This document shows, in pieces, positions 1-64,000 of a stretch of 64,000 bases of DNA (position 1 is the first letter of the stretch; every line of letters starts with the position of its first letter). The position numbers and the translations under genes are program-made. The notes under the pieces were generated by a model that saw nothing but the letters and a program-made list of their open reading frames with translations, was not told the origin of the DNA and made no database searches. The stretch is from Marinitoga sp. 38H-ov (GTDB lineage: Bacteria > Thermotogota > Thermotogae > Petrotogales > Petrotogaceae), in NCBI RefSeq assembly GCF_011057715.1, contig NZ_LNGH01000008.1:1-64000 (forward strand), written 5' to 3'.

Positions 1-138
1 GAATCACGTATTAGAGATGCTGATATGGCAAAAGTTATGGCTGACTTTACAAAACAACAAATTCTAATGCAATCTGGTACAGCTATGTTGTCTCAATCTA
101 ACCAACTACCTCAACAAGTTTTACAATTACTTAGATAA
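1..138 (+). CDS. Flagellin, C-terminal end only (upstream tandem copy)
   Basis: The window opens inside a reading frame that encodes the last 45 residues of a flagellin and stops at TAA 136-138. These residues form the C-terminal D0 helix, which packs inside the filament. The DNA from 1 to 194 is identical, base for base, to 1352-1545 at the end of the next flagellin gene, so this is a tandem paralogue. The N-terminus and variable domain lie outside the window. Confidence 0.93.
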
Positions 139-158
139 TATTTAGGATAATATTTTAA

Positions 159-187
159 GGGCGAATGGATTCGCCCTTTTTTTATTT
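159..187 (+). terminator. Rho-independent terminator of upstream flagellin gene
   Basis: A 7-bp GC-rich stem (GGGCGAA / TTCGCCC) with a TGGA loop is followed directly by a run of T. It lies 20 nt after the stop codon. The same terminator recurs without change after the second flagellin gene. Confidence 0.9.
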
Positions 188-212
188 TTATAATTATTTC
201 TAAATATTCCAC

Positions 213-239
213 TAAAGAAAAAAGAAAAACAGTCGAAAT
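213..239 (+). promoter_or_regulatory. Candidate sigma-28 (FliA) promoter for flagellin
   Basis: TAAAGAAA at 213-220, an 11-nt spacer, then GTCGAAAT at 232-239. This resembles the flagellar sigma-28 consensus (TAAAGTTT, 11 nt, GCCGATAA) in both half-sites and in spacing. It lies about 45 nt before the flagellin start, and no good sigma-70 box is visible in this gap. The fliA gene itself is not in the window. Confidence 0.6.
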
Positions 240-283
240 ATATAGTGATTATAAAATATTACATTTCACACGGAGGTGAAATT

Positions 284-1489
284 ATGAGGATATATCATAA
301 TATGGAGGCTATGAATGCCTGGAGAACACTTACAAATGTAAAGTCTGATATGGGAAAGTCTTTGGAAAAATTGTCCTCTGGTTTAAGAATTAACAGAGCA
401 GCTGACGATGCAGCAGGTTTGGCTATTTCTGAAAAAATGAGAAACCAAATTAAAGGTTTAGACACTGCTGTTAGAAATTCCCAAGATGCTATTTCCATGA
501 TTCAAACTGCTGAAGGTGGATTAGACGAAATCCACTCAATCTTAAAACGTATGAGAGAATTAGCTGTACAAGCTACATCTGATACAAATACAGATGCTGA
601 TAGAGTTCAATTACAAAACGAATTTACTGAATTAAGAGATGAAATTAATAGAATAGCCAAAACAACTCAATTTAACACTAAAAACTTATTAGATGGTTCT
701 TTAAAAGAAACTAGAAGTGCTGATGTTAAATTAGTATCTCCAGGTTCCGCTCATTTTGAGGTTGATACAACATTTGGAACTAACGGTGTTGGTCATACTA
801 TTACACAAGATGCTAATGTTATTATTGAAGTAGGACAATTGAATGGTTCTGCTACATCTGGAATTGATGTTAAGTTAACAATTGTAACAGCCGGCGGAAG
901 CAACAGCGTTACAACTCTTGCATCAAATGGTTCTGCAGTTATAGGTGTTGGTGGTGGATCTATTAAAATCAAATGGGATACTAATCAAATTGCCGATATA
1001 AACGATTTTGGCGGAACATTAGCATCAGGTACAAAAGTTGATGGTGGTGCTGTTGTTGTATATGGTAAAGTAAGCTCTGGAGATTCTGGAGTTAATCCAT
1101 TGAATTTCCATATTGGTGCTAATGAAGGTCAAGTTATTTCTATGGGCTTTGAAAGTATGAAAGCTGATGATTTAGGTATTACTACTGGAATAAGTGTAGA
1201 TACCTCATCTGATGCTGAATTTGCCATTAGTGCTATAGATGCTGCTGTATATAGAGTATCTGCATTTAGAGCAAAACTTGGTGCTGCTCAAAATAGGCTT
1301 GAACATACTATTAAGAACTTAGGTGTAGCCTCTGAAAACTTAACAGCTGCTGAATCACGTATTAGAGATGCTGATATGGCAAAAGTTATGGCTGACTTTA
1401 CAAAACAACAAATTCTAATGCAATCTGGTACAGCTATGTTGTCTCAATCTAACCAACTACCTCAACAAGTTTTACAATTACTTAGATAA
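284..1489 (+). CDS. Flagellin (401 aa)
   Basis: This is the structural subunit of the flagellar filament, exported by the flagellar type III apparatus. The N-terminal D0/D1 region (about residues 1-140) carries the classic SSGLRINRAADDAAGLAIS block. The C-terminal D1/D0 region (about 310-401) ends in the usual helical repeat, and the middle, rich in Gly, Thr and Val, is the surface-exposed variable domain. The start is ATG 284, preceded by GGAGGTG at 272-278; an upstream GTG at 245 has no ribosome site. A sigma-28-like promoter lies upstream and a terminator downstream. It shares its last 194 bp (coding end plus terminator) exactly with the copy at the window start. Confidence 0.95.
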   Translation: MRIYHNMEAMNAWRTLTNVKSDMGKSLEKLSSGLRINRAADDAAGLAISEKMRNQIKGLDTAVRNSQDAISMIQTAEGGLDEIHSILKRMRELAVQATSDTNTDADRVQLQNEFTELRDEINRIAKTTQFNTKNLLDGSLKETRSADVKLVSPGSAHFEVDTTFGTNGVGHTITQDANVIIEVGQLNGSATSGIDVKLTIVTAGGSNSVTTLASNGSAVIGVGGGSIKIKWDTNQIADINDFGGTLASGTKVDGGAVVVYGKVSSGDSGVNPLNFHIGANEGQVISMGFESMKADDLGITTGISVDTSSDAEFAISAIDAAVYRVSAFRAKLGAAQNRLEHTIKNLGVASENLTAAESRIRDADMAKVMADFTKQQILMQSGTAMLSQSNQLPQQVLQLLR

Positions 1490-1509
1490 TATTTAGGATA
1501 ATATTTTAA

Positions 1510-1538
1510 GGGCGAATGGATTCGCCCTTTTTTTATTT
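1510..1538 (+). terminator. Rho-independent terminator of flagellin
   Basis: Stem GGGCGAA / TTCGCCC with a TGGA loop and a T tract, identical to the terminator at 159-187. Confidence 0.9.
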
Positions 1539-1560
1539 TTATAATACATTTATATAAAAC

Positions 1561-1588
1561 AAAAAGGGTGTTTCAATCACCCTTTTTG
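1561..1588. terminator. Bidirectional terminator between flagellin and secF
   Basis: AAAAAGGGTG and CACCCTTTTT pair around a TTTCAAT loop. The A run on one side and T run on the other let it stop transcripts from either strand. It mainly serves the minus-strand yajC-secD-secF operon, whose last gene ends at 1598. Confidence 0.8.
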
Positions 1589-1597
1589 TTTTTATTA

Positions 1598-2503
1598 TTA
1601 TATTTTTGTTTTTTTCAACCAACCTATAACAATAGGACTTGCTATATACAATGATGAATATGTACCTACTACAACACCCACTGCTAAACCAAATGCAAAT
1701 GGAGCAATTGCTTTACCACCCCAAATTAATATAGGGAGAACTACTAAAAATGTTGTTATAGATGTATTTAATGATCTAACAATAACTTCATTAATACTAA
1801 TATTTACAATTTCTTCAATGCTTTTTTTACCTCTAAATTTCTTCATATTTTCCCTTATCTTATCATATACAACAATAGTATCATTTAATGAATAACCCGC
1901 TAAAGTTAAAAATGCTGCTATTGCTGCCACATTAATCTCAATACTAAACATTGAATAAAATCCCATAGTAATCAAAATATCATGAGCTAAAGCTAAAATA
2001 GCACCAACTCCAAATGAAAACTTAAATCTTAATGTAATATATGCAAGTAATAAAATTAAAGAAATAATAACAGCGTACCAAGCAAATGATTTTATTTCTT
2101 CAGCAGCATATCCTGATACATCATTAAATTCCAAAAATTCAATTTTAACACCTTTTTCTGAAAATTTTTCTTTCATATTATTAATTAATTCTTCTTTTAA
2201 AGATGTTGATCCTGATAATGATTCTTTCAAAACAACTAAATATTGATATAACTCTGTATTTTCAACATTTAGATTTTTTAATTTTGCAATTTTAGCTGTA
2301 GCGTAATCTGATTTAATAGAACTTAATATATCTCTTACTTCATCTACTCCTACTTCTTTATCTGATGATATAACAAATTCAGTTCCTCCTGCAAAATCCA
2401 CTCCTAAATTAAATCCTTTAGTAAAAACAAAAATTAAACTTGTAATTATTAATAATAATGATAATAGTATAAACATTTTTCTTTTTCCAACAAAATCAAA
2501 CAT
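1598..2503 (-). CDS. secF: Protein translocase subunit SecF (301 aa)
   Basis: SecF is an inner-membrane partner of SecD. The pair uses the proton motive force to help pull secretory proteins through SecYEG after SecA-driven insertion. Visible features are an N-terminal membrane segment, a GVDFAGGTE motif at the start of the periplasmic domain, and a C-terminal five-helix RND-type bundle containing GYSLNDTIVVYDKIREN, the SecF signature. Its ATG shares one base with the secD stop (TAATG), so translation is probably coupled, and a GGAGGG ribosome site sits in the end of secD. Length is normal for the family. Confidence 0.97.
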   Translation of the reverse strand: MFDFVGKRKMFILLSLLLIITSLIFVFTKGFNLGVDFAGGTEFVISSDKEVGVDEVRDILSSIKSDYATAKIAKLKNLNVENTELYQYLVVLKESLSGSTSLKEELINNMKEKFSEKGVKIEFLEFNDVSGYAAEEIKSFAWYAVIISLILLLAYITLRFKFSFGVGAILALAHDILITMGFYSMFSIEINVAAIAAFLTLAGYSLNDTIVVYDKIRENMKKFRGKKSIEEIVNISINEVIVRSLNTSITTFLVVLPILIWGGKAIAPFAFGLAVGVVVGTYSSLYIASPIVIGWLKKTKI

Positions 2504-3912
2504 TATTTTCCCTCCTCTACAGCCGCTTTTTGATATTTTTTCACATTTATTAGATGACTTGTGGATTCAAGGATTGATCTTGAAACTACTAAATTAGTAA
2601 ACATACTTCCTAAAGTACCTATAATTAGAGTAATTGCAAACCCTCTAACTGTACCTGTAGCGAAGTAGTACAATACAACTCCAGCTAATACTGTTGTTAA
2701 ATTAGCATCAAATAATGTCCAAAATGCCTTATCAAAACCAAATCTAACGGCTGTTAAAGGAGGCCTTCCATGCCTTAATTCTTCCTTAATTCTTTCATAT
2801 ATAATAACGTTTCCGTCTACAGTTGTACCAAATGTTAAAATAATACCTGCAAGACCTGGTAGGGTTAATATTGCATTAGTACCTGCTAATATTCCTAATA
2901 ATAACATTGAATTAAATAATAATGCAATATCAGCAACTAATCCCATCCAACCATAGAATATAATCATATAGATCATAACAACAAATAATCCTAATAATCC
3001 AGCTTTAATGATTGTTTCAACAACATCTCTACCTAATGTAGGACCTGTAGTTCTTTCTTGGAATTTAATTAAGTCAACTGGTAAATTACCAGCTTTTATT
3101 AGTGCTGAAACATTTCTTGCTTCATCAATAGTTTGAATACCTGTTATTTCTGCACTACCACCTGTAATTTTTTGATTCACAGTAGGAGCAATTATAACCC
3201 TATTATCTAAAATAATAGCTAATCTCTTTCCGATTAAATTACCAGTAATTAATTCAAATTTTTTACTGCCTTGAGAACTAAATTTCAAATTAACTTTAAA
3301 ACCACTATTTCTAGTATTTATATCTGAATTTGCATCTATTACTTCCGTCCCAGTAAATTCAAATGGCTCTTCGCCAAATGTAAAGTATTTCTTTACCTTA
3401 TACCATGTTGTTTCATCATATATATCTCTTACATAATCATATAATTCTTCTTCTTTCCCATTAATTACTACATATTTATTTCTTGAAACATTTGGTTTTG
3501 TATCAGATGTTTGAACTTCAACTACTTCTGCAAAATATAACTTTCCTCTACTACCAATTAATTTTTCTGCTGTTTCAATATCTGTAATTCCTGGAATTTC
3601 AACACGAACTCTAATTTTGTTTCCACTAACAACTTTTGTAACCACAGCTTCTGTATATCCTGCAGCATCTAATCTTTTTCTTAAAACAAGAATAACATTG
3701 TCTATAATTTCATTTGGATCTGTACCTTCATCTAATTTCATATCATACTCTAACATACTTCCGCCTTGAATATCTAAACCTAACTTAATATTTGATAAAT
3801 ATTTTAATACGCCCGTATTTTCTACATTTTCATTTGATGGCCAAAAAAACATAAATAATGCTGTTAGTATAACTAATACTGATATAATTACTCTAACTCT
3901 ATGCGCTTTCAC
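2503..3912 (-). CDS. secD: Protein translocase subunit SecD (469 aa)
   Basis: SecD is the larger subunit of the SecDF export-assisting complex. It has an N-terminal transmembrane helix (about residues 7-25), a KLGLDIQGG motif, a large periplasmic P1 region, and a C-terminal RND-type membrane bundle with TVDGNVIIYERIKEEL, typical of SecD. The start is GTG at 3912 with AAGGAGG a few bases upstream. It lies between yajC and secF in the standard order. Length is shorter than E. coli SecD (about 615 aa), as in many thermophiles and Gram-positives. Confidence 0.97.
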   Translation of the reverse strand: MKAHRVRVIISVLVILTALFMFFWPSNENVENTGVLKYLSNIKLGLDIQGGSMLEYDMKLDEGTDPNEIIDNVILVLRKRLDAAGYTEAVVTKVVSGNKIRVRVEIPGITDIETAEKLIGSRGKLYFAEVVEVQTSDTKPNVSRNKYVVINGKEEELYDYVRDIYDETTWYKVKKYFTFGEEPFEFTGTEVIDANSDINTRNSGFKVNLKFSSQGSKKFELITGNLIGKRLAIILDNRVIIAPTVNQKITGGSAEITGIQTIDEARNVSALIKAGNLPVDLIKFQERTTGPTLGRDVVETIIKAGLLGLFVVMIYMIIFYGWMGLVADIALLFNSMLLLGILAGTNAILTLPGLAGIILTFGTTVDGNVIIYERIKEELRHGRPPLTAVRFGFDKAFWTLFDANLTTVLAGVVLYYFATGTVRGFAITLIIGTLGSMFTNLVVSRSILESTSHLINVKKYQKAAVEEGK

Positions 3913-3933
3913 AAAACCAACCTCCTTGATATA

Positions 3934-4314
3934 TTACTTTTCTTCTTTACTTTCTTTATTTGATTTAGATAAAATTGCAACTATTGAACTTTTTGTAATA
4001 TCCAATTCTGTTTTATCAGCAGTTCTTATTCTAACATAATCATTATTTATATTAACTACTTTACCAACTATACCAGCTTGGGTTAAAATTTTATCATCTT
4101 TTTTTAATTGAGATAACATATCTCTATGTTTTTTCTCTTGCCTTCTTTGAGGAAGAATAATTAAAAAATACATCATACCAAAAATTAATATAAACGGAAA
4201 TAGTAACCCCCAGAAACCTCCAGATGATGCTGTTGCAGTATTAGCAGATGTTTGCGGCGCTGCTGCTTCAGGTGGACCAAAAAAAAGAATATTTGTTATG
4301 CTATAAAAATTCAT
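3934..4314 (-). CDS. yajC: Preprotein translocase accessory subunit YajC (126 aa)
   Basis: This small single-span membrane protein binds SecDF. After an Ala/Thr/Ser-rich N-terminus of about 32 residues there is one hydrophobic helix (about 35-54) followed by the conserved LPQRRQEKKHRDM sequence and a compact cytoplasmic domain (KILTQAGIVGKV...). It is the first gene of yajC-secD-secF. The ATG at 4314 has GGAGGTG upstream, and an extended -10 promoter lies about 35 nt before it. The Ala-rich N-terminal extension is longer than in E. coli YajC. Confidence 0.95.
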   Translation of the reverse strand: MNFYSITNILFFGPPEAAAPQTSANTATASSGGFWGLLFPFILIFGMMYFLIILPQRRQEKKHRDMLSQLKKDDKILTQAGIVGKVVNINNDYVRIRTADKTELDITKSSIVAILSKSNKESKEEK

Positions 4315-4349
4315 AATAACTTCACCTCCAAATAATTTTTTCTTAGAAT

Positions 4350-4358
4350 ATTATAACA
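4350..4358 (-). promoter_or_regulatory. Extended -10 promoter for yajC-secDF
   Basis: Read on the minus strand this is TGTTATAAT, a perfect -10 hexamer with the TGn extension. It lies about 35 nt upstream of the yajC ATG and back to back with the plus-strand promoter at 4386. Confidence 0.65.
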
Positions 4359-4363
4359 CAGAT

Positions 4364-4394
4364 TTGTGATTTATGGAAATTTTTATGATATAAT
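4364..4394 (+). promoter_or_regulatory. Promoter for the murI-rapZ-whiA-lysS operon
   Basis: TGATATAAT at 4386-4394 is an extended -10. A poor -35 (TTGTGA, 4364-4369) lies 19 nt upstream. The next gene starts about 60 nt downstream, and the following seven genes have gaps of 21 nt or less, so this probably drives the whole operon to 10.1 kb. Confidence 0.6.
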
Positions 4395-4457
4395 AATAGA
4401 GGAAATTTTTTTCTTATATAGAAAAATTAATAAATAAAAATATAAGGGGGTATATTA

Positions 4458-4775
4458 ATGGAATTATTAAAAGAATTAGAAAGCATTATTAACAATCTTA
4501 CAAATAAGTACAACAAAATAAAAGAAGAAAAAGACAAGCTTAAAAAAGAAAACGAAGAGCTATATGTTGAATATGAAAACATTACTAGAGAACGAGATTC
4601 ATTAAAAACACAAATAGAAGAATTTAAAAAGAACGAGGAAGAAATGAAAAAATACATTCAAGATATTAATTTAAAATTAAAAGAAATACTTGGTGAAGAG
4701 ATAATTGAAACACCTTCTGAAAAAAATGAAAATACAATTAATGAAAATATATCATATGAGGAACCTAAATGGTAA
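4458..4775 (+). CDS. Small coiled-coil protein, possibly ZapB-like (105 aa)
   Basis: Nearly the whole protein (residues 1-80) is a predicted coiled coil: heptad-like spacing of Leu/Ile in a Lys/Glu-rich sequence, followed by a flexible acidic tail of about 25 residues. There is no signal peptide or membrane segment, so it is cytoplasmic. It precedes a ZapA-like gene by 21 nt, which suggests a division-ring role similar to the ZapA-ZapB pair. That is inferred from shape and neighbourhood, since coiled coils are not diagnostic. The start has an AAGGGGG site 8 nt upstream. Confidence 0.7.
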   Translation: MELLKELESIINNLTNKYNKIKEEKDKLKKENEELYVEYENITRERDSLKTQIEEFKKNEEEMKKYIQDINLKLKEILGEEIIETPSEKNENTINENISYEEPKW

Positions 4776-4796
4776 TAAAGTTTAGGCGGTGAATTT

Positions 4797-5066
4797 ATGG
4801 GAGACAGAATTGATAAACGTATTTACTTTGATTTAATGGGGAAAAAATATGATTTCATAACAGATGAACCTGAAGAGGTTGTCAATGAAATACTTGAAAA
4901 TATAAAAGAAAATGTTGAAGATATATATTCAAAAATGAACAATCCAGATATTGTTCATATTCTTCTATATTTATTATTAAATGAAAATTTAGAAAAAATA
5001 GAAATGAAAAACGGATTGAAAAATTTAATAGAAAAGGCTAATACTGTCTCCCATAATAAAGGTTAA
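4797..5066 (+). CDS. ZapA-like cell division protein (89 aa)
   Basis: This small cytoplasmic protein has the ZapA outline: a short beta strand segment (RIYFDLMGKKYDF) that matches the family's I-x-G-x-x-Y pattern, then a helix with 'EEVVNEIL' where ZapA has the 'YLxxVAxxVD' repeat, then a second longer helix. ZapA bundles FtsZ filaments at the division site. The sequence is divergent, so the assignment rests on pattern, length and the upstream coiled-coil partner. The ATG is preceded by GGCGGTG. murI follows after 16 nt. Confidence 0.65.
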   Translation: MGDRIDKRIYFDLMGKKYDFITDEPEEVVNEILENIKENVEDIYSKMNNPDIVHILLYLLLNENLEKIEMKNGLKNLIEKANTVSHNKG

Positions 5067-5082
5067 TTGGTGGTGTGTTTAT

Positions 5083-5862
5083 ATGAAAATAGGTTTTTTT
5101 GATTCTGGAATAGGCGGTTTAACCGTTTTAAAAAAGGTGGTCAATACCTTTAAAGGCCACCACTATTTTTATTTTGGCGATACTTTAAATGTACCATATG
5201 GTTCTAAACCTATAGAAAAAATTATATATATATTAAAAGATTTATTCCATTTTTATGAAGAAAATGGAATAGATATTGTCGTTGCTGCCTGTAATACTTC
5301 TGATTCTCTAATATTAAGAAATTATATTGATATTAATAAATATAGTTTTAAATATATTAGTATTTTAAAAAATGCTGTTTTACAAATAAACAAAAAAGAA
5401 AAAGTATTACTACTTGCTACAGAAAACACTGTTAGAACAGGTACATATAGAGAATTATTGATTTCTAAAGATGTTTCTGTACATGAAATTGCTTGTCCTC
5501 TTTTTGTTCCTTTAATAGAAGAAGGAATTTGGCATGGCCCTATTGCCGAATCAATAGTAAATTTTTATTTAAAAAATCAAAAATCATATGATAAAATTAT
5601 TTTAGGTTGTACTCATTATCCAATTTTAGAAAAACATATTAATAAGGTTGTCAATGGAAACATTATCGACCCAGCAGATGGGATAGTTGAAACACTTAAA
5701 AATCAAATCCCTGTAATATATGAAAATCCAAAGATTGATTTTTATGTTTCTGGAAATATAAATAAATTTATACATAATACAGAAAGAATATTGGGGAAAA
5801 ATAATTTTAACGTTTCATATAATCACCTTGTTTTAGGGGAGAATGGGGTGAATTTATGGTAG
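5083..5862 (+). CDS. murI: Glutamate racemase (259 aa)
   Basis: MurI interconverts L- and D-glutamate, supplying D-Glu for peptidoglycan stem peptides in the cytoplasm. The two catalytic cysteines of the cofactor-independent racemase family are present: C70 in AACNTSD and C176 in GCTHYP, with the substrate-binding FDSGIGGLTVL at residues 6-16. Length is normal. The gene ends 7 nt inside rapZ, and the rapZ ribosome site (GGGGAGAATGGGG) lies in the end of murI. Its place with division, wall and regulatory genes fits a growth operon. Confidence 0.96.
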   Translation: MKIGFFDSGIGGLTVLKKVVNTFKGHHYFYFGDTLNVPYGSKPIEKIIYILKDLFHFYEENGIDIVVAACNTSDSLILRNYIDINKYSFKYISILKNAVLQINKKEKVLLLATENTVRTGTYRELLISKDVSVHEIACPLFVPLIEEGIWHGPIAESIVNFYLKNQKSYDKIILGCTHYPILEKHINKVVNGNIIDPADGIVETLKNQIPVIYENPKIDFYVSGNINKFIHNTERILGKNNFNVSYNHLVLGENGVNLW

Positions 5863-6728
5863 AAAAAAGAAAATTATTATTAATTACTGGTTTATCAGGT
5901 GCTGGAAAAACTACAATATTAAAAATACTGGAAGATATTAATTATTATACAATTGATAATATACCTCCACATTTAATAGATGAATTTACTGCTATGCTTC
6001 TTAATAGCACTGAAATAAATAATATTGCTTTTGTTAGTGATATTAGATGGAAAGATTCTGAAAAACTGAAAATGGAAATACTAAAAATACGAGAAAAATT
6101 TAAATTTTCAAATATTGATTTTACAGTAATATTTTTAGATTCTTCCCAAGAAACTATAAAAACTAGGTTTATGAAATCAAGAAGAGGGCATCCTCTACAA
6201 AGCAATTATACTTCTTTAGATGAGGCTATTGAAAATGAAGTAGAATTAATGACCCCAATAAAAGAGATATCAGATTATATTATTGATACAACAAATTTAG
6301 AGCCATCTAACTTTAGAGAAAAAATTCTTGAAATTTTAAATGAAAAAAAAGCAAATAACACTAAAATAAGAATAATAAGTTTTGGTTTTAAATATACTCC
6401 ACCAAATGATTTAGATTATATGTTTGATGTTAGATTTTTACCAAATCCATATTATATAAAAGAATTATATATAAAAACAGGAAAAGATGATGAAATCAAA
6501 GAATATTTAGAACACTTTAATGAAACACAAGAAACAGTTGAATCAATATATAATTTAATAACCAAAGTTCAAAAATGGTATTCTTCAACTGGAAGAGTAT
6601 CTATAAATGTCGGTATAGGATGTACAGGAGGGCGACATCGTTCTGTATATATTGCCGAACAATTATATTATTTATTAAATCAAAATAATTACAATGTCTC
6701 TATTTATCATAGAGATATTGAAAGGTGA
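5856..6728 (+). CDS. rapZ: RapZ/YvcJ nucleotide-binding protein (290 aa)
   Basis: This is a P-loop protein of the RapZ (YvcJ, UPF0042) family. The Walker A motif is GLSGAGKTT at residues 12-20. The C-terminal domain contains the conserved GIGCTGGRHRSV block. In E. coli RapZ steers RNase E to the sRNA GlmZ and so controls amino-sugar synthesis; in Gram-positives YvcJ binds nucleotides with a less clear role. It overlaps murI by 7 nt and is followed 4 nt later by whiA. The common Firmicute order rapZ-yvcK-whiA is kept except that yvcK is absent from this position. Confidence 0.95.
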   Translation: MVEKRKLLLITGLSGAGKTTILKILEDINYYTIDNIPPHLIDEFTAMLLNSTEINNIAFVSDIRWKDSEKLKMEILKIREKFKFSNIDFTVIFLDSSQETIKTRFMKSRRGHPLQSNYTSLDEAIENEVELMTPIKEISDYIIDTTNLEPSNFREKILEILNEKKANNTKIRIISFGFKYTPPNDLDYMFDVRFLPNPYYIKELYIKTGKDDEIKEYLEHFNETQETVESIYNLITKVQKWYSSTGRVSINVGIGCTGGRHRSVYIAEQLYYLLNQNNYNVSIYHRDIER

Positions 6729-6732
6729 TATT

Positions 6733-7650
6733 ATGTCTTTCTTTTCAGAAAAGGTAAAATTAGAGTTAGTTAACACAAAAATTGATTATCCTGAAATAGA
6801 ACTTTTTGGTTTTATTAAAGGTAAAGGGAGTTTTGTAATAAATGGCGATCAATATTTTTTGAAATTATCTGTATCTTCAATGAATACATTAAAAAGAGTA
6901 TACAAAATTTCAAAAGAAATATTTGAAGAATGGATTACAACATATATAAAGGTTGAAAAAAGACTAAAGTTAGGTAGAATGGGTGAGTTATATTTTAATT
7001 TAATGCATGCAAAAATTGTTTTTGACGATAAAAAAATTGATATATTTTCCGATAAAATTCCATCTTATATTTCATCAGATCCTTACCTCTTTGGAATTTT
7101 CTTTAGAGGATTATTTTTAAGTTGTGGTTCTGTTTCTATAACGAAAAATTATCATTTTGAAATATTTTCTGATTTCACTGAAGATTTTGCTCAAATGATA
7201 ATAAAAATTTTACATAATCTTATAGGAATCAAAGCTAATTATATAAATAAAAATAATAAAATAAAAATATATATAAAATCTTCTAATGATATATTGAATG
7301 TATTAGAATTAATTGGTGCACATAACTCAGCAGAGGAAATTTCTAATATAATAAAAGTTCGCGAATTAAAAAGTAACGTATCGCGAACGTTTAATTTTAT
7401 CTCTGCCAATGCTTCAAAAACAGCTGAAAGTGCTTCAAAACAAATTAAAGATATTGAATTAATAATAAAAAATAATTTGTTCGAAGATTTACCCAATGAT
7501 TTAAAAGAAATCGCTATGTACAGATTAGAAAATGAAAGTGATAGCTTAAGTGAAATGGCTGAGAACTTAAATATTTCAAAATCTACATTGTATTATAAAT
7601 TAAAAAAGATAGAAAAATTAGCAAAAGAAATTAGAGGTGAAAAAAAATGA
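6733..7650 (+). CDS. whiA: WhiA-type DNA-binding protein (305 aa)
   Basis: WhiA joins a degenerate LAGLIDADG homing-endonuclease fold at the N-terminus (about residues 1-190) to a C-terminal helix-turn-helix domain. Here the latter contains 'SLSEMAENLNISKSTLYYKLKKIEKLA' as its recognisable HTH. It regulates division and sporulation genes in actinobacteria and affects growth in Bacillus. I chose ATG 6733 because AAAGGTGAT lies just upstream; the frame stays open to 6694 but there the region encodes the end of rapZ. It overlaps nrdR by 4 nt (ATGA). Confidence 0.93.
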   Translation: MSFFSEKVKLELVNTKIDYPEIELFGFIKGKGSFVINGDQYFLKLSVSSMNTLKRVYKISKEIFEEWITTYIKVEKRLKLGRMGELYFNLMHAKIVFDDKKIDIFSDKIPSYISSDPYLFGIFFRGLFLSCGSVSITKNYHFEIFSDFTEDFAQMIIKILHNLIGIKANYINKNNKIKIYIKSSNDILNVLELIGAHNSAEEISNIIKVRELKSNVSRTFNFISANASKTAESASKQIKDIELIIKNNLFEDLPNDLKEIAMYRLENESDSLSEMAENLNISKSTLYYKLKKIEKLAKEIRGEKK

Positions 7651-8108
7651 AATGCCCATATTGCGGACACGATGAAACTCGGGTATTAGATTCACGGACT
7701 ATTGCAGAAGGAACTGTAACTAGAAGAAGAAGAGAATGTTTAAAATGTAATAGCAGATTCACTACTTACGAAAGATATGAAACACATAAAATATTTGTAA
7801 TTAAAAAGAACGGTCAAAGAGAATTGTTTGATAGAAAAAAAATATTAAACGGTTTAATAAAAGCATGTTATAAAAGAGCTATTAGTTATGAAGAAATTGA
7901 AAGTATTGCTGCGCAAGTTGAAGAAAACATAAGAAAATTAGGTGTATCTGAAATTGAAAGTGTTAAAATTGGTGATATGGTAATGTATGAACTTAAAAAA
8001 ATAGATCATGTTGCATATGTTAGGTTTGCTTCAGTATATAAAGAATTTGGCGATTTAGATCATTTTGTAAAAATAATTAATGATTTGAAAAAGAAAGAAG
8101 ATAAATAA
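7647..8108 (+). CDS. nrdR: Transcriptional repressor NrdR (153 aa)
   Basis: NrdR represses ribonucleotide reductase genes when dATP is high. The N-terminal zinc ribbon has C3, C6, C31 and C34 (CPYC...CLKC), followed by the basic stretch TRRRRE. An ATP-cone domain covers about residues 49-139. Length matches the family exactly. The ATG overlaps the whiA stop. No reductase gene or NrdR box is visible in this window, so its targets lie elsewhere. Confidence 0.97.
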   Translation: MKCPYCGHDETRVLDSRTIAEGTVTRRRRECLKCNSRFTTYERYETHKIFVIKKNGQRELFDRKKILNGLIKACYKRAISYEEIESIAAQVEENIRKLGVSEIESVKIGDMVMYELKKIDHVAYVRFASVYKEFGDLDHFVKIINDLKKKEDK

Positions 8109-8120
8109 GGAGGTTTAAAT

Positions 8121-8621
8121 ATGGTTCCAGGAGAGAAGATTCAATTAACAAAAGAAGGTTATGAAAATTTATTAAAAGAAAAAGAAATTCTAAAGAAAAG
8201 ATTAATGACTGAAATCGCTGAAAGAATTAAAGAAGCTAGGGAACTTGGTGATTTATCTGAAAACAGTGAATACGAAGAAGCTAAAAACGAACAAGGTAAA
8301 ATCGATTCTAGAATTAAAGAAATAGACTATATTTTAGATAATGCAGAAGTTATTGATGAATCTGAAAGTAATAATGATGAAGTAAACTTAGGAAATACTG
8401 TAATAGTTAAGGATTTAAGAAAAAATATCGAAGAAACATATAAAATTGTTAATTCACAAGAAGCAGATATTTTTTCTAACCCTAAAAAAATTAGTTCAGA
8501 GTCTCCTTTAGGAAAATCGTTATTAAAAAAGAGAATTGGAGATAGAATTAAATTTAAAACCCCTGCTAATGTTGAACGAGAATTAGAAATATTGGCTATT
8601 TTAAAATATGGAGGTGCTTGA
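8121..8621 (+). CDS. greA: Transcription elongation factor GreA (166 aa)
   Basis: GreA enters the secondary channel of RNA polymerase and stimulates cleavage of backtracked transcripts. The N-terminal antiparallel coiled coil carries the tip acidic residues within [18 protein letters not shown], the family signature, and the C-terminal FKBP-like domain ends with a SPLGKSLL block. AAGGAGG lies 7 nt before the ATG. It overlaps the lysS ribosome-binding site, with lysS starting one base after its stop. Confidence 0.96.
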
Positions 8622-8622
8622 G

Positions 8623-10122
8623 TTGAGCGATTTAAGAGAGCAAAAATTAAAATTGATTGAAGAAATCAGAAACGAAGGAAGAAACCCATATCCCTATAGA
8701 TTCGAAAAAGATATGAAGGTTGAAGAAATCAAAGAAAAATATGGAAACATTTCAGACGGCGAACTATTAGAAAATGATATTTTTAAATTTGCTGGAAGAG
8801 TTATGTCTATTAGAAAACACGGAAAATCCGCTTTTATAGTTTTAAAAGATGATACTGGAAGAATACAAGCATATATAAAAAAAGATAAAGTTCCTGATGG
8901 AAAATTTGATGAATTTAAAAAATATATGGATATTGGTGATTGGGTTGGATTAGAAGGATTTCCATTTAAAACACATACAGGAGAGTTAACTATATTAATT
9001 CTCAACTTCGAAATACTCTCAAAAGCATTAAGACCATTACCAGAAAAATGGCATGGATTAAAAGATAGGGAAATAAAATATAGACAAAGATATGTTGACA
9101 TGATTGCTAATGATGAAAGTTTAAAAACTTTTGTTACTAGATTTAAAGCAATTAGATATATTAGAGAATTTTTACACTCAAAAGGATTTATAGAAGTAGA
9201 AACACCTGTTTTACACCCAATTTTAGGTGGAGCTAATGCTAGACCTTTTGTTACACATTTAAATGTATATGATGTTGATATGTATTTAAGAATTGCCCCT
9301 GAATTATACTTAAAAAGACTAGTAGTTGGTGGAATGGAAAAAGTATTTGAAATTGGTAAAAATTTCAGAAATGAAGGTGTTTCTTACAAACATAATCCAG
9401 AATTCACAATGATGGAATTATATCAAGCATATGCTGATTATACTGATATGATGAAATTAACAGAAGATGTTTTATCTTATGTTGTTGAAAAAATTCATGG
9501 TACAACCAAAATTAATTACCAAGGTGTTGAAATTGACTTTAAACCTCCTTTTAAAAGAGTAAAAATGAGAGATTTTATAAAAGAACATTTAGGTGTTGAT
9601 ATTTTAGAAGATCCTGATGAAAAATTAGTAGAAGTGCTAAAAGAAAATGGTGTCGAAGTATCTGTTGAAGATAAAGGGCATTATATAGATGAATTATGGT
9701 CATTAGTTGAACATCATATTGTACAACCAACATTTGTTTTAGAACATCCCGTTGAAATTTCACCATTAGCAAAAAGACATAGAGAAGACCCAAGAGTTAC
9801 TGAAAGATTTGAATTAATTATATATGGAAGAGAATTAGCAAATGCTTTTAGTGAATTAAATGATCCTGTTGATCAATTACAAAGATTTAAAAAACAAGTT
9901 GAGTTAAAAGATATGGGTGATGAAGAAGCCCAAATGATGGATTTAGACTTTGTCAGAGCTCTAGAATATGGATTACCTCCAACAGGCGGTTTGGGTATTG
10001 GTATAGATAGATTTGTAATGTTCTTAACCAACGCTGAAACTATTAGAGATGTTATAGCTTATCCTATTGTTAAGCCTATGAATTTTGAAGATGAAGAAAA
10101 TTTATTTGAATCTGATGAATAA
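8623..10122 (+). CDS. lysS: Lysyl-tRNA synthetase, class II (499 aa)
   Basis: LysS charges tRNA-Lys. It has an N-terminal OB-fold anticodon-binding domain (about residues 55-170) and a class II catalytic core with motif 2 ([15 protein letters not shown]) and motif 3 ([12 protein letters not shown]). I chose TTG 8623 as the start: GGAGGTG at 8610-8616 sits 6 nt upstream. The ATG at 8608 would overlap that site and add five residues that are not family-like. It is the last gene of the operon; no clear terminator follows. Confidence 0.96.
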
Positions 10123-10160
10123 TTTTAACCTTTTTTAAATATTAAATTCATCTTTATGTA

Positions 10161-10166
10161 TATAAT
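10161..10166 (+). promoter_or_regulatory. Candidate -10 box for rpmB
   Basis: TATAAT at 10161-10166 in the 101-nt gap between lysS and rpmB. No convincing -35 box is seen. The leader would be about 50 nt. Confidence 0.35.
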
Positions 10167-10223
10167 ATACTAGGTATAACTAAGTATAAAATAATAATTA
10201 AAATATATAGGAGGCTGATTAAA

Positions 10224-10418
10224 ATGGCTAGAGTTTGTGAAGTTTGCGGAAAAAGACCTACTGCTGGAAATAATGTTGCTCACTCAAAAGTTACAACAAG
10301 AAGATGGTGGAAACCAAACATTCAAAAAGTTAAAGTTTTATTAGAAGATGGAACAGTAAAAAGAATGAATGTTTGTACAAGTTGTTTAAAAGCTGGAAAA
10401 GTTAAAAGAGCAATTTAA
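10224..10418 (+). CDS. rpmB: Ribosomal protein bL28 (64 aa)
   Basis: A large-subunit ribosomal protein. The sequence opens with [12 protein letters not shown] and contains the RRWWKPN motif of bL28. C5/C8 and C51/C54 form a zinc ribbon, so this is the Cys-containing (C+) version. Ribosome site AGGAGGCTG lies upstream of the ATG. It appears to be a single-gene unit with its own candidate promoter and a strong terminator. Confidence 0.97.
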
Positions 10419-10420
10419 TT

Positions 10421-10445
10421 ATAGCGCCTTAGGGCGCTATTTTTA
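10421..10445 (+). terminator. Rho-independent terminator of rpmB
   Basis: Stem ATAGCGCC / GGCGCTAT with loop TTAG followed by five T. It starts 3 nt after the rpmB stop and directly precedes the next promoter. Confidence 0.9.
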
Positions 10446-10450
10446 ATATG

Positions 10451-10459
10451 TGTTATAAT
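10451..10459 (+). promoter_or_regulatory. Extended -10 promoter for dnaE-like gene
   Basis: TGTTATAAT, identical to the yajC promoter core. Transcription would begin only about 10 nt before the TTG start codon, giving a very short leader that still holds the GGGGTGAT ribosome site. Confidence 0.55.
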
Positions 10460-10476
10460 ATTTTGGGGTGATAGTT

Positions 10477-12753
10477 TTGAAAGTTTTAGGACCTATTGTT
10501 ACTTCTAAATCTATTGGTCAATCATATATACAATTAAGAGATTTAATACCTATATCAAAAAAATATGGGTATGAAAGTATAGTCTTATATGAAGATCATC
10601 CAAAATCATGGATTAATTTTATTAATCTATGTAATAAATTTAAAATTAAACCATACATTTTATTTGAAAATGGAAATAGAGTTTATTTTCCAAAGAATTC
10701 TGAAGATTTAAAAAAATTAATACGATTATACAATGGCGAGAATTTAGATTTGCCTTTTTTTGAAAAATCTAATATTTTCAAAAAAATTGTATATCCTACA
10801 ATGCAATTCTCTAAAATCATAAATAATATTGATGGTGATTATATTAGAAAAGATTATCATTTAAAATATTATATTACTGAAAGACTTCACGATGAAATTA
10901 TCAAAACTAATACCAACTATAATATTTCAGAATTTTATATTGGAATACCCAAACTAGGTGGATTTAAAAAACTATACGAAAGTATTTTACCTATAATTAG
11001 CAAATTACCAGATAAATATGTTGAAAGGTTAAAAATAGAATTAGAAGTTATTAGAAAATTAGATGTATCTGATTACATATTAACTGTTAAAAAAATTGTA
11101 GACATCGCAAAAAAAGCAGAAAGTTTAGTTGGTCCAGGTAGAGGTTCTGCTGTTGGATCTTTAATTGTTTATTTATTAGGCATAACTTTAATTGACCCTA
11201 TTAAATATAACTTGTATTTTGAAAGATTTTTAAATGATTCAAGAAAAGAACTTCCAGATATTGATATTGATGTAGAATCTAACAAAAGAGATATGATAAT
11301 CGAGGAGTTAAATAAGGAATTTGATATTGCACAAATAAAAACATTTGTAAGAATGAAAAATAAAAGCGTATTTAAAAAAATAAAAGAAATACTAAATGTT
11401 GATTACTCAAATAAATTTAGTAAAAATATCAGATCACCTGAAAATATGCATTTATATTCAAAATATAAAGATTATTATACTTTAGCTTTTTATTTAGAAG
11501 GACTAGAAATTGCAGAATCTGTCCATGCTGCTGGAATTATACTATCAGATAAGAATTTAAAACAAAAAATCCCTCTTGATTTAAATAGAGATATTCCTAT
11601 TACATTATGGGAAATGGATGATTTAAAAAGTATTGGAATCGAAAAATTTGACTTACTATCTTTAGATACATTATCTTTTTTAAAAGAGTTTAATTTTAAC
11701 TACACAAAAGAACATTTTATAAGTTTAAATAACAAAAAAGCTTATGAAATAATTTCAAAAGGTTATACTGAGGGTATTTTTCAACTTGAATCGAAACTTG
11801 CTAAAAAACTTGCTAAAAATTTAAAACCTGATTCTTTTGAAAAATTATATATTTTACTTGCTTTAAATAGACCAGGTCCATTAAACTCTGGAATGTTTGA
11901 CGAATATTTACATGGAACTAGTAAAAGTTATTTGAAAGAACTTATCCCTGAAACTAATGGTGTTATTATTTTTCAAGAACAAGTTATGTTTTTAGCTCAA
12001 AAATTGGGAAATTTATCTCCTTCAGAATCTGATGATTTTAGAAGAGCAATTTCAAAAAAAGAAATTAATAAAATTAAACATTTAAAAACAAAATTTATTT
12101 CTAACGCTTCAAATATTATTGGAGAAAAAGAAGCAAAAATATTATTTGAAAAAATTGAAAATTTTGCTCAATATGCTTTTAATAAATCTCATAGTGTTGC
12201 ATATGCTCATTTAAGTTATTGGATAGCAGAATTAAAAAGTATATATCCTGAAAAATTCTATTTAGAATATATAAAATACAAAGGATTAACAATGAATATA
12301 TTTAATGAAATGAAATTAATGAACATAAAAATAAATTTGCCAAATATTTTAACTCCAAATGGTAATTTTAATAAAAATTCTATTATCTTGCCATTGAGAG
12401 TAATCAAGGGTGTTGGAGAATTCGCTGAAAAAACTATATTAGACGATATTCAAAAAAACGGAAAATACTCTTCCTTTGAAGAATTTGTATTGAGATCTAA
12501 AGAAATTGGAATAACTAGAAATATCATTGAGCAATTAATTAAAGCGGGGTCTTTTGAAGCATTTAATAAAAATAGAAGAATGCTTATTAGAAATATATCT
12601 GAAATTGAAATGAATGCTAGTGAATCATCCAAAAAAATTTTATCCAATGTTTTCGGAGAAAATATATCTAATGAAAGCAAAAAAATAACTACTTCCAAAG
12701 AAGATATTTTTAACTTTGAAAAGGAAGTCTATGGATTTGTTATTTCCTCTTGA
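10477..12753 (+). CDS. Compact DnaE-type DNA polymerase III alpha subunit (758 aa)
   Basis: A C-family DNA polymerase related to DnaE. The palm motifs are intact: GPGRGSAVGS at about residue 219 and PDIDIDVE at about 259, which holds two catalytic aspartates, followed by the fingers region and a C-terminal helix-hairpin-helix (IKGVGEFAEKT, about 642). At 758 residues it is far shorter than E. coli DnaE (1160). The N-terminal PHP region is reduced and lacks its metal-binding histidines, and there is no OB-fold or tau-binding tail. Thermotoga also has a short DnaE beside PolC, so this is probably the second replicase or a lagging-strand/repair enzyme. The start is TTG 10477, placed by GGGGTGAT just upstream. 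Confidence 0.88.
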   Translation: MKVLGPIVTSKSIGQSYIQLRDLIPISKKYGYESIVLYEDHPKSWINFINLCNKFKIKPYILFENGNRVYFPKNSEDLKKLIRLYNGENLDLPFFEKSNIFKKIVYPTMQFSKIINNIDGDYIRKDYHLKYYITERLHDEIIKTNTNYNISEFYIGIPKLGGFKKLYESILPIISKLPDKYVERLKIELEVIRKLDVSDYILTVKKIVDIAKKAESLVGPGRGSAVGSLIVYLLGITLIDPIKYNLYFERFLNDSRKELPDIDIDVESNKRDMIIEELNKEFDIAQIKTFVRMKNKSVFKKIKEILNVDYSNKFSKNIRSPENMHLYSKYKDYYTLAFYLEGLEIAESVHAAGIILSDKNLKQKIPLDLNRDIPITLWEMDDLKSIGIEKFDLLSLDTLSFLKEFNFNYTKEHFISLNNKKAYEIISKGYTEGIFQLESKLAKKLAKNLKPDSFEKLYILLALNRPGPLNSGMFDEYLHGTSKSYLKELIPETNGVIIFQEQVMFLAQKLGNLSPSESDDFRRAISKKEINKIKHLKTKFISNASNIIGEKEAKILFEKIENFAQYAFNKSHSVAYAHLSYWIAELKSIYPEKFYLEYIKYKGLTMNIFNEMKLMNIKINLPNILTPNGNFNKNSIILPLRVIKGVGEFAEKTILDDIQKNGKYSSFEEFVLRSKEIGITRNIIEQLIKAGSFEAFNKNRRMLIRNISEIEMNASESSKKILSNVFGENISNESKKITTSKEDIFNFEKEVYGFVISS

Positions 12754-12769
12754 TTTTATATAATTTTTA

Positions 12770-12778
12770 TGATATAAT
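12770..12778 (+). promoter_or_regulatory. Extended -10 promoter for rimP-nusA
   Basis: TGATATAAT, 79 nt before the rimP ATG. A second plain TATAAT lies at 12759-12764. The leader carries the hairpin at 12804-12826. Confidence 0.55.
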
Positions 12779-12803
12779 TTAATTGATAAATAATTTTTTA
12801 TGC

Positions 12804-12832
12804 GTTCGAGGGCTAAGCCCTCGAACTCTCTT
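12804..12832 (+). terminator. Perfect hairpin in the rimP leader (attenuator or dnaE terminator)
   Basis: GTTCGAGGGC, a TAA loop and GCCCTCGAAC make an uninterrupted 10-bp stem, followed by TCTCTTTT. It lies downstream of the predicted rimP promoter and upstream of its ribosome site. It may stop dnaE transcripts and also attenuate the rimP-nusA operon. The interrupted T run makes it weaker than the other terminators here. Confidence 0.6.
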
Positions 12833-12856
12833 TTATATAATTATGGGGGTGAAGAC

Positions 12857-13321
12857 ATGAACGATACTAAAGACTTGATAAAAGAAAAAGCAAATGAGAT
12901 TGCTAAAAAAATGAATTTAGAGATTTTTGATGTATCATTAAAAAAAGTAAGAAGAAAACTAAAGTTGGAGATAATTATTGACAAATTAGACGGCTTTGTA
13001 GGAATAGAAGATTGTGAAATTTTTTCAAGAGAGATTGAATCGTATTTAGACGATAAAGATATTATTGAATCATCATATGATTTAATAGTAAGTTCCCCAG
13101 GTTTAGATAGACCTTTAAGAAATATAAATGATTTTATTAGATTTAAAGGTAAATTATCAAAAGTAATACTTAAACAAAGAATTGAAAATAGAACAGCTAT
13201 AAAAGGTTATATTGAAGATATACAAGATAATGTTATCTATATCAAAGAAAAAGATGGTGGAAAAGTTATTAAAATACCATATGAAAAAATATTAAGATCA
13301 AATCTAGAAATTGATATATAG
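12857..13321 (+). CDS. rimP: Ribosome maturation factor RimP (154 aa)
   Basis: RimP helps assemble the 30S subunit. It has the two-domain outline of the family, with the conserved 'SSPGLDRPL' motif at about residue 77 and an Sm-like C-terminal domain. ATG 12857 is preceded by GGGGGTGAAG; an earlier in-frame ATG lies before the leader hairpin and is not supported. nusA follows after 13 nt, the usual order. Confidence 0.95.
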   Translation: MNDTKDLIKEKANEIAKKMNLEIFDVSLKKVRRKLKLEIIIDKLDGFVGIEDCEIFSREIESYLDDKDIIESSYDLIVSSPGLDRPLRNINDFIRFKGKLSKVILKQRIENRTAIKGYIEDIQDNVIYIKEKDGGKVIKIPYEKILRSNLEIDI

Positions 13322-13334
13322 CGGAGGTGTTTAT

Positions 13335-14360
13335 ATGAATGTAGTATTAATAGAAGCGCTAGAAGAATTAGAAAGAGAAAAAGATATAAAAAAAGATGTC
13401 CTGTTGGAAATTATAGAAAAAGCTATTGAAAAAGCTTATAAAAATAATTATGAGATGGAAAATGTAGAAGTTGTTATTGATAAAACTCATGGAGAAATAT
13501 CTATATATCAAATTTTAAAGGTTGTAGAAGAAGTAACAAATGATGGTGAGGAAATATCTTTAGAAGAAGCTAAAAAAATTAATTCAAAAGCTCAAATTGG
13601 AGAACTTATAAAAAAGAAAATAAACCCCAAAAAAGAATTTAAAAGAATTGCAGCTCAAACTGCTAAACAGGTAATAAAACAAAGCATTAGAGAAATCGAA
13701 AAAGAAAATTTATATCATAAATATGCTCCTTTACAAGGAAAAATTACTACAGCTGAAGTTTTAAAGGTAACATCTGAATATGCTGAAATAAGAATTGGAA
13801 AATTAGAAACAAAATTACCAAAAAAAGAATGGATACCAAACGAATCATTATATACAGGAGATATTATTAAAGTATATATAAAAAGCATACAACAAACTAC
13901 CAAAGGACCAAAAATATTAGTTACTAGAAGTGAACCAGAATTTGTTGAAGAATTATTTAAAATGAATATTCCAGAAATTGAAGATGGAATAGTAAAAATT
14001 AAAAAAATATATCGTGAACCTGGAGTTAGAAGTAAAATAGCTGTATATTCTGAAGATCCAAAAGTTGATCCCGTTGGAGCCTGTATTGGTGAAAATGGTA
14101 TAAGAATCAGTCAGCTTTTAGAAGATTTAAAAAATCTTGAAAAAGTAGATGTTATAAAATGGTCTGATGAAATTGAAGAATTAATTAAAAACGCTTTGGC
14201 TCCTGCACAAGTGTTAAATATTAAATTAGACAAAAAAAATAAAACCGCTGTTGTAACTGTTCCAGAAAATCAATTATCTCTTGCTATAGGAAAAGGTGGT
14301 CAAAACGCAAGAGCTGCTGCTAAAATAACTGGTTGGAAAATAGACATACATACTGTTTAA
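13335..14360 (+). CDS. nusA: Transcription factor NusA (341 aa)
   Basis: NusA binds RNA polymerase and nascent RNA and modulates pausing, termination and antitermination. Domains in order are an N-terminal polymerase-binding domain (1-125), S1 (about 130-200) and two KH domains, with KH motifs 'GACIGENGIRI' and 'AIGKGGQNARAA'. It lacks the C-terminal acidic repeats of E. coli NusA, as is usual outside proteobacteria. The start is ATG 13335 with GCGGAGGTG upstream. ylxR, ylxQ and infB do not follow; ylxQ-infB is at 57.7-60.1 kb on the other strand. Confidence 0.96.
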   Translation: MNVVLIEALEELEREKDIKKDVLLEIIEKAIEKAYKNNYEMENVEVVIDKTHGEISIYQILKVVEEVTNDGEEISLEEAKKINSKAQIGELIKKKINPKKEFKRIAAQTAKQVIKQSIREIEKENLYHKYAPLQGKITTAEVLKVTSEYAEIRIGKLETKLPKKEWIPNESLYTGDIIKVYIKSIQQTTKGPKILVTRSEPEFVEELFKMNIPEIEDGIVKIKKIYREPGVRSKIAVYSEDPKVDPVGACIGENGIRISQLLEDLKNLEKVDVIKWSDEIEELIKNALAPAQVLNIKLDKKNKTAVVTVPENQLSLAIGKGGQNARAAAKITGWKIDIHTV

Positions 14361-14458
14361 GATATAGGAACACAATTTTAATAATGTTTAAATCTAATTT
14401 TTTTCTTTATGCTGTAAAATCTAGTTGAACTAAAATATGAGGAGGCGGTTTTTACAAT

Positions 14459-14887
14459 ATGTCCCAACAAGTTTTGAAAAAAGTACTCAAAGATAAAAAA
14501 CAAAGAATGACAGCACAAAGGGAATTAATATTAAAAATATTTATTGAATCAAAAGGTAGATTAATGAGTTTAGATGATGTATATATGAATATAAGAAAAA
14601 GAAAAAATCATAAAACAAGTAAAATGACAGTAAAAAGAGGAATTGATTTACTAGAAGAATTGGGAATAATAAGAAAAATTGATTTTGAAGATGGAACTCC
14701 TAGATATGAGTTAATTGATGAAGTTGAAGAAGAAAATAATGTGCTCTTTATTTGCGAAAATTGCGGTAAAGCTTTAAAAGTTGATATAGAAAAAAAAGAT
14801 TTGAAAAATTTATTTCCATTTGATAATATTGAAATTAATGATTTTGAATTAAAGGTATATGGATATTGCAAAGAATGTAAAATATAA
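14459..14887 (+). CDS. Fur-family transcriptional regulator (142 aa)
   Basis: The N-terminal winged helix (about residues 8-88) and the small C-terminal domain match the Fur/PerR/Zur family. The structural zinc site is present as C99/C102 and C137/C140. The usual histidine cluster before the first CxxC, which provides regulatory metal ligands, is replaced by EEENNVLFICENC, so the sensory site is altered or absent. The metal or signal sensed cannot be named. It follows nusA after 98 nt with its own GGAGG site, and an IS relic lies just downstream. Confidence 0.88.
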   Translation: MSQQVLKKVLKDKKQRMTAQRELILKIFIESKGRLMSLDDVYMNIRKRKNHKTSKMTVKRGIDLLEELGIIRKIDFEDGTPRYELIDEVEEENNVLFICENCGKALKVDIEKKDLKNLFPFDNIEINDFELKVYGYCKECKI

Positions 14888-14950
14888 GCAGGACGTTTTG
14901 ATGTGCCCCCGAAAGTGGTACAATTAAGAAAACAAATAAAGGATTTATCC

Positions 14951-14983
14951 AACATGGCTCCAGTACTCTACTGGAGCCATGTT
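14951..14983. repeat. 15-bp perfect hairpin inside the IS relic
   Basis: AACATGGCTCCAGTA and its exact complement flank a CTC loop. It lies near the 3' end of the relic (relative to the transposase), followed by ATTTAAT rather than a T run. It may be the element's own terminator or a protective hairpin, and could also end transcription from the Fur-family gene. Confidence 0.7.
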
Positions 14984-14999
14984 ATTTAATCTTTTGAAA

Positions 15000-15431
15000 T
15001 ATATACTTCTTTATGATAGATTATTTTTAAATACCTTTTATGAATATATAAACATCTATTCCTTTAAATTTAAAATATACTTCTAATCTATTAATTATAT
15101 TTTTCATTCATCTTTTGTATCTATAATAACTATTCCTCAGTATACCTGCTATTTTACATAATTTGGATAGGTCTATCTATTATTTTTATTTTTTTAGGTT
15201 TATTTTCCTTTGCTTAATAATCTCAAATATTCATTTATTTACCTCATCATTTCTTCGCTTTCTTTTTTAGGTCTTCCTCGTTTTTTGCTTGGTGTTCTTT
15301 TGCATTTTTTATTCTCTTGTTTTATATATTGAGTATATTTTTTCTGTTGTTTGGTACGGTAATTTTTCAATTACTACTTCTTCTTTAAACTCTTCTGAAT
15401 ACTTCCTAAACTTCTATCCTTTTTTTGCCAT
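15000..15431 (-). pseudogene. IS3-family transposase remnants (orfA/orfB)
   Basis: From ATG 15431 the frame reads MAKKG, then a stop, then KFRKYSEEFKEEVV, the usual start of an IS3 OrfA helix-turn-helix. After a frameshift it continues with KKRGRPKKESEEMMR, the basic OrfA end. Further on, another frame gives LCKIAGILRNSYYRYK, the N-terminus of an OrfB. Stops in all frames and the missing DDE core show that it cannot make an active transposase. Confidence 0.75.
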
Positions 15432-15432
15432 T

Positions 15433-15479
15433 AAAAAACACCCCCTACTTTTATTTTATCACTTTCGGGGGTGTTTTTT
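15433..15479. repeat. 13-bp inverted repeat spanning the IS right end
   Basis: AAAAAACACCCCC (15433-15445) and GGGGGTGTTTTTT (15467-15479) pair perfectly around a 21-nt loop that contains most of the terminal repeat. With T on both outer sides it could act as a terminator for either strand, here for lon-engB. Confidence 0.6.
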
Positions 15480-15523
15480 TATTATTTCATTTTTTTGGGT
15501 TCAGATCATTTTTGCCCTGTTTA

Positions 15524-16102
15524 TTATTTTAGATATTTACTTATTTCTTGTTTTAATTCTCCTATCCCTTCTCCAGTTTTAGAAGATACAGGAAAATATA
15601 TATATTCACCATATTTTGATATTTCTCTTCTTATTATTTCATATTTTTTTCTTCTTTCAGATTGTTTTAATTTATCTAATTTTGTTAAAATAATCATAAA
15701 TGGCATTTCGAGTTCTCTTAACCATTGTATCATTTCAATATCTTTTTTTTGAGGTTCATGCCTATGATCAATTAGTAAAAAAACCATTTTTAAAGAATAC
15801 CTATTTGTAAAATAATCCTCTAATAACTTTTCCCAATTCTTTTTTTCTTCTTTAGACACACTAGCAAAACCGTAACCCGGAAGATCTACTAAATACCCTT
15901 TATTATCAATATTATAAAAATTAATAGATCTTGTTTTACCAGGATTAGAACTAATTTTTGCTATTTTTATTCCAAATAATTTATTTAATAAACTAGACTT
16001 CCCAACATTTGATCTTCCAGCAAAAGCTATTTCAAAATCTAATGGCGGGGGATAATCTCCTATAGAATATGCAGTTTTTGTTAAATTTATTTTTTTAAAC
16101 AT
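15524..16102 (-). CDS. engB: Ribosome biogenesis GTPase EngB/YsxC (192 aa)
   Basis: A small TRAFAC-class GTPase needed for 50S assembly. GTPase motifs are G1 GRSNVGKSS, G3 DLPGYG and G4 TKLD, with the family-specific YPPPLDFEIAFAGRSN start. Length is normal. It begins 2 nt after lon, the same lon-engB pairing seen in Bacillus and many other bacteria. The right end of the IS relic lies 52 bp past its stop. Confidence 0.96.
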   Translation of the reverse strand: MFKKINLTKTAYSIGDYPPPLDFEIAFAGRSNVGKSSLLNKLFGIKIAKISSNPGKTRSINFYNIDNKGYLVDLPGYGFASVSKEEKKNWEKLLEDYFTNRYSLKMVFLLIDHRHEPQKKDIEMIQWLRELEMPFMIILTKLDKLKQSERRKKYEIIRREISKYGEYIYFPVSSKTGEGIGELKQEISKYLK

Positions 16103-16104
16103 TT

Positions 16105-18468
16105 TTATCCCTCCAATAATACTATTTTTAATACATCTTGTATATTATCAACCAAATTAACTTTTATCTTTTTTAATATCTCTTCTGGTATTTTTTCTAA
16201 ATCTTTTTTATTGTCCTTAGGTATTATTACTTCTTTTATACCACTTCTATATGCAGATAATAATTTCTCTTTTATTCCTCCAACAGGTAAAACTTTACCC
16301 ATTAATGTTATCTCACCAGTCATTGCAATTTCATTATTTATAGGTCTTTTTAGTATAGATGAAACAATAGATGTTGTTAATGTAACTCCTGCAGAAGGAC
16401 CATCTTTTGGAACAGCTCCTTCTGGAACGTGTATATGAAAATTAAAATTATCAAATTTATCTAATAACTTTTTATCATATTCTTCTATTAATGCTTTTGA
16501 TAAAGTTAGAGCAATTTGAGCTGATTCTTTCATAACATCACCTAATTTACCTGTTATAATAATTTTCCCTTTTCCTGACGTAACCAGTGTTTCAACTTGT
16601 AATATTTCTCCACCATATGCTGTCCAAGCCATTCCTGTAGCAACACCAATTTCTGGTTTTTCCAATTTATTAGATCTAAAATAAGGAGGTGTCCCTAATA
16701 AATCTTTAATATTATTTACATTAACATTTACTTTATTTTCGCCTTCTGCTAATCTTAAAGCTGATTTCCTCATTAATTTAGCTAAAACTCTTTCTAAAGA
16801 TCTTACTCCAGATTCTCTAGTATATTCTGATATTATTTTTTCTAATGCTGATTTATTTATTTTTAATTGATTCTTTTCTATACCATGTTCTTCAAATAAT
16901 TTTGGAATTATATAATCTTTAGCAATATAATATTTTTCTGCATCTGTATATCCAGGAATTTGTATAATTTCCATTCTATCTCTTAATGCTATAGGAATAG
17001 TGTGTAACACATTAGCTGTTGTAATAAATATTACTTCTGATAAATCAAAAGGTATTTCTAAATAATGATCTGTAAATGATGAATTTTGTTCAGGATCTAA
17101 TACTTCTAATAATGCTGCAGCTGGATCTCCTTGATATGATATTCCCATTTTATCGATTTCATCTAATACTATAACCGGATTTTTTACACCTAATTTTCTT
17201 ATTAATTGTATTATTCTCCCCGGCATTGCTCCAACATATGTTCTTCTATGACCTCTAATTTCTGCTTCATCTCTCATTCCTCCGAGAGATATTCTTCCAA
17301 ATTTTCTTCCTAATGCCTCTGCAACTGATCTTCCTAAAGATGTTTTTCCAACACCTGGAGCACCAACAAAACATAATATAGGAGATTTTGGTTTATTTGA
17401 TAATTTTCTAACTGCTAAAAATTCTAATATTCTTTCTTTAGGTTCCTTTAAACCATAATGATTTTTATTTAATAATTTTTCTGCTTTTTTAATATTTATT
17501 CTATCCTCAGTTTTATTATTCCAAGGTAAATTAATAATCCAATCTAAATATGTCCTTACTACACTTGCTTCTGGAGAATATTGTGACATCTTTTCTAGCC
17601 TTGCCAATTCATGTTCAACCTTTTCTTTTACATATTCAGGCATTTCTATTTTTTCTATACTTTCTTTTAATTCTTTAATTTCCTCATCAGCTTCTCCTGA
17701 CAATTCTTCTTGAATAGCTTTTAATTTTTCCCTTAAATAATATTCTTTTTGACCTTTCTCTATTTTCTCTTTTACTTTTGATTCTAATAATTCTTCTATT
17801 TCCAATAATTCTATTTCTCTCATTAATATTTCCAATTCAAGTTCAAGACGTTTTCTAGGATGCAATTCCTCTAATAATTCTTGTTTTTCCTCTAATTCAA
17901 GCGGTAAAACAGATGCAATTAAATCACTAATAACTTCAGGATCATTTGTGTCTTCTAAAATCATTAAAGCTTCCTGAGGGAACTTTTTTGTTAAACCTAT
18001 ATATTTCTCAAATAATCCTTTTACCTTTCTAACTAAAGCTTCCAATGTTTTAGTGTTTTTATAACTCCTTTCAAGAGTTTTTATTTTAAATTTTATTAGT
18101 TTTTCAGATTCTAATACTTCTTTTATTTCCGCTCTCTTTAATCCCTCAACTAATATTTTATATTCCCCATCTGGCAATTTTGCAATTTGAACAACTCTCC
18201 CAACAGTACCTATTTTGTAAAGATCTTCTATTTTTGGATCTTCTAATTCAATATCTTTTTGTGAAACAAAAAATAATAAATTATTATATTTTTCCAATGA
18301 TTCTTCTAAAGCATTAATAGACTTTTTTCTTCCTATTAACATAGGAAGAATTGAATTAGGAAATATAACAAGTTTAGCTCTTGTTGGTATTACAGGTAAT
18401 TCTTCTGGTATGCTTTCTTTAAATGATTTATCTATAAACATATCTATAGCACTTTTTTTATTTTCCAT
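16105..18468 (-). CDS. lon: ATP-dependent protease Lon (787 aa)
   Basis: Lon degrades misfolded and regulatory proteins. Domains in order are an N-terminal substrate-binding domain (about 25-215), a coiled-coil stretch, an AAA+ module with Walker A GAPGVGKTS and Walker B VIVLDEIDKM, and a C-terminal serine protease with the Ser in KDGPSAGVTL and the Lys in GGIKEKLLSAYR. I place the start at 18468, because an earlier ATG at 18483 overlaps the GGAGGTTG ribosome site. No CIRCE element is visible upstream. Confidence 0.96.
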   Translation of the reverse strand: MENKKSAIDMFIDKSFKESIPEELPVIPTRAKLVIFPNSILPMLIGRKKSINALEESLEKYNNLLFFVSQKDIELEDPKIEDLYKIGTVGRVVQIAKLPDGEYKILVEGLKRAEIKEVLESEKLIKFKIKTLERSYKNTKTLEALVRKVKGLFEKYIGLTKKFPQEALMILEDTNDPEVISDLIASVLPLELEEKQELLEELHPRKRLELELEILMREIELLEIEELLESKVKEKIEKGQKEYYLREKLKAIQEELSGEADEEIKELKESIEKIEMPEYVKEKVEHELARLEKMSQYSPEASVVRTYLDWIINLPWNNKTEDRINIKKAEKLLNKNHYGLKEPKERILEFLAVRKLSNKPKSPILCFVGAPGVGKTSLGRSVAEALGRKFGRISLGGMRDEAEIRGHRRTYVGAMPGRIIQLIRKLGVKNPVIVLDEIDKMGISYQGDPAAALLEVLDPEQNSSFTDHYLEIPFDLSEVIFITTANVLHTIPIALRDRMEIIQIPGYTDAEKYYIAKDYIIPKLFEEHGIEKNQLKINKSALEKIISEYTRESGVRSLERVLAKLMRKSALRLAEGENKVNVNVNNIKDLLGTPPYFRSNKLEKPEIGVATGMAWTAYGGEILQVETLVTSGKGKIIITGKLGDVMKESAQIALTLSKALIEEYDKKLLDKFDNFNFHIHVPEGAVPKDGPSAGVTLTTSIVSSILKRPINNEIAMTGEITLMGKVLPVGGIKEKLLSAYRSGIKEVIIPKDNKKDLEKIPEEILKKIKVNLVDNIQDVLKIVLLEG

Positions 18469-18530
18469 ATAATCAACCTCCATTTTTATTCTAAAATTAA
18501 CATTTATATTATTAATTATATTCAGAAATA

Positions 18531-18539
18531 TGGTAGAAT
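18531..18539 (+). promoter_or_regulatory. Weak candidate promoter for the TagA/WecG gene
   Basis: TGGTAGAAT resembles an extended -10. It lies 121 nt before the gene, in the 191-nt divergent gap shared with lon. No clear -35 box or other signal is visible in this gap. Confidence 0.3.
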
Positions 18540-18659
18540 ATAAAATTGATACGTTAAAAACGCATTATATATTTTAACACATATTTTGTAATTTATTAGG
18601 TATTTAAGGTAAAGATAAAGAAAAATTAATCAGAAGCGATTATTAAAGGTGGTTATAAT

Positions 18660-19397
18660 ATGACTCAAATGATACAAATGTTTGGATTAAAATTATTATC
18701 CGGAAAAAAAGAGGATATGTGGAATTTTATTGAAAGGAAATTAAACTCAAATGAAAAAGTTTGGGTTGTAACTCTTAATGCTTTAATGTTTTTAGAATAT
18801 TTCAAAAATGATGAATACAAATACGAATTACAAAATTCCACAATTTCTATTCCAGATGGAATAGGTGTAGTAAAATATTTAGAAAAATGGGGATATCATA
18901 CAGAAAGATGTCCTGGTATAGATACTATGCTAAAAATATGTGAATGGCAAAAACACAAAATATTCTTATTAGGTTCTCAGCCAGGTATTGCAGAAAAAGC
19001 CAAAGAACATTTAGAAAAGAAATTCCCAAATATTACAATTGTAGGAACTCACCATGGTTATTTTGATAATGATAATAATATAATTGAATTGATTAATAAT
19101 AGCGGAGCTGAAATATTATTCGTAGGAATGGGTGTTCCTAGACAAGAAGAATTTATATATAAAAATTTAAATAAACTTAATATAAAAATGGCGATGGGTG
19201 TTGGAGGAAGTATTGATGTAATTTCAGGAAAAATTTCTAGAGCCCCAAAATTATTTCAATTATTTGGCCTAGAATGGTTATATAGAATGATCAGAGAGCC
19301 AAAAAGATTTAGAAAATTCCCGGATTTAATGAACTTTTATTTTAAAGTATATCGTTCTAAAGAAACTCCTGTAAATTTAGAAGTAATTAATTTATAA
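18660..19397 (+). CDS. WecG/TagA/CpsF-family glycosyltransferase (245 aa)
   Basis: This family (GT26) transfers N-acetylmannosamine-type sugars to undecaprenyl-PP-GlcNAc, as TagA does in wall teichoic acid and WecG in enterobacterial common antigen. Family motifs are visible: VTLNALMF (about residues 36-43, with the conserved Thr/Asn), IPDGIG (the catalytic Asp, about 66), CPGID and LGSQPGIAEKA. The C-terminus FGLEWLYRMIREPKR is the membrane-association tail. It stands alone here; a WecA/TagO-like enzyme that would make the acceptor lies at 53.6 kb. Exact sugar unknown. Confidence 0.9.
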   Translation: MTQMIQMFGLKLLSGKKEDMWNFIERKLNSNEKVWVVTLNALMFLEYFKNDEYKYELQNSTISIPDGIGVVKYLEKWGYHTERCPGIDTMLKICEWQKHKIFLLGSQPGIAEKAKEHLEKKFPNITIVGTHHGYFDNDNNIIELINNSGAEILFVGMGVPRQEEFIYKNLNKLNIKMAMGVGGSIDVISGKISRAPKLFQLFGLEWLYRMIREPKRFRKFPDLMNFYFKVYRSKETPVNLEVINL

Positions 19398-19424
19398 GGC
19401 AACCTTCGGGTTGTCTTTTATTTT
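19398..19424 (+). terminator. Rho-independent terminator with TTCG tetraloop
   Basis: GGCAACC and GGTTGTC pair (one G-T wobble) around TTCG, followed by TTTTATTTTT. It begins at the stop codon of the glycosyltransferase gene. Confidence 0.85.
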
Positions 19425-19468
19425 TGTGTTTTTTATGGTAAAATTATTGTAAAAAAGGGGGAATGAAC

Positions 19469-19828
19469 ATGAATATCCATCATTTTGTAGAGATTATAGT
19501 TAGTTATATATCAGATATTTCTTATATCATGGCTATTATAGTAATCTTTTTTGGAATGATAAAGGGATTTTCAATCTTTTTAAAAGATGTGTTATTAAAG
19601 AAAAAATCCGAAGAAGCTATATGGGAAAGTCGTTTGGAATTAGGTCATTCTTTTTCTTTAGGACTAGGTTTTTTAATTGGATCTAGTATTTTAAAAACTA
19701 CCGTAGCTCCTACTTGGAATGACATTGGACAACTAGCTACTATTATAGCTATTAGAACAACTTTAAATTTTTTCTTAACAAGAGAAATTAAAGAACATAA
19801 AAAGGAAGTTAGAAATGGAGAAATATAA
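19469..19828 (+). CDS. DUF1622 membrane protein (119 aa)
   Basis: Three hydrophobic segments (about residues 12-32, 60-75 and 83-100) and the DUF1622 signature: RLELGHSFSLGLGFLIGSSIL, then TVAPTWNDIGQLATI, then IRTTLNFFL. Function is unknown. ATG 19469 is preferred over ATG 19463 because the latter is only 2 nt from the AAAGGGGGA site. It overlaps dprA by 14 nt, so the two are probably co-translated, but nothing known links this family to DNA uptake. Confidence 0.85.
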   Translation: MNIHHFVEIIVSYISDISYIMAIIVIFFGMIKGFSIFLKDVLLKKKSEEAIWESRLELGHSFSLGLGFLIGSSILKTTVAPTWNDIGQLATIIAIRTTLNFFLTREIKEHKKEVRNGEI

Positions 19829-20600
19829 AAACGCTATAATTTGGATGAAGGAATTTTTAAAAGAATCTAATAAATCAATAATGATAAATATAAAAAAGAA
19901 TAGAATTCCTTTAATTGACAAAACAGAAATAGAAAAATTTTACAATAATCTAAAAGAAAAAAATATTAAAGTTATAACTTATTTTGATGATGAATATCCT
20001 AATAAATTAAGAAATATTTTTAATCCACCATTAGTATTATACGCAATTGGAAATTCAGAATTATTAAAAAAAGATAGTGTTGGTATTGTGGGATCAAGAA
20101 AATGCTCAGAATATGGAAAAAACATTGCTTATTTTTTTTCTAAAATCCTTTCTGAAAAATATATTATTACTAGTGGTATGGCTTATGGAATTGATACTTA
20201 TGCTCACAAAGGATCTTTAAAAAATGGAACTATAGCTGTTTTAGGGTGCGGCATAGATATACCATATCCAAAATCAAATTATGATTTATATTATCAAATA
20301 ATAAAAAATAATGGTTGTATTGTATCCGAATATGCACCAGGAACTCCTGTACAACCTTTTAGATTTCCTGAAAGAAATAGAATCATTGTTGGTTTGAGTA
20401 AAAGTATTATCGTTATTGAAGCTGCTAAAAAAAGTGGATCTTTAATTACTGCAAAATTGGCTCTCGAATCAGGCATTGATGTTTATGCTGTCCCTGGAGA
20501 TATTAATAGAAAAACTTCAGAAGGAACAAATTTATTAATATATAATGGTGCTATACCTATTATTTCAGAAAATAATTTAAAAGAATTATTTAATATATAA
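19815..20600 (+). CDS. dprA: DNA-processing protein DprA (261 aa)
   Basis: DprA binds incoming single-stranded DNA and loads RecA during natural transformation. The Rossmann-like core is clear: VGIVGSRKCSEYG, SGMAYGIDTYAH, VLGCGIDIPYP, FPERNRIIVGLS and KSGSLITA. The N-terminal SAM-like domain is short and the C-terminal winged helix of the Helicobacter/Neisseria type is missing; the protein ends soon after the core at 261 aa. AAGGAAG lies upstream of the ATG inside the preceding gene. Confidence 0.95.
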   Translation: MEKYKNAIIWMKEFLKESNKSIMINIKKNRIPLIDKTEIEKFYNNLKEKNIKVITYFDDEYPNKLRNIFNPPLVLYAIGNSELLKKDSVGIVGSRKCSEYGKNIAYFFSKILSEKYIITSGMAYGIDTYAHKGSLKNGTIAVLGCGIDIPYPKSNYDLYYQIIKNNGCIVSEYAPGTPVQPFRFPERNRIIVGLSKSIIVIEAAKKSGSLITAKLALESGIDVYAVPGDINRKTSEGTNLLIYNGAIPIISENNLKELFNI

Positions 20601-20635
20601 AGAATTATTTAATTATATTAAAGGGGGCGATTAAT

Positions 20636-21673
20636 ATTAGAAATAATAAAAAAATTTTTATATTTCTTTTATTAGCATTCTTTTTATCTTCATGTTCTTC
20701 CCAAACTAAACCATATGAGTATTTTGCTACAGACAATAATTATACAGAAATTATTGTCGAAGGAAAAGGTGTAAGTTATGATGATGCCGAAAGTAATGCA
20801 AGAGTTCAAGCTTTACAAAATGTTGTAGGTATGAAAGTGTTTAATGAAACAAAAGTTAGGAACTTCAAATTAGTTGATAAAACTATACTATCTAAAACTT
20901 ATGGGTTTATTAAAGGTAGTGAAATATTAGAAAAAAAAGAAGATAATGGAATTTATACAGTAAAAGCAAAATATTTAGTTTCCAAAAATATTGGAGACGA
21001 TGATTTCTTTTATATACTTCACCAAATGAAAAAGCCAAAGGTTGGAGTAATTATTACAAATTTAACAAATGAATTGAATAAAATTTCAAGAACAGCTATT
21101 GAATCTGAACTATCTAAATATGGATTTAATTTATTTGATTCCGATAGAATAAAACAGATTTCTGATTACAACTCATTAGCAAATGAAGGATTGGATGTTA
21201 TTATTACTGGTCAAGTAACTTCAGAATATGCAGGTAAATATTATGGTTTAGAATCTGCTAGAAGTAAAATATTCTTATCATCATATTGGGCATCAACTGG
21301 AAAATTAATATCTTCAATTAATGAAGAATCTGGCGGATCTGATATAACCAAAAACGATGCAATTAAAACAGCCATTAAAAAAAGCTCTCAATTAGCAGGC
21401 GAAAAACTTGCAAAAGATATAATAAAAACTTGGATGGATTATTTAGCTAATGGTCTTCCAATACAAATTATCGCATTAGATGTTTCTAATGATGAATATA
21501 ATCAATTATTAAATAGAATAAAATCTATATTTAAAGTTTATTCACATGTTTATTCAAATAATACAGCTGTGTTTGAAATTGAATCTACAATATTTACAGA
21601 TGATATATATTCGTTATATTTTAGTGATTATATATTAATTAGCCAAAATATGATGCTTATTGTTATAAAATAG
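20636..21673 (+). CDS. Lipoprotein with FlgT-like domain, probable AUU start (345 aa)
   Basis: The frame is open well upstream of its first ATG (20831). The upstream part encodes RNNKKIFIFLLLAFFLSSC, a full lipoprotein signal with lipobox LSSC, and no ATG, GTG or TTG is in frame there. GGGGG at 20623-20627 places the start at ATT 20636. The region just after the signal (IIVEGKGVSYDDAESNARVQAL) resembles the N-terminal domain of FlgT/LPP20-type proteins; a TolB-like fold follows. It should be anchored in an envelope membrane. It follows dprA by 35 nt. The role is unknown; a flagellar or envelope assembly link is only a suggestion. Confidence 0.75.
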   Translation: MRNNKKIFIFLLLAFFLSSCSSQTKPYEYFATDNNYTEIIVEGKGVSYDDAESNARVQALQNVVGMKVFNETKVRNFKLVDKTILSKTYGFIKGSEILEKKEDNGIYTVKAKYLVSKNIGDDDFFYILHQMKKPKVGVIITNLTNELNKISRTAIESELSKYGFNLFDSDRIKQISDYNSLANEGLDVIITGQVTSEYAGKYYGLESARSKIFLSSYWASTGKLISSINEESGGSDITKNDAIKTAIKKSSQLAGEKLAKDIIKTWMDYLANGLPIQIIALDVSNDEYNQLLNRIKSIFKVYSHVYSNNTAVFEIESTIFTDDIYSLYFSDYILISQNMMLIVIK

Positions 21674-21764
21674 ATTTTTTTTCATTTAATTACTATTAAT
21701 CTAAATTATTTAGCTCTAATCAACTGCTAAAATTAATTTTTTTTATTAAAAATATATGTTTTTG

Positions 21765-21773
21765 TGTTATAAT
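21765..21773 (+). promoter_or_regulatory. Extended -10 promoter for MalE-like gene
   Basis: TGTTATAAT, 47 nt before the ATG, in a 146-nt gap that otherwise shows only AT-rich sequence. No good -35 box. Confidence 0.55.
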
Positions 21774-21819
21774 AAATTTGTAACAGTTTCATATAACAAT
21801 ACTCAAGGGAGGGTTAAAA

Positions 21820-23028
21820 ATGAAAAAGGTAGCATTATTTGTATTATTAGTTTTATTTGCATTCACTTCTATTTTTGCTGCTTCAAACAAAATCGTTGTT
21901 TGGAGTTCAGAAAAACAAGTTGATTTCATGAAAGCTTTTGGTGAAAAATTCACTAGAGATACTGGTATTTTAGTAGAAGTTCAACAAGTAAATTTTGGTG
22001 ACATTAAATCAAAATTTTTAACAGCTGCTCAAGCTGGAGAAGGTCCAGACATTATCGTTGGTGCTCATGACTGGGTTGGAGAATTAGTAGAAAATGGTTT
22101 AATTGATTCTATACCATTTTCAGCTATAGAAACATCTAAATTTGCTGAATCAGGTTTAAATGCTTTTACTGTTAACGGTAAATTATACGGTATTCCTTAT
22201 GCAATTGAAGCTATTGCATTATTATATAACAAAGATTATGTTGAAGAAGCTCCTAAAACAATAGAAGAATTAAAATCTATTGCTGCTGAATATACAACAG
22301 ATGAAACTTTAGGATTTGTATATGACGCTGGAAACTTTTATTTCTCATATGGATTTATTGCTGGAAATGGCGGATATGTTTTCAAATGGACAAAAGAAAA
22401 TGGTTATGATGTTAATGATTTAGGATTAGCTAATGATGGTGCTATAAAAGGTGCTGAATTAATAAAATCATTCTTTGATGAAGGATTAATACCACAAGGT
22501 GCAAATTACGGAACAATGGACTCAATGTTTAAAGATGGTTTAGCAGCTATGATAATAAATGGTCCTTGGGCTGTTAAAGATTATATTAATTCTGGTATTG
22601 ATTTTGGTGTATTACCTTTAACAGAATTAGATTTAGGAAATGGACACTTTGGAAAACCATTTGTTGGTGTTCAAGGATTAATGATTAATGCAAGAAGTGA
22701 AAATAAAGCTTTAGCAAAAGAATTTGTAATTAATTACTTAGCAACTAAAGAGGGTATATATGAATTCTACTTAGCTGACCCAAGATTACCTGCAAGAACA
22801 GACGTTGCTGCTATTATCGAAGAAAAAGGTGGACCAGTTCCAAAAGAAATCGTTGATGCATTTGTTAAAAGTGCAGCTGGTGGAGAACCAATGCCTAATG
22901 TTCCAGAAATGGGAGCAGTATGGGGACCAATGGGTGATGCTTTAAGCCAATTAATCAACGGACAATTAGAACCTGCACAATCTTTAAAAGAAGCTGTAGA
23001 AAAAATAAGAACTGCAATTAATAAATAA
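21820..23028 (+). CDS. MalE-like sugar ABC transporter substrate-binding protein (402 aa)
   Basis: A secreted solute-binding protein of the maltose/maltodextrin type. Residues 1-20 are a signal peptide ending at FAAS, and the mature protein starts with KIVVWSSEKQVDFMKAF. Hallmarks include GEGPDIIVGAHDWVGELVENGLI, YGIPYAIEAIALLYNKD and AMIINGPWA, all typical of MalE. It is an orphan here: no malF, malG or ATPase gene adjoins it. It has its own promoter and terminator, a GGGAGGG ribosome site and few rare codons, which suggests high expression. Confidence 0.93.
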   Translation: MKKVALFVLLVLFAFTSIFAASNKIVVWSSEKQVDFMKAFGEKFTRDTGILVEVQQVNFGDIKSKFLTAAQAGEGPDIIVGAHDWVGELVENGLIDSIPFSAIETSKFAESGLNAFTVNGKLYGIPYAIEAIALLYNKDYVEEAPKTIEELKSIAAEYTTDETLGFVYDAGNFYFSYGFIAGNGGYVFKWTKENGYDVNDLGLANDGAIKGAELIKSFFDEGLIPQGANYGTMDSMFKDGLAAMIINGPWAVKDYINSGIDFGVLPLTELDLGNGHFGKPFVGVQGLMINARSENKALAKEFVINYLATKEGIYEFYLADPRLPARTDVAAIIEEKGGPVPKEIVDAFVKSAAGGEPMPNVPEMGAVWGPMGDALSQLINGQLEPAQSLKEAVEKIRTAINK

Positions 23029-23062
23029 AAAATGGCGACTCGAAAGAGTCGTCATTTTATTT
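23029..23062. terminator. Bidirectional terminator between malE-like and MBL genes
   Basis: ATGGCGACTC and GAGTCGTCAT pair (one wobble) around GAAA. T follows on the plus strand and A precedes it, so it can serve both convergent genes. It overlaps the last codons of the minus-strand gene. Confidence 0.85.
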
Positions 23063-23870
23063 TTAGTCCATCAAATGCAACAATAATATTATGTTTTCCA
23101 TATATTTCTTCAAGTTTTGAGTGTTTAGGATTATGTAGATGTGAAAAATGTGATACTATTATTTTTGTGTTATTATCAACAATTCCTTCCTTATATAACA
23201 ATTCTTTTGTTTGTATTACCTCATCAAATCCCATATGATACTCATATTTTTTATTAAATCCCATCGTTCCATCTAATATCAAAACATCTAAATATTTAAT
23301 ATTTTCTTTTAAATAATTCATTGTTTCTGGTAAAAACTTTCCTGTATCTACCGCATACATAACCTTTTTATTATCCTTTTCAAATATATAATTTAATGGA
23401 GTTTCATCATAATTAGATGTATGATTTGCTTTTATTGTATAAATAATATACCCATTAAAATGCAATTCCTTATATGGTTCTACAGCCATTAAACTTATTT
23501 TAGGCAATTCAACTTCATCTTTTAAAACTTTCCCTAATTTATTAGGAACTATTAAATCAACATGAAACAACTTTTCAAATGATCCAGAAAATATAGGGTT
23601 TCTATATTCAAAATTCTTAAAAAACAAATGATCAGAATGACTATGAGTAATAAATATATGTTTTACTTCAGATAAATTTTTTCCAAATCTATTAGCAGAA
23701 CTTACAATATCAGGACCAAAATCTACTAAAATTTCATCATTGATTAATAAACTTGATCGTAGTCTTATACTTTTTTTACCTTCATTTCTTGCTTCTTGAC
23801 AGTTTTCGCATGAACAAAAAGGATTAGGAAAACCTTCTGATGCTGCAGTACCTAAAAACAAAATCTCCAT
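23052..23870 (-). CDS. PhnP-like metallo-beta-lactamase fold hydrolase (272 aa)
   Basis: The catalytic motif HSHSDH is at residues 76-81, with later metal ligands in 'YAVDTGKF' and 'IVSHFSHLHNP'. The N-terminus has FLGTAASEGFPNPFCSCENC, with C19, C21 and C24 forming the extra zinc site typical of PhnP-type phosphodiesterases. E. coli PhnP hydrolyses 5-phosphoribosyl 1,2-cyclic phosphate, but no phosphonate genes are nearby, so the substrate is not known. AGGGGGAAAAG precedes the ATG. Confidence 0.88.
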   Translation of the reverse strand: MEILFLGTAASEGFPNPFCSCENCQEARNEGKKSIRLRSSLLINDEILVDFGPDIVSSANRFGKNLSEVKHIFITHSHSDHLFFKNFEYRNPIFSGSFEKLFHVDLIVPNKLGKVLKDEVELPKISLMAVEPYKELHFNGYIIYTIKANHTSNYDETPLNYIFEKDNKKVMYAVDTGKFLPETMNYLKENIKYLDVLILDGTMGFNKKYEYHMGFDEVIQTKELLYKEGIVDNNTKIIVSHFSHLHNPKHSKLEEIYGKHNIIVAFDGLKIK

Positions 23871-23900
23871 AGCTTTTCCCCCTCAATATTATTTTATTTT

Positions 23901-23909
23901 ATTATATCA
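23901..23909 (-). promoter_or_regulatory. Extended -10 promoter for MBL hydrolase gene
   Basis: On the minus strand this reads TGATATAAT, about 31 nt before the ATG at 23870. Confidence 0.5.
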
Positions 23910-23916
23910 TAAAATA

Positions 23917-23925
23917 TGATAAAAT
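23917..23925 (+). promoter_or_regulatory. Extended -10 promoter for yfcE
   Basis: TGATAAAAT, about 40 nt before the yfcE ATG, divergent from the MBL promoter. Confidence 0.45.
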
Positions 23926-23965
23926 ATTATTGTATATTTTTTGTATATTATTTTGGAGGTGAATT

Positions 23966-24514
23966 ATGAAACTTGCAGTAATTAGTGATACCCATGGATC
24001 ATTATATTATTTTGAAAAAGCCTATAATTATATTAAAGATGTTGATAGAATAATTCATTTAGGAGATTACTTGTATCATGGTCCAAGAAACCCTTTACCT
24101 GAAGGATATAACCCTATGGAATTATCAAACAAGTTAAAAGAATTTAAAAAAAGAACATTTATTACTGGCAATTGTGACTCACAAATTGATTTAAAATTGT
24201 TAAATATTCCAGAAATATCCCCATATTCAGTAGAAAGTTACGGCTCATTTAATTTTTTCTTCACACATGGATGGGATCCTAATATAGATGACGCAATTTT
24301 ATTAGCAAAAAAATATAACTGCCAATTTTTAATACACGGCCATACACATATTCCAAAATTTGAAAAATTAGAAAATATTAATGTTATAAACCCTGGCAGC
24401 GTTTCTTTACCTAAAGAAAATACTCCTCATAGTATATTAATTATAGAAATTAATGAGGGTATTAAGTTTAAATTTATTGATATTTTAAATGATAAGATCT
24501 ATATGGAATATTAA
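23966..24514 (+). CDS. yfcE: YfcE-type metallophosphodiesterase (182 aa)
   Basis: A calcineurin-like phosphoesterase. The metal-binding motifs are DTHG (residues 8-11), GDYLYHG, GNCDS and GHTH, in order. The sequence HGPRNPLPEGY is nearly the same as in E. coli YfcE, as is the length (184 aa there). YfcE hydrolyses phosphodiesters in vitro; its natural substrate is not settled. GGAGGTG precedes the ATG. Confidence 0.92.
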   Translation: MKLAVISDTHGSLYYFEKAYNYIKDVDRIIHLGDYLYHGPRNPLPEGYNPMELSNKLKEFKKRTFITGNCDSQIDLKLLNIPEISPYSVESYGSFNFFFTHGWDPNIDDAILLAKKYNCQFLIHGHTHIPKFEKLENINVINPGSVSLPKENTPHSILIIEINEGIKFKFIDILNDKIYMEY

Positions 24515-24537
24515 CTCCTGCAAGCAGGAGTTTTTTT
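24513..24537 (+). terminator. Rho-independent terminator of yfcE
   Basis: AACTCCTG and CAGGAGTT around CAAG, followed by seven T. It runs directly into the -35 box of the next promoter. Confidence 0.88.
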
Positions 24538-24538
24538 A

Positions 24539-24566
24539 TTGACAAACTAAAAAAATATGATATACT
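24539..24566 (+). promoter_or_regulatory. Strong sigma-70 promoter of the metal operon
   Basis: TTGACA at 24539-24544, a 16-nt spacer, then TGATATACT ending at 24566. This is the only consensus -35 hexamer I noted in the window. The operator overlaps its last bases. Confidence 0.8.
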
Positions 24567-24592
24567 ATATATGTATAAGTGTTCATATATAG
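24565..24592 (+). promoter_or_regulatory. Operator for SmtB/ArsR-type repressor
   Basis: CTATATATG and CATATATAG are exact inverted repeats separated by 10 nt (TATAAGTGTT). The site covers the end of the -10 box and the predicted start of transcription, so a bound dimer would block RNA polymerase. The inner ATG...TTCAT core resembles known SmtB/CzrA operators. The gene downstream encodes such a repressor. Confidence 0.75.
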
Positions 24593-24602
24593 GAGGTATA
24601 TT

Positions 24603-24932
24603 ATGAGTGATACTAAAAGTGATGAATTAAATAGTTCTTTACCTGAAAGAGATTTAATAATAAATGCAGTAGAACTGTATAAAATTTTTGCAGATGAAAC
24701 TAGACTAAAGATTTTACTCGCATTACTGAAAAATGAATTGTGTGTATCAAAAATAGTAGAAATCGCTGGAATTTCTCAATCCGCAGTATCTCATCAATTA
24801 AGACTACTAAAACAAATGAATATAGTAAAATATAGGAAACAAGGAAAAAACGTTTTTTATTCATTAAAAGATAAACACATTGAAGACATTATTAATATGG
24901 TATTTGAACATCTAAAAGAGAAAGGAGAATAA
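24603..24932 (+). CDS. SmtB/CzrA-type zinc-responsive repressor (109 aa)
   Basis: A winged-helix ArsR-family dimer. The DNA-recognition helix is ISQSAVSHQLRLLK (57-70). The alpha-5 metal site is complete: D90, H92, H103 and E106, with the same spacing as D104, H106, H117 and E120 of cyanobacterial SmtB, so zinc (or Co/Ni) release of DNA is expected. The alpha-3 Cys pair of arsenic and cadmium sensors is not present (C47 stands alone). AGGAGGT upstream fixes ATG 24603. It is the first gene of an operon with a zinc-type exporter and probably represses its own promoter. Confidence 0.9.
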   Translation: MSDTKSDELNSSLPERDLIINAVELYKIFADETRLKILLALLKNELCVSKIVEIAGISQSAVSHQLRLLKQMNIVKYRKQGKNVFYSLKDKHIEDIINMVFEHLKEKGE

Positions 24933-24935
24933 AAA

Positions 24936-25823
24936 ATGTCTGGACATCATCACCATCATGAAAATGATTTAACTGAAAAAAAATTATTTTTTTCTGTTGT
25001 TTCAAATTTAATTATTTCATTATCAGAAATTATTGGAGGTATGATTTCAAATAGTTTAGCCCTAATTTCTGATTCGCTCCATAATTTAAATGATACTTTT
25101 GCTTTAGTTCTAAGTTATGTTGCCAGGAAAATATCAAAAAAACCAAAAGATACTATAAGAACATATGGATATAAAAGAGTTGAAATATTAGCTGCATTTA
25201 TTAACACTGTATTTTTGTTAGCTGTTGCTATATTTTTAATTGTTGAAGGTATTAAAAAGTTTTATAATCCAGAAGTAATTGATGGTAAATTAATGTTGAT
25301 AATTTCTATTATTGGTTTATTAGGAAATTTAATTACAGCATTTCTTTTATTTAAAGAATCTAAAGATAATTTAAATATTAAAGCTACTTTTGTACATATT
25401 GCTAGCGATACATTATCATCTGTGTTAATAATATTTGGAGCAATTTTTATATATAAATATAACTGGTATATTTTGGATCCATTATTTACATTATTTATTA
25501 GTGGTTATATTATTTATGAAAGTTACTCATTATTAAAAGAGAGCGTAAATATTTTAATTCAAGGAATACCAAATGATATAGATCTTGATGGAATAAAAAG
25601 AGAAGTTGAAAAATTGAATTTTGTTGATGACGTTCATCACATACATGTGTGGACAACTGATGGAAAAGATAAGTATTTAGAATGTCATGTTTCGTTAAAC
25701 GAAAATGATAATTATGATTTAGATGATTATTTGAAAAGAATAAATTCATTATTACATGAAAAATTTGATATTAGCCATACAACAATTCAATTTGAAAAGA
25801 ATATTTGTAAAGGGGGAAAATAG
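24936..25823 (+). CDS. Cation diffusion facilitator, CzcD/ZitB type (295 aa)
   Basis: A six-helix antiporter that exports Zn2+ (possibly Cd2+ or Co2+) against protons. Membrane helices run from about 18 to 205. The transport-site residues of the zinc-type family are present: H-x3-D in SDSLHNLND and H-x3-D in HIASDTLSS. The cytoplasmic C-terminal domain has HHIHVWTTDG. The N-terminal HHHHH is a natural metal-binding stretch common in this family. It begins 4 nt after the repressor gene. Confidence 0.94.
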   Translation: MSGHHHHHENDLTEKKLFFSVVSNLIISLSEIIGGMISNSLALISDSLHNLNDTFALVLSYVARKISKKPKDTIRTYGYKRVEILAAFINTVFLLAVAIFLIVEGIKKFYNPEVIDGKLMLIISIIGLLGNLITAFLLFKESKDNLNIKATFVHIASDTLSSVLIIFGAIFIYKYNWYILDPLFTLFISGYIIYESYSLLKESVNILIQGIPNDIDLDGIKREVEKLNFVDDVHHIHVWTTDGKDKYLECHVSLNENDNYDLDDYLKRINSLLHEKFDISHTTIQFEKNICKGGK

Positions 25824-25824
25824 A

Positions 25825-26466
25825 ATGAGAGAAGAATTATGGAATTGGAAGTATCAAAAACTTGGCGAAAAGGTTGTAACAAATCTAAAAAGAAAAAAAC
25901 ATGACGCTTTTTTAGTGGATAAAAAAGAAGATGTTGTACCTCTATTAAAAGAAATAATGAGAGAAAATAGTTTAGTCGCAGTTGGCGGAAGTCTAACTCT
26001 TAATGAATGTGGAGTTTTAGATTTTTTAAGAAATGGGAAATTTAATTTTTTAGATAGATATAATGCAAAATCAAAAGAAGATTTAGAAAAAATACAATTT
26101 GAAATGTTTAAAGCAGATTATTTCTTATGTAGTGCAAACGCTATTACTGAAGATGGGAAAATTGTACAGTTAGATGGTAATGGAACACGTGTTGCTCCAA
26201 TGATATTTGGTCCAAAACATGTAATAATAGTAGCTGGAATAAACAAGATTGTTCCAGATGTTGAAAGTGCAAATAAAAGAATAGAATATATATCCCCAAT
26301 GAATTCAAAAAGGTTGAATTTTGATACCCCTTGTACATATACAGGAAAATGTGATGATTGTATGTCACCTCAAAGAATTTGTGTTCATAGGGTTATTGTA
26401 GAAACCGGGGTTAGACATCCTGGTAGATTTAAAATTATTTTAGTTAAAGAAGATTTAGGATTATGA
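25825..26466 (+). CDS. LUD-domain (LutC/DUF162) protein (213 aa)
   Basis: The LUD domain covers nearly the whole protein: VAVGGSLTLNECGVLDFL, YFLCSANAITEDG, QLDGNGTRVAPMIFGP and VIIVAGINKIV are its motifs. Related proteins act in L-lactate oxidation (LutC), but no lutA or lutB partner is here. The C-terminal Cys cluster (about 182-196: C-x5-C-x2-C-x6-C) may bind a metal. ATG 25825 has AAGGGGGAAAA upstream. Its presence between a zinc exporter and two permease halves is unexplained. Confidence 0.85.
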   Translation: MREELWNWKYQKLGEKVVTNLKRKKHDAFLVDKKEDVVPLLKEIMRENSLVAVGGSLTLNECGVLDFLRNGKFNFLDRYNAKSKEDLEKIQFEMFKADYFLCSANAITEDGKIVQLDGNGTRVAPMIFGPKHVIIVAGINKIVPDVESANKRIEYISPMNSKRLNFDTPCTYTGKCDDCMSPQRICVHRVIVETGVRHPGRFKIILVKEDLGL

Positions 26467-26954
26467 GTAATTTAATTTTCGGATTCTCATTACTTATACT
26501 TGTAATAATACTATATATATATTTACTAAAAAATAAAGGAAAAAATGAATTTAAAAAAGCTATAAAAAAAGGGAATAAAAACCTTATTCAAAATTCTATT
26601 AGAATATTTTCTATATTTTTAATCATAGGTATTTTACAAAATTTTTTATCTCCTAAACAAGTTGGTGACTTTTTATTAAATTTTTCAGGTCTTAAGGGGA
26701 TAATAACAGGTCTATTAACTGGTGCAATAATGATGGGACCACCCGCATCTGGTTATCCTATTGCACAATATCTTTTTGAAAACAATGCAAGTGTTGCATT
26801 AGTATCATCTTTTTTATTATCTTGGGTAATGATTGGTATTATATTTTTAACATATGAATTACAAAATTTTGGAAAGAAATTCACAATTATTCGTAACACT
26901 TATGCAGTAATTTCAATAATCATTATTGCATATTTAATGGAGTTGATATTATGA
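26463..26954 (+). CDS. COG0701-type permease, half protein A (163 aa)
   Basis: About four to five membrane helices with the motif GAIMMGPPASGYPIAQYLF and then NNASVALVSSFLLSW. This matches the repeat of the predicted permease family COG0701 (DUF318, which includes ArsP), which is normally a single protein of about 300 residues with two such halves. Here each half is a separate gene. The start overlaps the LUD stop (ATGA). The transported substrate is unknown; operon context points to metals or a metal-related compound. Confidence 0.78.
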   Translation: MSNLIFGFSLLILVIILYIYLLKNKGKNEFKKAIKKGNKNLIQNSIRIFSIFLIIGILQNFLSPKQVGDFLLNFSGLKGIITGLLTGAIMMGPPASGYPIAQYLFENNASVALVSSFLLSWVMIGIIFLTYELQNFGKKFTIIRNTYAVISIIIIAYLMELIL

Positions 26955-27442
26955 AAAATTTCATAAAAAATTATAAAGTAGAAATTATAATCTTTTTGAT
27001 AGCTATAATATTAATGTTTTTTAACCCCGATAAAGCTATATTAGGATTAAAATACGCAATAAAGACATTTTTATACCTTTTACCTATTATTCTAAGTGTT
27101 GCATATTTAACTGGATTTATTTCCGAAGTAATTCCTAAACAGACAATAAAAAAGTTTGTTGGAAAAGAAAGTGGATTTAAAGGGAAATTATTAGGTGGTA
27201 TTTTTGGAACATTAATGGTGGGGCCCGCTTATGCATTTTATCCATTTTTTGCAGAATTAATTAATAATGGTGCAAGTATAGGAGTAATAGCAGTAACAAT
27301 AGCAGCATGGTCAATAAAAATACAATGGTTACCTTTTGCATTATCAATATTAGATATTAAATTTGTCTTACTTTTAAATTTATTTATTATAATTTATGCT
27401 TTTTCTAGCGGATATATTATGGAATTATTTTATAAAAAATAA
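26951..27442 (+). CDS. COG0701-type permease, half protein B (163 aa)
   Basis: The same length and arrangement as the preceding protein, with the matching motif GTLMVGPAYAFYPFFAELI and then NNGASIGVIAVTIAAW. Both halves share the pattern G-x2-M-x-GP-x4-YP followed by N-x-AS. They overlap by 4 nt (ATGA) and probably form a heterodimer that equals one full permease. Last gene of the operon. Confidence 0.78.
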   Translation: MKNFIKNYKVEIIIFLIAIILMFFNPDKAILGLKYAIKTFLYLLPIILSVAYLTGFISEVIPKQTIKKFVGKESGFKGKLLGGIFGTLMVGPAYAFYPFFAELINNGASIGVIAVTIAAWSIKIQWLPFALSILDIKFVLLLNLFIIIYAFSSGYIMELFYKK

Positions 27443-27478
27443 ATACTCTCATCCACAATACGGATGAGAGTATTTTAT
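27442..27478 (+). terminator. Rho-independent terminator of the metal operon
   Basis: AATACTCTCATCC and GGATGAGAGTATT form a perfect 13-bp stem around ACAATAC, followed by a short T-rich stretch. On the minus strand it could also end the GGDEF gene. Confidence 0.85.
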
Positions 27479-27505
27479 ATATTCCTAATTTATAATCTCC
27501 AAATA

Positions 27506-28951
27506 TTATCTTATTACAAAATCTCCCTTATATTCTTTTTTTGAAATATATAATACTTCATCTGCTTTCTTAATATATTTATTAATTTCCTCTGGATTTT
27601 CACAGATAACAGCTCCAGCAGAAAATGTATATCCCGTCTTTTTATAATAACTATTTTTTATTCTTTCTAAAATATTTGACAGATCTTTTTTGCTTATATT
27701 TTCAAATATTAGAATAAATTCATCTCCACCATATCTAAATGCTCTATCTGTTTCTCTTATATTATTTAATATAATTTCAGATATATTTCTTAATAATTCA
27801 TCTCCCATATAATGCCCATACTCATCATTAACTTTCTTAAAATTATCCATATCTATAATTACAATACCTATGTTTTTCTTATTAGATTCAATAATAGAAT
27901 TTATATATTTATCAAAACACCTTCTATTATAAAATCCTGTTAAAAAATCTTTTTTAGCTTCTAAACTCAATGACTCTATATATATTTTATTTTCCCACAA
28001 AATAGTAAATTGTTTTGAAAGAAAATCTAAAAAGTATAATTGATCCTCTGTTATTTTCTTTTTTGTATATCTGTTATCAACTAAAATAAAACCTATTTCA
28101 TTATTTTCAGTTTTTAATGATAATACTGCAAATTCATTATGTAAATCCAGATAATTTCTTATAGTTATTGGAACTTTATTTGCACTCATAATTAAAGGTA
28201 TATTATCAACATTACCTATTACATCTTTACTAATTTTTAATCCTATTATTTTTTCTTCTAGTGATGAAAAATATTTATCTTTAGAATAATTCTTAATAGC
28301 CGCATCAAAATCATAATTTATTTTATCCAAAAATTCCCACACAGAATATGCCTCATTTTCATTTTTGAATCCTATAGCTCTAAAAATTTCATAATTATTA
28401 TTGTTATCTTTTTTAAAAAATATAGCTCTATTAAATCCTCCACCATATTGCATTGTCAAAGCAGTTAAATAAATATATATTAATTTATCTAAAGAGGTTT
28501 CAATTTTAGATGCTTCTTCTATAACCTTTTTCATACTTATCATATTATATGAGAGATTTGTACTTTTAAGCATTATATCAACCAATGAAATAGCATATTT
28601 TTCCGAAAGAGATTTTATAATATAATAAAACACTTCACTCTCGGTTTTTTTTAAAATATTATAATTTAAACATATCTCTTTATTATTCCCAATAAATTTT
28701 ACTTTTTGTTCGTTTTTATCTTCTACAATATATATATTCTTTAATATAAAATGTCCATTTTTAGACATATTTATGATTTTAAAAATATTATCCGGAACAG
28801 AAAATACATCTCCTGAAATATAAATATCTGAATATACTTGTTTTAAAATTTTACTAAAATTTTCAAATATAAAATAAAACCCTTGATTAAATTTTGATTT
28901 AATTATAAATTCTTCATATGGTAATAGTTTCTCTAAAATTTCTTTTTTCAT
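27506..28951 (-). CDS. Diguanylate cyclase with N-terminal sensor region (481 aa)
   Basis: The C-terminal GGDEF domain (about 325-481) makes cyclic di-GMP. Its active site GGDEF is intact at 408-412 and the inhibitory RxxD site is kept five residues upstream (RETD, 399-402), so it should be active and product-inhibited. Residues about 145-315 look like a GAF-type sensor. The first 140 residues are not recognised. There is no signal peptide or clear membrane helix, so it is cytoplasmic. It is divergent from the 29034 gene. Confidence 0.9.
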   Translation of the reverse strand: MKKEILEKLLPYEEFIIKSKFNQGFYFIFENFSKILKQVYSDIYISGDVFSVPDNIFKIINMSKNGHFILKNIYIVEDKNEQKVKFIGNNKEICLNYNILKKTESEVFYYIIKSLSEKYAISLVDIMLKSTNLSYNMISMKKVIEEASKIETSLDKLIYIYLTALTMQYGGGFNRAIFFKKDNNNNYEIFRAIGFKNENEAYSVWEFLDKINYDFDAAIKNYSKDKYFSSLEEKIIGLKISKDVIGNVDNIPLIMSANKVPITIRNYLDLHNEFAVLSLKTENNEIGFILVDNRYTKKKITEDQLYFLDFLSKQFTILWENKIYIESLSLEAKKDFLTGFYNRRCFDKYINSIIESNKKNIGIVIIDMDNFKKVNDEYGHYMGDELLRNISEIILNNIRETDRAFRYGGDEFILIFENISKKDLSNILERIKNSYYKKTGYTFSAGAVICENPEEINKYIKKADEVLYISKKEYKGDFVIR

Positions 28952-28989
28952 TTTCTCCCCCTGTATTGTAACGTTTATTTAATATATTT

Positions 28990-29015
28990 ATATAATTATT
29001 ATATAATAATTATAT
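28990..29015. promoter_or_regulatory. 26-bp perfect AT palindrome between divergent genes
   Basis: ATATAATTATTAT and its exact complement with no gap. It contains TATAAT on both strands and lies between the GGDEF gene and the secreted protein gene, so it could hold overlapping divergent -10 boxes or an operator. Confidence 0.4.
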
Positions 29016-29033
29016 CAAAAACGAGGTGATTTT

Positions 29034-30380
29034 ATGAAAAAAATTATTATTTTATTTTTTTTTATTATAAACATACAAATATTTTCATATCAAATCATAG
29101 ATAACTTTGATTTTTATATGTATCTAAATAATCCAAAAGAATTATTTAATGAATTATATTCCAATATTCCTTTTTTTAGATATCTATATTCTAAAGAAGG
29201 TGCCGGACAAGAATTATTATATAATTATTTAATTAAAAATTTAACAGATGAAGAATTAAAAGACACTATTAATTTTATTTCATCAGATTTTCTGTTTGTA
29301 TCAAATGATAATTTTGATATTAGAGACATTTTTTGGGTAAATCCTATACAAGATATTATTAATTTTATATCAAATTTTAATGGAATTATAATAACAGATT
29401 ACAATAATCAAGAAAAATTAATTAATTTGATAAAAAAACTTTTTAGTTATGATGTAGAATATATACAAGGAGAATATTTTATTAAATATTTAAATTTAAA
29501 GTTATATCCTATTGGAGGACATATTTTATTGTATAATAACGAAATTTCTTTAGAAAAAATATTTAGATTATTAGATGATTTTAATACCTTAAAGCTTGAA
29601 ATTAAAGATAATATTTTTATTTCTTTTAAAAATAATAAATTCGATTATTTAATTGAACCCTTTCAAAAAAAATATATAAATAAATATTCTGATAATATAA
29701 ATGGATTTTTGAAGATTAATTATATAAACAAGGAAATTGTTATTGATGTTGAAAGTTCTTTGAAATTAATTAATTTAACGAAATTTGATCCAGATTATAA
29801 ACTTTTTGGAGATTCTATATTATTTTTGGATTTATCTTCTTCTATTGAAATGGAAAATATTATATCTAAAATATTTTTACCTAATGATAATTATGCTAAA
29901 GAGTCTTTAAAATTTATACTTAGTACTATAAGTTCAGAAAATAATATATATATTACTGAATATTTTTCAAGAAAAGATTTAAGATTATCAATTATTATTC
30001 CAGGTAATGTTGATATTGGAAAATTAGAAAACAAGTTAAAAACATGGGGAATAAATAAGAATTCATTGGGTAGATATTATTATTATTCAATTTATTACGA
30101 AGATATTGGAAATCCAGTATATTTATATTTTAATGATAATCAAATGATTTTTTCTTCTATTTCGCCTTCGTTAATGAAGTATTTAATCGTAAATACAAAA
30201 AAGTTTTCAAATTTAAAAATATATAATTCAAATAATATTCCTGAAAATATAATATATATTTGGTATTCTAATATTAATTCTTTTTTTGAAGAAAATATAG
30301 GAAATTCCGTACCTGGTGAATTTTTAATAATAAACGCTTCTGATAATAACAAGTTTATAGAAAAAATAATTTTAAGGTAG
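29034..30380 (+). CDS. Secreted protein of unknown function (448 aa)
   Basis: Residues 1-18 form a signal peptide ([19 protein letters not shown]). The mature protein is about 430 residues, rich in Asn, Ile, Tyr and Asp, with alternating hydrophobic segments that suggest beta-rich folding; there is no other membrane helix and no motif I recognise. It lies 8 nt upstream of secA and is probably co-transcribed with it. It may sit in the periplasm or outer envelope. Ribosome site ACGAGGTGA precedes the ATG. Confidence 0.8.
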
Positions 30381-30388
30381 GTGTCAAA

Positions 30389-32839
30389 ATGAGTATATTA
30401 TCAAAGATTTTCGATAAGAACAAAAGATTTATAAATAAATATAAAAAAACTGTAGATAAAATCAACGCTTTAGAGTCACAAATTGAAAAATTATCTGATG
30501 ATAAATTAAAAGAAAAAACTATCGAATTTAAGAAAAGATTAAACGATGGTGAAACATTAGATGATTTATTAGTTGAAGCTTTTGCAGTAGTAAGAGAAAC
30601 TTCAAAAAGAGTATTAAAAATGAGACATTTTGATGTTCAACTAATGGGAGGAATCGCTTTACATGAAGGTAAAATAGCTGAAATGAAAACCGGTGAAGGA
30701 AAAACATTGGTCGCTACATTACCAGTATATTTAAATGCATTAACCGGAAAAGGAGTGCATTTAGCAACACATAATGATTACTTAGCAAAAAGAGATGCTC
30801 AATGGATGGGACCAATATACGAATTTTTAGGACTTACTGTTGGATTTATTCAAGCCGGCATGGAAAATGAGGATAGAAAAAAAGCTTATCAATGTGATAT
30901 TACATACGGTACTGCTAATGAATTTGGATTTGATTATTTAAGAGATAATTTAGTATATGATTTAAATGACAAAGTTCAAAGAGGTCACTATTATGCTATA
31001 GTCGATGAAGCAGATAGTATTTTAATAGATGAAGCAAGAACTCCTTTAATTATTTCCGGGCCATCTGATACACCTTCTCAATTATATTTAAGATTTGCTA
31101 GTATTGTTAAAAAATTAAAAAAGGATGAAGACTTTACATTAGATGAAAAAGGAAAAGCTGTTATTTTAACAGATGAAGGTATTGATAAATTAGAAAAAAT
31201 GTTAGGTATTGATAATTTATACGATCCAAAAAACATCCACTATTTATTCCATGCTTTAAATGCATTAAAAGCATTATATTATTTCAAAAGAGATAAGGAT
31301 TATATAATTCAAGGCGGAGAAGTTATAATAGTTGATGAATTTACAGGAAGATTAATGCAAGGAAGAAGATATTCTGAAGGGTTACATCAAGCTATAGAAG
31401 CTAAAGAAGGAGTTAAGGTTAAAGAAGAATCTTTAACATATGCTACAATAACATTCCAAAATTATTTTAGAATGTATGAAAAACTTTCTGGTATGACAGG
31501 TACAGCTAAAACAGAAGAAGACGAATTTAAACAAATATATAATTGTGAAGTTGTTGTTATCCCCACAAATAAACCTGTTATTAGAGAGGATAAAAATGAT
31601 TTAATATTCAAAACCCAAAAAGAAAAATGGAATGCTGTTGTAAAGGAAATTAAAGAAAGATACAAAAAAGGACAACCTATGTTGGTTGGAACTACTTCTA
31701 TTGAAACAAGTGAATTATTAAGTTATATGTTAAAAAAAGAGGAGATACCTCATAATGTTTTAAATGCAAAATACCATGAAAAAGAAGCTGAAATAGTAGC
31801 TCAAGCTGGACAAAAAGGAATGATAACAATAGCCACTAATATGGCAGGTAGAGGTACTGATATTAAATTAGGTGAAGGCGTTGTAGAATTAGGCGGATTA
31901 TATGTTATCGGTACAGAAAGACATGAAAGTAGAAGAATCGATAATCAATTAGTAGGGCGTTCTGGAAGACAAGGTGATCCGGGAGAATCAAGATTCTTCT
32001 TATCTTTTGAAGATGACTTATTAAGACTTTTTGGTGGAGATAAACTTAAAAATATTATGAATACTTTAAAAATAGAAGACGGACAACCAATTGAACATAG
32101 TCTTTTAAGTAAAATTATTAGAGACGCTCAGAAGAGAGTAGAAGGTATTCATTTCTCTATTAGAAAGAGATTATTTGAATTAGACTCTATTATGGACTAT
32201 CAAAGATCTTCTATTTATTCACACAGAGATTGGATACTAGAACAAAATGACTATGACGAACATTTAAAAGAAATATTTGAAGATGTAGTTGACAGAATAA
32301 TTGAAACTTCTATTGATGAAGATGAAATGGTTAATAAGGATGAACTTTCTAAAAAATTATTAGCTTTTAATATAATAGAAAAAATTGATTTTGATAATAT
32401 AGAAGAATGTAAAGATAAAGTATTTAAATTATTATGGGATAAATATGTTTCAAAGAAAAAAGAATTTGGTGAAGAATTCCATCAAATCGCTAAATTTATT
32501 ATGCTTAAAATTATAGACGAAAGATGGAGAAAGCACTTGGAAGCTATAGAACATTTGAAAGAAGCTGTTAGTTTAAGAGCATATGGTCAAAAAGACCCTG
32601 CCATGGAGTTTAAGAGAGAGTCCTATATGCTTTTTGAAGATTTAATTAATAATATTTATGATGATACAGTTTCATATTTGATTAGAATAGTTAAAGTAGA
32701 TACAAGTAAGGAAGAAGAAGAAACTAAGAAAAAAATAAAACAATTAAATTTTGTTCATAATGATGGAAGTGTTATAAATAGAGCTGAAAAAAGAAAAGAA
32801 AAAAAGACTTCACATAAAAGAATTAGAATAAAGAGGTGA
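30389..32839 (+). CDS. secA: Preprotein translocase ATPase SecA (816 aa)
   Basis: SecA drives proteins through SecYEG. NBD1 has Walker A in MKTGEGKTL and the DEAD-like [17 protein letters not shown]. The preprotein cross-linking domain and NBD2 ([28 protein letters not shown]) follow. The C-terminal zinc finger that binds SecB is missing; the protein ends in a basic tail (KRIRIKR). That is common in bacteria without SecB. prfB begins 4 nt after it, an order shared with Bacillus and others. Confidence 0.97.
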
Positions 32840-32843
32840 AAAA

Positions 32844-33953
32844 ATGCTAGATTATGAAGTAAAGGTGAAAATTGAAGAGTTACGTGAAAAATTTAAAAAC
32901 CTTCAAAATCTTTTTGATATAGAAAAAACAAAAAAAAGAATTATTGAACTTGAAAATGAAATGACAAATCCTGATTTTTGGAATGATCAAAAAAGAGCTG
33001 AAAAAATATCAAGAGAAGTTCAACATCTAAAAAATGAAAGAGATGAATTTAATTCTTTACAAAGCCTTTTTGAAGACCTAGATGTAGCTATAGAATTTTC
33101 AGAAGAAGATCCAACTATGGATGAGCATGCTCTAGAAATATTAAAAGAAATAGAAAAAAAAGTTAAAGAGTTTGAATTAGCTATGTTATTATCAGGAAAA
33201 TATGATTCCAATAATGTCTTTTTAACTATACATCCTGGTGCTGGGGGTACAGAATCACATGATTGGGCAGATATGTTATTAAGAATGTATACTAGATGGG
33301 CAGAAAAGAGTAATTATAAGATAGATATTATAGATTATTTACCTGGAGATGAAGCAGGAATTAAAAGCGTTACCATAAAAATAAATGGATCTTTTGCATA
33401 TGGAAAATTAAAATATGAATCAGGAGTACATAGACTTGTTAGGGTATCACCATTTGATGCTGCTAATAGAAGACATACATCATTTGCATCTGTATCTGTT
33501 ACACCAGAATTAGATGAGGATATTGATATAGAAATTAAACCTGATGATTTGAAGATAGATACATATAGGTCTGGTGGTGCCGGAGGACAACATGTAAATA
33601 AAACTGATTCAGCTGTTAGAATCACACATTTACCAACAGGTATTGTTGTTGCTTGTCAAAATGAAAGATCGCAGCATCAAAATAAAGCAACTGCAATGCA
33701 AATTTTAAAAGCAAGATTATTTGAGCTTGAAATGCAAAAGAAAATGGAAGAAAAATTAAAATTAATGGGAGATATGAAAGATATATCTTGGGGTAACCAA
33801 ATTAGATCATATGTATTATACCCATATAAAATGGTTAAAGACCATAGGACAAATCATGAAACCTCAAACGCTGATGCTGTTTTAGATGGAGAACTTGATA
33901 GTTTTATTGAAGCTGAATTATTATATTTTGCAAAAATAAATAAAGATGATTAA
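32844..33953 (+). CDS. prfB: Peptide chain release factor 2 (369 aa)
   Basis: RF2 ends translation at UGA and UAA. The SPF recognition motif (RVSPFDAANRRHTSF) and the catalytic GGQ (GGAGGQHVNKTDSAV) are present. The gene is one uninterrupted frame: at the place where many bacteria have the CTT TGA C programmed frameshift, this gene reads CTT TTT GAT ATA, so no frameshift is needed. AAGAGGTGA lies before the ATG inside the end of secA. Confidence 0.97.
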   Translation: MLDYEVKVKIEELREKFKNLQNLFDIEKTKKRIIELENEMTNPDFWNDQKRAEKISREVQHLKNERDEFNSLQSLFEDLDVAIEFSEEDPTMDEHALEILKEIEKKVKEFELAMLLSGKYDSNNVFLTIHPGAGGTESHDWADMLLRMYTRWAEKSNYKIDIIDYLPGDEAGIKSVTIKINGSFAYGKLKYESGVHRLVRVSPFDAANRRHTSFASVSVTPELDEDIDIEIKPDDLKIDTYRSGGAGGQHVNKTDSAVRITHLPTGIVVACQNERSQHQNKATAMQILKARLFELEMQKKMEEKLKLMGDMKDISWGNQIRSYVLYPYKMVKDHRTNHETSNADAVLDGELDSFIEAELLYFAKINKDD

Positions 33954-33980
33954 AAAATCCCCCGTAGGGGGAATTTTTTA
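33952..33980. terminator. Bidirectional terminator between prfB and FolD-like gene
   Basis: ATCCCCC, a GTA loop and GGGGGA with A and T tracts on the two sides. It lies between convergent genes. Confidence 0.85.
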
Positions 33981-34979
33981 ATCATATATACTTTTTTCAA
34001 ACTCTTTTAATTTTATTAAATCTTCATTAGGTAACTTTCTATTTATCAAATAAAATAAATTCGACACTAATCTATGCAATGTCATATCATTTATTCTATT
34101 TCCTTTTTCAACCATATTCCATTTAGGAGAAATCTTATATATTTTTTCAAAAATATCTGGGTATTCAAAATTTCCTTCAAAAGATATATCAAAAACAATA
34201 GAATTTTTTGGTATATTTTTTGTTGGGATAGTGAATTTATTTGAAGGTACGGCTGATACAATTATATCTGAAAAAGATACAAATCTTAGAATATCATTAA
34301 AATCTGTATATTTTTGGCATACACGTACACTGGCATTCTCATTAAGCATCATTAATGCTAAGGATCTACCTACAGCCAAAGAATCATTAATAACTACTAC
34401 TTTTTTACCTTCTAATTTAAATGGATTTTCTTCTAATCCATCAGGATATTTACCATGAATATGGTAATATTTTTCATATACTACATAATTTCTTTTTAAG
34501 ACGTATAATATTCCTTTAGCAGTTGGAGGAATTATTAATTTTCTTAAATTTTCATTATCGCTATAAAACTCATGTTGAACTAAATACCCCATATATTCAT
34601 GATTTAACCCTTCTACATCCTTTTCAGGCGTTACTAAATTCATAAAATATGTATCTTTATCATATGGTGTTGGATACATAACTATTATTCCATATATTTT
34701 TTCATTATTATTATAAAATTGTATTTTTTCTTCTAATTCTTTTTTTGTATCCACCTTATCTAAAATAAATTCTATATCATAAGATTTACATATACCTTTT
34801 ATACCTTTAGCATAAGAAATACTTCCTGGGTCATTTGATGTGAGAATACATACTAAACTAGGTTTAATATTATTTTTCTTAAATAATTCAATATTTTTTT
34901 CGAATAACGGCCTATCAAATTTTTCTATTAAATATTGAATATCAAATAACTTTTCTTGAATTAAATCCTTCACCCCCAA
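33978..34979 (-). CDS. Divergent FolD-like protein (333 aa)
   Basis: The fold of methylenetetrahydrofolate dehydrogenase/cyclohydrolase (FolD) is clear: SNDPGSISYAKGIK, the PTPYDKD loop, PEKDVEGLN, IPPTAKGIL and the Rossmann motif VVVINDSLAVGRSLA. Key positions differ: the catalytic Lys of FolD aligns with I60 (K61 is next to it), the Asp of KDVDG is E123, and the GGVGPMT ending is replaced by NRINDMT. It has an insertion of about 25 residues (165-188). It may have lost or changed the folate reaction. The start is uncertain: TTG 34979 abuts the upstream stop, and GTG 34973 is another option. Confidence 0.8.
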   Translation of the reverse strand: MGVKDLIQEKLFDIQYLIEKFDRPLFEKNIELFKKNNIKPSLVCILTSNDPGSISYAKGIKGICKSYDIEFILDKVDTKKELEEKIQFYNNNEKIYGIIVMYPTPYDKDTYFMNLVTPEKDVEGLNHEYMGYLVQHEFYSDNENLRKLIIPPTAKGILYVLKRNYVVYEKYYHIHGKYPDGLEENPFKLEGKKVVVINDSLAVGRSLALMMLNENASVRVCQKYTDFNDILRFVSFSDIIVSAVPSNKFTIPTKNIPKNSIVFDISFEGNFEYPDIFEKIYKISPKWNMVEKGNRINDMTLHRLVSNLFYLINRKLPNEDLIKLKEFEKSIYD

Positions 34980-35324
34980 TTATTTTTCTTCGCTATCATC
35001 TTCTACAAATTCGTCATTTTCATCAATGATTATAAAATCTTCATTTTCGTCGATATCAACATCCTCCATTACTTTTTTCCATTCTTCTTCAATCTTTTCT
35101 AATTCCTTATCATCTTCAACTGCATCTAAAAATATTTCACCTTTTTCTTCATTTACTTTAAAAGCGACTGTATCTCCCAAAACAATATCTTCACTATTTT
35201 CTTCTTTAAAAGCTTCGTAACATATCCAATATTTTTTATCATCAATTTTTAACTCTTCAACAAACATAAAATTATATTCATTTCCGTCTTCTCCTGTAAT
35301 TGTAAAAAATTCTAATCTTTCCAT
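34980..35324 (-). CDS. DUF1292 protein (114 aa)
   Basis: A small acidic cytoplasmic protein. Residues 1-70 match the DUF1292 (YrzB-like) pattern, with EFFTITGEDGNEYNFMFVEELKI-type beta strands, and the last 40 residues are almost all Asp and Glu. Function is unknown for the family. GGAGGGATAAAG precedes the ATG at 35324. The FolD-like gene follows with no gap. Confidence 0.82.
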   Translation of the reverse strand: MERLEFFTITGEDGNEYNFMFVEELKIDDKKYWICYEAFKEENSEDIVLGDTVAFKVNEEKGEIFLDAVEDDKELEKIEEEWKKVMEDVDIDENEDFIIIDENDEFVEDDSEEK

Positions 35325-35408
35325 CTTTATCCCTCCAAGTTTTGCAAAATAATATAGTTATATTTTAAATTATAATTGTGAAATTATAGTTTCTAAATGG
35401 TGTAAATA

Positions 35409-35417
35409 TGATATAAT
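35409..35417 (+). promoter_or_regulatory. Extended -10 promoter for smc
   Basis: TGATATAAT, 27 nt before the TTG start of smc. No -35 box recognised. Confidence 0.55.
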
Positions 35418-35443
35418 ATAATGGAAATAAGGAGGTTATAATA

Positions 35444-38400
35444 TTGAATCTTTTAGAATTACGAATTAAAGGATTTAAAAGTTTTGCAAAAAATACCATT
35501 TTAAATCTAGACTCAAATATTGTAAGCATAGTTGGACCAAATGGGTCCGGAAAATCTAATATTGTAGATGCTATTAGATGGCTACTTGGAGAACAATCCT
35601 CTAAACAAATTAGAATTTCAGAAAAAAATGATGTTATTTTTAGTGGCTCTGATAAATATCCTCCTGCTAAAAAAGCTGAAGTATTTATAAAAATACGAGA
35701 TGATGAAGGTAAAATAAGAAATATCGGAAAAATATTAACAGCAGATGGTAAAAATATATATAAAATTGACAATAGAACGGTACGTTTAAAAGATATATTT
35801 GGCATTATTGGTGGAGCTGGGGTTGGAAAATCCTTTTATTCTATTATATCACAAGATCAAGTTAGAGAATTAGTTTCTGCATCTTCTGATCAAATTAGAA
35901 ATATAATTGAAGATGCAGCTGGAATAAAAACTTATTTAGATAAAAAAGAAATCGCATTAAAAATGTTGAATCAAACAAAAGAAAATCTTGAAAGACTTAA
36001 TGATGTATTATACGAAGTTGAAAAAAGAGTCAAATCTCTTTCTAATAGAGCATCTAGGGCTAAAAAACATGTTGAATATAATGAAGAATTGAAAAATATT
36101 GGAGTTAAATACTTTGGTTCAAAGAGCATTTCGATTGATAGAAAAATAAAAGAAGTTGAAAATTCTATTTTGGAAAATAAAAATAAAATTAAAACATATC
36201 TATCAGAAAGCTTTGAAATTGAAAGATTATATAAAGAACTAAAAAGAGAAATTGAAGAAAAAGAAGAGCAGTTATCTGTATATGGAGAAAAAATAGAAAA
36301 TTTTAGACAACGCTTAAAATCATATGAAGATATGAAAAAACTATTAGAAAATGAAATTAATAGTTTAAATTCAAAAATTGTTGAAAAAGATTGGGAAAAG
36401 AAAAAATTAGAAGAAGATTTAGAAAAAAACGAAAAAAGATTTGAAGAGGTAAATGATTTACTAAATAAATATGAAAATGAAATAAGCAAATATATAGATG
36501 AGATTAAAATTATTGAACAAGAAAAAAAAGAAATCGAAAACTCTATTTCTGAAGAGATTAATAAATTAACTGAATTAAAAGAGGAAATAAAAAAAATAAA
36601 CTATTATCTAAAAGAATCGGAGAATAAAAAAAATAAATTAATTAATGAATTAGCTGATAAAGAAGAAAGATTAAAATTTCTAAACACTGAAAAAAACAAT
36701 CTAGAAAAAAACATTTTAGAATTAGAGGATAAAATAAAAGAATTAGAAAATGAATTAAACACTATAACTAAAAAGGAAGAAAACTTAAATAATGAAATTT
36801 ACCAAAAGAAAAACAAAGTTGATGAACTACATTCAGAATTAAATAATACATATAATTATTTACAAAAGCTAAATCATGATAAGGATTTAACAGAAAGGAA
36901 AATTCAAAATCTTTCCTTACAAATAACAGAATATGAAGGTTTTTCATATGCAATTAAAAAACTTTTTGAGGCATTTTATAATGATGAGAATTTAGTTGAT
37001 GTTGTTCTTAATTTAATTGAAGTACCAGAAGAACTAGAAACAGCTATAACTATGGTTGCGGGATATAGACTTCAAAATGTTGTTATAAGAAACTCTAATA
37101 AAGTTTCTTCGTATATTAATTATTTAAAAGCTGAAGAAGCAGGAAGAGTAACGTTTTTACCTTTAGATTTAATTAATCCAAAAATAAAAAAATATAAAGA
37201 ATTAGAAAATGAACCTGGTTTCTACGGATATATTGTAGATTTAATTAATTATAACAATGAATATAAGAAAGCTATAGAATATGTTTTTGGTAATGCTATT
37301 GTTGTGGACTCATTAAGAACCGCTTTAAATATCAAAAAAACATATACAAATTTATCTTTAACTATTTCTACGACTGATGGAGAAATAATTAATACTTCTG
37401 GTGCAATAACAGGCGGACTTTCAAAAGGTAATAATTCCACATTACTTTTAACTAGAAAAAGAGAATTACAAACATTAAAAGAAGATTTAAATGAAATAAA
37501 TCAAGAAATAAAAGAATATGAAGAGAAGCTAAAAAAAATTGAATTTGAATATAAAAAAGAACTATTAGAATTAAGAAAATTAGAAGAAAAATTAAATGAA
37601 ATTAAATATAATAGATTAAATGGTGCAAATTCATATAAAGATTTTAAAAATAATTATGATTCATCAAAAAAACGGTTAAACGAAATAATTAATAGAATAG
37701 ATTCATATGAAGAAAGAAAAGAAGAGATACATCTTGAATTAAAAATTTTAGATAATGATATAGATATTGCTAAAGATAAAATTATAAAATTTGAAAATGA
37801 AATCATTGAATTAGAAAAGCATAACAAAACTACTCATGATGAATTGCGATTAAAAATTGCCAAACTAGATGAATTAAATTTGTACAAAAATTCTATTAAT
37901 GAAAAAATTAATTCATACAAATCTGAATATTTAAAAATAAAAAACGAAACCAAAACAATAAATAACACTATTGAATCTATCAATAATCTTCTTAATGAAT
38001 TAAAATCAGATATAAATAAGAAAAAAATCGATTTAATTGATTATGAAAAAGAAATTAAAGCAATGAACGATGAAATAGAAGATGCTTTTAAAATGATGAG
38101 AATGAGCAGAGAAGGAAAATCTGAAAAATTTGACGAACTTGAAAAATACGAACTAAAGAAAAACGAATTAAAAGATAAGATCGATGAATTAAAAAATCTA
38201 TCCCATGAATTAGAGTTAGAAATCCAAAATTTAAAACATGAAAAAGATTTTTTAATAGAAAAAGCAAAAAATATAGGTATATCTTCAAATGATTTTATAT
38301 ATGATGAGCTTAGTGAAGCGGAAATTATTGCTTTAGAAAGAAGAATTGATGACATAAAAAAAGCATTAAAACATTTAGGAAGTGTAGATCTTGGCGTATT

Positions 38401-38986
38401 AGACGAATATGAAATGGTAAAAAAAGAGTTAGACGACAGGCAAAGTCAAAAAGATGATATTATGCAATCAATAAAAAGTATCCAAGAAGGGATAGAAAAA
38501 ATAGACAATGAAGCTGAAGAAAAATACTTATCTACATTTAATCTTGTAAATGAAAAATTCGCACAATTTATTAAAGAATTATTTGTAGGCGGAGATGGCG
38601 TTTTAAAAATGGTAGGTGAAGGAAAAGCATTTGAAAAAGGTGTAGAAATTTCTGTTAAAAAACCTGGAAGAAATTTTCAAAAATTACAACTTTTTTCAGG
38701 AGGAGAAAAAGCATTAATTACTTCAGCATTTTTATTTGCATTAATGAATGTCAATCCAAGTCCTTTTTATTTATTAGATGAAATCGATGCTCCATTAGAT
38801 GATATTAATGCAGCAAAATTAGCTAAATTAATTAAAAATCATGCAGAAAAAACACAGTTTATGATAATTACACATAATAAATTGATGATGGAAATTGGAG
38901 AAATATTCCACGGTATCACTATGAGACATGGTGTTTCTCAGGTTGTACCAGTTAATTTTAAATTTTTAGAAGATTTAACAAAATAA
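35444..38986 (+). CDS. smc: Chromosome segregation protein SMC (1180 aa)
   Basis: SMC dimers with ScpAB extrude and organise the chromosome. Walker A is GPNGSGKSNIVDAIRW (about 27-42); long coiled coils flank a central hinge (about 505-665, with the glycine-rich GAITGG at its end); the C-terminal head has the signature LFSGGEKALITSAFLFAL and Walker B FYLLDEIDAPLDD. Full length for the family. The start is TTG 35444, with AAGGAGGT 8 nt upstream. scpA and scpB are not adjacent. Confidence 0.97.
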   Translation: MNLLELRIKGFKSFAKNTILNLDSNIVSIVGPNGSGKSNIVDAIRWLLGEQSSKQIRISEKNDVIFSGSDKYPPAKKAEVFIKIRDDEGKIRNIGKILTADGKNIYKIDNRTVRLKDIFGIIGGAGVGKSFYSIISQDQVRELVSASSDQIRNIIEDAAGIKTYLDKKEIALKMLNQTKENLERLNDVLYEVEKRVKSLSNRASRAKKHVEYNEELKNIGVKYFGSKSISIDRKIKEVENSILENKNKIKTYLSESFEIERLYKELKREIEEKEEQLSVYGEKIENFRQRLKSYEDMKKLLENEINSLNSKIVEKDWEKKKLEEDLEKNEKRFEEVNDLLNKYENEISKYIDEIKIIEQEKKEIENSISEEINKLTELKEEIKKINYYLKESENKKNKLINELADKEERLKFLNTEKNNLEKNILELEDKIKELENELNTITKKEENLNNEIYQKKNKVDELHSELNNTYNYLQKLNHDKDLTERKIQNLSLQITEYEGFSYAIKKLFEAFYNDENLVDVVLNLIEVPEELETAITMVAGYRLQNVVIRNSNKVSSYINYLKAEEAGRVTFLPLDLINPKIKKYKELENEPGFYGYIVDLINYNNEYKKAIEYVFGNAIVVDSLRTALNIKKTYTNLSLTISTTDGEIINTSGAITGGLSKGNNSTLLLTRKRELQTLKEDLNEINQEIKEYEEKLKKIEFEYKKELLELRKLEEKLNEIKYNRLNGANSYKDFKNNYDSSKKRLNEIINRIDSYEERKEEIHLELKILDNDIDIAKDKIIKFENEIIELEKHNKTTHDELRLKIAKLDELNLYKNSINEKINSYKSEYLKIKNETKTINNTIESINNLLNELKSDINKKKIDLIDYEKEIKAMNDEIEDAFKMMRMSREGKSEKFDELEKYELKKNELKDKIDELKNLSHELELEIQNLKHEKDFLIEKAKNIGISSNDFIYDELSEAEIIALERRIDDIKKALKHLGSVDLGVLDEYEMVKKELDDRQSQKDDIMQSIKSIQEGIEKIDNEAEEKYLSTFNLVNEKFAQFIKELFVGGDGVLKMVGEGKAFEKGVEISVKKPGRNFQKLQLFSGGEKALITSAFLFALMNVNPSPFYLLDEIDAPLDDINAAKLAKLIKNHAEKTQFMIITHNKLMMEIGEIFHGITMRHGVSQVVPVNFKFLEDLTK

Positions 38987-38993
38987 TATTTTT

Positions 38994-39021
38994 ATCCCGC
39001 ATTTATAATGCGGGATTTTTT
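38994..39021 (+). terminator. Rho-independent terminator of smc
   Basis: ATCCCGCATT and AATGCGGGAT form a perfect 10-bp stem around TAT, followed by TTTTTTATTTG. Confidence 0.92.
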
Positions 39022-39107
39022 ATTTGTTAAATATAGATTATAATTAATTAAAAACAAATATACTCATTTATTAATTAAAGTTTAATTTTTCCTTGTGGTT
39101 TTCTTAT

Positions 39108-39136
39108 TTGTAATATATTAAAAATAAGAATATAAT
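39108..39136 (+). promoter_or_regulatory. Sigma-70 promoter of the Mo-hydroxylase operon
   Basis: TTGTAA at 39108-39113, a 17-nt spacer and TATAAT at 39131-39136. A leader of about 68 nt follows. It contains a near-palindrome of A6, CGTATG and T6 at 39165-39182 that could bind a regulator; this is a guess. Confidence 0.6.
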
Positions 39137-39210
39137 ATATACAACATATATTAAAATAAAATTAAAAAAACGTATGTTTTTTTTATTATTTTTTTTAAAG
39201 GGGGGAAAGC

Positions 39211-40077
39211 ATGATTACTTTTTCATATGATTATGTAAAACCAAAAAGCCTTGATGAAGCCCTAGAAATACTTGATCAAGAAAACGTTTATCCTATATTA
39301 GGCGGAACTGATTTAATTGTAAAAATGCGAGCCAGTGTAATTAAACCAAGAACGGTTATTGACTTAAAAGGAATTGATGAACTTTTCAATGTTGATTTTT
39401 CAAAAGAAAAAGGGCTAACCTTTGGTGCAGGAATAAAATTAAATGTTTTAATCGAAGAGTTTGATTATGTAAAAGAATATTATCCTACATTATTTCAAGG
39501 TATTCGTGTTGTAGGTGGATATCAAACAAGAAATCGCGGAACAGTAGTAGGAAACTTATGCAATGCTTCTCCAGCATCAGATACTGCTCCTGCATTACTT
39601 ACTTACAACGCAGAATTAAACATTATTTCTAAAAAAGGAGAAAGAACAGTAAAAATCACTGAATTTTTCAAAGGACCTGGAAAAACTGTTTTAGAAAAAG
39701 GAGAAATTGTAAAATCGGTACACATTCCATTTGAAGGAGAAAGTATTGGAAGATATTATAAGATTTCAAGAATTAAAGCTGTTGATTTAGCTACAATAGG
39801 TATGGCTTTAACTGTTATTGATCCTAATGGGAAGAGAGAGATTAGAGTTGCTTTAGCTTCTGTTGCTCCTACGCCAATTAGAATATTCGAAGCTGAAGAA
39901 TTTATAAAAGGAAAAGAATTAACTATGGAAAATGTGGAACAGTTTGCTCAAATAATTCAAGATAGCGTAAATCCAATAACAGATGCTAGAGGAACCGCTG
40001 AATATAGAAAGAGAATGGCAAAAATATTACCTATAAAATTATTAAGAGAAATGAATATGATAAAGGAGGGATTATAA
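39211..40077 (+). CDS. Molybdenum hydroxylase, FAD-binding subunit (288 aa)
   Basis: The medium subunit of a xanthine dehydrogenase-type enzyme. It carries electrons from the iron-sulfur subunit to an external acceptor. The FAD motifs are GGTDLIVKMR (about 31-40) and TRNRGTVVGNLCNASPASD (about 107-125). The C-terminal domain is the CO dehydrogenase flavoprotein type. AAGGGGGGAAAG precedes the ATG. It is the first of nine genes; its stop shares a base with the next ATG (TAATG). Substrate not evident from this subunit. Confidence 0.93.
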   Translation: MITFSYDYVKPKSLDEALEILDQENVYPILGGTDLIVKMRASVIKPRTVIDLKGIDELFNVDFSKEKGLTFGAGIKLNVLIEEFDYVKEYYPTLFQGIRVVGGYQTRNRGTVVGNLCNASPASDTAPALLTYNAELNIISKKGERTVKITEFFKGPGKTVLEKGEIVKSVHIPFEGESIGRYYKISRIKAVDLATIGMALTVIDPNGKREIRVALASVAPTPIRIFEAEEFIKGKELTMENVEQFAQIIQDSVNPITDARGTAEYRKRMAKILPIKLLREMNMIKEGL

Positions 40078-40547
40078 TGAAGATTACTTTTACTGTAAAT
40101 AATGAAAATGTAGAAGTGGATGTAAAACCAAATGAAACCCTCCTTGATGTTCTTAGAGATAAATTATTTTTAACAGGCGCTAAAGAAGGATGCGGAAACG
40201 GAGAATGCGGTGCTTGTACTGTAATATACAATGGAAGACCTGTTAATTCTTGTCTAATATTAGCACCTGAAGCTGATGGTTCTGTTATTGAAACCGTTGA
40301 AGGTTTAACAAAAGATAATAAATTACATCCTGTCCAAGAGGCTTTTGTTGAGGCAAATGCATTTCAATGTGGATATTGTACTCCTGGATTTATTATGTCG
40401 ACTAAGGCTATGTTAGAAAAAATACCTAATCCAACAAAAGAGGTTATTGTTGAAAGATTAGCTGGAAATCTATGTAGATGTACTGGTTATACTGTTATTT
40501 TAGATGCAGTTAAAATAGCTGCCCAGAAAATGGGAGGTGCAAAATAA
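40077..40547 (+). CDS. Molybdenum hydroxylase, [2Fe-2S] subunit (156 aa)
   Basis: The small subunit with two iron-sulfur clusters. The N-terminal plant-ferredoxin-type cluster uses CGNGECGACTV and a later Cys in NSCL. The C-terminal helical cluster uses CGYCTPG and CRCTG. Length is normal. TAATG junctions on both sides imply coupled translation with the FAD and molybdopterin subunits. Confidence 0.96.
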   Translation: MKITFTVNNENVEVDVKPNETLLDVLRDKLFLTGAKEGCGNGECGACTVIYNGRPVNSCLILAPEADGSVIETVEGLTKDNKLHPVQEAFVEANAFQCGYCTPGFIMSTKAMLEKIPNPTKEVIVERLAGNLCRCTGYTVILDAVKIAAQKMGGAK

Positions 40548-42889
40548 TGAGATATGAATACAAACCACCTATTAAATTTGAATATGTTGGAAAACCTATG
40601 AACAGAGTAGATGCAATTGAAAAAGTAACTGGTCAAGCTAAATATGTTACTGATATGTTTTTCCCAAATATGTTGCATGCAGCAATAAAAAAGAGTCCAA
40701 TTCCACATGGAATTATAAAAAATATTGATATATCAAAAGCAGAAAAATTACCAGGAGTTAGAGCTATTGTCACTGGAAAGGACGTTCCATATAGGCAAGG
40801 TATATATTTGGTAGATAGACCTATTATAACCCCAGATAGGGTTAGATACGTTGGAGAACCTGTTGCTGCTGTAGCTGCAGATTCATTAGATATCGCAAGA
40901 CAAGCTGTCGAGTTAATAGAGGTTGAATATGAAGAATTACCAGTAATTCAAGATCCTAGAGAAGCAATGAAAGGTGAAGTATTAATTCATCCTGATTTAG
41001 CAAAATATGATAAATTGCCATTATATAATATTGAACCCGAAAAGAATGTTTTCCATCATCACAAAACAAGAAAAGGTGATGTAGAAAAAGGATTTGCTGA
41101 AGCTGATATTATAGTTGAAAAAGAATATTCTTTACCTCAAATGTATCATGCTCCACTTGAACCACATGGAGCTATAGCATTTTGGGATTATAATGAAAAA
41201 TTAACAGTATATTCTTCAGCTCAATCTCCATTTACTTTAAGAAATTTAATAGCTCATGCATTTAAGTTACCTAGACACAAAGTTAGAGTTATTGCACCAT
41301 ATGTTGGTGGCGGTTTTGGCGCTAAAGCTGGTATTAATATGGAAGGTATAGTAATTGCTTTATCTGAAAAACTAAAAGGAAGATATATTAAATTAATATA
41401 TTCAAGAGAAGAAGACATTAGGGCTGTTGTTAGACAAGGAATGTATGCAAAAATAAAAACCGGTGTTAAAAAAGATGGAACTATTACAGCTATGGAAGCT
41501 ACATTAATTTTTGATGGTGGTGCATATGCAGAATATGGAACTAATGTAGTAAGAGCTGCTGGTTACACATTACCAGGTTCTATTTATGTTCCAAATTTAA
41601 AAACAGATTCATATGGTGTATATACAAATCATTTCTTAGGAGGAGCTTTTAGAGGGTTTGGACATGGAGAATTACATTGGGCTACCGAAAGAAATCTTGA
41701 TGAAGTTGCTCAAGAATTAGGAATGGATCCTGTTGAATTACGATTAAAGAATTTACTCAAACCTGGTTTAACAAATTCAATGGGACAAACAATTCATCAT
41801 GATACAGGAAATCCAGAAGCTTGTTTGAAAAAAGCGGCTGAATTAATAGAATATGGCAAAAAAACAGAACCATCTGGTCCTAGAAAGGTTAGAGGAAAAG
41901 GATTAGCTACATTAGTAAAGGCTCCAGCTATGCCAACTAATGCTGGTTCTGCAGTAATTATAAAATTCCACGAGGATGCAACTGTTACTTTACAAGCAAG
42001 TATACAAGAAATCGGACAAGGTTTTAATACTGCAGTTGTTCAAATGGCTGCAGATGCATTACATATTTCTCCTGATAAAATTCATTTTGTTACTCCAAAT
42101 GACACAGATGTTAATCCATATGAATGGCAAACTGTAGCTTCAAGAGCATTATGGACAGTAGGAAATGCGTTATATAGAGCTGCTGAAGACGCTTTAAATC
42201 AAATAAAAAATATTGCTTCTCAAGTTCTTGGTGTTGCTCCACATAATTTGGAAGTAGAAGATGATAGAGTATTTGTAAAATATAGACCAGAAAAATATAT
42301 ATTATTAAAAGATATTGTAATGGGATATACATATCCTGATGGACACGCAATAGGAGGTCCTGTAATTGGTAGAGGAAGTTTTGTACCTGAAATGCTTACA
42401 AATCTCGACTTAGAAACAGGGCAGGGAAATGCTGCAGCTGAATGGACATTTGGCGCACAAGGCGCAGAAGTAGAAATTGATCTTAATACTGGTGAATTAA
42501 AAATAATTCAATTGGTTGGAGTTTTTGATGCAGGAACAATTATTAATCCTATTACTGCAGGCGGTCAAGTTGTCGGAGGAATGATTCAAGGTATGGGACC
42601 TGCAATTTTTGAAGGTATTAAATATAATGAAAAAGGATATCCATTAACTGTTTCATTTACAGATTATAAGATTCCTACAATAGCTGATATACCAGAAGAA
42701 ATTAAATATGATTTCGTTCAAACATTTGAAGAATCTTCACCATTTGGAGCAAAGGGTGTTGGAGAACATCCTATGATTTCAGTCCCTCCAGCAATTGCAT
42801 CTGCTATATATGATGCTATAGGTGTGAATTTAAGAGAATTACCATTAACTGCAGATAAAATATTAGAAGCTATAAATAAAAGAAATTAA
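40547..42889 (+). CDS. Molybdenum hydroxylase, molybdopterin-binding subunit (780 aa)
   Basis: The catalytic subunit, which hydroxylates a substrate carbon with oxygen from water at a Mo-pterin centre. Markers are VGKPMNRVDAIEKVTGQAKY, GGGFGAKAG, AFRGFGHGE and GAKGVGEHP, whose E740 is the catalytic base of the family. GVGEHP in place of the common GVGEPP is a small oddity. The presence of separate FAD and FeS genes fits the prokaryotic XDH layout. Family members oxidise purines, pyrimidines, nicotinate, aldehydes or CO, so sequence alone does not settle the substrate. No Mo-cofactor genes are in the window. Confidence 0.93.
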   Translation: MRYEYKPPIKFEYVGKPMNRVDAIEKVTGQAKYVTDMFFPNMLHAAIKKSPIPHGIIKNIDISKAEKLPGVRAIVTGKDVPYRQGIYLVDRPIITPDRVRYVGEPVAAVAADSLDIARQAVELIEVEYEELPVIQDPREAMKGEVLIHPDLAKYDKLPLYNIEPEKNVFHHHKTRKGDVEKGFAEADIIVEKEYSLPQMYHAPLEPHGAIAFWDYNEKLTVYSSAQSPFTLRNLIAHAFKLPRHKVRVIAPYVGGGFGAKAGINMEGIVIALSEKLKGRYIKLIYSREEDIRAVVRQGMYAKIKTGVKKDGTITAMEATLIFDGGAYAEYGTNVVRAAGYTLPGSIYVPNLKTDSYGVYTNHFLGGAFRGFGHGELHWATERNLDEVAQELGMDPVELRLKNLLKPGLTNSMGQTIHHDTGNPEACLKKAAELIEYGKKTEPSGPRKVRGKGLATLVKAPAMPTNAGSAVIIKFHEDATVTLQASIQEIGQGFNTAVVQMAADALHISPDKIHFVTPNDTDVNPYEWQTVASRALWTVGNALYRAAEDALNQIKNIASQVLGVAPHNLEVEDDRVFVKYRPEKYILLKDIVMGYTYPDGHAIGGPVIGRGSFVPEMLTNLDLETGQGNAAAEWTFGAQGAEVEIDLNTGELKIIQLVGVFDAGTIINPITAGGQVVGGMIQGMGPAIFEGIKYNEKGYPLTVSFTDYKIPTIADIPEEIKYDFVQTFEESSPFGAKGVGEHPMISVPPAIASAIYDAIGVNLRELPLTADKILEAINKRN

Positions 42890-42945
42890 TTTAAATAAAA
42901 AAAATTAATTGTGTCTATCCAAATCTTATTTAGGAGGGGAGAAAC

Positions 42946-44247
42946 ATGAGCGAAAGCGAATATTTGAATGTCGTTCCTCAAGAAGATCGAAGTGAAGGTA
43001 TGGGGACAGGGGGATTAATATTATTAGGATTACAACATACCTTCACAATGTTTGGCGCAACAGTATTGGTGCCTTATTTAACAGGTATACCTGTAAATGT
43101 AGCGTTATTCACAGCTGGACTTGGAACATTATTATTTCATTGGATCACAAAATGGAAGGTACCAGTATTTTTAGGCTCTAGTTTTGCATACATTGCTCCA
43201 ATAGTTGCAGTAGTAATGCATTATATGAATGAAGCTGGACTTGGATATAATAACATTCAAGATGCAGTAGCAGCTGGAGTAGATTTAAAACCATACTTAG
43301 CCTATGCAACAGGTGGAATATTTTTAGCAGGTTTAGTAAAGTTTGGTTTTGGAATATTAATTAAGTTTATAGGTATTAGGAGATTTGAAAAATTATTCCC
43401 GCCAGTAATATCAGGAACAATGATAATATTAATAGGTTTAATATTAAGTCCAGTAGCAATAAATATGGCAAGTGGAAATTGGTGGATAGCATTAGTATCT
43501 TTATTTACGGCAGTAATAGTAAGATTATATACAAGAGGATTTAGTAGATTAATACCTGTTATATGGGGGATAATAGTAGGGTATATAGTAGCAGCAATAA
43601 CAGGAAATGTAAGTTTTGCAGAAGTAGGAACAGCAAGTTGGGTAGGAATACCAGAAATATATTTACCAAAATTCTCATGGTATGCAGCAGCTGCAATAGT
43701 ACCAGTAGCAATTGCACCATCAGTAGAACACTTCGGTGATATATTTGCAATATCAGCAGTAGTAGGAAAGAAATTCTATGAAGATCCAGGAATGCATAGA
43801 ACATTAATGGGCGATGGTCTTGCAACATCATTAGGAGGATTTTTTGGAGGACCTGCAAATACAACATATAGTGAAAATACTGGAGTATTAGCATTTACAA
43901 AAGCATTTAATCCATGGATAATGAGAATAGCAGCATTCTTTGCAATATTATTGGCATTAATACCAAAAGTAGGAGCATTAGTAAGATCAATACCTGTACC
44001 AGTAATGGGTGGAATAGAAATATTATTATTCGGTATGATTGCAAGTATTGGTGCAAAAACATTAATAAACAACCAAGTAAAAGTAGAAGGGAAAAATCTA
44101 GTAACAATGTCATTAATGTTAGTAACCGGTTTAGGTGGGGCTGTTTTCCAAGCAGGGAATTTCGCTTTACAAGGGTTAGGTCTTGCTGCTGTTGTTGGAA
44201 TTTTAGTTAACGCTATATTAACTTTAACTGGTGCTTCAGATGAATAA
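42946..44247 (+). CDS. NCS2-family uracil/xanthine permease (433 aa)
   Basis: A proton-coupled nucleobase importer with about 14 membrane segments. The first block (LGLQHTFTMFGATVLVPYL) and GSSFAYIAP match UraA. The substrate-site region has SVEHFGDI and GGPANTTYSENTGVLA, where the NTTY-x-EN motif with its Glu is the UraA-type (uracil) form rather than the usual xanthine form. AGGAGGGGAGAAAC precedes the ATG. It probably brings in the substrate of the molybdenum hydroxylase. Confidence 0.92.
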   Translation: MSESEYLNVVPQEDRSEGMGTGGLILLGLQHTFTMFGATVLVPYLTGIPVNVALFTAGLGTLLFHWITKWKVPVFLGSSFAYIAPIVAVVMHYMNEAGLGYNNIQDAVAAGVDLKPYLAYATGGIFLAGLVKFGFGILIKFIGIRRFEKLFPPVISGTMIILIGLILSPVAINMASGNWWIALVSLFTAVIVRLYTRGFSRLIPVIWGIIVGYIVAAITGNVSFAEVGTASWVGIPEIYLPKFSWYAAAAIVPVAIAPSVEHFGDIFAISAVVGKKFYEDPGMHRTLMGDGLATSLGGFFGGPANTTYSENTGVLAFTKAFNPWIMRIAAFFAILLALIPKVGALVRSIPVPVMGGIEILLFGMIASIGAKTLINNQVKVEGKNLVTMSLMLVTGLGGAVFQAGNFALQGLGLAAVVGILVNAILTLTGASDE

Positions 44248-44255
44248 GGTGAAAA

Positions 44256-44933
44256 ATGATTGAAGTTTCAAAATTGTTGTTTGATAAACGATTAGAAAAT
44301 AGTAAACTAAAAGAATTTTTTAAAACCAAACATTCTAAATATTTTGAATTTGATAATAGCGATATTTTTACTTTAACAACTTATGAAAATAGGGTCGGGG
44401 CATTAGGAATGACCGCCCCTCCCAATTTCTTAAAATTTTCAACAATTAAATTAGAAAATAATAATTTAATTTTTGATAATAATTATATTTTAAATAATTA
44501 CATTATATATGATCCAAAAATAACACAAATTTTTTATTTTGAACCATTAAATAAAAATATAGAATTATTGAAAGAAAAAATTGACAATAGAATATTTAAA
44601 AAAATCATTACTACATTAAATGAAAAAAAATATGATGATTTAATAGGTTTTGGCCCTGGTTTAACTCCATTATTTGATGATATTTTATCTGGAATATTGC
44701 TAATTAATTCAATTAAAAGAAAGTTTGATGATTCATATATTCTAGAAAAGGCAAAATATAAAACAAATAAATTATCATATTTTCAATTATCTCATTCTTC
44801 TAAAGGATATGCTCCAAAACCTGTTAAAGAATATTTAGAAAAAGGAAATAAGGCTAATTTGTTAAACATGGGGGATACTTCAGGATTAGGTTGGATTATT
44901 GGTATTTCATTTTTCTTTGATTTGGAGGGATAA
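44256..44933 (+). CDS. DUF2877 protein, AllH/YlbF-like (225 aa)
   Basis: The C-terminal half has the DUF2877 pattern: GFGPGLTPLFDDILSGILL, then HSS, then LLNMGDTSGLGWIIGISFF. This family (E. coli YlbF, renamed AllH) was reported with FdrA (AllF) and YlbE (AllG) to form an oxamate carbamoyltransferase; that is from the literature, and the three genes are adjacent here. The N-terminal half is poorly conserved and the protein is shorter than E. coli YlbF (about 270 aa). AAGGTG lies 6 nt before the ATG. Confidence 0.78.
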   Translation: MIEVSKLLFDKRLENSKLKEFFKTKHSKYFEFDNSDIFTLTTYENRVGALGMTAPPNFLKFSTIKLENNNLIFDNNYILNNYIIYDPKITQIFYFEPLNKNIELLKEKIDNRIFKKIITTLNEKKYDDLIGFGPGLTPLFDDILSGILLINSIKRKFDDSYILEKAKYKTNKLSYFQLSHSSKGYAPKPVKEYLEKGNKANLLNMGDTSGLGWIIGISFFFDLEG

Positions 44934-44935
44934 AC

Positions 44936-46477
44936 GTGGTTTACAAATTGATTAAACCAAATTCGTATTATGACTCAGTTACACTTATGCTTATTACAGA
45001 AGATATTAAAAAGCATGATGATGTTGAAGAAGCTCTTGTTGGAATGGGTACTGATACTAACAAGGAATTTTTGAGAGAGTTAGGAATGATTGATGAAGAA
45101 TTAGAAAAAACTACTCCTAATGATTTATTGATAGTAATAAAAGGTAATAATATTAATATGGATGAACTTGAAAATGAAGTTGAAAAATTATTAAAAGCTG
45201 AAGCTGAAGAAGATGAAGGAGAAAAATTTTATCCTTCTTTAGATAGTGCTGTAAAAAAATTAAATGGCGCAAATATGGCAGTTATTTCTATAGCTGGTGA
45301 ATATGCTGGATTTGAAACAAGAAAAGCTTTAGATCACGGTTTAAATGTAATGCTTTTTAGTGATAATGTACCTTTAGAAACAGAAATTGAATTAAAAAAA
45401 TATGCTTTGGAAAAAGGATTACTAGTTATGGGACCTGATTGTGGAACAGCCATTATAAATGGTGTCCCAATGGCATTTTCAAATGTCGTAAAAAGAGGAA
45501 AAATTGGAATTATCGCCGCTTCAGGTACTGGAGCACAAGAAGTTTCTTCGATAATTTCTAATCTTGGCTGTGGAATATCTCAACTAATAGGAACTGGCGG
45601 AAGGGATGTTAAAAAGGATGTAGGTGGATTGATGTTTCTTGAGGGAATTAGAAGATTAATAGAAGATGATGAAACTGATATTATTGTCTTAGTTTCTAAA
45701 CCTCCTTATCCTGAGGTAGTTGAAAAAGCAACTGAATTATTGAAAAAATCTAATAAGAAACATGTGGTTCATTTTGTAAATGGTGTAGTAGAAGATCCTA
45801 CTATTACTGTTGGGTATACATTGGAAGATACTGCCATTAAAGCTGCATTATTGTGTCAAGGTAAAAACATAGAAAAAGATATTTATACTTATTTTGATTT
45901 CTTAGAATCATTTGATTTTGAGTCTAAAGTTAAAGAAGAAGTTTCAAAAATTAAAGAAGGTAAATATATAAGAGGATTATATTCAGGTGGAACATTAGCT
46001 GATGAGACTATGGTATTACTATCAAAAGAAATTGGCCCAATTTATTCACCAGCTCCACTTGATCCAAAATATAAATTAGAAAATATTAATTTAAGTAAAG
46101 AAAATACCGTTGTTGACATGGGTGAAGATGAATTTACTGTAGGACGACCTCATCCAATGATTGATTTTACAATGAGAAAATCTAGATTAATAAAAGAATA
46201 TCTCGATAAGGAAACCGCAATAATTATGGTTGATGTTGTTCTTGGATGGGGATCACATATGGATCCTGCAGGTGAAATTGCAGAAGCTGTAAAAACTGCA
46301 CGAGAAACATCTGAAAATTATCGTTGTGTTATAGCAAATATTTGTGGAACATATGAAGATCCTCAAAAATATTATGAACAAAAGAAAAAGCTGGAAGATG
46401 AAGGAATAATTGTCTTCCCAAGCAATGCAAGCGCAGTTAAATTTGCAGTTAATGTTTGGAAGGAGTTGGGAAGATGA
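44936..46477 (+). CDS. fdrA: FdrA/AllF-like acyl-CoA synthetase-type protein (513 aa)
   Basis: The N-terminus matches FdrA (VYKLIKPNSYYDSVTLM and the TPNDLLIVIKG block). A succinyl-CoA synthetase-like nucleotide-binding fold follows (GIIAASGTGAQEVSS, GTGGRDV, then KPPYPEV), and a ligase-like C-terminal domain. In E. coli FdrA is part of the oxamate carbamoyltransferase. The start is GTG 44936 after GGAGGGATAAAC. It overlaps the next gene by 4 nt. Confidence 0.9.
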   Translation: MVYKLIKPNSYYDSVTLMLITEDIKKHDDVEEALVGMGTDTNKEFLRELGMIDEELEKTTPNDLLIVIKGNNINMDELENEVEKLLKAEAEEDEGEKFYPSLDSAVKKLNGANMAVISIAGEYAGFETRKALDHGLNVMLFSDNVPLETEIELKKYALEKGLLVMGPDCGTAIINGVPMAFSNVVKRGKIGIIAASGTGAQEVSSIISNLGCGISQLIGTGGRDVKKDVGGLMFLEGIRRLIEDDETDIIVLVSKPPYPEVVEKATELLKKSNKKHVVHFVNGVVEDPTITVGYTLEDTAIKAALLCQGKNIEKDIYTYFDFLESFDFESKVKEEVSKIKEGKYIRGLYSGGTLADETMVLLSKEIGPIYSPAPLDPKYKLENINLSKENTVVDMGEDEFTVGRPHPMIDFTMRKSRLIKEYLDKETAIIMVDVVLGWGSHMDPAGEIAEAVKTARETSENYRCVIANICGTYEDPQKYYEQKKKLEDEGIIVFPSNASAVKFAVNVWKELGR

Positions 46478-47877
46478 GTTTATTTAAAGAAGAATTGAAA
46501 ATAGTAAACATAGGTTTAAAATCTTTCTATGAAGATTTAAAAAGGCAAGGAGCTAATGTTGTTCACGTTGATTGGAAACCACCTTTAGGAGGGTCTAAAG
46601 CATTAAAAATTTTAAATGATTTTAATATGTTAAATATTGATGTTGAAGCAGCAAATAAAGAAGCTGTTGAAAGAATAATGAATTCTCAACCAACTCTTGT
46701 AGGTATGGGGATAGCACGAGACGTTGTACCAGGAATGAATGATAATATGATTTTACATGCTGGACCACCAATTACATGGGATAGAATGTGCGGACCATTA
46801 AAAGGTGCTGTTATTGGTGGATTAATATATGAAGGAAAAGCCAAAGATGAAAAAGAAGCTATTGAATTAATAGAATCTGGTGAAATCGTGTTTGATCCTT
46901 GGCATCATCATGATGGTGTAGGGCCAATGGCCGGTGTTGCAACTCCATCAATGCCAGTATTTATAATTGAAAACAAAACATATGGAATTAAATCCTATTG
47001 TACAATGAATGAAGGGCTAGGAAAAGTATTAAGATACGGTGCAAATGGACCAGATGTTATTGAAAAATTAAAATGGATGGAAGAAGTATTATATCCTGTT
47101 TTAAAAGAAGCTATTGAATTAAAGGGAGAAATAAATTTAAAGAATTTAATTGCTCAAGCTGTACAAATGGGCGATGAGTGTCATAACAGAAATAGAGCCG
47201 CTACATCCTTATTCATACGTGAAATAGCTCCAGCTATTTTAGATACTAGTTTTTCCAACAAAGAAAAGAAAGAAGTTATTGAGTTTATAAATTCTAATGA
47301 TCACTTTTTCTTAAACTTATCAATGCCAGCTGCTAAATCAGCAACATTAGCTGCTGAAGGAATTAAAGGAAGTACAATAGTTACAGTAATGGCTAGAAAT
47401 GGAACTGATTTTGGAATTAGATTGGCTGGATTACCAGGTCAATGGTTTGTCGGACCAGCTCAAGATGTTGATGGATTATATTTCCCTGGATTTACAAAAG
47501 ATGATGCTAATCCAGATATCGGAGATAGTACTATAACTGAAACTGGAGGATTTGGTGGATTCGCTATGGCAGGTGCTCCAGCAATAGTTAAATTCGTTGG
47601 GGGAACTGTACAAGAAGCTATTGAAACAACATTAAAAATGTATGAAATAACAGATGCAGAAAATAATACATATAAGATTCCATTTTTAAACTTTAGAGGA
47701 ACACCTACAGGATTAAATGTTAAAAAAGTTGTAGAAAAAGGAATATTACCAAGAATTAATACTGGTATTGCCCACAAAGAACCAGGTATTGGACAGGTTG
47801 GAGCAGGTTTAACCTATCCACCTATAAATATATTTATAGATGCATTAGACGCATTTGTAAAAACATATTTAGATTAA
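46474..47877 (+). CDS. DUF1116 protein, AllG/YlbE-like (467 aa)
   Basis: Family features: DWKPPLGGS near the N-terminus, TLVGMGIARDVVPGMNDNMILHAGPPITWDRMC, the DPWHHHDGVGPMAG segment, NRNRAAT and GLPGQWFVGPAQDVDG. This is E. coli YlbE/YahG. Together with FdrA and YlbF it makes the reported transcarbamylase that converts oxalurate and phosphate to oxamate and carbamoyl phosphate. ATG 46474 overlaps the fdrA stop (ATGA), with GGAG 8 nt upstream. Confidence 0.88.
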   Translation: MSLFKEELKIVNIGLKSFYEDLKRQGANVVHVDWKPPLGGSKALKILNDFNMLNIDVEAANKEAVERIMNSQPTLVGMGIARDVVPGMNDNMILHAGPPITWDRMCGPLKGAVIGGLIYEGKAKDEKEAIELIESGEIVFDPWHHHDGVGPMAGVATPSMPVFIIENKTYGIKSYCTMNEGLGKVLRYGANGPDVIEKLKWMEEVLYPVLKEAIELKGEINLKNLIAQAVQMGDECHNRNRAATSLFIREIAPAILDTSFSNKEKKEVIEFINSNDHFFLNLSMPAAKSATLAAEGIKGSTIVTVMARNGTDFGIRLAGLPGQWFVGPAQDVDGLYFPGFTKDDANPDIGDSTITETGGFGGFAMAGAPAIVKFVGGTVQEAIETTLKMYEITDAENNTYKIPFLNFRGTPTGLNVKKVVEKGILPRINTGIAHKEPGIGQVGAGLTYPPINIFIDALDAFVKTYLD

Positions 47878-47889
47878 GGGGGGAACATT

Positions 47890-48681
47890 ATGGCAGGTAT
47901 TAAAGTGTATGATTTAACTCAAAAGATAGGTATTACAACACCACCATGGCCAGGTTATGAGCCAATGAAATTATGGTATTTTAAAAGAATGATGCTTCAA
48001 AGGGTAAATGGACAAATAGTACAAACAAGTATGCATAACGGTACTCATTTAGATGGTCAAAGACATTTTATGACAGGTGGAAGAGATATAGCTTCATTGC
48101 CATTAGATGGTTATTTATTCCATGAAGGCGTTATTTTAGATATTTCAAAAGAAGTAGGAGATTTTGATATATATACACCTGAAACATTATTAAAAGTTGC
48201 TAAAGAAAACAATCTTGAAATAAAAAAAGGAGATATCATAATTATTAATACAGGGTATCATAAATATGCTTGGGATCAACCAGAAGCAAATGAAAATAAA
48301 TATTATTATTTCCATCCAGGACCAGATCAAAGATTTGCTGACTGGTTAAAAGAAATGGAAATTAAATGGGTTGGTGTAGACTGCGGTTCGGCTGATCACC
48401 CTATGAATACAATTTTAAGAGAATATAGGCCAGAATTTGCTGCTATGGCAGATAAACATTTTAGAGAGAAATATGGAAAACCATTAGATGAATATTTTGA
48501 TCATAAGACATATCAATTAATGCATATTGATTTATTCCCACATTTAATTCTTCACGCTGAAAATCTTGGTGGAGATATAGATAAAGTATTAAATAGAAGA
48601 ATGTATATTGGTATTTTCCCATGGAGATTAGTAGATGGTGAATCCAGTATTGCTCGTGTAGCAGCATTTGAAATTGAATAA
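47890..48681 (+). CDS. Cyclase-family metal-dependent hydrolase (263 aa)
   Basis: The motif HNGTHLDGQRH (H49, H53, D55, H59) is the HxGTHxDxxxH metal site of the cyclase superfamily. That superfamily includes kynurenine formamidase and isatin hydrolase, which open amide bonds, some of them cyclic. The rest (DLTQKIG start, GDIIIINTGYH, VGVDCGSADHP) fits the family. In this operon an amide-ring-opening role on the product of the molybdenum hydroxylase is an attractive inference. AAGGGGGGAAC precedes the ATG. Confidence 0.88.
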   Translation: MAGIKVYDLTQKIGITTPPWPGYEPMKLWYFKRMMLQRVNGQIVQTSMHNGTHLDGQRHFMTGGRDIASLPLDGYLFHEGVILDISKEVGDFDIYTPETLLKVAKENNLEIKKGDIIIINTGYHKYAWDQPEANENKYYYFHPGPDQRFADWLKEMEIKWVGVDCGSADHPMNTILREYRPEFAAMADKHFREKYGKPLDEYFDHKTYQLMHIDLFPHLILHAENLGGDIDKVLNRRMYIGIFPWRLVDGESSIARVAAFEIE

Positions 48682-48758
48682 TATTTATATTAAATAATAT
48701 TAAAAATATTGTTTGAAAAAATTATATTAAAAATAAAATATATAGTGGAGGGAAAATT

Positions 48759-49481
48759 ATGTGGAAAGAATTACCAGAAAAAGTATCTCAAGAAAAATTA
48801 ACATTTGATGCTAGAGAAATTGAACCATTATTATCTGGTCCATCATTAAAATTACCACCATATGAACCTGAAATGGCTAAATTAAAAGATGGTAGTTATT
48901 TATATATAAGACCTCTTAAAAAAGAAGAAGTTCCTGAATTATTACCATTTGTAAAAAAATTATTAGATGTTGATCATGATTTCTATGATATAGTTGGCGT
49001 AAGGGTATATGGAGAATTATTAGGATGGTATAGAAATAGATTAAAAGATCCATATTTCATGATTGGTACAATTAATGGTAAATTAGCAGGATTTGCAAAT
49101 GCTAGAGTTATGAATAATGGAATTCATATTAGTCTTCATTCTATGGCATTTGTTAGAGGTTTAAGAGTTGGAGCTATTATGTATTATGCTAAAGCAAAAT
49201 ATGCATTTGAAAAATTAGGTGCAAAAGAATGGTGGGCAACATATGAAAGTTATAACGGATGGAAAAGATGGGGTTTAGGAATGGCACAACCATCATATCC
49301 ATGGCCAGATGTACAACATGAACTCGGTGGCGCTAAAGTTTATTATGTAACTAAAGAATATTGGGATTTATCAATAAAAGAATATTTACAACAACTTGTA
49401 AAAACTGAACTTGTTCCTGCAACTCCTGAAGTTGCTGAAGCTAACAAAGAATTAATAATTCCTGAAAATCCAGTTGTTTAA
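48759..49481 (+). CDS. GNAT-like protein of unknown function (240 aa)
   Basis: The middle section (YLYIRPLKKEEVPELL, then MIGTINGKLAGFANARV, then AFVRGLRVGAIMYYAKAKYAFEKLGAKEWWATYE) follows the strand-helix order of GCN5-related N-acetyltransferases. The pyrophosphate-binding R/Q-x-x-G-x-G/A loop appears as RGLRVGA. The N-terminal 50 and C-terminal 60 residues, Pro-rich, are not recognised. It is the last gene of the Mo-hydroxylase operon, 77 nt after the cyclase. Its substrate is unknown. Confidence 0.7.
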   Translation: MWKELPEKVSQEKLTFDAREIEPLLSGPSLKLPPYEPEMAKLKDGSYLYIRPLKKEEVPELLPFVKKLLDVDHDFYDIVGVRVYGELLGWYRNRLKDPYFMIGTINGKLAGFANARVMNNGIHISLHSMAFVRGLRVGAIMYYAKAKYAFEKLGAKEWWATYESYNGWKRWGLGMAQPSYPWPDVQHELGGAKVYYVTKEYWDLSIKEYLQQLVKTELVPATPEVAEANKELIIPENPVV

Positions 49482-49484
49482 AGA

Positions 49485-49512
49485 CAAGGCAGGCTAAATA
49501 GCCTGCTCTTTT
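49485..49512. terminator. Bidirectional terminator of the Mo-hydroxylase operon
   Basis: GCAGGCT and AGCCTGC around AAAT, followed by TCTTTTATT. It is shared with the convergent MFS gene, whose last codons overlap it. Confidence 0.8.
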
Positions 49513-50642
49513 ATTAAAAAAATTGTTAATAATATTCCGAATATTCCAAATATCCATAAGCTATTTAAAATAAACTGTACATTGTTTCCAAAAAAGAAAG
49601 AATATATAGTAATTAAAACATTCCCCATTGCTCTAGTGAAACCCATTAAAGCTCCAGATGCAAAACTTTTGTTATCAGGTAATAATTGTTGTGCATAATG
49701 AACATTTACTGACATCGTTAAAAACATAAACGCATCAGCTAATATATATGAAATAGCTAAAACCCATATATTTGTTGATATAGTAAATAAAAATACTAAT
49801 ATTGAAAATGCTGAAAAATACAATAAATTAACGAATTTTACGCTTGTTTTTTCCTCTAATTTTGCACCTAGCAAATTAGAAAATGTTCCTGCTAAAAAAC
49901 CTAATGTTACTAATAATCCTCCTACAGTCAAATCATAACCCAACATTCTAGATTTTATTGGAACATATGACCTAAACATAATGCTAATAAACGCCCTATG
50001 AATAGTTAAAAACCATATTGGCGCAATATATTTAAAACCTTTAAAACTTTCAAAAAATCTACCTTTTTTAACTTTTGGTTTTAAATATTTATGTGTTTTA
50101 AAATAATTAAATGCAAAGTAAAATAAAATTGTGTATATAACAATTCCAATCAATCCTATATATGCTGAATTTTTTAAATTATAATTACTAACAAAATATG
50201 TAATAAATATAGGACCTAGTGCGTAACCAAATGTTCCTCCAACCATAAAAATTGCTAAGGTGGTACTTTTTTCTTTGCCAATAGTTCCACTAATCCCTGC
50301 ACCTAAAGGTTCTTGGGCAGCACTCCCCAAATATCCAATTAAGAAAATTAAAAATAATAACCATATGTTTTTTACATAACCTAAAAACAATATAGGTACC
50401 ATTGTTATAATTACTGATAAATATAAAAATTGTAGTTTTTTATTTGATTTATCTGCAATATAACCAAAAAAAACTTGACTAAACGAAGATAATAGCGTCA
50501 AAATTGACGCCATCATTACAAATATTTTTGGTTCATTTACATTAAAGTATTCCATAAAAAATGGAATTAATGGTTTAAAATATGATTTAAAAAAACTTGT
50601 AAAAAAATTTGTAAATGTTATATATATAGCTAGTGGTTCCAT
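49494..50642 (-). CDS. MFS transporter, fosmidomycin-resistance type (382 aa)
   Basis: Twelve hydrophobic segments and the MFS loop GYIADKSNKK after helix 2. The overall form (SFFKSYFKPLIPFFMEYF start, GYLGSAAQEPLGAGISGTIG) resembles the Fsr-like subfamily, which exports small molecules. The substrate is not known. Its ATG overlaps the pckA stop by one base (TAATG) and the ribosome site is in the end of pckA, so the two are one transcript; that could mean export or import of a C3/C4 compound, but this is a guess. Confidence 0.85.
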   Translation of the reverse strand: MEPLAIYITFTNFFTSFFKSYFKPLIPFFMEYFNVNEPKIFVMMASILTLLSSFSQVFFGYIADKSNKKLQFLYLSVIITMVPILFLGYVKNIWLLFLIFLIGYLGSAAQEPLGAGISGTIGKEKSTTLAIFMVGGTFGYALGPIFITYFVSNYNLKNSAYIGLIGIVIYTILFYFAFNYFKTHKYLKPKVKKGRFFESFKGFKYIAPIWFLTIHRAFISIMFRSYVPIKSRMLGYDLTVGGLLVTLGFLAGTFSNLLGAKLEEKTSVKFVNLLYFSAFSILVFLFTISTNIWVLAISYILADAFMFLTMSVNVHYAQQLLPDNKSFASGALMGFTRAMGNVLITIYSFFFGNNVQFILNSLWIFGIFGILLTIFLIKEQAI

Positions 50643-52312
50643 TATACCTCCAATAAATCTTTTTTATTTTCCTTGCACATTTCTATTATACTTTCTATAG
50701 ATTCGCTACATTCTGAAGGAAGTTTATCAATTCCTCCTCTTTCAGTTTCACGAGATATTATAAATTCTAATCTTTTTTTCATAGATTTCACAAAATTATT
50801 CACATACTCTTTATCTTCCATATTGGGAATATACCCTTCAATATCAATTATATCAATATTTTTTGTCCATTTTTTAAACTCTGCTTTACCTTCAACCACT
50901 AATTCTATAGATGATAATGTAATTTCTTTTGTTATTTTTTTATTTAGAAAATATCCTGTATTTAATATATAACAACTAACACCTTTTTCAAATAATTTTT
51001 TAAAACTATAATAATCCTCAGATAAAGGATATGTTCTAAATGGATTTGCATATGGTTCAAACACTAACGCGTCTGGATCTACTCCATCTGCTAGTTTTTC
51101 TGCAGATGTTCTTTTTGTCGCCAATGTTGCTCCTAATGTTGAAGCTAAAATAGGATCATTAACTTTAACAATTGGAGGCAATACTGGATCTTTCATTAAC
51201 CAAAATATTGCGTTTATTGGTTCTTCAATCTTATATACTCTATTAGGAGACCATAATTTTGACTTTAATGCTCTTCCATTTCCATTTCTAATATCTTCAG
51301 TAACTGGAATTACTCTGCCTTCTTCATCAAGAGTTGCTCCACAATTTTGAATAGTTAATAGATATTTATTATCTTCTGAATTTGCTGGATAATCAGATGT
51401 TTTGTCGAAATAAGAGGGTTCCAGTGAAATTGTTGAACCATCTGCCATAGATATTATAAACGCATCATCATGCAAAACAGTTATATTATATTTTCCATTG
51501 TGTTTTGCATGAGTTAATGTAGATTTTCCTGAACCTGACAATCCAAAAAAAGCAGCTACAAAAGTTTCATTGTTTTTTAAAGTATATTTTTTCAATCCTC
51601 CATGACAAGAAGCATAACCATTTCTATTAGCTGTTCCCCATCCAAGAGTTAATGTCCCTTTTTTAAACTCTCCAAAATATCTCATACCTAATATTGCAGC
51701 ACAATTATGTTGAGGATCAAAAAATGATAATCCTAATGGAAAATCCGGATGTTTCCAATCAGGATCAGAGAAAATATAAATATCCCCTTCATTTAACATT
51801 CTTGACTTTTCATAAATTTTAATAAAATCAACTGTTAAAGGTTGAAAATTTAATAACCAATTGTATAATATATTTTCATGTCCTTCGGGGATTAATAAAT
51901 GGTTTTTTACAATAAAATCTTCATGCAATCCTGTAAAAGATATAGCATGATACATTTTTTTAAATCTTGTATTATATACTGCTTCTCTAATTATTTCTGC
52001 ATATTTATTTTCATCTACTCCAGGCTCGCCAATAATTCTCCTACCAGCAGCATATCTGCCAGTAATAGCGCCATCATTAAATATAAGAATTTTTGTTCCT
52101 TCATCTAAAGCTAATAATTCCGGTTTATACACATTAATATCTGTGATAATAGTTCCAGGAGAGTTTTTTGCTAATTTATATGCTTCTTTGGGAGAATCTA
52201 CTTTTACAACATTATTTCGATAAAATGCTGTTTCAATAGTGGTTCTGATTCTAGAAAAAATAGGATTTGATGATGAAATTTCATCTTTAGTAAAAAAACT
52301 CCTAGTTGCCAT
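50642..52312 (-). CDS. pckA: Phosphoenolpyruvate carboxykinase (ATP) (556 aa)
   Basis: PckA interconverts oxaloacetate plus ATP with PEP, CO2 and ADP. The P-loop is GLSGSGKSTLT (about 257-267), and the substrate and metal-binding blocks are GWGTANRNGYASCHGG upstream and VLHDDAFIIS downstream, with the adenine loop FEPYANPFRTYPL. The ATG at 52312 has AGGAGGT. In a fermenter it may work in the anaplerotic, ATP-forming direction. No strong promoter is seen in the 30 nt between it and the terminator upstream. Confidence 0.93.
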   Translation of the reverse strand: MATRSFFTKDEISSSNPIFSRIRTTIETAFYRNNVVKVDSPKEAYKLAKNSPGTIITDINVYKPELLALDEGTKILIFNDGAITGRYAAGRRIIGEPGVDENKYAEIIREAVYNTRFKKMYHAISFTGLHEDFIVKNHLLIPEGHENILYNWLLNFQPLTVDFIKIYEKSRMLNEGDIYIFSDPDWKHPDFPLGLSFFDPQHNCAAILGMRYFGEFKKGTLTLGWGTANRNGYASCHGGLKKYTLKNNETFVAAFFGLSGSGKSTLTHAKHNGKYNITVLHDDAFIISMADGSTISLEPSYFDKTSDYPANSEDNKYLLTIQNCGATLDEEGRVIPVTEDIRNGNGRALKSKLWSPNRVYKIEEPINAIFWLMKDPVLPPIVKVNDPILASTLGATLATKRTSAEKLADGVDPDALVFEPYANPFRTYPLSEDYYSFKKLFEKGVSCYILNTGYFLNKKITKEITLSSIELVVEGKAEFKKWTKNIDIIDIEGYIPNMEDKEYVNNFVKSMKKRLEFIISRETERGGIDKLPSECSESIESIIEMCKENKKDLLEV

Positions 52313-52341
52313 TTATATACCTCCTGTGAAAAAAATATCAA

Positions 52342-52369
52342 ATAAAAATAACCCCATTACTGGGGTTAT
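52342..52369 (-). terminator. Rho-independent terminator of the glycan operon
   Basis: On the minus strand ATAACCCC, loop AGTAAT and GGGGTTAT are followed by TTTTTATTTG. The stem overlaps the stop codon of the acidic protein gene. Confidence 0.85.
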
Positions 52370-53574
52370 ATAATTTGGTTCAAATTTTTTCCTAACTTAC
52401 TAATTATTTTTCTATACCATTTCTTATACTCCATAACAATACCTTCATCGGAGTTTCTTAAATAATCATCTAAAATTTTTTCTATATTTATATTTTTAAA
52501 ATCATCTTTCAATTTATTTTTTAATTCATAGATGGTTTCTATTCCATATATTAATATCAAACTTTTTAACAATTTTTCTTCTCTTTTTTCATCATCTTCT
52601 TCTAACACTTTTTTATTAAATACTTCATAACTTTTTTGAATTTCTTCATATATACTTTCTATTTTTTCTTCTTTAGTTAATATATATTCATTTTCAATAT
52701 CTTCACTCTCTAACATATTTTTTATTTCTTCTTCTATCTCATCTATAATTTCCCATAATGTTTCATTCTCATCATTTTCTTCATCTTCTTCCATGAATAT
52801 TTCAATATCAACATCGTCATCTTCGTTTTCTTCATCATTTTTATGCTTTTTCATTTCCCCAATAAAATTAGTAAAAGATTTTAAAGCCTCTTCAGAATTG
52901 CTTAATGAAATATTTTGGTCAATATTATTTATATTATATAATTGAAAAATATTATCTTCTATATTCTTCAATTCATTAAAATCAACTATCTTAATTTTTT
53001 CTGATATATGTTTTAAAAAAGCTTCTTGATTAATTATTTCTGGTAAAACATTTAATCTAAATCTATTAAATTCATTTATTAAAGTTTTATAAAACTTTTT
53101 TATTTCAGACATTGTAGTTTTAATACTTATATCAAAAACACTTTGATAATCATATCTAGAAAATATAAAATGATGTTCATAATATCTACCAGATTTATTT
53201 ATATATATTGCTGAAAAATCAACACTTTCATTTATTGTATAAACCATTAATTCGTGACTTATAATACTTTCGGTTAGCATTAGAGAATCTGTAGATAAAA
53301 ATGAAAAAATGCTTTTCATTTTATTATTAAAAAATTTATTTAGTCTAAAAATAGTTAATAATGTTGGCATATATTCCATTTCAACATCTATTGAATCAGG
53401 TAATTCAACGCTAAATTCATTAGGATGCCAAATAAAATCCCCTGTTTTAGCTTTAACTTCAAATATATATTTTTCTTCAACATCCTCATCTATCGAATCA
53501 GTAAACCAAAATTTTTTTATTACTCTAGGGGTCAATTCAAAATAAGAATCATCTATACCTTTTAGTAAGGCCAT
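52366..53574 (-). CDS. Acidic protein of unknown function (402 aa)
   Basis: No domain recognised. Residues 1-220 look globular with mixed strands and helices; residues about 235-275 are a run of Glu, Asp and Asn; the remainder is helical and charged. There is no signal peptide or membrane segment, so it is cytoplasmic. It is the last gene of the DegT-CapD-WecA operon, 12 nt after the WecA-like gene. GGAGGTAAAAT precedes the ATG. No function can be proposed. Confidence 0.75.
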   Translation of the reverse strand: MALLKGIDDSYFELTPRVIKKFWFTDSIDEDVEEKYIFEVKAKTGDFIWHPNEFSVELPDSIDVEMEYMPTLLTIFRLNKFFNNKMKSIFSFLSTDSLMLTESIISHELMVYTINESVDFSAIYINKSGRYYEHHFIFSRYDYQSVFDISIKTTMSEIKKFYKTLINEFNRFRLNVLPEIINQEAFLKHISEKIKIVDFNELKNIEDNIFQLYNINNIDQNISLSNSEEALKSFTNFIGEMKKHKNDEENEDDDVDIEIFMEEDEENDENETLWEIIDEIEEEIKNMLESEDIENEYILTKEEKIESIYEEIQKSYEVFNKKVLEEDDEKREEKLLKSLILIYGIETIYELKNKLKDDFKNINIEKILDDYLRNSDEGIVMEYKKWYRKIISKLGKNLNQII

Positions 53575-53586
53575 ATTTTACCTCCA

Positions 53587-54498
53587 TTAAATATTATAGG
53601 AATATAATTTAAAATATATTCCTAAAAATAAAAATTCAATCAATGCTAAAGTTAAACCCAAATAAGGATAATCCCAACTAATAATACCTATTATACCAAA
53701 TAAAAATGAAAAAGTATATGTCATCATAGCTGTTTTTTTAACGGATATATTGTATCTTCTTTTTATTTTATCATAAATATGGTCTCTATCTCCAAAAAAT
53801 GGAGATTTATTATTCAAAACTCTTCTTAAAAAACTAAAAAATAAATCTGTATAAAATAAAGCTGAAACTATTATTGATATGGAAAATCCACCAAATCCAT
53901 GATTAGATGTCATTATAACTGTTAAATAAAAAATAGTATATCCTAAAAAATAGGACCCTGCATCTCCTAAAAAGATCTTTGCTGGATGAAAATTAAATAA
54001 AAGAAAACCTAATATAGCTACTACAATATAAATATAATTTAAATGATTTGAAATTATACTTAAAAACAATATTACAAATAATGTATTACCTCCACAAATT
54101 CCATCCATTCCATCTATCATATTTACTGCATTAATTAATGTTACACCTAAAATTGTTAAAATAATTGAATAAATTATTCCAAGAGAGTTATAAAATGGTA
54201 ATAATGTCAATACAACCCCTATAAACTCATTAATTAATCTAAATCTTGGAGAGATATTCATTATATCATCTAATAATCCTAAAACAAGCATTAATGTTCC
54301 AAAAATAATAAATCTAATATCCTCTATAAACCATATGCTAGATAAATATATAGCCACACCACCTAAATACGGTATAGCATCATCATGAATTTTTAAATTA
54401 TTATCCGGATTATCTACAACCCTTAACTTTTTTGCTATAGGAATCATTATATATGTTATTATTATTGATAACATGAATATAATTAAGTAGTTCCCCAT
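53587..54498 (-). CDS. WecA/TagO-like polyprenyl-phosphate GlcNAc-1-phosphate transferase (303 aa)
   Basis: A GT4 (MraY/WecA) family membrane enzyme that joins a sugar-1-phosphate to undecaprenyl phosphate, the first step of surface polysaccharide synthesis. Motifs: DNPDNNLKIHDDAIPYLGG near the N-terminus, LGLLDDI, NAVNMIDGMDGICGG, IFLGDAGSYFLGY and GDRDHIYDK. About ten membrane helices. The HIYDK motif points to WecA/TagO rather than MraY. Its product could be the acceptor of the TagA/WecG enzyme at 18.7 kb. Confidence 0.92.
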   Translation of the reverse strand: MGNYLIIFMLSIIITYIMIPIAKKLRVVDNPDNNLKIHDDAIPYLGGVAIYLSSIWFIEDIRFIIFGTLMLVLGLLDDIMNISPRFRLINEFIGVVLTLLPFYNSLGIIYSIILTILGVTLINAVNMIDGMDGICGGNTLFVILFLSIISNHLNYIYIVVAILGFLLFNFHPAKIFLGDAGSYFLGYTIFYLTVIMTSNHGFGGFSISIIVSALFYTDLFFSFLRRVLNNKSPFFGDRDHIYDKIKRRYNISVKKTAMMTYTFSFLFGIIGIISWDYPYLGLTLALIEFLFLGIYFKLYSYNI

Positions 54499-54506
54499 AA
54501 TTCACC

Positions 54507-56369
54507 TCAATATGCTATATCTTTTTTTATTTTTGACGTAGCTTCTGGTATATATTTTTCAATTAAATTATTAAATAATTCAAAATCATTTTCTTTGAAT
54601 CCTTTAGATATATCTTCTATTAATTTATTTAACTGATTTAATTCTATAATATCATTTCCTTTTAAGATGAATATCCTTTCATTATCAGTTTTTATAAACT
54701 CTTCTGAATCTAAAAATAATTCTTCATATAATTTTTCACCTGGTCTAATACCAGTATATACTATTTTTATATCTTGATCTGGAATATATCCTGAAAGCTT
54801 AATCATTTCTCTAGCTAATTTGTCAATTAATACAGGCTCTCCCATATTTAACACAAATACTTCACCATTATTAGCAAATGATCCGGCTTGCAACACTAAA
54901 GCTACAGCTTCTGGTATTGTCATGAAATATCTTTTCATTCTTGGATCAGTTACTGTAACTGGACCACCTTTTCTTATTTGTTCTTGAAAAATAGGAATTA
55001 CGCTTCCTCTGCTTCCTAAAACATTACCAAATCGAACAATCCCAAATTTCGTACTTGATTGCTTAGCTAAAGCTCTTATTATTATTTCTCCAAATCTCTT
55101 TGAAGTTCCCATTATTGATGTTGGATTTATTGCTTTATCTGTTGATATATAAATAAATCTTTTCACATTATTATCAATTGAATTCTTAGCTAAAATATAT
55201 GTTCCATATGCATTTACCCTAAAAGCTTCTGATGGATTCTTTTCCATTAATGGAACATGTTTATGAGCTGCTGCATGAAAAACCACATCAGGTTTAAATA
55301 TATTAAATATCTCTTTTATCCTATGTTCATTTGTAATATCGCCAATAATTTCAGTTATAGTTAAATTTGGAAATTTTTCATTTAACTCTTTTGATATATT
55401 AAATATACTATTTTCTCCTCTTCCTAAAATTAATAATTCTTTAGGGTTTAACGCAGCAACTTGTCTACATATTTCAGAACCTATACTTCCTCCAGCACCA
55501 GTAACCAACACTTTATTATCCGTTATATAATACTTTATTTCATCAAAATTTACTTTAATTTCCTTTCTACCAAGTAAATCTTCTATATTTACATCTCTTA
55601 TAAATCCTAATGACACCTTATTATTTAATATTTCAAAAATCCCTGGTAATGTTTTTAATCTAACCTTTTTGGTATCAATATTATCTATAATTCTCTTTAA
55701 CTGTTCTGAAGTCGCAGATGGTATTGCTATAATAACTTCGTTAATTGAATATTTTTCTACAATTTTCATAACTTCCGAGGTTTTTCCTAATATTTTAACA
55801 TCTCTTATTTTTCTACCTATTTTAGATTCATCATCGTCTAAAAATCCTACTACTTTCCCATATAATGGATGTTTTATAAATTCTTCTAGCAATTCTACCC
55901 CTGCATCCCCAGCTCCAACAATTAATATCTTTTTACTTACATTATTACTAATATTATTTTTTACATTAATTATATTTTTTTCGTTATTTTTTGAAAACCA
56001 CCATACTCTACTAAAAATAATAAGAATTGAACCTAATAGCGCTGTAATAAATCCTACAGTTATTGGAATAATTAAATTTGAAAACAATGTTCTTCTTAAA
56101 CCTTCAATTATAAAAAAGTTAATTATGTAACCCAAAAAAGAGGAATAAATTATAGGTTTAATTTCTTTTAATGTTGCAAATCTCCATACATAATCATATA
56201 TTTTATTGAAATATAATACAATTACCATTACCAAAGGAAAGATCATTATTGGTAATATGTATTTTTGTATTTCAATAATATCTGTCTGAAATCTAAAAAA
56301 CAAAGCTATAATATAACTAATAAAAAATATAATATAATCTATAATAATTAATTGAATCTTTCTTTTCAT
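54507..56369 (-). CDS. CapD/FlaA1-like nucleotide-sugar 4,6-dehydratase (620 aa)
   Basis: Four N-terminal membrane helices (about 5-115), then a CoA-binding-like Rossmann fold (ILIVGAGDAGVELLEEF), then an SDR domain with GAGGSIGSEICRQ (about 292-304) and STDKAINPTSIMGTSKR. The usual catalytic Tyr of SDR enzymes is Met in MGTSK, as is normal for this dehydratase family (PglF, CapD). It probably converts UDP-GlcNAc to the 4-keto-6-deoxy form, which the DegT gene product would aminate. Confidence 0.92.
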   Translation of the reverse strand: MKRKIQLIIIDYIIFFISYIIALFFRFQTDIIEIQKYILPIMIFPLVMVIVLYFNKIYDYVWRFATLKEIKPIIYSSFLGYIINFFIIEGLRRTLFSNLIIPITVGFITALLGSILIIFSRVWWFSKNNEKNIINVKNNISNNVSKKILIVGAGDAGVELLEEFIKHPLYGKVVGFLDDDESKIGRKIRDVKILGKTSEVMKIVEKYSINEVIIAIPSATSEQLKRIIDNIDTKKVRLKTLPGIFEILNNKVSLGFIRDVNIEDLLGRKEIKVNFDEIKYYITDNKVLVTGAGGSIGSEICRQVAALNPKELLILGRGENSIFNISKELNEKFPNLTITEIIGDITNEHRIKEIFNIFKPDVVFHAAAHKHVPLMEKNPSEAFRVNAYGTYILAKNSIDNNVKRFIYISTDKAINPTSIMGTSKRFGEIIIRALAKQSSTKFGIVRFGNVLGSRGSVIPIFQEQIRKGGPVTVTDPRMKRYFMTIPEAVALVLQAGSFANNGEVFVLNMGEPVLIDKLAREMIKLSGYIPDQDIKIVYTGIRPGEKLYEELFLDSEEFIKTDNERIFILKGNDIIELNQLNKLIEDISKGFKENDFELFNNLIEKYIPEATSKIKKDIAY

Positions 56370-56378
56370 ACTGTCACC

Positions 56379-57641
56379 TTATTTCTCAAATTTATCTAAT
56401 ATGTCTTTTATTATTTCAACAACATATTTTTGTTCATGTATAGTAATTTCAGTATAAAATGGTATTGCTATAGTTAAAGAAGATATTAGCTCTGTAACTG
56501 GATAATCCCCCTCTTTATAACCATACAAATCTCTATAGAATTTTTGCAAATGAACTGGTGAAAAATAATTTTTTGACTGAACACCATTTTTATTAAGTTC
56601 ATCTATTACACTATATGTAATATTTTTAATATTATATAATATTTTTTTCCACTCATTATTTTTTTCAATATATAAAGGTAAATCAACATTTTTAACATAA
56701 TCAGGAATATCTATTAAATTCGACATCCAATCTAAAGATAATCTAATAACAAAAACAAACCAACTCATTTTTGTAGTATATTTTTCTATTTTAGGTAATA
56801 CTATTCTTTTTTCGTTTTTAAATAAATCAAAATAATTATTTGCGACATTATTTCTTTTTTCAAGAATTTCATCAAGCCTTTGCATTTGCGCATATCCAAG
56901 TCCCGCTGATAATTCATCCATTCTATAATTATATCCTAATCTTACATGTTCTAACCATTCATTAGAATCCCCTCTACCTTGATTAGACATTGATCTACAT
57001 AATTTACTTATTTCTTCATTGTTAGTAATAATAATTCCGCCTTCACCTGTTGTTATTTGTTTATTAGGATAAAATGCAAATGTCCCCGCCTCACCAAAAG
57101 TACCTACATATTTATTTTTATATTTTGCACCAATTGCTTCACAAGAATCTTCTATTATTTTCCATTTATTATTTTTACATATTTCTATTGCTTTATCCCA
57201 ATCTAAAGGTTGTCCAAATATATCAACACCCATAAAAAATTTTATATTATTTAAATTCTTTATTCTTTTATAAATTGGATGATTTTTATCTTTAAGACTT
57301 TTTTCTATCTTTTCTAAATCAATATTATAATTATTTGGATCAATATCTATAAATACCGGGTGAGCCCTTTCAAAAAGAGCTACATTTGAAGAAGCTATAA
57401 AAGTAAAAGGCGTTACTAACATCCCATCATTTTCTTTTATATTTAAAGATCTTAATATTAAATGTAATGCAGAAGTTCCACTATTTACTGCAATTGCATG
57501 TTCAACACCGAAATATTTCTCAACACTTTTTTCAAATTTGTTCAAATAAGAACCTAAAGCCAATCTTTCACTTGAGAAGATTTCATCTAGTATTTTCTTT
57601 TCTAAACTTGTTAAACTAGCAGAAGACAAAGGTACATTCAT
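56379..57641 (-). CDS. DegT/DnrJ/EryC1-family aminotransferase (420 aa)
   Basis: A PLP-dependent sugar aminotransferase. The PLP lysine is K194 in FYPNKQITTGEGG, with D165/S166 (IIEDSCEA) and NSGTSALH as PLP-site motifs. It precedes the CapD-like gene by 9 nt. The pair corresponds to PglF-PglE in UDP-bacillosamine-type synthesis. No acetyltransferase follows, so the product may be a free 4-amino sugar. AGGGGGATTAAA precedes the ATG. Confidence 0.93.
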   Translation of the reverse strand: MNVPLSSASLTSLEKKILDEIFSSERLALGSYLNKFEKSVEKYFGVEHAIAVNSGTSALHLILRSLNIKENDGMLVTPFTFIASSNVALFERAHPVFIDIDPNNYNIDLEKIEKSLKDKNHPIYKRIKNLNNIKFFMGVDIFGQPLDWDKAIEICKNNKWKIIEDSCEAIGAKYKNKYVGTFGEAGTFAFYPNKQITTGEGGIIITNNEEISKLCRSMSNQGRGDSNEWLEHVRLGYNYRMDELSAGLGYAQMQRLDEILEKRNNVANNYFDLFKNEKRIVLPKIEKYTTKMSWFVFVIRLSLDWMSNLIDIPDYVKNVDLPLYIEKNNEWKKILYNIKNITYSVIDELNKNGVQSKNYFSPVHLQKFYRDLYGYKEGDYPVTELISSLTIAIPFYTEITIHEQKYVVEIIKDILDKFEK

Positions 57642-57659
57642 TTTAATCCCCCTTAAATT

Positions 57660-57690
57660 AAAAGGAGCTCGCTATTAGCGAGCCTTTTAA
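57660..57690 (-). terminator. Rho-independent terminator of ylxQ-infB
   Basis: GCTCGCT and AGCGAGC around a 3-nt loop, with AAAAGG and CCTTTT extending the stem across one bulged base. On the minus strand a T-rich run follows. Confidence 0.8.
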
Positions 57691-57691
57691 A

Positions 57692-59800
57692 TTATTCATT
57701 TTTTCCAAATTCAATGGTTCTTTCAACTTGAATATATTTATAAAATTCCATTTCATCGCCATCGCTAATATCATCAAAATTCAGTATTTTTATACCACAT
57801 TCCTTAGGCGCTTCTATTCTTTTTACCTCATCTTTGTAATGTCTTAATGATTCTATTTTACCATCATATACAAGTTTCCCTTGTCTATATAATCTTACTG
57901 AACCATCTCTTTCAACATACCCTTCTTTTAATTGAATACCCGCTATAGTTCCAACCTTTTTTATTTTGAATACTTGTTTAACCTCACCAGATCCGGTGAT
58001 TTCTTCTTTTTCTTCAGGTTCTAACATACCCTGTAATGCTTTCTTTAAATCATCTATTAAATTAAAGATTATATCATATCTTTTTATCTGAATTCTTTCT
58101 CTTTCTGCAAATTTTACTGCACTACTATCAGCTTTAACTCTAAATCCTAGTATAACAGCATCAGATGCTGTTGCAAGCATAACATCACTTTTTGTAATAG
58201 CACCTATACCACCGTGAATAACTTGTAGCTGTATGTCAGGATTTTCTAATTTTGCTATTGCATTTTTTAATGCTTCTAATGATCCAAATGTATCAGCTTT
58301 AATAATGATGTTTAGTATTTTTTGTTCTCCTTCTTCTTTCATCATTTTCAATGCATCTTCAAGTCTTATATGTCTTTTTTGCACTACTTTCTCTACAAGA
58401 GCTTTTTTCTTTTCAACATAATCTTTAGCTTCATGTAATGATTTTACTCCGTATAATATAGAATGCATATCTGGTACTTCTTCAAATCCTAAAATTTGAA
58501 CTGGATCAGATGGACCTGCAACTTTAACATTTTTACCGTTGGGATCTATCATTCTTCTAACTTTACCAAATGTATTTCCTGCTACAAAATAATCTCCAAC
58601 CTTTATTTTTCCATCTTTCACTATAGTCGTTGCTACAGGACCCAAGAATTTATCCAACCTACTTTCAATAATAACCCCTCTCGCTAACCCTTCAGGGTAA
58701 CATTTTATTTCTTGCATTTCTGCAACTAAAAGTATCATTTCTAATAATTCATCTATACCTTGACCAGATTTAGCAGATATTGGAACTGTAATTGTATCTC
58801 CGCCCCAATCTTCTGGTATAAGATTTAATTTTGCTACCATTTGTTGCTTTGTTAAATCTACGTTAGCATTTGGCTTATCTATTTTATTTATCGCAACAAT
58901 TATTGGAACATTAGCATTTTTTGCGTGATTATATGCTTCAATTGTTTGAGGCATTACACCATCATCAGCAGCAATTATTAAAACTACTATATCAGTAGCT
59001 TGAGCGCCTCTAGCTCTCATTTCAGTAAATGCTTCGTGACCAGGTGTATCTATAAATGTTATTTTTTTACCATCATAATTTACTTGATAAGCACCTATAG
59101 ACTGTGTAATTCCACCGGCTTCTTTTTCTGCAACTCTAGTATTTCTTATATTATCTAACAATGTTGTTTTACCATGGTCTACATGTCCCATTATAGTAAC
59201 AACAGGTGGTCTTATTGTTAATTTATCAGATTTTTCTTCATATATTTTCTTCCAAAATTCTTTAAATTTTTCTTCTGGGTCTATTTTTTCACTTAATTCA
59301 ACATTTTCTTCGTTTTTTATCTCTTCTGATTCATCTACTATATCAAGTAATGCATTAAACATCATAGCAATCTCTTCTGCTTGTTCTTCTGATAATATTT
59401 GACCCGGTCTAAGAATTTTACCTTTTAAGAAAAATTCTTTTATTATATCATTTTGCCCTTTCCCCAATTTATTTGCTAAAACATCCAATTTTAACTCTGA
59501 TTTAGATATTTTTATTTCTTTTATTTCTTCTTCTTTTTTTACTTCTTCTTTTTTTATTTCTTTAGATTTTTTTTCATTTTTATTTTCTATCTTTTTTTCT
59601 TTGGGTTCACTTTTTTTCTTTTCAACATTCTTTTCATTATTTTTCTCCTCAAACAGTTCCCTAATTGCTTCTACTTCATCATCTTCTAAAGTTGACATAT
59701 GGCTTTTTAAACTATATCCTAAATCATTTAATTCATTTAATAATTCTTTAGCATGCATTCCGAATTCTTTAGCTAATTGATATACTCGCGTCTTAGACAA
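57692..59800 (-). CDS. infB: Translation initiation factor IF-2 (702 aa)
   Basis: IF-2 places fMet-tRNA on the 30S subunit and promotes subunit joining. An N-terminal helical domain, a charged Lys/Glu linker (about 60-110) and a second IF2-N domain are followed by the GTPase: G1 [11 protein letters not shown]3 DTPGHEAF, G4 NKIDK. C-terminal domains complete the factor. The start is TTG 59800: GGAGGTG lies 6 nt upstream, whereas an ATG at 59818 lies before that site. The start overlaps ylxQ by 8 nt. Confidence 0.96.
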
Positions 59801-60128
59801 TTGAATCACCTCCAGCATCCGCTACTTCTTTAATTCCATTAACTATATTTTCATCTAAAACACCTACCACACTTATTTCTTCTTTGCCTAAAGCATGTCC
59901 CAAATCCTCTTTTGTATATTCTTTTAGCAATATATATGGGACTTTATGTGATTCGCATCTTTTTATTGTATCTTCTTTTACAGATTCTCCAACATTAGAT
60001 GCGATTATTATAAACTTTTTTCTTCTTTTTGGATTTCTAATATATTCTTTAATGTTATCTTTTCCAAAAATAATTTTCCGCATCCGTGAAGCAAAACCTA
60101 AAAGGTTTACAACCTTTTTTTCATTCAT
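59793..60128 (-). CDS. L7Ae/L30e-family RNA-binding protein YlxQ (111 aa)
   Basis: A small protein with the L7Ae fold: [17 protein letters not shown], then '[28 protein letters not shown]' as the RNA-binding core. It is the YlxQ gene found before infB in many Gram-positives. It binds K-turn or related RNA by homology; the role is not settled. GGAGGTAAAAG precedes the ATG, and its end contains the infB ribosome site. Confidence 0.88.
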
Positions 60129-60159
60129 TCTTTTACCTCCAATTTTCTTTTCTAAAGTA

Positions 60160-60168
60160 ATTATAACA
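60160..60168 (-). promoter_or_regulatory. Extended -10 promoter for ylxQ-infB
   Basis: On the minus strand TGTTATAAT, 32 nt before the ylxQ ATG. Same core as the yajC, dnaE-like and malE-like promoters. Confidence 0.6.
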
Positions 60169-60229
60169 TATAAATTTGGAATAAAGAAATGTTCATTATA
60201 TTATAGAAATTAAATAACAGTAATTTAAC

Positions 60230-60255
60230 AAAAAATCCCCCTTGCGGAGGATTTT
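60230..60255 (-). terminator. Rho-independent terminator of the envelope carbohydrate locus
   Basis: On the minus strand AATCCTCC, loop GCAA and GGGGGATT (one mismatch) are followed by six T. It begins at the stop codon of the CBM48/beta-barrel gene. Confidence 0.82.
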
Positions 60256-61489
60256 AAAATTTAGAAGTAGCATTAATATACAAATAGTAATTTTCAAAAT
60301 CATTCTCAAAATCATGTCCTAACTTGAATTTTACAGAAATATTTTCTTTTTTTAATTCGTATCCTATTTTATAGCCTAAGTTGTTTAAATTATCATAGTG
60401 CATATCAAATAAAATCATTGCATCGTTTGTTATATCATATTTTGCTCCAAATTCTAACTTATATGTATTATTTTTCAAAGTATAATCAACTAACAATGAC
60501 AAATAATTATAAAAATTCCCTTCTAATGATATATTTTCATTAAAAAAGCTATAAATCCATTTAACTTGAATATTATCATCGCTAAAATCAGATAAAATAT
60601 ATTCTAGTTTATCAGTATATTTATACTCTATACCAACTCCATTAGCTTCTATTCTTCCATATATATTCATTGGAGATGTATTTGTTTTAGGAGAAAATAA
60701 TGCTGTAAGATAAAATTTTTCTAAATATAATTTACTTGATAAAAAATAATTTAGATCATTATTATTTGAATAAGCATCAATTCCTATATTGATAAAATTT
60801 GTTTTAAATACTCCAAAAAAGCCAGAATTTTCTTTTTCAATATTTTCACTAAAATTTATTAAGTCATTTACAGCCTTATTCTTATACATTCCAAATTTAA
60901 AATTAGAATTTTCCCATACAGCTTTTAAAGAAGATAATTCTAATTGCCAATTATTGTTATCTGCTTTTAAAACAGCTTCTAAATTCATGCCGGTTTTTTT
61001 AGGATTAATAATTAAATTAAATTCATGTACAACTTCAGGATTTTTTAATGAATATTTTTCAATATCAAATTTTGATTTCAAATCAAAGGCATATGACCCA
61101 CTTAATATACCGCTTTCTTGTTTTTCAGGTATTTCTATCTTTAATTTTCCATTTTCTAAAATTAATGAAAATGCCCCGTTTTTTCCACCAAAGCCATCTG
61201 GCGTATATCCCGGAGCATCTGGATCTTCCTTCCAATCAGTTCCATTAACCACAAATTTATACTGATAATCTCCAGGTGCTAATTTCAACATAATTTTCCA
61301 CAATCCATTTTTACTTTTTTCCATCGGATGAGCACTTGGATCCCAATTATTAAATGATCCTGCTAAAAAAACTTTTGAAGCTGTAAGGTCTTTAAATTCA
61401 AAAACTACATTATTATTATAAATATAAACTTTTGAAAAAGAGACAATTGATACTGTTAATATAGCTAATAATATTATTATTTTTTTCAT
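60254..61489 (-). CDS. Putative outer-membrane beta-barrel with N-terminal CBM48 domain (411 aa)
   Basis: Signal peptide 1-19. Residues about 22-115 form a CBM48/AMPK glycogen-binding-like domain (FLAGSFNNWDPSAHPM, GDYQYKFVVNG, DPDAPG). The rest (about 130-411) is rich in alternating hydrophobic strands with aromatic residues and ends in Phe (YLYINATSKF), as outer-membrane beta-barrels do. It may bind alpha-glucans at the toga surface and pass sugars inward. It follows the other beta-barrel gene by 11 nt. Barrel topology is inferred from pattern only. Confidence 0.72.
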   Translation of the reverse strand: MKKIIILLAILTVSIVSFSKVYIYNNNVVFEFKDLTASKVFLAGSFNNWDPSAHPMEKSKNGLWKIMLKLAPGDYQYKFVVNGTDWKEDPDAPGYTPDGFGGKNGAFSLILENGKLKIEIPEKQESGILSGSYAFDLKSKFDIEKYSLKNPEVVHEFNLIINPKKTGMNLEAVLKADNNNWQLELSSLKAVWENSNFKFGMYKNKAVNDLINFSENIEKENSGFFGVFKTNFINIGIDAYSNNNDLNYFLSSKLYLEKFYLTALFSPKTNTSPMNIYGRIEANGVGIEYKYTDKLEYILSDFSDDNIQVKWIYSFFNENISLEGNFYNYLSLLVDYTLKNNTYKLEFGAKYDITNDAMILFDMHYDNLNNLGYKIGYELKKENISVKFKLGHDFENDFENYYLYINATSKF

Positions 61490-61500
61490 TAAAACACCTC

Positions 61501-62856
61501 CTAAAATCCTGTTCTAACAGTTAAAGAGATTTGTTTCTTAAATTCTTTTGAAGCACCAAAATTCCCATCTCCTAAACTTAGTAACAATTCCATATTAGAA
61601 AATCCTGTATATTTTGTTTCTAAATATAATGTTTTATACCTTTCTATTACACCATAAATATACATACCTTTTCCAAAAAAATTAAAATTACCAAAAGATT
61701 TTGATAATGTACCATATAATACTTCTGAAAAACCTCCATTATAAACAGTTGAATTTTCTATATTCACAGCATTATTACCAAAAATATACGATAGATTATA
61801 ATAATATCCAAATATATTCCCATTTATATTAGAAGAAATTGAAAATTCTCTGAATTTTTTTATATTCATCCAATTATCTTCTAATCCATGTTTATAAATT
61901 GAAATATTTACATTCCCTAATATTTTCAATGGAATATTTAAAAAAATTTCTGAATCATATAAGTCATATTTATTGCTTTCAAAAGGAACCCCTATGTATA
62001 GATAATTATAGTTATTTAGAAATAAATAACTTTTTAAATATTCTAAAGAAAAGCCAGGAAAATTATAATATCCCTCAAGTGTAATGTTCAGATTCCCAAT
62101 ATTTAATTCATTTCTAATGCTATTGGAAAAACTATCAGGTAAATAATCTTTTTTATAACCAAAAGATAAATATTTTAAGTAAAAAGCATTATTAATATTA
62201 TTGAAAATAATTCTATTACCTAAAAATACTAAATAATTATTATCTAAATACTTTTCTCCTTTATCATATGAATATCCAAATTCTCCAAAAAATTGTGTAT
62301 TATCTAAATTTAAATTGAAATCAAATAATCTCCAATCATAATATATATATTTTGTAAAATATTCTCTGGAATATATATAACTATAATAGAAATTTCCCAA
62401 AGGTATTCCTCTTAAATGAGAAATAAAAAGTGATGAAGACGAATCATCTTTTTTTACTAAAAAATTTTCCGCACGAAATATGGGCAGATCGACCTTAAAT
62501 ATAAATCCATTTACTGCACCTATTTTTTCATTATTAAATGCATTTAACCAATCTGTTGTGTTGACACTTTTCTTTTTCAAAAGTGTTCTGAAAATATTTG
62601 AATCAAATTTAAACTCAAATTCTCCATCTGTTATATAATATTTATCATCACTACCTTTATTTAAATTTAATTCACCAGAAAAATTTGAATCATTTGGCTT
62701 AATATACAAATCTAATTTTAGACCATTATAATAGAATTGTGCAGGAGATGATTCTAAGGTATATGTCCATGATGATTCTAAATTTCCATTAATTTGAACA
62801 TCAGAAAAAACTATTATTGAACTTAATAACAAAAAAATTATATATATTTTTTTCAT
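61501..62856 (-). CDS. Putative outer-membrane beta-barrel protein (451 aa)
   Basis: Signal peptide 1-18 (KKIYIIFLLLSSIIVFS). The mature protein is built of alternating strands rich in Tyr, Phe and Asn and ends KQISLTVRTGF, a typical barrel C-terminus with terminal Phe. No homologue is recognised by eye. Its ATG overlaps the stop of the lipoprotein gene (ATGA). A channel or receptor for the sugar bound by the neighbouring CBM proteins is a reasonable guess. Confidence 0.68.
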   Translation of the reverse strand: MKKIYIIFLLLSSIIVFSDVQINGNLESSWTYTLESSPAQFYYNGLKLDLYIKPNDSNFSGELNLNKGSDDKYYITDGEFEFKFDSNIFRTLLKKKSVNTTDWLNAFNNEKIGAVNGFIFKVDLPIFRAENFLVKKDDSSSSLFISHLRGIPLGNFYYSYIYSREYFTKYIYYDWRLFDFNLNLDNTQFFGEFGYSYDKGEKYLDNNYLVFLGNRIIFNNINNAFYLKYLSFGYKKDYLPDSFSNSIRNELNIGNLNITLEGYYNFPGFSLEYLKSYLFLNNYNYLYIGVPFESNKYDLYDSEIFLNIPLKILGNVNISIYKHGLEDNWMNIKKFREFSISSNINGNIFGYYYNLSYIFGNNAVNIENSTVYNGGFSEVLYGTLSKSFGNFNFFGKGMYIYGVIERYKTLYLETKYTGFSNMELLLSLGDGNFGASKEFKKQISLTVRTGF

Positions 62857-63584
62857 TGTGAATCACCAACTTTCAACTCTTCAATTTCTACATAACTTAT
62901 CAACGGAAAAAACTTTATTATAAACCCTGTCACATCATTTTTAAAAGTATATATTTGATTTTGTGATGAATCCGAATATACTTCTCCATTAAATATCATT
63001 TGCCATGGTTTCCAGGTTGTAGAAGCAGGAATTTTATATTCAATATTTTCTCCTTTTTTATATTCTTTATTTATTTCAATTTCAAAATGATTAGAAACTT
63101 TATTCATTTGTTCTGGTGTCCAATTATTAAAGCTACCAGCTACATACCAATTCATGTTTAACTTTGTATCATCGCCAACTCCTACACCTTTACCATTAGA
63201 TAATTTATCAACATCTAAATAAATATTTATTTGATTATCTAATAAACCGGATTTTAAAACAGGAATAGAATCAGAAACAATATTCCCATCATTTTTTACA
63301 TAAAATACCTTATAATATCCTATATAAAATTTGTTTCCATCATTATCTACTTCATTAAAATTTATTTTAGAAGCATCTATAGTAACTTTATATAATTTTA
63401 AATTTTCATCATATATAAATTTGCTATTTTCTACAATATTTTTATTATCTGTTTGCAACCAATTATTTCCGTCATAACCTACATATATACCTTCTGGAAT
63501 AGACAAATTCAATAATTTCATCATACATCCTGAAAAAATTAACATCAAAGAAATTATTAAAATTAATAATACAATCTTTTTCAA
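62853..63584 (-). CDS. CBM48-like lipoprotein (243 aa)
   Basis: The N-terminus KKIVLLILIISLMLIFSGC is a lipoprotein signal with lipobox FSGC. Residues about 140-225 have a CBM48-like E-set domain: WYVAGSFNNWTPEQM, later EYKIPASTTWKPWQMIFNG. It should sit on a membrane surface and bind glucan chains. I chose TTG 63584, 6 nt after GGAGGTG; the ATGs at 63599 and 63590 are before or too close to that site. The first 120 residues after the signal also look beta-rich and may be a second binding domain. Confidence 0.75.
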   Translation of the reverse strand: MKKIVLLILIISLMLIFSGCMMKLLNLSIPEGIYVGYDGNNWLQTDNKNIVENSKFIYDENLKLYKVTIDASKINFNEVDNDGNKFYIGYYKVFYVKNDGNIVSDSIPVLKSGLLDNQINIYLDVDKLSNGKGVGVGDDTKLNMNWYVAGSFNNWTPEQMNKVSNHFEIEINKEYKKGENIEYKIPASTTWKPWQMIFNGEVYSDSSQNQIYTFKNDVTGFIIKFFPLISYVEIEELKVGDSQ

Positions 63585-63600
63585 AAACATCACCTCCATT

Positions 63601-63640
63601 CTTTTAAAAATCCCACCTCAAAAGAGGTGGGGAGTTTTTA
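63601..63640 (-). terminator. Terminator or attenuator between the two surface-protein genes
   Basis: On the minus strand CCCACCTC, loop TTTT and GAGGTGGG, then ATTTTTAAAAG. It lies after the stop of the partial gene and only 17 nt before the lipoprotein start, leaving no room for a promoter. Confidence 0.85.
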
Positions 63641-64000
63641 TTGAATAATATGTTCTGACATATTTATTATTGTCAATGGAATATTCCAATCCCAATTATC
63701 CGGATATGTATTATCTGGTATAGTATCTGGTGATGATGATCCATCACCTCCAACTATAGTTCCAACAAATTTAATTTTGTCTCCAATACTTAATCCTAAA
63801 TCTGATAATTTTATTTTAACTTCCATTATAGGATCTGTATTATTCTTTAATATCATATAATCATCATGTTTTGTCTTGGTTGTAGTGCTATCAACAGTCC
63901 ATAATTCTGGATCATTATGTTCCCATGCAGCTACAAAGAAATGAATTGGTGTTCCGTCTTGAGTTTGTATCACTCTATTCCAAGCTCCAAAATTCATATC
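63638..64000 (-). CDS. Secreted carbohydrate-active protein, C-terminal end (partial, 120 aa seen)
   Basis: The frame runs off the window at 64000, so this is the C-terminus of a longer protein. The visible part contains NFGAWNRVIQTQDG, then MEVKIKLSDLGLSIGDKIKFV and GGDGSSSPDTIPD, ending WNIPLTIINMSEHIIQ. This resembles the C-terminal domain of glucodextranase and of bacterial amylopullulanases (DOMON-like). The rest of the protein is probably a glycoside hydrolase or glycan-binding protein. The first Met in view is not necessarily the start. Confidence 0.65.
   Translation of the reverse strand, partial: DMNFGAWNRVIQTQDGTPIHFFVAAWEHNDPELWTVDSTTTKTKHDDYMILKNNTDPIMEVKIKLSDLGLSIGDKIKFVGTIVGGDGSSSPDTIPDNTYPDNWDWNIPLTIINMSEHIIQ

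Follow-up and report, generated by a model that had tools for sequence, protein, structure and literature searches.

An apparent AUU start codon in a lipoprotein gene of Marinitoga sp. 38H-ov and a candidate set of AUU/AUA-start genes in the genus

The window, a stretch of 64,000 nucleotides from contig 8 of the draft genome of Marinitoga sp. 38H-ov (G000; 2.26 Mb, 56 contigs), encodes a lipoprotein of 345 aa plus stop (20636..21673). Its proposed start lies just downstream of dprA (19815..20600; 261 aa), a gene that lacks the part encoding the C-terminal ~65 aa and whose stop precedes the lipoprotein start by 35 nt. Both genes, and all other features given below for this locus, are on the forward strand. 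The lipoprotein frame was bounded upstream by an in-frame TAA (20591..20593), was open from 20594 and encoded RNNKKIFIFLLLAFFLSSC from codon 2. No ATG, GTG or TTG was present in this frame between the stop at 20591 and the first in-frame ATG, at codon 66 (20831..20833). Reading the sequence by eye from the dprA stop (20600) to about 20690 revealed no conventional start in any frame. The region 20620–20700 reads AAAGGGGG CGATTAAT ATT AGA AAT AAT AAA AAA ... TCT TCA TGT. The window contained no Rfam matches.

The sequence AAAGGGGG (20620..20627) is a Shine-Dalgarno site that can form eight base pairs, one of them G.U, with the 16S rRNA tail CCUCCUUU. Its GGGGG (20623–20627) is separated by a spacer of 8 nt from ATT 20636 (20636..20638), the proposed start codon. 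The pairing energy was −12.5, and the spacing of 8 nt falls within the peak of 6–8 nt observed for aligned ATG starts genome-wide. In the predicted RNA fold, part of the Shine-Dalgarno site was weakly paired with U-rich sequence downstream (z −2), which counts against initiation at AUU. As an in-frame near-cognate codon suitably spaced from a strong Shine-Dalgarno site, ATT 20636 is very probably the start, and it is the best supported of the candidates as judged from the sequence. A preliminary description of the locus had reported a complete lipoprotein signal encoded in frame upstream of the first ATG without any ATG, GTG or TTG, and a GGGGG site 8 nt ahead of ATT 20636; both observations were borne out.

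The encoded N-terminus had the features of a lipoprotein signal peptide (20636..20692), with a basic start (RNNKK), a hydrophobic core (IFIFLLLAFF) and an LSSC lipobox ending in Cys20 (20693–20695); the Pfam LPAM_1 profile matched it below the cut-off. A structure model of the protein was of low confidence (mean pLDDT 56). The best Foldseek matches of this model were FlgT (3w1e; E 7.6e-9) and the LPHT ring (8z5n; E about 1e-8), with a sequence identity to the fold matches of about 10%. A profile search matched PDB 9hmf_C, annotated as ‘Lipoprotein, putative’ (E 1.5e-4), and weakly matched LPP20, whereas Pfam gave no FlgT match for the lipoprotein. The product may therefore have an FlgT/LPP20-like architecture: its domain order resembles that of FlgT, by fold match from the low-confidence model, and its N-terminal domain is similar to LPP20/LipL46-like lipoproteins. 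The preliminary description had warned that initiation at ATG 20831 would remove the signal peptide and part of a domain. The model agrees with this, predicting that such a start would cost the domain its first strand and the greater part of its first helix.

The lipoprotein gene was present in all seven Marinitoga genomes compared (the window’s genome and the six congeners G005–G010) and in two more distant members of the family. The signal peptide, the cysteine and the residues that follow aligned from the start across the seven species, and Cys20 was invariant. Against the nearest relative, G008 (81% identical), the 64 codons preceding ATG 20831 had a dN of 0.14 and a dS of 0.81 (dN/dS about 0.17). 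In the mature part of this segment, dN was 0.07 and dS 1.02 (dN/dS 0.07). The codons upstream of ATG 20831 are thus under purifying selection and therefore translated.

A comparison of start codons in related genomes, suggested in the preliminary description, showed ATG in the orthologues of all six other species, G009 among them, and ATT only here; the odd start is not conserved for this gene. In G005, G006 and G010 the region reads AAAGGGGG-ATG-(ATT or AAT)-ATG-(AAA or AGA), and G007 is similar. In G008 it reads GGGGGCATTGT-ATG-ATT-TTA-AGA. The same AAAGGGGG precedes the lipoprotein ATG in G005, G006, G008 and G010. The window has GGGGGCG-ATT-AAT-ATT-AGA, in which ATT replaces both ATGs of the congener motif, and ATT 20636 aligns with ATG in the four congeners that carry ATG-(ATT/AAT)-ATG ahead of the signal peptide. 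The difference between these four congeners and the window points to a lineage-specific switch to AUU. The proposal that AUU 20636 serves as the start thus gained support from its distance to the Shine-Dalgarno site, from this alignment and from selection on the intervening codons.

The upstream gene may help to place this switch in time. DprA was 261–264 aa long in the window’s genome and its sister G008, versus 326–329 aa in four other congeners. Its C-terminal ~65 aa were present in five congeners, and the DprA core domain was intact in the short versions. In G005, G006 and G010, and similarly in G007, the dprA stop codon TGA overlaps the first lipoprotein ATG. With the 3’ end of dprA lost in the window’s genome and in G008, the junction was freed from coding constraint. 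The change from ATG to AUU would be recent, having occurred in the window’s lineage after dprA lost its 3’ end in an ancestor shared with G008.

We propose that the 30S subunit would be held by pairing of AAAGGGGG with the 16S tail, and that ordinary fMet-tRNA (anticodon CAU) would pair with the A and U of AUU. IF3 would discriminate against the mismatch at the third position. By analogy with infC, pcnB and other cases, initiation at AUU would be several-fold weaker than at AUG and possibly sensitive to IF3. The initiator tRNA of this genome, encoded in two identical copies with anticodon CAU, looks ordinary, and an unusual initiator tRNA was rejected as the cause. A relaxed IF3 was likewise rejected, since the IF3 of this genome aligned normally, by inspection, with an IF3 of known structure. 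The tRNA genes Leu(TAA)-Met(CAT)-Met(CAT) form a block that is present in two copies ~2 kb apart (G000:C6:57964-60261), and its Met copies, including the initiator, are identical.

The IF3 gene itself, infC (G000:C28:9140), starts with AGGAGGGATAAGT-ATT-AAA, and its ATT was unchanged in all seven Marinitoga genomes. Since infC begins at ATT in this genome, AUU initiation is to be expected in this cell. Outside Marinitoga, start codons were examined for infC only; in other genera of the family, where readable, this start was apparently ATA, with a Shine-Dalgarno site directly upstream. The infC and lipoprotein genes are alike in having AUU after a strong Shine-Dalgarno site in the same genome. 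They differ in that infC is autoregulated and conserves its odd start, whereas the lipoprotein has AUU in this species only. ATT is used by infC of Listeria (PMC13068326) and AUA by infC of Staphylococcus aureus (PMC13009471). The preliminary description had regarded AUU starts as known mainly for infC. The comparison with infC held, with ATT found in the same genome, but the confinement to infC did not, given other cases in the literature and further candidate genes here.

These further genes came from a scan of 1.65 Mb of the genome (73%), in which starts were placed by Shine-Dalgarno strength and coding potential, blind to codon identity. The test set consisted of genes without a Shine-Dalgarno-backed conventional codon within 12 codons of the implied start. 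ATT, ATA or ATC was found in 29 of 104 of these genes (expected 11.3), in 21 of 47 at an energy ≤ −10 (expected 5.1; p 4e-9) and in 10 of 12 in the strictest set (energy ≤ −11, next conventional codon at least 20 codons away; p 1e-8). Hand curation of this 73% of the genome left about 17 genes with a Shine-Dalgarno-implied ATT or ATA start, and the lipoprotein gene appears to be one of them. The good candidates also include folK, cinA, infC and the genes for an NMO/FabK-like enzyme, an SLT transglycosylase, a HAD protein, a TetR regulator, a patatin-like protein, an AIRS-domain protein, BirA, a radical SAM protein, a second lipoprotein and four unnamed proteins. Mfd and glycerate kinase were taken off the firm list because of an in-frame GTG within the Shine-Dalgarno site, three codons upstream (in every copy of Mfd), and a solute-binding protein (C2:144366-) was excluded because it is probably frameshifted. 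A codon-blind scan of 0.8 Mb of G005 yielded infC and few others. In the window, folD (34961, minus strand) has GTG and TTG inside a GGGGGTGA site, followed by ATT; its start may be a further unusual one, but was too ambiguous to be counted. Elsewhere in the genome (G000:C30:11050-13002), the peptide VFNSPYWNVN recurs every ~20 residues in unrelated frames; the region looks like a CRISPR array with the repeat GTTTTTAATAGTCCATATTGGAATGTAAAT.

Orthologues were fetched for CinA (7 genomes), FolK (5), the SLT protein (7), the FabK-like enzyme (7) and Mfd (6). With Mfd excluded and infC (7 copies) included, five firm families comprised 33 copies, of which 21 had ATT, 12 had ATA and none had ATG at that position. 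For cinA, folK, the NMO/FabK-like enzyme and the SLT transglycosylase, every Marinitoga genome checked had ATT or ATA. By itself, an interchange of ATT and ATA is also what an internal isoleucine codon would show; it is the copies with a nearby upstream stop that force the AUU/AUA conclusion. In 17 of the 33 copies, the stretch from the upstream stop to the AUU/AUA contained no ATG, GTG or TTG. The clearest of these putative families is FolK: all five genomes read TAA-AAA-(ATT/ATA)-TTA after AAGGGGGTA, ahead of the conserved ALGSN motif, and the in-frame stop two codons upstream makes a conventional start unavailable before this motif. Some copies of CinA, the FabK-like enzyme and the SLT protein have an in-frame GTG inside the Shine-Dalgarno site, three codons upstream. 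This GTG is poorly placed for initiation, and AUU/AUA is not forced in every copy. In the G007 draft, cinA, folK and mfd contain several internal stops and frame breaks, which suggests many indel errors or decay.

Taken together, we put the probability at roughly 0.84 that AUU 20636 is the translation start of a real, functional lipoprotein gene and that this gene belongs to the AUU/AUA-start set of Marinitoga. The AUU of the lipoprotein gene depends on a single base, 20638, in one assembly, and the main rival explanation is a sequencing or assembly error in which a true ATG at 20636–20638 had its G read as T at 20638. The ATG of all six congeners would fit such an error, as would the nature of the data: the genome is a draft, it is the single assembly of the species compared, and a few conserved genes elsewhere in it look frameshifted, chiefly on short contigs. 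However, the error rate seems low: out of 246 conserved frames of G005, five appeared split, and of these hits two fall within rRNA and another two on contigs shorter than 14 kb. In the ATG-NNT-ATG motif, the remaining ATG is ATT here as well, and about 17 genes of this genome appear to have AUU/AUA starts, with five families confirmed in independent genomes. We consider an error improbable, with perhaps one chance in ten. The conserved AUU/AUA families do not depend on base 20638.

A loss of the start, leaving either a young pseudogene or a truncated protein made from ATG 20831 only, is considerably less probable still. The lack of a conventional start codon and the rearranged dprA upstream would suit a pseudogene, but the 345-codon frame is intact, the Shine-Dalgarno site is preserved and dN/dS is about 0.17 both before and after ATG 20831. 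We rejected ATG 20831 as the start, since selection acts upstream of it and it is an internal methionine in all seven species, inside the N-terminal domain. Least likely, and very improbable, is entry by frameshifting from dprA, which ends close upstream and whose frame overlaps the open lipoprotein frame by a few bases, or a start at the second in-frame ATT (20630..20632): no slippery sequence was seen in the overlap, a DprA fusion would place non-signal sequence ahead of the signal peptide, and ATT 20630 was rejected on spacing, lying 2 nt from GGGGG as against the genome’s peak of 6–8 nt.

The pcnB gene of Escherichia coli starts at AUU. To our knowledge, AUU/AUA starts have been known for one to a few genes per bacterium. 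The candidate Marinitoga set differs from such single-gene cases in comprising about 17 genes in 73% of a genome and at least five families kept genus-wide. In Borrelia, pncA has an AUU start and PncA was mis-annotated from a later codon (PMC13398362). In S. aureus, cvfC1 (AUU) and ccpN (AUA) are expressed at about 10% of the AUG level and have extended Shine-Dalgarno sites (PMC13009471). In Listeria, non-canonical starts are fixed in six conserved genes and also occur in rsbW mutants (ATT or ATA), and expression ranks as ATG > ATA > ATT (PMC13068326). The sigR gene of Streptomyces starts at GTC and is repressed by IF3 (PMC5472188). A switch from ATG to AUU was counted once in 61,358 ancestral starts (PMC5622118). 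A search of the open-licence literature turned up no earlier description of such starts in Marinitoga.

Gene finders accept ATG, GTG and TTG only, so existing annotations of Marinitoga genomes probably truncate AUU/AUA genes or give them a wrong start. It is conceivable, at somewhat below even odds, that Marinitoga, and possibly more of the family, has tens of genes whose AUU/AUA starts are kept by purifying selection and that form an IF3-sensitive regulon, infC included, with the lipoprotein gene as a recent recruit. The lipoprotein gene offers a dated, lineage-specific change from ATG to AUU that can be set against its ATG sisters. If the AUU/AUA reading is true, about 1% of the genes in this genus would start at AUU/AUA, with conservation between species and with infC among them, and it could be tested there whether the level of IF3 co-regulates a gene set via the start codon.
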